Part shown: positions 1-15,983 of the stretch, piece by piece
Layout of the letters: each line of letters starts with the position of its first letter
How positions within the stretch are numbered: position 1 is the stretch's first letter
Assembly (NCBI GenBank): GCA_016783505.1
Contig: JADHWK010000049.1
Span: 1 to 15,983 of the forward strand
Origin: Candidatus Zhuqueibacterota bacterium
Lineage (GTDB): Bacteria > BS750m-G25
Length of the DNA stretch: 15,983 nt
Direction: 5' to 3'
The notes under the pieces: generated by a model
Told to the model about the DNA's origin: nothing
The model's database searches: none
The model's input: the letters and a program-made list of their open reading frames with translations, nothing else
Position numbers and translations under genes: made by a program

Positions 1-1237
1 TAGGGGTGATAATCTGACCCCTGATAAAGGGTTCCTCTATCCGAAAGTGATGACCGGGGTTGGGAAAGGCGGCCGGGCTGTCCACCGAAAGGGTTTTTCC
101 GTCGGTTGTGGTGGCCCGATAGGCCACGGTGGGTACGGTGTTAATGATGGAAAGTCCGTATTCCCTCTCTAGCCGCTCCTGGACGATCTCCATGTGAAGG
201 AGGCCCAGAAACCCACACCGATAGCCGAAACCCAGGGCCACCGAGGTCTCGGGGACAAAGGTAAAAGAGCTATCGTTTAACCTTAAACGTTCCAGGGAAT
301 CCCGAAGTTCCGGATAATCATCGGAGTTGACGGGATAAAGCCCACTGAAGACCATGGGTTTGACCTCCCGGTAGCCGGGGAGGGGTTGGGCGGCCCGATT
401 CCGGAACATGGTGATGGTATCCCCCACCTTCATATCCCGAACGTCCTTGGCCCCACAGATTAAGTAACCCACCCCACCGGCCTGCAGCCGGTCCTGTTTG
501 ATTCTCTTTAACTTCAATATACCAACTTCATGCGCTTCAAAGATCTTTCCTGATGACATAAAACAGATTTTATCGCCGATTTTCAGCTCACCATCAAAGA
601 GCCGGATGAAGGCTACCGCTCCCCGGTAGCTATCGTAGGTTGAGTCAAATATCAGAGCCCGCAAAGGTGCCCTGGAGTCACCCGAGGACGGAGGAATTTT
701 TTGCACCACCGCCTCTAAGACCTTCTCCACTCCGGTTCCCAGCTTGGCACTAACCAGCAGAACCTCGTCACGGGAACAGCCGGTAAGCTCGGTCACCTGG
801 GCCAGGGTCGCCTCAATCTGGGCCCCCGGCAGGTCAATCTTATTGATCACCGGGATAATTTTCAGGTCGCTCTCCAGGGCCAGGTAGAAATTGCTGATGG
901 TCTGGGCCTCCACCCCCTGGGCGGCGTCCACAACTAAAAGCGCCCCTTCGCAGGCGGCCAGACTGCGGGAGACCTCGTAGGAGAAATCCACATGCCCGGG
1001 GGTATCAATAAGATTCAGCACATAATCCTTCCCATCCCGGGCTCTGTAATTCATGGCAATTGCGTGGGCCTTGATAGTGATCCCCCGCTCCTGCTCCAGA
1101 TCCATATCGTCCAGGATCTGTTTTTTCATTTCCTCGGGGGGAACGGTCCCCGTTAGCTCCAGCAGCCGATCTGCCAGGGTGGACTTGCCGTGATCAATGT
1201 GGGCGATGATGCAGAAGTTGCGGATGTATTCCGTCAT
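1..1237 (-). CDS. lepA: Elongation factor 4 (LepA), C-terminus cut by window edge
   Basis: Ribosome-associated translational GTPase that back-translocates or remobilises stalled ribosomes. It is read from the ATG at 1237-1235; 412 codons are visible of the roughly 600 usual for the family, so the last third (end of the EF-G-like domains and the LepA-specific C-terminal domain) lies outside the window. The protein starts MTEYIRNFCIIAHIDHGKST, giving the P-loop at residues 12-20. It continues with the switch I RGIT motif, DTPGH, NKID and SAK (G2 to G5 in order), then the domain II stretch. The later text FGYRCGFLGLLHMEIVQERL is the highly conserved EF4/EF-G block and settles the identity. No strong ribosome binding site is seen just upstream (CCCT directly before ATG). 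No neighbour on the same strand is visible, so any partner gene (often lepB) would be beyond the edge. Confidence 0.97.
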   Translation of the reverse strand, partial: MTEYIRNFCIIAHIDHGKSTLADRLLELTGTVPPEEMKKQILDDMDLEQERGITIKAHAIAMNYRARDGKDYVLNLIDTPGHVDFSYEVSRSLAACEGALLVVDAAQGVEAQTISNFYLALESDLKIIPVINKIDLPGAQIEATLAQVTELTGCSRDEVLLVSAKLGTGVEKVLEAVVQKIPPSSGDSRAPLRALIFDSTYDSYRGAVAFIRLFDGELKIGDKICFMSSGKIFEAHEVGILKLKRIKQDRLQAGGVGYLICGAKDVRDMKVGDTITMFRNRAAQPLPGYREVKPMVFSGLYPVNSDDYPELRDSLERLRLNDSSFTFVPETSVALGFGYRCGFLGLLHMEIVQERLEREYGLSIINTVPTVAYRATTTDGKTLSVDSPAAFPNPGHHFRIEEPFIRGQIITP

Positions 1238-1286
1238 AGGGTTTACTAAAAATCTGAATACCCCCCATTTTCCAAGTTCATCCGTT

Positions 1287-1396
1287 GGAGTTAATCCGTA
1301 CGGATTTCACCTGCCCGACAGCATGCGGGTAAAAGGCTGACGCTCCGATGGAGTCCGATACTTTGGACTCATACGGAGTTGTCGGACCTTAACTCC
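1287..1396. repeat. Hairpin-rich intergenic block upstream of lepA
   Basis: Non-coding block bounded by an 8-base inverted repeat, GGAGTTAA at 1287-1294 and TTAACTCC at 1389-1396. Inside it are the palindrome TCCGTACGGA (1295-1304) and a two-tier hairpin: CTCCG 1343-1347 pairs with CGGAG 1374-1378, and GAGTCC 1351-1356 pairs with GGACTC 1365-1370. It lies 50 bases before the lepA start, so it could sit in the lepA leader on the minus strand. The sequence resembles the dispersed repeats elsewhere in the window more than any riboswitch I recognise. No open frame of interest. Confidence 0.5.
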
Positions 1397-1403
1397 TTAA
1401 AAT

Positions 1404-1446
1404 TCAACAGTTGCTTTAATCCCGAATATTCGGGATTGAAGCATTA
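1404..1446. repeat. Hairpin repeat, CAACAGTTGCTT...GAAGCATTA family, TCCCGAA head
   Basis: The sequence starts CAACAGTTGCTT, contains the perfect 20-base palindrome AATCCCGAATATTCGGGATT at 1418-1437, and closes with GAAGCATTAC. With one G-T wobble the stem extends over 1413-1442. The same outer bases occur at 8121-8155 around a different stem, and a relative lies at 3541-3570, so this is a repeat family with exchanged hairpin heads. Confidence 0.6.
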
Positions 1447-1500
1447 CAAAAACTTTTGGGTTACACATAGTAGACATCCTTAGTTTTCTGCCCCCCTTTT

Positions 1501-1595
1501 TTAAGCTGAAGGTAAATGATTCTTTTCCCAAGATCGTTTCCCCCTGGCCGGGCAGGCAAGACCCTTCGGGCCGACAAGGTTCAACCTTGAAAGAA
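1501..1595 (+). repeat. Dispersed ~95-base repeat, copy A (lacks 19-base insert)
   Basis: From TTAAGCTGAAGGTAAA to CCTTGAAAGAA this stretch matches 8413-8528 almost base for base in the same orientation. The block from CCGGGCAGG to GAAAGAA (about 48 bases) is identical in both. Copy A lacks the 19 bases present at about 8461-8479 in copy B. It contains small hairpins (GACCCTTCGGGCC; AAGGTTCAACCTT). Short open frames crossing it are by-products of the repeat. The rest of the 1238-1719 spacer shows no gene. Confidence 0.8.
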
Positions 1596-1719
1596 CATAC
1601 GGGAAAAATATACGGAAAAAATGGCAAATAAGCAACAGAAAAGGACGGGCTGAAAATCAAATAACGACGTCGTTTTTGCTGATTTTTTTATAGATTTTTT
1701 TGTTTTTTCCTTTATTTTC

Positions 1720-1748
1720 TTGACTTCTTCCCTAAAATTTTGTATAAT
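1720..1748 (+). promoter_or_regulatory. Sigma70-type promoter for the T9SS-sorted protein
   Basis: TTGACT at 1720-1725 and a perfect TATAAT at 1743-1748 are separated by exactly 17 bases. It sits in a very AT-rich stretch, with transcription expected to begin near 1755 and leave a leader of about 110 bases before the ATG at 1864. The leader holds a 7-base-pair hairpin (TATACTG 1794-1800 with CAGTATA 1808-1814) and a GAGGT ribosome binding site at 1853-1857. This is the best promoter in the window. Confidence 0.75.
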
Positions 1749-1863
1749 ATTATTAACAAAAATAATAACCTGAAACAATATCTTCCTGAGTGCTATACTG
1801 CCACCTACAGTATAATCATTTCTTGGGCTTATTATTGTCAATCATCTACTATGAGGTAATAAA

Positions 1864-3477
1864 ATGACAAATAAACATTTAATATTAGTTTCAATGTCTT
1901 TGGTTTTTCTAAATTCTTTCTTATTTGCTGAAGAATTATTATTTTGGGATGATTTTGAACAAGATATTCCCGGACAACCACCTACAAATTGGTCTCCATA
2001 TGGTTTCCCTCCAGACACTATTGGTTATATTGAAATTATAGAAGAGTCAGAATCGAATAATGTTTTAAAAATTCATCCTAACTCAATGGCTATGATTCAA
2101 AATTACGATTGCCAGTTTCAGTATACAATTCAAGTCAAATGGAAAGCGCCACTTGATACTATTGGCTATATGGCTGGAATAAGAATTCCACATGGAATAA
2201 CATTTTACTATGGATTTTGGGTTGGTCCGGGACTTTATATTAGCGACCCTATACCTACTTGCCTTTTTGTTGAACATTACAGTTATGATATTCAACCAGG
2301 TGAATGGTATTATATGAAATTAAATCTTCAAGAAGGCATTTCTTCTTTCAAAATGTGGCATTGCGATGAAGATGAACCCGATTTTATGGTAAGTTGGGTA
2401 TATGGGGATATTACTTATGGTTTTTCACTTTTTTCTCTTGAAAGAGATGATCTATTTGATGATGTAACCATTTATGGAGAAATCTACGATGAATTTAACT
2501 TTATTGTCTCAGAAGAACATCTTTTTCCAGGATTAAGAGACAACATAGGTTTAGGTAATGATGGTGAATATATATGGTTTGGTGGAAAAAGGATGTATGG
2601 TACAAGTCCTATATTATACAAATATGATCCAGAAACGGAAGAAATTATAGATTCACTTGAGGTAATTGATGATTTTTATGTCAGAGGATTCACTTATACT
2701 GAAGATCATCTTTGGGTTTTAGGCTTTCAAGATTCTATATTGTGTATTCTGCAAATTTCTCCTTTATCAGGAGAAATAATGGATACTTTGATATGTTCTA
2801 ATTATCCTTTTTACCAACATGGAGTCGATGGGCCTACCTATGATGGTGAATATTTCTATTATGAATACTTTGATGCGATATATAAATTTGATCCACAAAC
2901 AAATACGCTTGTGGACTCTTTTCAAATACCTGGAATAAGAATTAAATATTTTATCTACCATGAAGGGAATTTCTATATTCAATCTTTTTTTAATGATTTA
3001 CTTTTTGTCCTTGACGCTGATGATGGGGAAATTACTGGAATAGGTCACTGTGATTATCCAAAAGGATATTGGCCTGTGGGAATAACTGTTTTAAATGACT
3101 ATTACTGGATAGCTTCGGCTAATGTTTGGCCAGCAGACTTGGAAGGAGAACTAACCTTTTATATAACTGAATTAGTTACAAATAGTATTCCGGTACAAAT
3201 TTATACCCTATTTCCAAAACAAATTGATATTGATAATTATCCCAATCCATTCAATCCAACGACGACTTTTAGATATGGTCTGCCAAAACCCTCGGATGTT
3301 ACGTTAACGGTCTATAACCTTCTGGGTCAAAAGGTAGCTACCCTAGTGGAAAAATACCAAAATGCTGGATACTATGTGGTTCAATGGGATGCTACTGATT
3401 TAGCTTCTGGCATCTATTTCTACCAGATCACCGCCGGCAACCTTACCCAAACCAGGAAAATGCTGTTGCTCAAATAG
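1864..3477 (+). CDS. Secreted protein with type IX secretion C-terminal sorting domain
   Basis: Predicted 537-residue cell-surface or extracellular protein; function not recognised. Residues 1-22 form a signal peptide ending LFAEE. Residues 26-210 begin WDDFEQDIPGQPP and look like a beta-sandwich, reminiscent of concanavalin-type domains (low confidence). Residues 225-440 contain spaced repeats such as DGEYIWFGG, DGEYFYYEYFDAIYKFDP and LDADDGEITG, suggesting a beta-propeller. Residues 454-537 are a clear Por/T9SS type A sorting domain: YPNPFNPTT, then YNLLGQKVATLV, LASGIYFYQ and the terminal RKMLLLK. By family knowledge it is exported by Sec, then translocated by T9SS with removal of this domain. 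The start is supported by GAGGT six bases upstream and by the TTGACT/TATAAT promoter. The body is strikingly AT-rich compared with other genes here, while the sorting domain is closer to the local average. No T9SS machinery gene is in view. Confidence 0.85.
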   Translation: MTNKHLILVSMSLVFLNSFLFAEELLFWDDFEQDIPGQPPTNWSPYGFPPDTIGYIEIIEESESNNVLKIHPNSMAMIQNYDCQFQYTIQVKWKAPLDTIGYMAGIRIPHGITFYYGFWVGPGLYISDPIPTCLFVEHYSYDIQPGEWYYMKLNLQEGISSFKMWHCDEDEPDFMVSWVYGDITYGFSLFSLERDDLFDDVTIYGEIYDEFNFIVSEEHLFPGLRDNIGLGNDGEYIWFGGKRMYGTSPILYKYDPETEEIIDSLEVIDDFYVRGFTYTEDHLWVLGFQDSILCILQISPLSGEIMDTLICSNYPFYQHGVDGPTYDGEYFYYEYFDAIYKFDPQTNTLVDSFQIPGIRIKYFIYHEGNFYIQSFFNDLLFVLDADDGEITGIGHCDYPKGYWPVGITVLNDYYWIASANVWPADLEGELTFYITELVTNSIPVQIYTLFPKQIDIDNYPNPFNPTTTFRYGLPKPSDVTLTVYNLLGQKVATLVEKYQNAGYYVVQWDATDLASGIYFYQITAGNLTQTRKMLLLK

Positions 3478-3496
3478 CCATTTCCCCATACTAAAA

Positions 3497-3531
3497 AACC
3501 AGCACCGAAATGATGCTGGTTCTTTTATTTT
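3497..3531. terminator. Bidirectional rho-independent terminator
   Basis: AACCAGCA (3497-3504) pairs with TGCTGGTT (3514-3521) around a nine-base loop. On the plus strand it is followed by CTTTTATTTT, ending the T9SS-sorted gene 20 bases after its stop. On the minus strand the stem is followed by a run of six T, so it can also end the convergent LarA-like gene. Confidence 0.8.
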
Positions 3532-3540
3532 CGTCGTCCT

Positions 3541-3570
3541 GTTGTTTCAAGGTTGTACCTTGAAACATCA
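3541..3570. repeat. Hairpin repeat related to 8125-8154
   Basis: TTTCAAGGT (3545-3553) and ACCTTGAAA (3557-3565) form a perfect nine-base-pair stem with a three-base loop. The 30 bases match 8125-8154 at most positions (GTTGTTTCAAGG against GTTGCTTCATGG; ACCTTGAAACATC against ACCTTGAAGCATT). It sits between the terminator and the stop codon of the LarA-like gene. Confidence 0.6.
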
Positions 3571-3579
3571 AAACCTACC

Positions 3580-4848
3580 TTAATCAACCATCTTCGGTAC
3601 CCCCGCCGATCCATCCTCCAGAATGTAAGTTTTGTAATGCCTGGGTAAAAAATCGCCAGCAACCGCCATTGCTTCTTCAAAGGTGTTTGCCGGGATCAAC
3701 CCCATTTTTTTCACTGTTACAAAGTCCAGTTCGCTAACTAAAATAATTTTCACCTTCTGCAGCTTATTTCGAAGGGAAAGGGCAGTATGCCCGTTTATTG
3801 AATAATGCTTTACTAGATTACACTTCATCGTTTCTAAGTCCGGGTATTCAAACCATTCCATAAACGTTGGCGAACCAATACCCTCGGCACACTCCGCCAG
3901 GGCAATAATAAGCCCCCCCTCCCTGACGGCGTAAAAGGCATGCTGAATAGCTTTGTGCGACTGAATAAAGGTAGAATCTTTGGGGTAGCCCCCCGCACTG
4001 ACCACCACCAGATCGGCTTTCTCCCGAATAGGAATAGTATACATCTTTTTGGCAATCTCACACCCCTTCAGGTGGGCCAGGACCACATCCCCGGCCACGG
4101 CGGCGGCGATACGCCCCCGGTCATTCAGAATAGTATTTAACAGAAATGCGGGTTTAAAAAAACGCAGGCTGTCCACGATGTCCTCATAGACCGGGTTGCC
4201 ATCCAGGATCCCATCCCCACACTGAGGACGGAAGTTACCGCTTTCATCCAAGGTTAACAGGTGATTCTTCTCAATGGACTGCCACCCGGCCACCCCGGGC
4301 ATCATTAGTTTTGGCCCGCCCCCAAAACCGGCAAAATAGTGGTAGAGGATCCCCCCCAGGGCCAGGATCTTGTCAACTTCAGCGATCCTCTTGTTGATCC
4401 AAACAGGAGTTCCCCGTTTCGTCATCCCAACCCATTCGAGCTCCTTCTCGTCTTTCCCATCGTGGGGACAAATCGGATAGCGGTTACCGATGGACTTCCC
4501 TACCATCCCCAGGATCTCATCCTGAGTGGTGGGACGATGAGTCCCCGAAGCGATGATGATTAGTAAATCTGTTATTCCCTGGCTTTTTAATTTTTCCAGA
4601 ACTATTGGAAGGACTATGTCCCCTCCCCATTTTCGGGTATGATCGGGCACGATGACCCCCACTTTTTCGCCGGGCTGGACGAACCGCTCCAGGGGTGAGG
4701 AACCAATGGGGTTTTCCATCGCTTGACGGACTACTCTTTCTTCGGGTCCAGCGGCCGCAAATCCGGGAAGACTCAACCATTGTGACGACCTAACCACCCC
4801 TGCTGTCAGCCCAACCACTCCCCGTCCATATTTTAACGTAGTACCCAT
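3580..4848 (-). CDS. LarA-family nickel-pincer (lactate racemase-like) protein
   Basis: 422-residue cytoplasmic enzyme of the LarA family (DUF2088 N-terminal domain plus C-terminal domain), normal length for the family. Characterised members racemise or epimerise 2-hydroxyacids using a nickel-pincer nucleotide attached to a lysine. Visible family signatures: DHTR at 69-72; SGTHRP with His104; PHDGKDEKEL with His129; YHYFAGFGGGPKLMMPG with His170 and Lys180, equivalent to the cofactor-bearing lysine; and KNH with His196, equivalent to a nickel ligand. All expected active-site positions are therefore filled. ATG at 4848 is preceded by AAAGG. The substrate cannot be assigned: many homologues act on hydroxyacids other than lactate. 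No larB, larC or larE maturation gene lies nearby. It is convergent with the T9SS-sorted gene and divergent from the Wzi-like gene, so it appears to be transcribed alone. Confidence 0.88.
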   Translation of the reverse strand: MGTTLKYGRGVVGLTAGVVRSSQWLSLPGFAAAGPEERVVRQAMENPIGSSPLERFVQPGEKVGVIVPDHTRKWGGDIVLPIVLEKLKSQGITDLLIIIASGTHRPTTQDEILGMVGKSIGNRYPICPHDGKDEKELEWVGMTKRGTPVWINKRIAEVDKILALGGILYHYFAGFGGGPKLMMPGVAGWQSIEKNHLLTLDESGNFRPQCGDGILDGNPVYEDIVDSLRFFKPAFLLNTILNDRGRIAAAVAGDVVLAHLKGCEIAKKMYTIPIREKADLVVVSAGGYPKDSTFIQSHKAIQHAFYAVREGGLIIALAECAEGIGSPTFMEWFEYPDLETMKCNLVKHYSINGHTALSLRNKLQKVKIILVSELDFVTVKKMGLIPANTFEEAMAVAGDFLPRHYKTYILEDGSAGVPKMVD

Positions 4849-4894
4849 AAACCTTTACTCAACATATTTCCGCCAAATCTGAAAAAAAACGTCA

Positions 4895-5078
4895 TTCTGA
4901 ATGAAGTCCCGAATTCTCGGGACGGAATGAAGAATCTCATATGATAGAGAATAAAACAAGATTCTTCCCCCGGATATTCGGGATCGGAGTTACATGATCG
5001 GCATAAAGTTACATTATGTCCGGCGAAAGCGAATGCGCTAGAAGATCATGAAATCAAGCTTGTCCCGTCCCGAAGGGA
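4895..5078. repeat. Cluster of short hairpins in the divergent spacer
   Basis: The 400-base gap between the divergent genes holds no gene but several inverted repeats. GTCCCGA 4906-4912 pairs with TCGGGAC 4917-4923, flanked by CATTC and GAATG. AAGAATCT 4930-4937 pairs with AGATTCTT 4959-4966. CCCCGGATATTCGGG lies at 4968-4982. A looser GTCCCGTCCCGAAGGGA follows around 5062-5078. A direct repeat AGTTACATGAT / AGTTACATTAT lies at 4988-4998 and 5007-5017. The start resembles the GTCATTCTGA...GAAGAATCT repeats common in many bacterial genomes. Confidence 0.55.
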
Positions 5079-5185
5079 TCTCTTTATGCAGAGGAACCCA
5101 CATGGGAAAAACTGACTTAGGCATTTCTTTTTTGTGAAAAGATAACACATAATTGTCAGATTGTCAATTATTTTTTAATTTTAAC

Positions 5186-5214
5186 TTGATTATTTTTGTT
5201 TTTATGTATATATT
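5186..5214 (+). promoter_or_regulatory. Probable promoter for the Wzi-like gene and downstream cluster
   Basis: TTGATT at 5186-5191 and TATATT at 5209-5214 are 17 bases apart in a very AT-rich stretch. Transcription from near 5221 would leave a leader of under 30 bases before the ATG at 5249. It is the only good candidate ahead of the long plus-strand run of genes. AT-richness makes chance matches likely, so this is moderate evidence. Confidence 0.45.
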
Positions 5215-5248
5215 TTACATCAACATTGAATTATTACCCTATTTATCC

Positions 5249-6931
5249 ATGAAAAGAATCATTTTAATTCTCATTACCTTGGCATTATGCACCCTATCCT
5301 GGGGTCAGTCGGCCAATGTCCCCTTACAGCACTGGGTGTATCCCTACCTCGACCGCATGAAAACCAGGGGGATTGGGTGGAAAAATATTACAAATACCAG
5401 GCCCTATTCAAGGTTGGATGTGGCGGAAATCCTTCAAGAAATCCATAGGCAACGAGAAGGGTTGACCGGGGTGGAAAGCGGCCAGTTGGATGATTTGATA
5501 GAGGAATTTTACCTGGAGTGGGCACAGATCAGCCCGCTCCCTGGGGATTACACCCCTCAGTGGCATCTGTTGCGGGCTACGAATAAAGAATATACTTTTC
5601 AACTGGACCCAGTGTGGGGGGCGAAATATTTTTACTTCAAGCAGCCAGGCAAAGCAAACAGCATTAATTATTATCGTTGGACCAACGGATTTAAATTCTA
5701 CGGGTCCCTGAAAAAATCCCTGGGGTACTACCTCGAAGCCCGCAACTCATTGGTGCACGGAGACTACGAATATTGGGTGAACGATTCTTTAGAGAGAAAA
5801 GACTGGGGGGTTGGATGGACCAACGAATCGGATATTAAGCGAGAGATCTACCACGACGAGGTGGAATCCTACCTCACCTTTAAGCTCCCCTGGTTCCGGG
5901 TCGAGTTCGGAAAGGACAAGATCTCCTGGGGACCGGGATATTACGGCAACCTGCTCTTTTCCCAAAATCCCACCTCTTTTGTCCTATTGAAACTGGAGGC
6001 CAGATTCGGCCGTCTAACTTACTGCGGCGTAAACGGGGCTCTGAGAACAGATCTGGTTGACTCCAGCCGGGTCTACTTCTATGCCCGGTCAACCCCAAAA
6101 TATCACCATCGGAAGAAGAACATCGCCGCCCATCGGTTTGAATTTTTACTCTCCCAGTGGCTCCGGATAGGATTCAGCGAAATCCTGATCTACGTGGATC
6201 GGGGGATCGAGCCCGGATACACCATCCCCCTCATGATCCTATGGTCCCAGGAACATTATCTAGGGGACTTTGATAACTCGGTTATCGCCTTTGACTACGA
6301 CCTAAGCCTGCTAAAATCCACGAATATTTATGGGTGTCTTCTCATTGATGACATGACCTTAGGAAAACTGGGCACTGGATGGTTTGGCAACAAATTCGGA
6401 TATCTGAATGGCCTTTTATGGGTGGATCCGTTGGGAATCCAGAATACGGATTTACGAATGGAATACACCCGATTAAAACCTTACGTCTACACCCATGTTT
6501 CGGGGGCGGGCAATTATGCCCATTACAACCGGAATCTGGGCCACTGGCTGCCGCCCAATTCGGACAATCTCTATACCGAATTTAATCTTTGGCCCCATCA
6601 TCATCTCCGGCTACGGGCTTCCATTGATCTGGAGCGTCATGGTCAGAATTACTACTCACAGGGGGACACCGTTAATGTGGGGGGAGATGTAGACTTCCCC
6701 CATCGGCCTGAAGATTCTAAAACGGTCTATTTTCTGGACGGCGTAGTGGAAAGAAGGCAGAAATTTGGCCTTTCTCTGATGTATCGGCTGGATTACGGAA
6801 TTCTACAGGATTTTTTCATTAACGTCAGCTACAAATACCTAATATTCGAGAATCAAATTGTTGACCAATCGAATAACACCACCGAAAGCAAATATCACCA
6901 ATTTACCCTCTCACTGGACTACAAATTTTGA
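5249..6931 (+). CDS. Wzi-like outer-membrane capsule/exopolysaccharide assembly protein
   Basis: 560-residue predicted outer-membrane beta-barrel of the capsule assembly Wzi family. Known Wzi anchors capsular polysaccharide at the cell surface. Residues 1-20 are a signal peptide (MKRIILILITLALCTLSWGQ). Residues 24-110 form a mixed periplasmic N-terminal part, and from about 117 onward alternating aromatic-rich strands dominate. The segment GKDKISWGPGYYGNLLFSQN at 221-240 is the family hallmark (WGPG followed by a small-residue turn and LL.S.N). The last strand QFTLSLDYKF ends in Phe, as expected for BAM-dependent barrel insertion. The frame is open back to 5153, but the internal ATG at 5249 starts a proper signal peptide and follows a promoter-like sequence, so it is preferred; no Shine-Dalgarno is seen. 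It precedes the GT2 genes by 93 bases, fitting a surface glycan locus. Confidence 0.75.
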   Translation: MKRIILILITLALCTLSWGQSANVPLQHWVYPYLDRMKTRGIGWKNITNTRPYSRLDVAEILQEIHRQREGLTGVESGQLDDLIEEFYLEWAQISPLPGDYTPQWHLLRATNKEYTFQLDPVWGAKYFYFKQPGKANSINYYRWTNGFKFYGSLKKSLGYYLEARNSLVHGDYEYWVNDSLERKDWGVGWTNESDIKREIYHDEVESYLTFKLPWFRVEFGKDKISWGPGYYGNLLFSQNPTSFVLLKLEARFGRLTYCGVNGALRTDLVDSSRVYFYARSTPKYHHRKKNIAAHRFEFLLSQWLRIGFSEILIYVDRGIEPGYTIPLMILWSQEHYLGDFDNSVIAFDYDLSLLKSTNIYGCLLIDDMTLGKLGTGWFGNKFGYLNGLLWVDPLGIQNTDLRMEYTRLKPYVYTHVSGAGNYAHYNRNLGHWLPPNSDNLYTEFNLWPHHHLRLRASIDLERHGQNYYSQGDTVNVGGDVDFPHRPEDSKTVYFLDGVVERRQKFGLSLMYRLDYGILQDFFINVSYKYLIFENQIVDQSNNTTESKYHQFTLSLDYKF

Positions 6932-7024
6932 TCGAAAACTATCACAATATACTCAGACAATCTGTCGTCAAGATTTTAATCAGCTAAATTATTATCTCTA
7001 ATCTTGTATATTTTCTGACACCCC

Positions 7025-8110
7025 ATGCTTATACTACTCATTGGATTTTCACTGACTTATTATACTTTGATCATTTTACTCTATGTGGGATTGACTCGTT
7101 TGAAAAACCCCCAGGTACAGCATATCACCTTTGTTTCCATCGTCATTGCCGCCAAGGATGAGGGAAGAATCGTCCAACATTGTCTGAATTCCATTTCAAG
7201 GTTAGATTACCCTGGGGATAGATATGAGGTCATCCTCGTTGATGACCATTCTTCCGACAACACCGCAGACATCATGGCTCAATATGCAAAGGATCATGCC
7301 GGCTGGAAAATTCTTTCCCCCAAAAAAGGTGATACGTTTCCCCCAGGTAAAAAACCCGCTTTGGAAAAGGGCATTGCCGCCAGTCAAGGGGAGCTAATCT
7401 TCACCACCGACGCCGATTGCGTGGTTCCTCCCCGATGGCTGAAGGGTATGGTCAACTATTTTAACGATGAAGTGGGCATGGTTCTGGGTTTTTCTACCAT
7501 GGTGGAAGGGAACGGTTTTCGCCAGCGGTTTTTTGAATTCGAGGACCTGGTATCCGCCATCACCGCGGCCGGGGGGACGGGTCTGGGCTACCCTCCCTTC
7601 TGTGTTGGCCGAAATCTGGCCTATCGCCGGGAAGCCTTTTACCAGGTGGGCGGATTTTCAAAAATAACCCACGTCGCCTCCGGGGATGACCTGTTGCTGA
7701 TGCAGTTGATACGGGACAAGACCCATTGGAAAATCGCTTATTGCCATAATCCAGAGACCTTTGTACGCACTTTTAAGCGGGACGGATTAGCTACCCTGAT
7801 CCATCAAAAGCGGCGGCGCTATGGAAAACCGCTTCACTACACCATACCTACGTTCTTACTAGCGTCGTTTATTCTCATCTATCACCTGGATTTAATTACT
7901 ATTCCCTTTTTGTTCCCCGGGTTAATTCTACCGTGGATTTCGGCAATAATAATAAAATGGGCGCTGGAATTTTCCCTTTTCCGAAGGGGGGCACTGGCCT
8001 TCAAACAACCCCATCTGACCGCTTATTTTCCCCTGATGATGGTTTTATACCCTTTCTACGTCATCCTCTTCAGCCTCTGGGGAAGCCTGGCGAAATACCG
8101 ATGGAAATAA
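7025..8110 (+). CDS. Membrane glycosyltransferase, family GT2 (paralogue A)
   Basis: 361-residue inner-membrane glycosyltransferase of the processive-like GT2 type. It transfers sugars from nucleotide donors on the cytoplasmic face; donor and product are not deducible. One N-terminal membrane helix (residues 2-24) leads to the GT-A domain: SIVIAAKDE, VDDHSSDNT with Asp73-Asp74, TTDADC with the DxD at 129-131, and ASGDD at 219-222 in place of the common TED. About three hydrophobic segments follow from 273 to 355. The family QxxRW motif appears as QKRRRY (261-266), with Tyr where Trp is usual. No Shine-Dalgarno precedes ATG 7025. It starts 93 bases after the Wzi-like gene and is followed by a 556-base repeat region. 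It is paralogous to the GT2 genes at 11585 and 13137. Confidence 0.85.
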   Translation: MLILLIGFSLTYYTLIILLYVGLTRLKNPQVQHITFVSIVIAAKDEGRIVQHCLNSISRLDYPGDRYEVILVDDHSSDNTADIMAQYAKDHAGWKILSPKKGDTFPPGKKPALEKGIAASQGELIFTTDADCVVPPRWLKGMVNYFNDEVGMVLGFSTMVEGNGFRQRFFEFEDLVSAITAAGGTGLGYPPFCVGRNLAYRREAFYQVGGFSKITHVASGDDLLLMQLIRDKTHWKIAYCHNPETFVRTFKRDGLATLIHQKRRRYGKPLHYTIPTFLLASFILIYHLDLITIPFLFPGLILPWISAIIIKWALEFSLFRRGALAFKQPHLTAYFPLMMVLYPFYVILFSLWGSLAKYRWK

Positions 8111-8120
8111 GATGAGTCAA

Positions 8121-8155
8121 CAACAGTTGCTTCATGGTTGCACCTTGAAGCATTA
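8121..8155. repeat. Hairpin repeat, CAACAGTTGCTT...GAAGCATTA family, alternative head
   Basis: CAACAGTTGCTT and GAAGCATTAC are the same outer bases as at 1404-1446, but the stem between them is CATGGTTGCACCTT (as at 3541-3570) instead of the TCCCGAA palindrome. It lies 10 bases after the GT2 A stop codon and marks the left end of a composite repeat running to 8528. Confidence 0.6.
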
Positions 8156-8163
8156 CTGGCACT

Positions 8164-8393
8164 TTTCAGTCAGGCGGGCCTGTAGCAGAACTATCGCAAT
8201 TGATAATTTAGGGGTTATGGTTAGAACCGCTCTAAAGAGCGGTTCTGGTTAACTGGTTATTAAAGAAAGCTTTAACCAGAACCTTATCCCGATGCTTCGG
8301 GATAGGTTCCGCCACTTGCTGGGTAGGCGAGATCTTCAAACGGAAAATCAAAAAATTTTTAGTTGTGCCACAGGCCCAGGCGCCTGACTGAAA
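8164..8393 (+). mobile_element. Non-coding element with conserved terminal inverted repeats, copy 1
   Basis: About 230 bases bounded by TTTCAGTCAGGCG and its inverse CGCCTGACTGAAA. Inside the ends, GGGCCTGT-a-GCA-g-AACT (8176-8192) faces AGTT-g-TGC-c-ACAGGCCC (8361-8377), a 17-position stem with two mismatches. The same ends, in reverse orientation, bound 12866-13112; the interiors differ. No credible protein is encoded. Comparison with the unoccupied repeat at 1404-1595 suggests it was inserted into an older repeat. It could be a MITE-like element needing a transposase elsewhere, or a structured RNA with a conserved closing stem. I see no clear target-site duplication. Confidence 0.6.
8223..8309 (+). 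other. Three overlapping, mutually exclusive hairpins inside the element
   Basis: Hairpin 1: AGAACCGCTCT (8223-8233) with AGAGCGGTTCT (8236-8246), 11 pairs. Hairpin 2: GGTTCTGGTTAA (8241-8252) with TTAACCAGAACC (8272-8283), 12 pairs. Hairpin 3: GAACC+TATCCCGA (8279-8292) with TCGGGATA+GGTTC (8297-8309), 13 pairs with one bulged T. Hairpin 2 uses the 3' arm of hairpin 1 and the 5' base of hairpin 3, so either 1 plus 3 or 2 alone can form. No T-run follows, so this is not a simple terminator. Confidence 0.6.
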
Positions 8394-8412
8394 GGTTATA
8401 CCATAACTCATG

Positions 8413-8528
8413 TTAAACCTGAAGGTAAAATAATTCTTTTCCCAAGATCGTTTCCCCCTGGGAGCGTAGCCTCTTACGGACCGGGCAGGCAAGACCCTTC
8501 GGGCCGACAAGGTTCAACCTTGAAAGAA
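8413..8528 (+). repeat. Dispersed repeat, copy B (with 19-base insert)
   Basis: Same sequence and orientation as 1501-1595 apart from a few changes and a 19-base insert GAGCGTAGCCTCTTACGGA between CCCCCTGG and CCGGGCAGG. The insert can itself fold (CGTA/TACG). The region from here to the next gene (8529-8666) has no gene. Confidence 0.8.
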
Positions 8529-8621
8529 AAATGGAGGGAAGGTTTGAAGGTTGGGTTTCCACTTATCCATTATGCCCTTGTCAACTTTGGGAACCCCGGG
8601 GTATCAATAGCTAACCCAAGC

Positions 8622-8660
8622 CCCAATAACTCAATAACTTAATAACTTAATGACTCAATA
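8622..8660 (+). repeat. Short imperfect tandem repeat before the radical SAM gene
   Basis: Four to five imperfect copies of a nine- to ten-base unit of the type ATAACTCAAT / ATAACTTAAT run up to the start of the radical SAM gene. The AT-rich stretch could ease melting or initiation. The start codon at 8667 has no Shine-Dalgarno sequence. Confidence 0.5.
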
Positions 8661-8666
8661 ATTTTA

Positions 8667-9701
8667 ATGGCTATGTTCAGGGAAGAATTTCTATTTATCA
8701 AAAAGGCCTTTAAGCCAAAAAAGTTTTGGAATGTTACTAAACTGGCAGCGGGGTATCTCGTTTCCAGGGTTTTTCATCGCCCCTTTGTTTGGGGGTATCC
8801 CCCCGCTGTGATGATTGAACCCACTAATCTGTGCAACTTAAGATGCCCCCTATGTCCCTCGGGAAACGGAACGTTGAAGCGGGAAAAAGGATATTTAGCT
8901 TTTGACCTATACCGACAGATCATTGATGAGATTAAGGATTATGCCTATATGGTCATCCTCTGGAATCAGGGAGAATCCTTCCTGCATAAGGATTTCCTGA
9001 AGATGGCCCATTATGCCTCCGATGTCGGACTTTATACCTATGTCAGCACCAACGGTCATTTTCTTACACCCCCGGAGCCCATCGTACGATCCGGAATAGA
9101 CACCCTGTTGATTTCCGTAGATGGCGCCACCCAAAAGACCTATCAGAAATATCGTATTGGGGGAGATCTGGATAAAGTCTTTTCAGATCTGGACAGCCTC
9201 GTCGAAATCAAGAGAAAGATAGGCAGTCGCACCCCCTATACGATTTTGCAATTTATTATCATGAAACACAACCAACATGAAATCCAGGATATAAAAATAT
9301 TAGCAAAAGAATTGAGGGTTGATAAACTCATATTAAAATCCGCCCAGATTTACTGTCAGGAAGACATTGGCGCCTTTCTCCCCCGTAATTCTAAATTCAG
9401 GCGTTACCGGGTGGAGGGAACAAACTTTCAGTTAAAGGCAAAACTAAAGAAGACCTGTTGGACCCTGTGGCAGCAGCCAGTGATCAACTGCGATGGGGTG
9501 GTGACCCCCTGCTGTTTTGACAAGGATGCCTTCTATCCCATGGGTAGGATGACCAAGGGAAATACCTTAGGGACCATCTGGAAGGATAAGCCCTTCCAAA
9601 ATTTCAGAGCCGCCATCCTGACCAAAGGCCGCATCCTCCCAATTTGCAAGAACTGCGGCGAGGGTCTGAAGCTTCAGATTAAACAGATCGAACTGGTTTA
9701 A
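8667..9701 (+). CDS. Radical SAM / SPASM-domain enzyme
   Basis: 344-residue iron-sulfur enzyme of the radical SAM superfamily. The CNLRCPLC motif (Cys56, Cys60, Cys63) binds the [4Fe-4S] cluster that cleaves S-adenosylmethionine. Other core signatures follow: LWNQGESFLHKDF (the GGE-like strand, 98-110), YVSTNG (125-130) and LLISVDGA (147-154). The C-terminal part carries a SPASM-like cysteine set: Cys264, Cys275, Cys282/Cys283 and Cys327-x-x-Cys330, with DGVVTPCC as expected for an auxiliary cluster. The N-terminal 45 residues are basic and amphipathic. Known SPASM proteins modify peptides or sugars; the substrate here is unknown, though the glycan context suggests a sugar, lipid or glycan precursor. 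The start could also be the ATG two codons later. Its TAA overlaps the next ATG by one base, so the two products are probably made together and may work together. Confidence 0.88.
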   Translation: MAMFREEFLFIKKAFKPKKFWNVTKLAAGYLVSRVFHRPFVWGYPPAVMIEPTNLCNLRCPLCPSGNGTLKREKGYLAFDLYRQIIDEIKDYAYMVILWNQGESFLHKDFLKMAHYASDVGLYTYVSTNGHFLTPPEPIVRSGIDTLLISVDGATQKTYQKYRIGGDLDKVFSDLDSLVEIKRKIGSRTPYTILQFIIMKHNQHEIQDIKILAKELRVDKLILKSAQIYCQEDIGAFLPRNSKFRRYRVEGTNFQLKAKLKKTCWTLWQQPVINCDGVVTPCCFDKDAFYPMGRMTKGNTLGTIWKDKPFQNFRAAILTKGRILPICKNCGEGLKLQIKQIELV

Positions 9702-10636
9702 TGAGCCGAAAAAAAATCTTCACGATCATCAAACTGATCATTACCGTCCTCGCCCTTATCATCATTATCCGGGTCGTAAAGGTAGATATAATTCTCTCCG
9801 CTATCGGGAACGCCCATTTTGGGTATTTTCTGGCGGCGGCCGGGCTTTTGCCCCTCAACGTTGCCTTGCAGTATTTTAGATGGAGATTTCTATTAAGGCT
9901 AATCGCCCCCACGATTAAGAACCACGAAGTCTTTGGCTCCTTAATGGTCGGATATACCTTTGGGATAATGACCCCGGGTCGGTTGGGGGAATACGGCCGG
10001 GTGTTTTATCTCCGCAACTGCAGTCGTCTCCAGGCATTCGGCCTCTCGGTTCTCGACAAGATTTACTCCATGATCGTCACCCTATGCATCGGAATGATCG
10101 GGCTTTTTCTCATACCTAATTTCATTTTAGACAAAAATCTTTATGTGGTAGTTTCTGTCCTGCTTTTTATCTTAACTGTTATTTTTATTCTCCTTTTCTT
10201 TGCCTTAAACCCCAACATCCCCCGGAGCTTATTGTATAGTATCAATATTATTCTTCCCCGCCGGGAGAAAATCAAGAAACTAATTGGCAGTCTGGATCAT
10301 TTTCATTACCGGCAAGCCAGGATCTTACTCTCTTTCTGTTTGGCTTTTTACGTCACCTTTACCCTCCAGTTCTTTCTGCTGACCCGGGCCTTCGAAAATG
10401 TGGGCCTTTTCCCGGGTTTTATCTCCATCGCTTCTACCATGGTGATTTTAATATTGCCCATTTCCTTAGCCAATCTGGGTATCCGGGAATTAGCAGCCGT
10501 TTTTTTCTTTCACCAATTTGGGATTCAAAGCTATACGGCCTTCAACGCCGCCTTTATTTTATTCGTGATCAACATCCTCATCCCCAGCATCATCGGAATA
10601 CTGTTGATTCCCAAAATACCCGTTAATAAAGAATAA
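9701..10636 (+). CDS. Multi-pass membrane protein, LPG synthase TM / flippase-like family
   Basis: 311-residue integral inner-membrane protein with about eight hydrophobic segments (10-27, 40-58, 78-90, 118-140, 147-168, 210-228, 239-262, 276-301). Family marks of the lysylphosphatidylglycerol synthase TM region (UPF0104) are visible: TPGRLGEYGR at 91-100, VLDKI near 117-121 and PISLANLGIRE in the third quarter. The family fold includes domains that move or act on lipid-linked substrates across the membrane; homologues in glycan loci are often called flippase-like, but the function is not proven. ATG 9701 overlaps the radical SAM stop (TAATG), indicating translational coupling. Context suggests a role in translocating or handling the glycolipid made by the neighbouring glycosyltransferases. 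It is not a canonical Wzx flippase. Confidence 0.8.
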   Translation: MSRKKIFTIIKLIITVLALIIIIRVVKVDIILSAIGNAHFGYFLAAAGLLPLNVALQYFRWRFLLRLIAPTIKNHEVFGSLMVGYTFGIMTPGRLGEYGRVFYLRNCSRLQAFGLSVLDKIYSMIVTLCIGMIGLFLIPNFILDKNLYVVVSVLLFILTVIFILLFFALNPNIPRSLLYSINIILPRREKIKKLIGSLDHFHYRQARILLSFCLAFYVTFTLQFFLLTRAFENVGLFPGFISIASTMVILILPISLANLGIRELAAVFFFHQFGIQSYTAFNAAFILFVINILIPSIIGILLIPKIPVNKE

Positions 10637-10676
10637 TCGTCCTGTTTGGCTACTATATCTTATTTTTCTTGAACTT

Positions 10677-11453
10677 ATGGATACAATTAAAACTCCATTT
10701 TTTGATCAGTATGGGGATGAAATAATATTTCAAGACAATTTCGATCTCATCAGGAAACTCTCCCATATTGATTGCTCTGTTCCCAAAAGGACTCATGGGC
10801 GTAGGTCATGGCACCGGGAAAGGTACTGTCTTAAATTTTATCTTATGCGACTTTTTCAGAATAACCTTTTGAATTTTCCATTTCCATTGAAAATTAGAAA
10901 GCACGAAGCCCCTGATTTCCTTATTTTAAGTAGCGATGGAAAAATGATGGGGTTGGAAGTGACAGAAGCATCAACGGAGGATCATCAGCGTGTAATGACA
11001 GAATTAGAAAAGAGCCCACAAGGGACAATGTTGATGACCCTTGATTTATTCAACCTTGAAAAGTCTCCATTACCCAAAGGGGAATATAAAAAGGCATTAT
11101 GGAAGCCTGGCGAAAAGTCGATTGGAAAAGTATGGGGAAATTCAGAGGTAAAAAGAGTATGGATCGATATTATTTTAAGCACAATTATCGAAAAAACTAA
11201 AAGCTTAAATAAACTAAACTTTAAAACTGCCGACAGATACGAGCTTTTAGTTTATGACAATAGCCATGTTGCAGAAATGCTCAATAGTAGATACGCATTA
11301 CCTTTGCTTAGAAAAGCTATTGGTGAAAAGCTTAATCTGGCATCTTATGATAGAAATTTTCACTCCATATCAGTGATTCATATTGAAGGGTTATTATACG
11401 ACGTCGCAAATAAAGGGCTTGTTTTGAAAGCAGAGACAGACAATACTGCATAG
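10677..11453 (+). CDS. Orphan AT-rich protein, possible PD-(D/E)XK-like fold
   Basis: 258-residue soluble protein, not recognised with certainty. No signal peptide or membrane helix. The segment APDFLILSSDGKMMGLEVTE (78-97) has the layout of a restriction-endonuclease-like core: Asp80, a beta-turn, then Glu94-Val-Thr96, where a lysine is usual at the Thr position. A later helix IIEKTKSLNKL (170-180) could supply the lysine, and YELLVYDNS (188-196) looks like the following core strand. A basic stretch KRTHGRRSWHRERY lies at 37-50. The gene is clearly more AT-rich than its neighbours, starts 40 bases after the flippase-like gene without a Shine-Dalgarno, and is followed by a repeat remnant, so it may be a late arrival in the locus. 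A nuclease role is only an inference; another alpha/beta fold is possible. Confidence 0.6.
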   Translation: MDTIKTPFFDQYGDEIIFQDNFDLIRKLSHIDCSVPKRTHGRRSWHRERYCLKFYLMRLFQNNLLNFPFPLKIRKHEAPDFLILSSDGKMMGLEVTEASTEDHQRVMTELEKSPQGTMLMTLDLFNLEKSPLPKGEYKKALWKPGEKSIGKVWGNSEVKRVWIDIILSTIIEKTKSLNKLNFKTADRYELLVYDNSHVAEMLNSRYALPLLRKAIGEKLNLASYDRNFHSISVIHIEGLLYDVANKGLVLKAETDNTA

Positions 11454-11512
11454 GTCACAGGCTAAAAAATAAATATCTAAATGCTACGCACTTTTATTTG
11501 TCCGGGAACGTT

Positions 11513-11548
11513 ATCAGTCTATTTCATTGGTCAGGCGACCGACTGATT
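11513..11548. repeat. Remnant of the terminal-inverted-repeat element
   Basis: ATCAGTCT at the left and GGTCAGGCG followed at once by ACCGACTGAT look like the left end of the element at 12866-13112 joined directly to its right end with the interior lost. It lies between the orphan gene and GT2 B, mimicking the placement of the full copies beside the other GT2 genes. Confidence 0.45.
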
Positions 11549-11574
11549 TTAGCGTATGAGGATGTAAACAGATT

Positions 11575-11579
11575 AGAGG
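11575..11579 (+). promoter_or_regulatory. Ribosome binding site deciding the GT2 B start
   Basis: AGAGG five bases before the ATG at 11585. It favours this start over the upstream in-frame TTG at 11498, whose extra 29 codons would run through the repeat remnant. Confidence 0.65.
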
Positions 11580-11584
11580 CAATA

Positions 11585-12751
11585 ATGATCCTATCTGATT
11601 TCTTATCCTTGATACTACTGGCCTGTTTCACCGTTTACGGGGTGTTTTTATTGTTGTTTCTTATTGGATTGGGAAGGCTGACTTCCCCCAAGGAGAATGT
11701 AACTATCCCTCCCTTCATCTCGGTCGTCATCGCCGCCAGGAATGAAGAGGATAACATCGCCACTACCCTCAAATCCCTGACCCGTCAGGATTATCCCCGG
11801 GACAGAATGGAATGGATCGTGGTGGACGACCGCTCCACCGACCAAACGGCCGCCATCGTCGAGGGGTTTCAGCCCACCATGCCCTGGCTGAAACTTCTCC
11901 GGGTGACCCAATGCCCCCCCCAGGTTTCCCCCAAAAAGCACGCCCTGGAGCATGGTATCCAGAATGCAAAAGGGGAAATCATTGTGGCCACCGACGCCAA
12001 CTGTCAATTTGACCCCGGGTGGCTCTCCCATCTTTTGGCCTATTTTCAATCCGACGTGGGTGCCGTGACTGGATTGACCGAGTTTTACTGGGAAGGAAAT
12101 AGGGTACCTCTATGGCAAAAAATACAGGCTCTCGACTTCTTATCCTACTCCTTCTGCGGCGCCGGGGCTGTTGGCTTGGGGATGGCCTTCAACGCCAACG
12201 GCCATAACCTGGCATACCGCAGAAAAGTGTTTGAAGAAGTGGACGGATACCAGGGCCTTCACCGAAATGTCTCCGGGGATGATATCCTGCTTATACAGAA
12301 AATTGATCGCCAGACCGGGTGGAAAATAGTCTATGCCGTTGATCCGGAAACAGTGGTAAAAACAAAACCCGTGTCCAATCTAAAGGAGCTCTTTCAGCAG
12401 CGCTTCCGATGGGGATCCAACGGCCCCTACTACCGACCCTTAGTGCGTTTTTTCCTTACCTTCACCTTTCTTTTCTACTGCATGTTATTCCTTAGTCCCT
12501 TATTCATTTTGTTAGGGTGGTTGAATTGGAAAATTTTCATAATAGGCCTGTTGGGCAAAATCATATTTGATTATCTGGTGGTCTCAACAGGCTTGAAGAG
12601 GTTTCAAATATCCGGAATGAAGAAATACTTCTGGCCCACCCAATTAGTCCAGACACCCATGATCCTGCTGTTCGGAATCGGTGGATTTTTCTTCAAATTT
12701 ACCTGGAAGGGACAGCGCCTTGCTGCTACTCGTGACGTTCCAACTAAGTAA
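11585..12751 (+). CDS. Membrane glycosyltransferase, family GT2 (paralogue B)
   Basis: 388-residue inner-membrane GT2 enzyme with an N-terminal helix (7-30) and C-terminal membrane segments (about 286-312, 316-333, 360-376). Catalytic domain: SVVIAARNEE (46-55), VVDDRSTDQT with Asp81-Asp82, ATDANC with the DxD-equivalent Asp-Ala-Asn at 137-139 (Asn replaces the second Asp), SGDD at 230-233 and a full QQRFRW (271-276). The complete QxxRW and paired aspartates match polymerising or BcsA/PgaC/NodC-like enzymes, though polymer synthesis is not proven. ATG 11585 is chosen because AGAGG precedes it and the N-terminal helix begins here. The closest relatives in the window are the GT2 genes at 7025 and 13137. 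A PPQVSPKKHALEHGIQNAKG segment mirrors PPGKKPALEKGIAASQG in paralogue A, so A and B look closer to each other than to C. Confidence 0.87.
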   Translation: MILSDFLSLILLACFTVYGVFLLLFLIGLGRLTSPKENVTIPPFISVVIAARNEEDNIATTLKSLTRQDYPRDRMEWIVVDDRSTDQTAAIVEGFQPTMPWLKLLRVTQCPPQVSPKKHALEHGIQNAKGEIIVATDANCQFDPGWLSHLLAYFQSDVGAVTGLTEFYWEGNRVPLWQKIQALDFLSYSFCGAGAVGLGMAFNANGHNLAYRRKVFEEVDGYQGLHRNVSGDDILLIQKIDRQTGWKIVYAVDPETVVKTKPVSNLKELFQQRFRWGSNGPYYRPLVRFFLTFTFLFYCMLFLSPLFILLGWLNWKIFIIGLLGKIIFDYLVVSTGLKRFQISGMKKYFWPTQLVQTPMILLFGIGGFFFKFTWKGQRLAATRDVPTK

Positions 12752-12865
12752 TGCTAAAAATCAATTAAAGCAATAAAAACCTGAACTCAACGGCGAGTTG
12801 AAATTCTTAAGAAACCCCCGATTTTAATCGTGGGAACCAAATACAAAAATACAAAAGAATAGATG

Positions 12866-13112
12866 CAACCGATCAGTCTGGCGCCTGACAGATTCATCGG
12901 TTTTCGGTCAGGCGCCCGGGCCTGTGGCACAACTCTGAAACCGCTGGTTTCCTCTTTGCGTGACAATAAATTATCACGCTATCTCAACGAAAGTCCCGAA
13001 ACTTCGGGACTAATAACAGTTATGTTTCAACATACTTTCTTAGAGTTAGCATAGGGATTTATTCCTATGCGATAGTTCTGCAACAGGCCCGCCCGACTGA
13101 TTCGTGGGTTGC
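12866..13112 (-). mobile_element. Non-coding element with conserved terminal inverted repeats, copy 2
   Basis: Fills most of the 385-base gap between GT2 B and GT2 C. Outer ends GCAACCGATCAGTC and GACTGATTCGTGGGTTGC are inverted repeats. Inner ends GGGCCTGTGGCACAACT (12918-12934) and AGTTCTGCAACAGGCCC (13074-13090) match copy 1 in reverse orientation, with mismatches at the same two positions. The left side has an extra CAGTCTGGCGCCTGAC palindrome. Interior hairpins: AAACC/GGTTT at 12938-12950, GCGTGA/TCACGC at 12958-12979, the 20-base AGTCCCGAAACTTCGGGACT at 12992-13011 and GCATAGG/CCTATGC at 13049-13070. No gene is credible in it. The 12752-12865 stretch before it shows only a weak AACTC/GAGTT hairpin. 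Confidence 0.6.
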
Positions 13113-13136
13113 TAAAAAAGTTTACCTGGACGTTGA

Positions 13137-14240
13137 ATGATACTGTTATCATTTATAGTATTACTTTATATAATCTGCTCATTTGTTGTTTATTTTGGGA
13201 ATAAACGCTCAATAAACCCTGAAAATTCTTGGCGGCCTAGTGTTTCGATTATTATCTGCGCCCGGGATGAGGAAGCCGTTATCGGGGATTGTTTAGAAGC
13301 TTTGGCCGGTCAGGATTACCCTATTGGAGAGCTCGAAATCATCATCGTTGATGATGGTTCTCGGGACCACACCCCGGAAATCGCCCGATCCCATCAGAAA
13401 AAATCCCATAACATCAAGGTCGTTTCCACAAAAGGCTTCCGAAGTAAACTCAAAGGAAAGTTCCGGGCATTGGAATTGGGATTGGCCCAGTGTTCCGGTA
13501 AGATTATCCTTCAAACCGACGCCGATTGCAGGCCCGGTCCATCTTGGGTGCAAGGGATGGTGGGCCATTTCACGGAAGAGATAGGTATGGTCGGAGGCTT
13601 CATCGTATTAGAAGATCCACGAATTCCTTCCCTGTGGACAAAAGTCCAAGCACTGGACTGGATCTACCTGCTTTCGGTCGGGGCCGGGACGGCAGGATGG
13701 GGTCACCCCTTGAGTCTGATTGCTAAAAATATGGCCTTCCGTCGGGAAGTTTATGAAACCATAGGGGGCTATGGAAACATCGGTATCAATCTTACAGAGG
13801 ACATCGCCCTGGTAAAGGCCATCTCCTCTCTAACTTCATGGAAAATAGGATTTTCCCATCACCCGGATACGGCGATCCTTTCCCAGCCCCCCTCAAGCCT
13901 GAGAGAATATTTTCAACAGCGGAAACGCTGGACGGTTGGTGGACGATGGGTAGACATCAAAGGCATCCTAATAATGCTTATTGCCTTTCTATCCCACATT
14001 CTTGTTCCCATATCCTTTTTCTTCAATTTCCTCCTGGGGTTCATTCTTCTGGCCATTCTTCTTTTCGCTGACTCCCTGATCCTATGGCCCAACTTAAGGA
14101 AAATCAATCGCACCGATCTCTTCCGCTTCTTTCCATTTTTTGAAATCTATTATTTTTTTTATACAATCTTTTTCGGTTTTGTCTTCCTCCTCTCCCGTAA
14201 AATCTTCTGGAAGGGTCGGGAATACCCTGTGTCGAAGTGA
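13137..14240 (+). CDS. Membrane glycosyltransferase, family GT2 (paralogue C)
   Basis: 367-residue inner-membrane GT2 enzyme. Membrane helix at 3-20, then the catalytic domain: SIIICARDEE (37-46), IVDDGSRDHT with Asp72-Asp73, QTDADC with the DxD at 128-130, NLTED (219-222, the canonical TED base motif) and QQRKRW (260-265). C-terminal hydrophobic segments lie at about 275-315 and 330-352, and the last residues are basic. It has the most canonical motif set of the three paralogues, consistent with an active, possibly processive, transferase. The start at 13137 lies 25 bases after the repeat element; only a weak GGA precedes it. A strong hairpin four bases after the stop probably ends the transcript. 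Substrate unknown. Confidence 0.87.
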   Translation: MILLSFIVLLYIICSFVVYFGNKRSINPENSWRPSVSIIICARDEEAVIGDCLEALAGQDYPIGELEIIIVDDGSRDHTPEIARSHQKKSHNIKVVSTKGFRSKLKGKFRALELGLAQCSGKIILQTDADCRPGPSWVQGMVGHFTEEIGMVGGFIVLEDPRIPSLWTKVQALDWIYLLSVGAGTAGWGHPLSLIAKNMAFRREVYETIGGYGNIGINLTEDIALVKAISSLTSWKIGFSHHPDTAILSQPPSSLREYFQQRKRWTVGGRWVDIKGILIMLIAFLSHILVPISFFFNFLLGFILLAILLFADSLILWPNLRKINRTDLFRFFPFFEIYYFFYTIFFGFVFLLSRKIFWKGREYPVSK

Positions 14241-14243
14241 TTT

Positions 14244-14276
14244 AGAAACCAACTTTTTCAAAAAAAGTTGGTTTCT
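14244..14276. terminator. Strong hairpin, probable terminator after GT2 C
   Basis: AGAAACCAACTTTTT (14244-14258) pairs perfectly with AAAAAGTTGGTTTCT (14262-14276): 15 pairs with a three-base loop, four bases after the stop codon. The following TTGTCC is a poor T-tract, but the stem's own A/T half may serve. It probably separates the glycosyltransferase run from the PHP-domain gene. The gap up to 14412 is low-complexity (GATCATTT and CCATCTAT-type repeats) with no gene. Confidence 0.6.
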
Positions 14277-14412
14277 TGTCCACACTCTGGAGGACTGGAT
14301 CATTTGATCATTTGATAATTGTTTTATCCATCTATCCATCCATTCATCATCTAATGTTCTTAGGATATTATTACCACAATCTTTTTATTAATTTCCGGGA
14401 CGTTAAATCGTC

Positions 14413-15983
14413 ATGACCAATGAGCTCCCCCATATCCTTCCCTTGTTCGCCCTCTACGCCGAAATTCACTATCTTTTTAGATTTTACCCTTTTTCCCTTT
14501 ATTTTAAAAAGCAGCCGGAGGTCCTGGCCGATGCCCCCCACCGGATCGAACCCGGAACTCCTATTCCTATCCTCTGCCTCATAAAGGACTCCCATCGCTA
14601 TCCCATTCACATCAAATCCATTACCATTAAAATAATCTATCCTGACGGGGGAACCGAAGAAAACCGTATTTATCTTAAGTTGGACATTTATCAACCCTAC
14701 TGGTGGAAAATTTTGTTCCACCAACCCCCCGCAGGTTTTTATGGAAAATTAAAAATTGATGTCACCTTTGAAATAAAAATAAAGGGTAAGACTCACATCT
14801 TTAAAAACGACAACTACCGGGGAACATCCCACCTCCCTTTAGAGGTGTTTGTCGCCCCGGATCCCCTTCCCAGAGAACCGGGTTGGGTCTACGGAGACTT
14901 GCATTACCATTCGAATTATACCGAAGACCACGTGGAGTTTGGGGCTCCCATCGGGGCCACGAAAATTCTGGCCGGGGCCATGGGGTTGAATTTCTTCGCC
15001 GTCACCGATCATTCTTACGACCTGGATGATCGGGTGGACAATTACCTGAAAAACGACCCCACCCTTCCGAAATGGAGGAAGCTGTCAGAAGAGATCCACC
15101 GGGAGAACCAAAACGGAGGAGAGAGGAATAAGGTTATCGTTATCCAGGGTGAGGAGGCCACCGTCGGTGATAAGGGAAACAGAAATCTCCATCTATTAGT
15201 GCTCAATAACAAAAAATATATTCCCGGTTCCGGGGACAGCGCCGAGAAATGGTTTCTGACCAGACCCACGCTATCGTTACAACAGGCATTAGATGGGCTT
15301 GAAGATGGGGCGTTAGCCTTCGCTGCCCATCCCGAGATCGAGCCCCCCTTTCTGCAGAAATTACTGGTGCGCCGGGTCAAATGGACGGCCCAAAACTATG
15401 CCCATCCAAACCTGACCGGACTTCAGGTCTTAAGTGGAAGGATGGATAAAGCCTTCTGGCGGGGGATAAAACGGTGGGTCCGTTTACTTTTGCGGGGAGA
15501 AAAATGTTATATCGTCGCCGGCAACGATGCCCACGGCAACTTCAACCGCTTCCGGCAGATCAAACTGCCCATGGTAAAGATGTGGGAACATCAGGATTTT
15601 CTGTTCGGCAAGATGCGCACCGGTGTTTTTATGGGAGAGAATCTAAATCACGAAAATCTGATGTCTGCCATAAAAAAAGGCCGGCTGATTATTACCAGCG
15701 GCCCGTTTTTGAATCTAACCGTTCGCAACCAAAGGGGCATGCAGGCCCCTATTGGGAACACCATCCCCGGGAAAGAGTTTTCCGTTCAGCTATCAGCCCG
15801 CTCGACAGAAGAATTCGGCCGCATTGTAGAAGTAAAGGTCCTGTTGGGCGATCTTAAGACAAAAAGGGAATCCATCCTTAAAATCCTTACCGGTCCTCCG
15901 GACTATAGAGCCGAATGGAATTTTCCCTTGAGAAGTCAATCCCCTGCTTATATCAGGGCGGAACTCAGAACAGAATGTGACGG
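14413..15983 (+). CDS. PHP-domain metallohydrolase (CehA/McbA-like), C-terminus cut by window edge
   Basis: 523 codons are visible with no stop; the end lies beyond the window. An N-terminal domain of about 150 residues, probably beta-rich, precedes a PHP-type metal-dependent hydrolase domain. Metal-ligand motifs in order: GDLHYHSNYT (161-170, His164 and His166), VTDHS (197-201, His200), GEE (246-248, Glu247), NLHLL (His260), AAHPE (304-308, His306) and AGNDAHG (369-375, Asp372 and His374). The whole set is present, so the enzyme is probably active, most likely as a phosphoesterase or related hydrolase; CehA/McbA-type members are the nearest named group I recognise. From about 425 (TSGPFLNLTV) a further beta domain begins. 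ATG 14413 is the first start after the in-frame TAA at 14404; there is no good Shine-Dalgarno. No signal peptide is seen. A direct link with the glycan genes is unproven. Confidence 0.8.
   Translation, partial: MTNELPHILPLFALYAEIHYLFRFYPFSLYFKKQPEVLADAPHRIEPGTPIPILCLIKDSHRYPIHIKSITIKIIYPDGGTEENRIYLKLDIYQPYWWKILFHQPPAGFYGKLKIDVTFEIKIKGKTHIFKNDNYRGTSHLPLEVFVAPDPLPREPGWVYGDLHYHSNYTEDHVEFGAPIGATKILAGAMGLNFFAVTDHSYDLDDRVDNYLKNDPTLPKWRKLSEEIHRENQNGGERNKVIVIQGEEATVGDKGNRNLHLLVLNNKKYIPGSGDSAEKWFLTRPTLSLQQALDGLEDGALAFAAHPEIEPPFLQKLLVRRVKWTAQNYAHPNLTGLQVLSGRMDKAFWRGIKRWVRLLLRGEKCYIVAGNDAHGNFNRFRQIKLPMVKMWEHQDFLFGKMRTGVFMGENLNHENLMSAIKKGRLIITSGPFLNLTVRNQRGMQAPIGNTIPGKEFSVQLSARSTEEFGRIVEVKVLLGDLKTKRESILKILTGPPDYRAEWNFPLRSQSPAYIRAELRTECD

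Follow-up and report, generated by a model that had tools for sequence, protein, structure and literature searches.

Two short sequences in the window, the 15,983-nucleotide stretch of DNA analysed here, have similar ends and dissimilar interiors, which raises the question of what kind of unit keeps its ends while its middle changes. The sequence-only reading had offered two answers, a non-autonomous mobile unit with a replaceable cargo of hairpins or a structured RNA closed by a fixed stem, and had called for a genome search for more copies. That search was productive: the contigs of the source genome (2.5 Mb, about 60% complete) contain 29 copies with both ends and about six partial ones, a family of roughly 35 copies that we term E. 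Our results suggest, with a probability of about 0.8, that E is a family of non-autonomous, MITE-like DNA elements that are moved in trans, are non-coding and have distinct left and right ends.

The 29 paired copies are 153–256 bp long, contain no convincing open reading frame, and are dispersed between genes with essentially no overlap with coding sequence. Copy 1 in the window (8176–8377, + strand, 202 bp), delimited by its ends, its target-site duplication and alignment with 12 other copies sharing its type A interior, starts with the left end GGGCCTGTAGCAGAACTATCGCA (8176–8198) and finishes with the right end AGTTGTGCCACAGGCCC (8361–8377), both kept in the 29 copies. Copy 2 (12918–13090, − strand, 173 bp) was delimited in the same way by ends, duplication and alignment with its type B relatives, with the conserved end motifs at 13068–13090 (left, GGGCCTGTTGCAGAACTATCGCA) and 12918–12934 (right). 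The coordinates first assigned to this pair, 8164–8393 and 12866–13112, do contain both copies; they also take in flanking half-palindromes and 4-bp duplications that are not part of the element.

An inverted-repeat search found 33 nt shared at each end of the two copies, with 94% identity in each case, in line with the initial estimate of about 30 bases. The ends (GGGCCTGT.GCA.AACT) form imperfect terminal inverted repeats of 17 positions, and the two conserved mismatches initially seen in this stem hold across the 29 copies: T lies opposite C at position 9 in 21/29 and G opposite G at position 13 in 27/29, copy 1 being an exception at position 9, with A opposite C. The ends are indeed not interchangeable, as positions 9 and 13 read T..G in 23/29 left ends and G..C in 26/29 right ends, and in types A–C the left end is followed by ATCGCA or a closely similar sequence. 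Conserved, oriented ends had been thought not to fit a transposon; this objection does not stand, because insertion sequences commonly have end repeats that differ from each other and contain mismatches. An integron attC site was rejected, as the E end reads AGTTGTGC rather than the GTTRRRY of attC core sites (GTTRRRY/RYYYAAC), and the copies are intergenic and dispersed, with no cassette array.

The DNA flanking E indicates movement. Each of the 29 copies splits a 20-bp palindrome, TCRGTCRGGCGCCYGACYGA, which the sequence-only reading had missed, and is flanked by a 4-bp direct repeat whose two sides match exactly in 22/29 and at three of the four bases in 5. Removing one copy of the 4-mer restores the palindrome at 28/29 sites; in the exception, the type D copy L075, the flanking 4-mers do not match and the palindrome is not restored. 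The flanking 4-mers (GGGC, AGGC, GCCC, GCCT, AGGT and GGGA) vary together between copies, which is required of a duplication but not of the ends of an element. E lies at one fixed point of the palindrome, with the duplication adjoining the palindrome's centre, and is found in both orientations relative to this off-centre site (about 15 and 13 copies by hand tally). At copy 1, AGGC at 8172–8175 is identical at 4/4 positions to AGGC at 8378–8381, and the left half-palindrome TCAGTCAGGC (8166–8175) joined to the right half GCCTGACTGA (8382–8391) gives TCAGTCAGGCGCCTGACTGA, all on the + strand. At copy 2, the identical duplications GCCC occupy 12914–12917 and 13091–13094 (+), and the half-palindrome TCGGTCAGGC (12904–12913, +), together with 12914–12917 and the remainder GACTGA (13095–13100, +), gives TCGGTCAGGCGCCCGACTGA. 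Beside copy 2, at 12873–12892 (+), a further 20-bp palindrome, TCAGTCTGGCGCCTGACAGA, can be read that is slightly diverged and not interrupted.

The palindrome also has a distribution of its own. It occurs uninterrupted at 102 sites in the source genome (control, 1), is present as a 20-base insert in other repeats without E, and nests in further copies of itself at one fixed point without duplication. One such palindrome lies inside a B core. In L077 and L086, the same 20-mer occupies the same point of the B core at different loci, which shows that E is copied together with its contents. Very small, dispersed, apparently mobile and nested, the palindrome would have a parallel in the small dispersed repeats (SDR) of cyanobacteria reportedly described by Elhai et al. 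in 2008 (cited in PMC3116915); its sequence and host organism differ.

The interiors of E are hairpin sequences of four types, A (13 copies, including copy 1), B (11, including copy 2), C (3) and D (2). Interiors of different types score only 0–28 bits against each other, consistent with the initial impression that the two window copies share little inside; copies align throughout within a type and not between types. Types A and C are also found without E ends. The type A interior is an inverted pair of REP-like hairpins with a conserved CTGG/CCAG tag, occurring as singlets and doublets; in copy 1 this core (8225–8308, +) has the form AACCG-tip-CGGTTCTGG ... CCAGAACC-tip-GGTT. The interiors are mosaic: type A has two alternative right-hand inner segments, R1 and R2, with R1 also carried by C, a diverged R1-like segment by D, and R2 by B. 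No core-less E was seen in the source genome, and core acquisition is proposed from the solo copies and mosaics. Together, the 29 paired copies, 4-bp duplication, fixed insertion point and four interiors, two of them also solo, support the mobile-unit alternative of the sequence-only reading.

The type A module, which also stands solo elsewhere, flanks a transposase gene. The pattern AACCG-N-CGGTTCTGG has 25 matches (control, 0), three of them beside a tnpA gene on contig C80, with the module on both sides of this single-copy Y1 gene. Its product matches PF01797 (E 1e-20) and scores 71.5 bits as an IS200/IS605 transposase (cut-off 55), whereas its REP_Tyr_transpos score of 26.7 is below the cut-off of 80; with CTGG/CCAG in place of GTAG, the combination of a GTAG tag and a RAYT-type transposase is not seen here.

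For E itself, no full-length version with a transposase gene, that is, a cognate autonomous transposon with the same ends, was found in the roughly 60% of the genome available. The one DDE_Tnp_1 gene found, of the IS701 family and on contig C88, was rejected as a partner, as its own end repeats, CTAAACTATTGTA, differ. By eye, the E left end GGGCCTGTTGCA resembles what we take to be IS6-family ends, GG..CTGTTGCAAA. A derivation from this family was nevertheless rejected, given a duplication of 4 bp rather than 8 bp and no IS6-type (PF13610) gene found in the incomplete genome. We propose that a DDE-type transposase, not found in this incomplete genome, would recognize both E ends and the palindromic target. 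Other hairpin repeats may have inserted into E or recombined with it to provide the interiors, and each resulting E would then have been copied as a unit.

Two other readings assign the palindromes a different role. The ends of E could be a passive long palindrome, a landing site for several REP dimer (REPIN) families, with the cores alone moving. REP dimers within longer palindromes are known from A. variabilis, T. roseum and H. neapolitanus (PMC3733652), and the A core is REP-dimer-like and adjoins a Y1 transposase gene. However, whole E copies sit within a 20-mer that can be restored by removing 4 bases, which indicates that E itself moves; moreover, the insertion common to the L077 and L086 interiors recurs at different loci, and no empty E palindrome was found in the source genome, leaving this reading unlikely. 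Alternatively, the palindrome halves, present at every paired copy, could be the outer ends of E, with uninterrupted 20-mers being remnants left after its loss. This is the least probable of the readings considered, given that the 4-mers on the two sides covary, that there are about three uninterrupted 20-mers for each E, and that these 20-mers are found inside other repeats and one another with no E involved.

The proposal that E copies are genes for structured non-coding RNAs, in which variable hairpins lie within a fixed closing stem, draws on the conservation of that stem and on the strong folding of both window copies, with z-scores from DNA folding of −6.4 for copy 1 and −7.3 for copy 2 and a range of −6.4 to −8.8 over all runs. 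Stem columns are also less variable than others (0.028 versus 0.111 in type A, 0.044 versus 0.095 in type B), a measure biased by the use of the same alignments for stem prediction. However, the stems show equal numbers of G-T and A-C events (18 versus 18), as expected without strand-specific RNA selection, and there is only one Watson–Crick switch. The orientation of E relative to flanking genes is likewise unbiased (12 ++ and 12 −−), and the equal orientations and lack of wobble-pair strand bias both argue against an RNA gene. Strict and relaxed Rfam searches gave sub-threshold matches only, none at the gathering score, and the position of E is set by a target palindrome with a duplication. 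We therefore regard an RNA gene, the other alternative first raised for this locus, as very improbable. E is best read as an unusually layered variant of known bacterial mini-transposons.

Bacterial MITEs are intergenic, non-coding elements of 50–500 bp with terminal inverted repeats, a target-site duplication and strong secondary structure (PMC10969869). E shares with them its short length, non-coding nature, inverted repeats, fixed 4-bp duplication, many intergenic copies and secondary structure, but has at least four interiors under one end pair, at least two of which are repeat families in their own right, and is near-absolutely specific for one point of a dispersed palindrome. The insertion sequences IS1397, ISKpn1, IS621, ISPpu9/10, ISPsy8 and ISRm22, which target REP palindromes (PMC1525189), likewise enter a dispersed extragenic palindrome at a single fixed position; these have their own transposase gene, whereas E is a miniature without one and its target is self-nesting. 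The type A core resembles REP/REPIN–RAYT systems (PMC3116915, PMC3733652) in being a tagged inverted hairpin pair beside one single-copy Y1 (HUH) transposase gene, but its tag differs from both GTAG and CGTC, the C80 protein is of the IS200/IS605 type and below the REP-transposase cut-off, and the pair is carried within another element. Where REP dimers lie within longer palindromes (PMC3733652), palindromic outer ends similarly surround a REP-like pair; in E the outer palindrome is itself mobile, with a 4-bp duplication, and encloses several unrelated cores.

These features may, more tentatively and at somewhat less than even odds, reflect a layered mobile-DNA economy. The self-nesting 20-bp palindrome, inserting precisely without duplication, would be the sole landing pad for E, and E would be a carrier with fixed ends that swaps its interior between independent REP/REPIN-like hairpin families, with the result that a single transposase would spread the hairpins of others. 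A limited literature search did not find this combination, although palindrome-specific insertion and REP/REPIN-like cores each have precedents. Small hairpin repeats are usually grouped together as palindromic repeats; here three kinds of them are told apart and found stacked in a readable order within one genome. For the questions of how palindromic repeats of very small size move and how new interiors enter miniature elements, the module-flanked Y1 gene, the self-nesting 20-bp insertions and the 4-bp duplications offer testable substrates.

Within the source genome, the E end motif, with up to two mismatches, has 64 sites compared with 14 for a reversed control, and a longer 21-mer of the end has 27 compared with 0, which puts the family well above chance. 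Among 84,980 public species genomes, the left end gave one unrelated match, in a Pseudomonadota MAG in which the flanking palindrome is absent; viral contigs gave zero matches, and nothing was found in 58 other genomes, none of the same phylum. Weak further end matches on contigs C28, C42, C49, C76 and C77 (position 1920) were judged not to be elements, and a second site on C77, at position 2767, is a decayed E left end containing a palindrome.

A search of the source genome (2.51 Mb in 89 contigs, estimated to be 60% complete) with copy 1 (window 8176–8377, plus strand) and the end motif indicated that this copy and copy 2 (12918–13090, minus strand), the pair singled out in the sequence-only reading, are real members of a dispersed, non-coding, MITE-like family, E. 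The search returned 29 copies with both ends, 153–256 bp long, and partial copies on contigs C7, C23, C47, C63, C72 and C77. The end motif matched 64 times in the genome versus 14 for a reversed control, and a longer form 27 times versus 0. The 17-position terminal stem was retained in essentially every copy, and the two mismatches that had been reported at constant positions proved to be conserved family-wide, with a T–C mismatch at position 9 in 21/29 copies and a G–G mismatch at position 13 in 27/29. These mismatches arise because the left and right ends differ in sequence, which is ordinary for insertion-sequence ends and alone is no mark of RNA.

Halves of TCRGTCRGGCGCCYGACYGA lay on both flanks in 29/29 copies. 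Deleting one 4-bp copy beside the element restored a 20-bp dispersed palindrome, or a variant with few substitutions, in 28 of the 29, the sole exception being a copy with a type D interior (genome stretch L075); the rejoined flanks represent a paralogous empty site from this genome. The flanking 4-mers matched exactly in 22/29 copies and at three of four bases in 5/29, and took several different values that agreed between the two sides; this repeat is a target-site duplication. As uninterrupted 20-mers with at most two mismatches numbered 102 in the genome (versus 1 for a control), insertion of 29/29 copies at a single point in one 20-mer means a near-absolute target preference.

We infer that the palindrome is itself mobile. 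It occurs as a 20-base insert in the type B core between GCA and TAGG (L077 and L086), between TTTA and TTGG in one C-type repeat (C3:11483) and, with one adjoining base changed, in another C-type repeat (C27:50051). Within other palindrome copies it always enters at one off-centre point (between TCRGTCNGGCG and CCYGACYGA), without duplication, and at one locus (L090, 1319–1380 and neighbourhood) palindromes are nested three deep, each at that same point. The same B-core insert is found at two separate loci, L077 and L086, and E was therefore copied with the palindrome inside.

The proposal that fixed ends enclose unrelated interiors was borne out: the interiors form four types, A (13 copies, 164–256 bp; including copy 1), B (11 copies, 153–228 bp; including copy 2), C (three) and D (two), which scored 0–28 bits across types and aligned over their full length within each. 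Some A and B copies carry extra small inserts at fixed places (among them TCCG...GGAGGCTACGCTC in A and CCCAAGATCTTTACGA in B), and hairpin tips are swapped, with TATC-TTTA-GATA or TATCCCGA...TCGGGATA in type A and a different tip in B copy L069. Type A has two alternative right-hand inner segments, R1 (GCAACGTTTRCTAGTTGTG), common to A and C and in diverged form also to D, and R2 (GGAAAATCARCAATTT..GGGTTGTG), common to A and B; because different types share these segments, the family is mosaic. A second dispersed repeat of ~80 bp, near-identical at window 1514–1595 and 8428–8528 (CCCAAGATCG..GGAGCGTAGCCTC..CCGGGCAGGCAAGACCCTTCGGGCCGACAAGG), has parts similar to inserts within some A and B elements.

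The A core is an inverted pair of REP-like hairpins (AACCG-tip-CGGTTCTGG, spacer, CCAGAACC-tip-GGTT). The pattern AACCG-N-CGGTTCTGG had 25 genome matches versus 0 for a control, the majority within E copies and several more as solo singlets or doublets; two of the 25 are chance matches resembling coding sequence, and three flank a single gene on C80 that encodes a 151-residue Y1 transposase (PF01797, 1e-20; NCBIfam IS200/IS605, 71.5 bits). The A module is present on either side of this gene, and the A core is therefore a REPIN-like repeat inside E with a candidate cognate transposase. Type C likewise exists independently of E, as solo, diverged 100–120-bp repeats; a genome search found no B sequence outside E or its fragments. 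Three further Y1 genes (C89, C32 and C5) are each bracketed by their own hairpin repeats: that on C89 (L123, about 1090–1920) by a hairpin array (AACCGTTAAAACGGTT, CACCCGAATAAATTCGGGTG, CACCACGATTCATCGTGGTG) that is repeated directly and almost unchanged on the two sides, and that on C5, a REP-associated tyrosine transposase gene above the NCBIfam cut-off (L126, 1200–2090), by AAACAGGGTTTGTAACCCTGTTT and AGACACCGTCACAGACGGTGTCT repeats. A type A hairpin singlet on C49 (L097, about 1990–2060) sits directly upstream of the ribH start, in the small space separating this gene from ribBA; both genes are apparent assignments made by eye.

The sequence-only reading had offered either a mobile unit or a structured RNA. 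Copies 1 and 2 fold strongly (one of the two tested on both strands), and stem columns in types A and B are less variable than others, the stems having been predicted from the same alignments. A transcript made from one strand is expected to favour G–T over A–C pairs; against a structured RNA, stem substitutions comprised 18 of each, with one Watson–Crick switch, orientation relative to flanking genes was 12 to 12 and Rfam gave no family match. The copies are intergenic, save for ORF-prediction overlaps at three. Dispersal, duplication and mosaic interiors uphold the mobile unit, and the evidence favours mobility at the DNA level.

In such a mobile unit, a DDE-type transposase would act on both ends and recognise the palindrome, and new interiors may come in through insertion or through recombination at shared hairpins such as the first hairpin common to B and C (GCATAGGAATAAATTCCTATGC and GGATAGGAATCAATTCCTATCC). 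Neither a DDE-type gene with E-matching ends nor an IS6-type gene was found in this ~60% complete genome; the sole DDE_Tnp_1 gene was rejected as a partner, being of the IS701 family with ends different from those of E.

Every layer of the system is separately precedented, by MITEs (PMC10969869), insertion sequences entering REP palindromes at a single point (PMC1525189), REPINs with RAYTs (PMC3116915) and REP dimers within longer palindromes (PMC3733652). A limited search of open-licence literature turned up no account of miniature elements that both insert specifically into a palindrome and have several interchangeable hairpin cores.

Elsewhere in the window, an ORF of 258 residues (10677–11453) with no Pfam match has genes for a membrane protein and a glycosyltransferase on its two sides. 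Judged by eye, the protein encoded at 1864–3477 ends in a C-terminal segment (YPNPFNPTT...) similar to a type IX secretion sorting domain, which would point to an FCB-like lineage.
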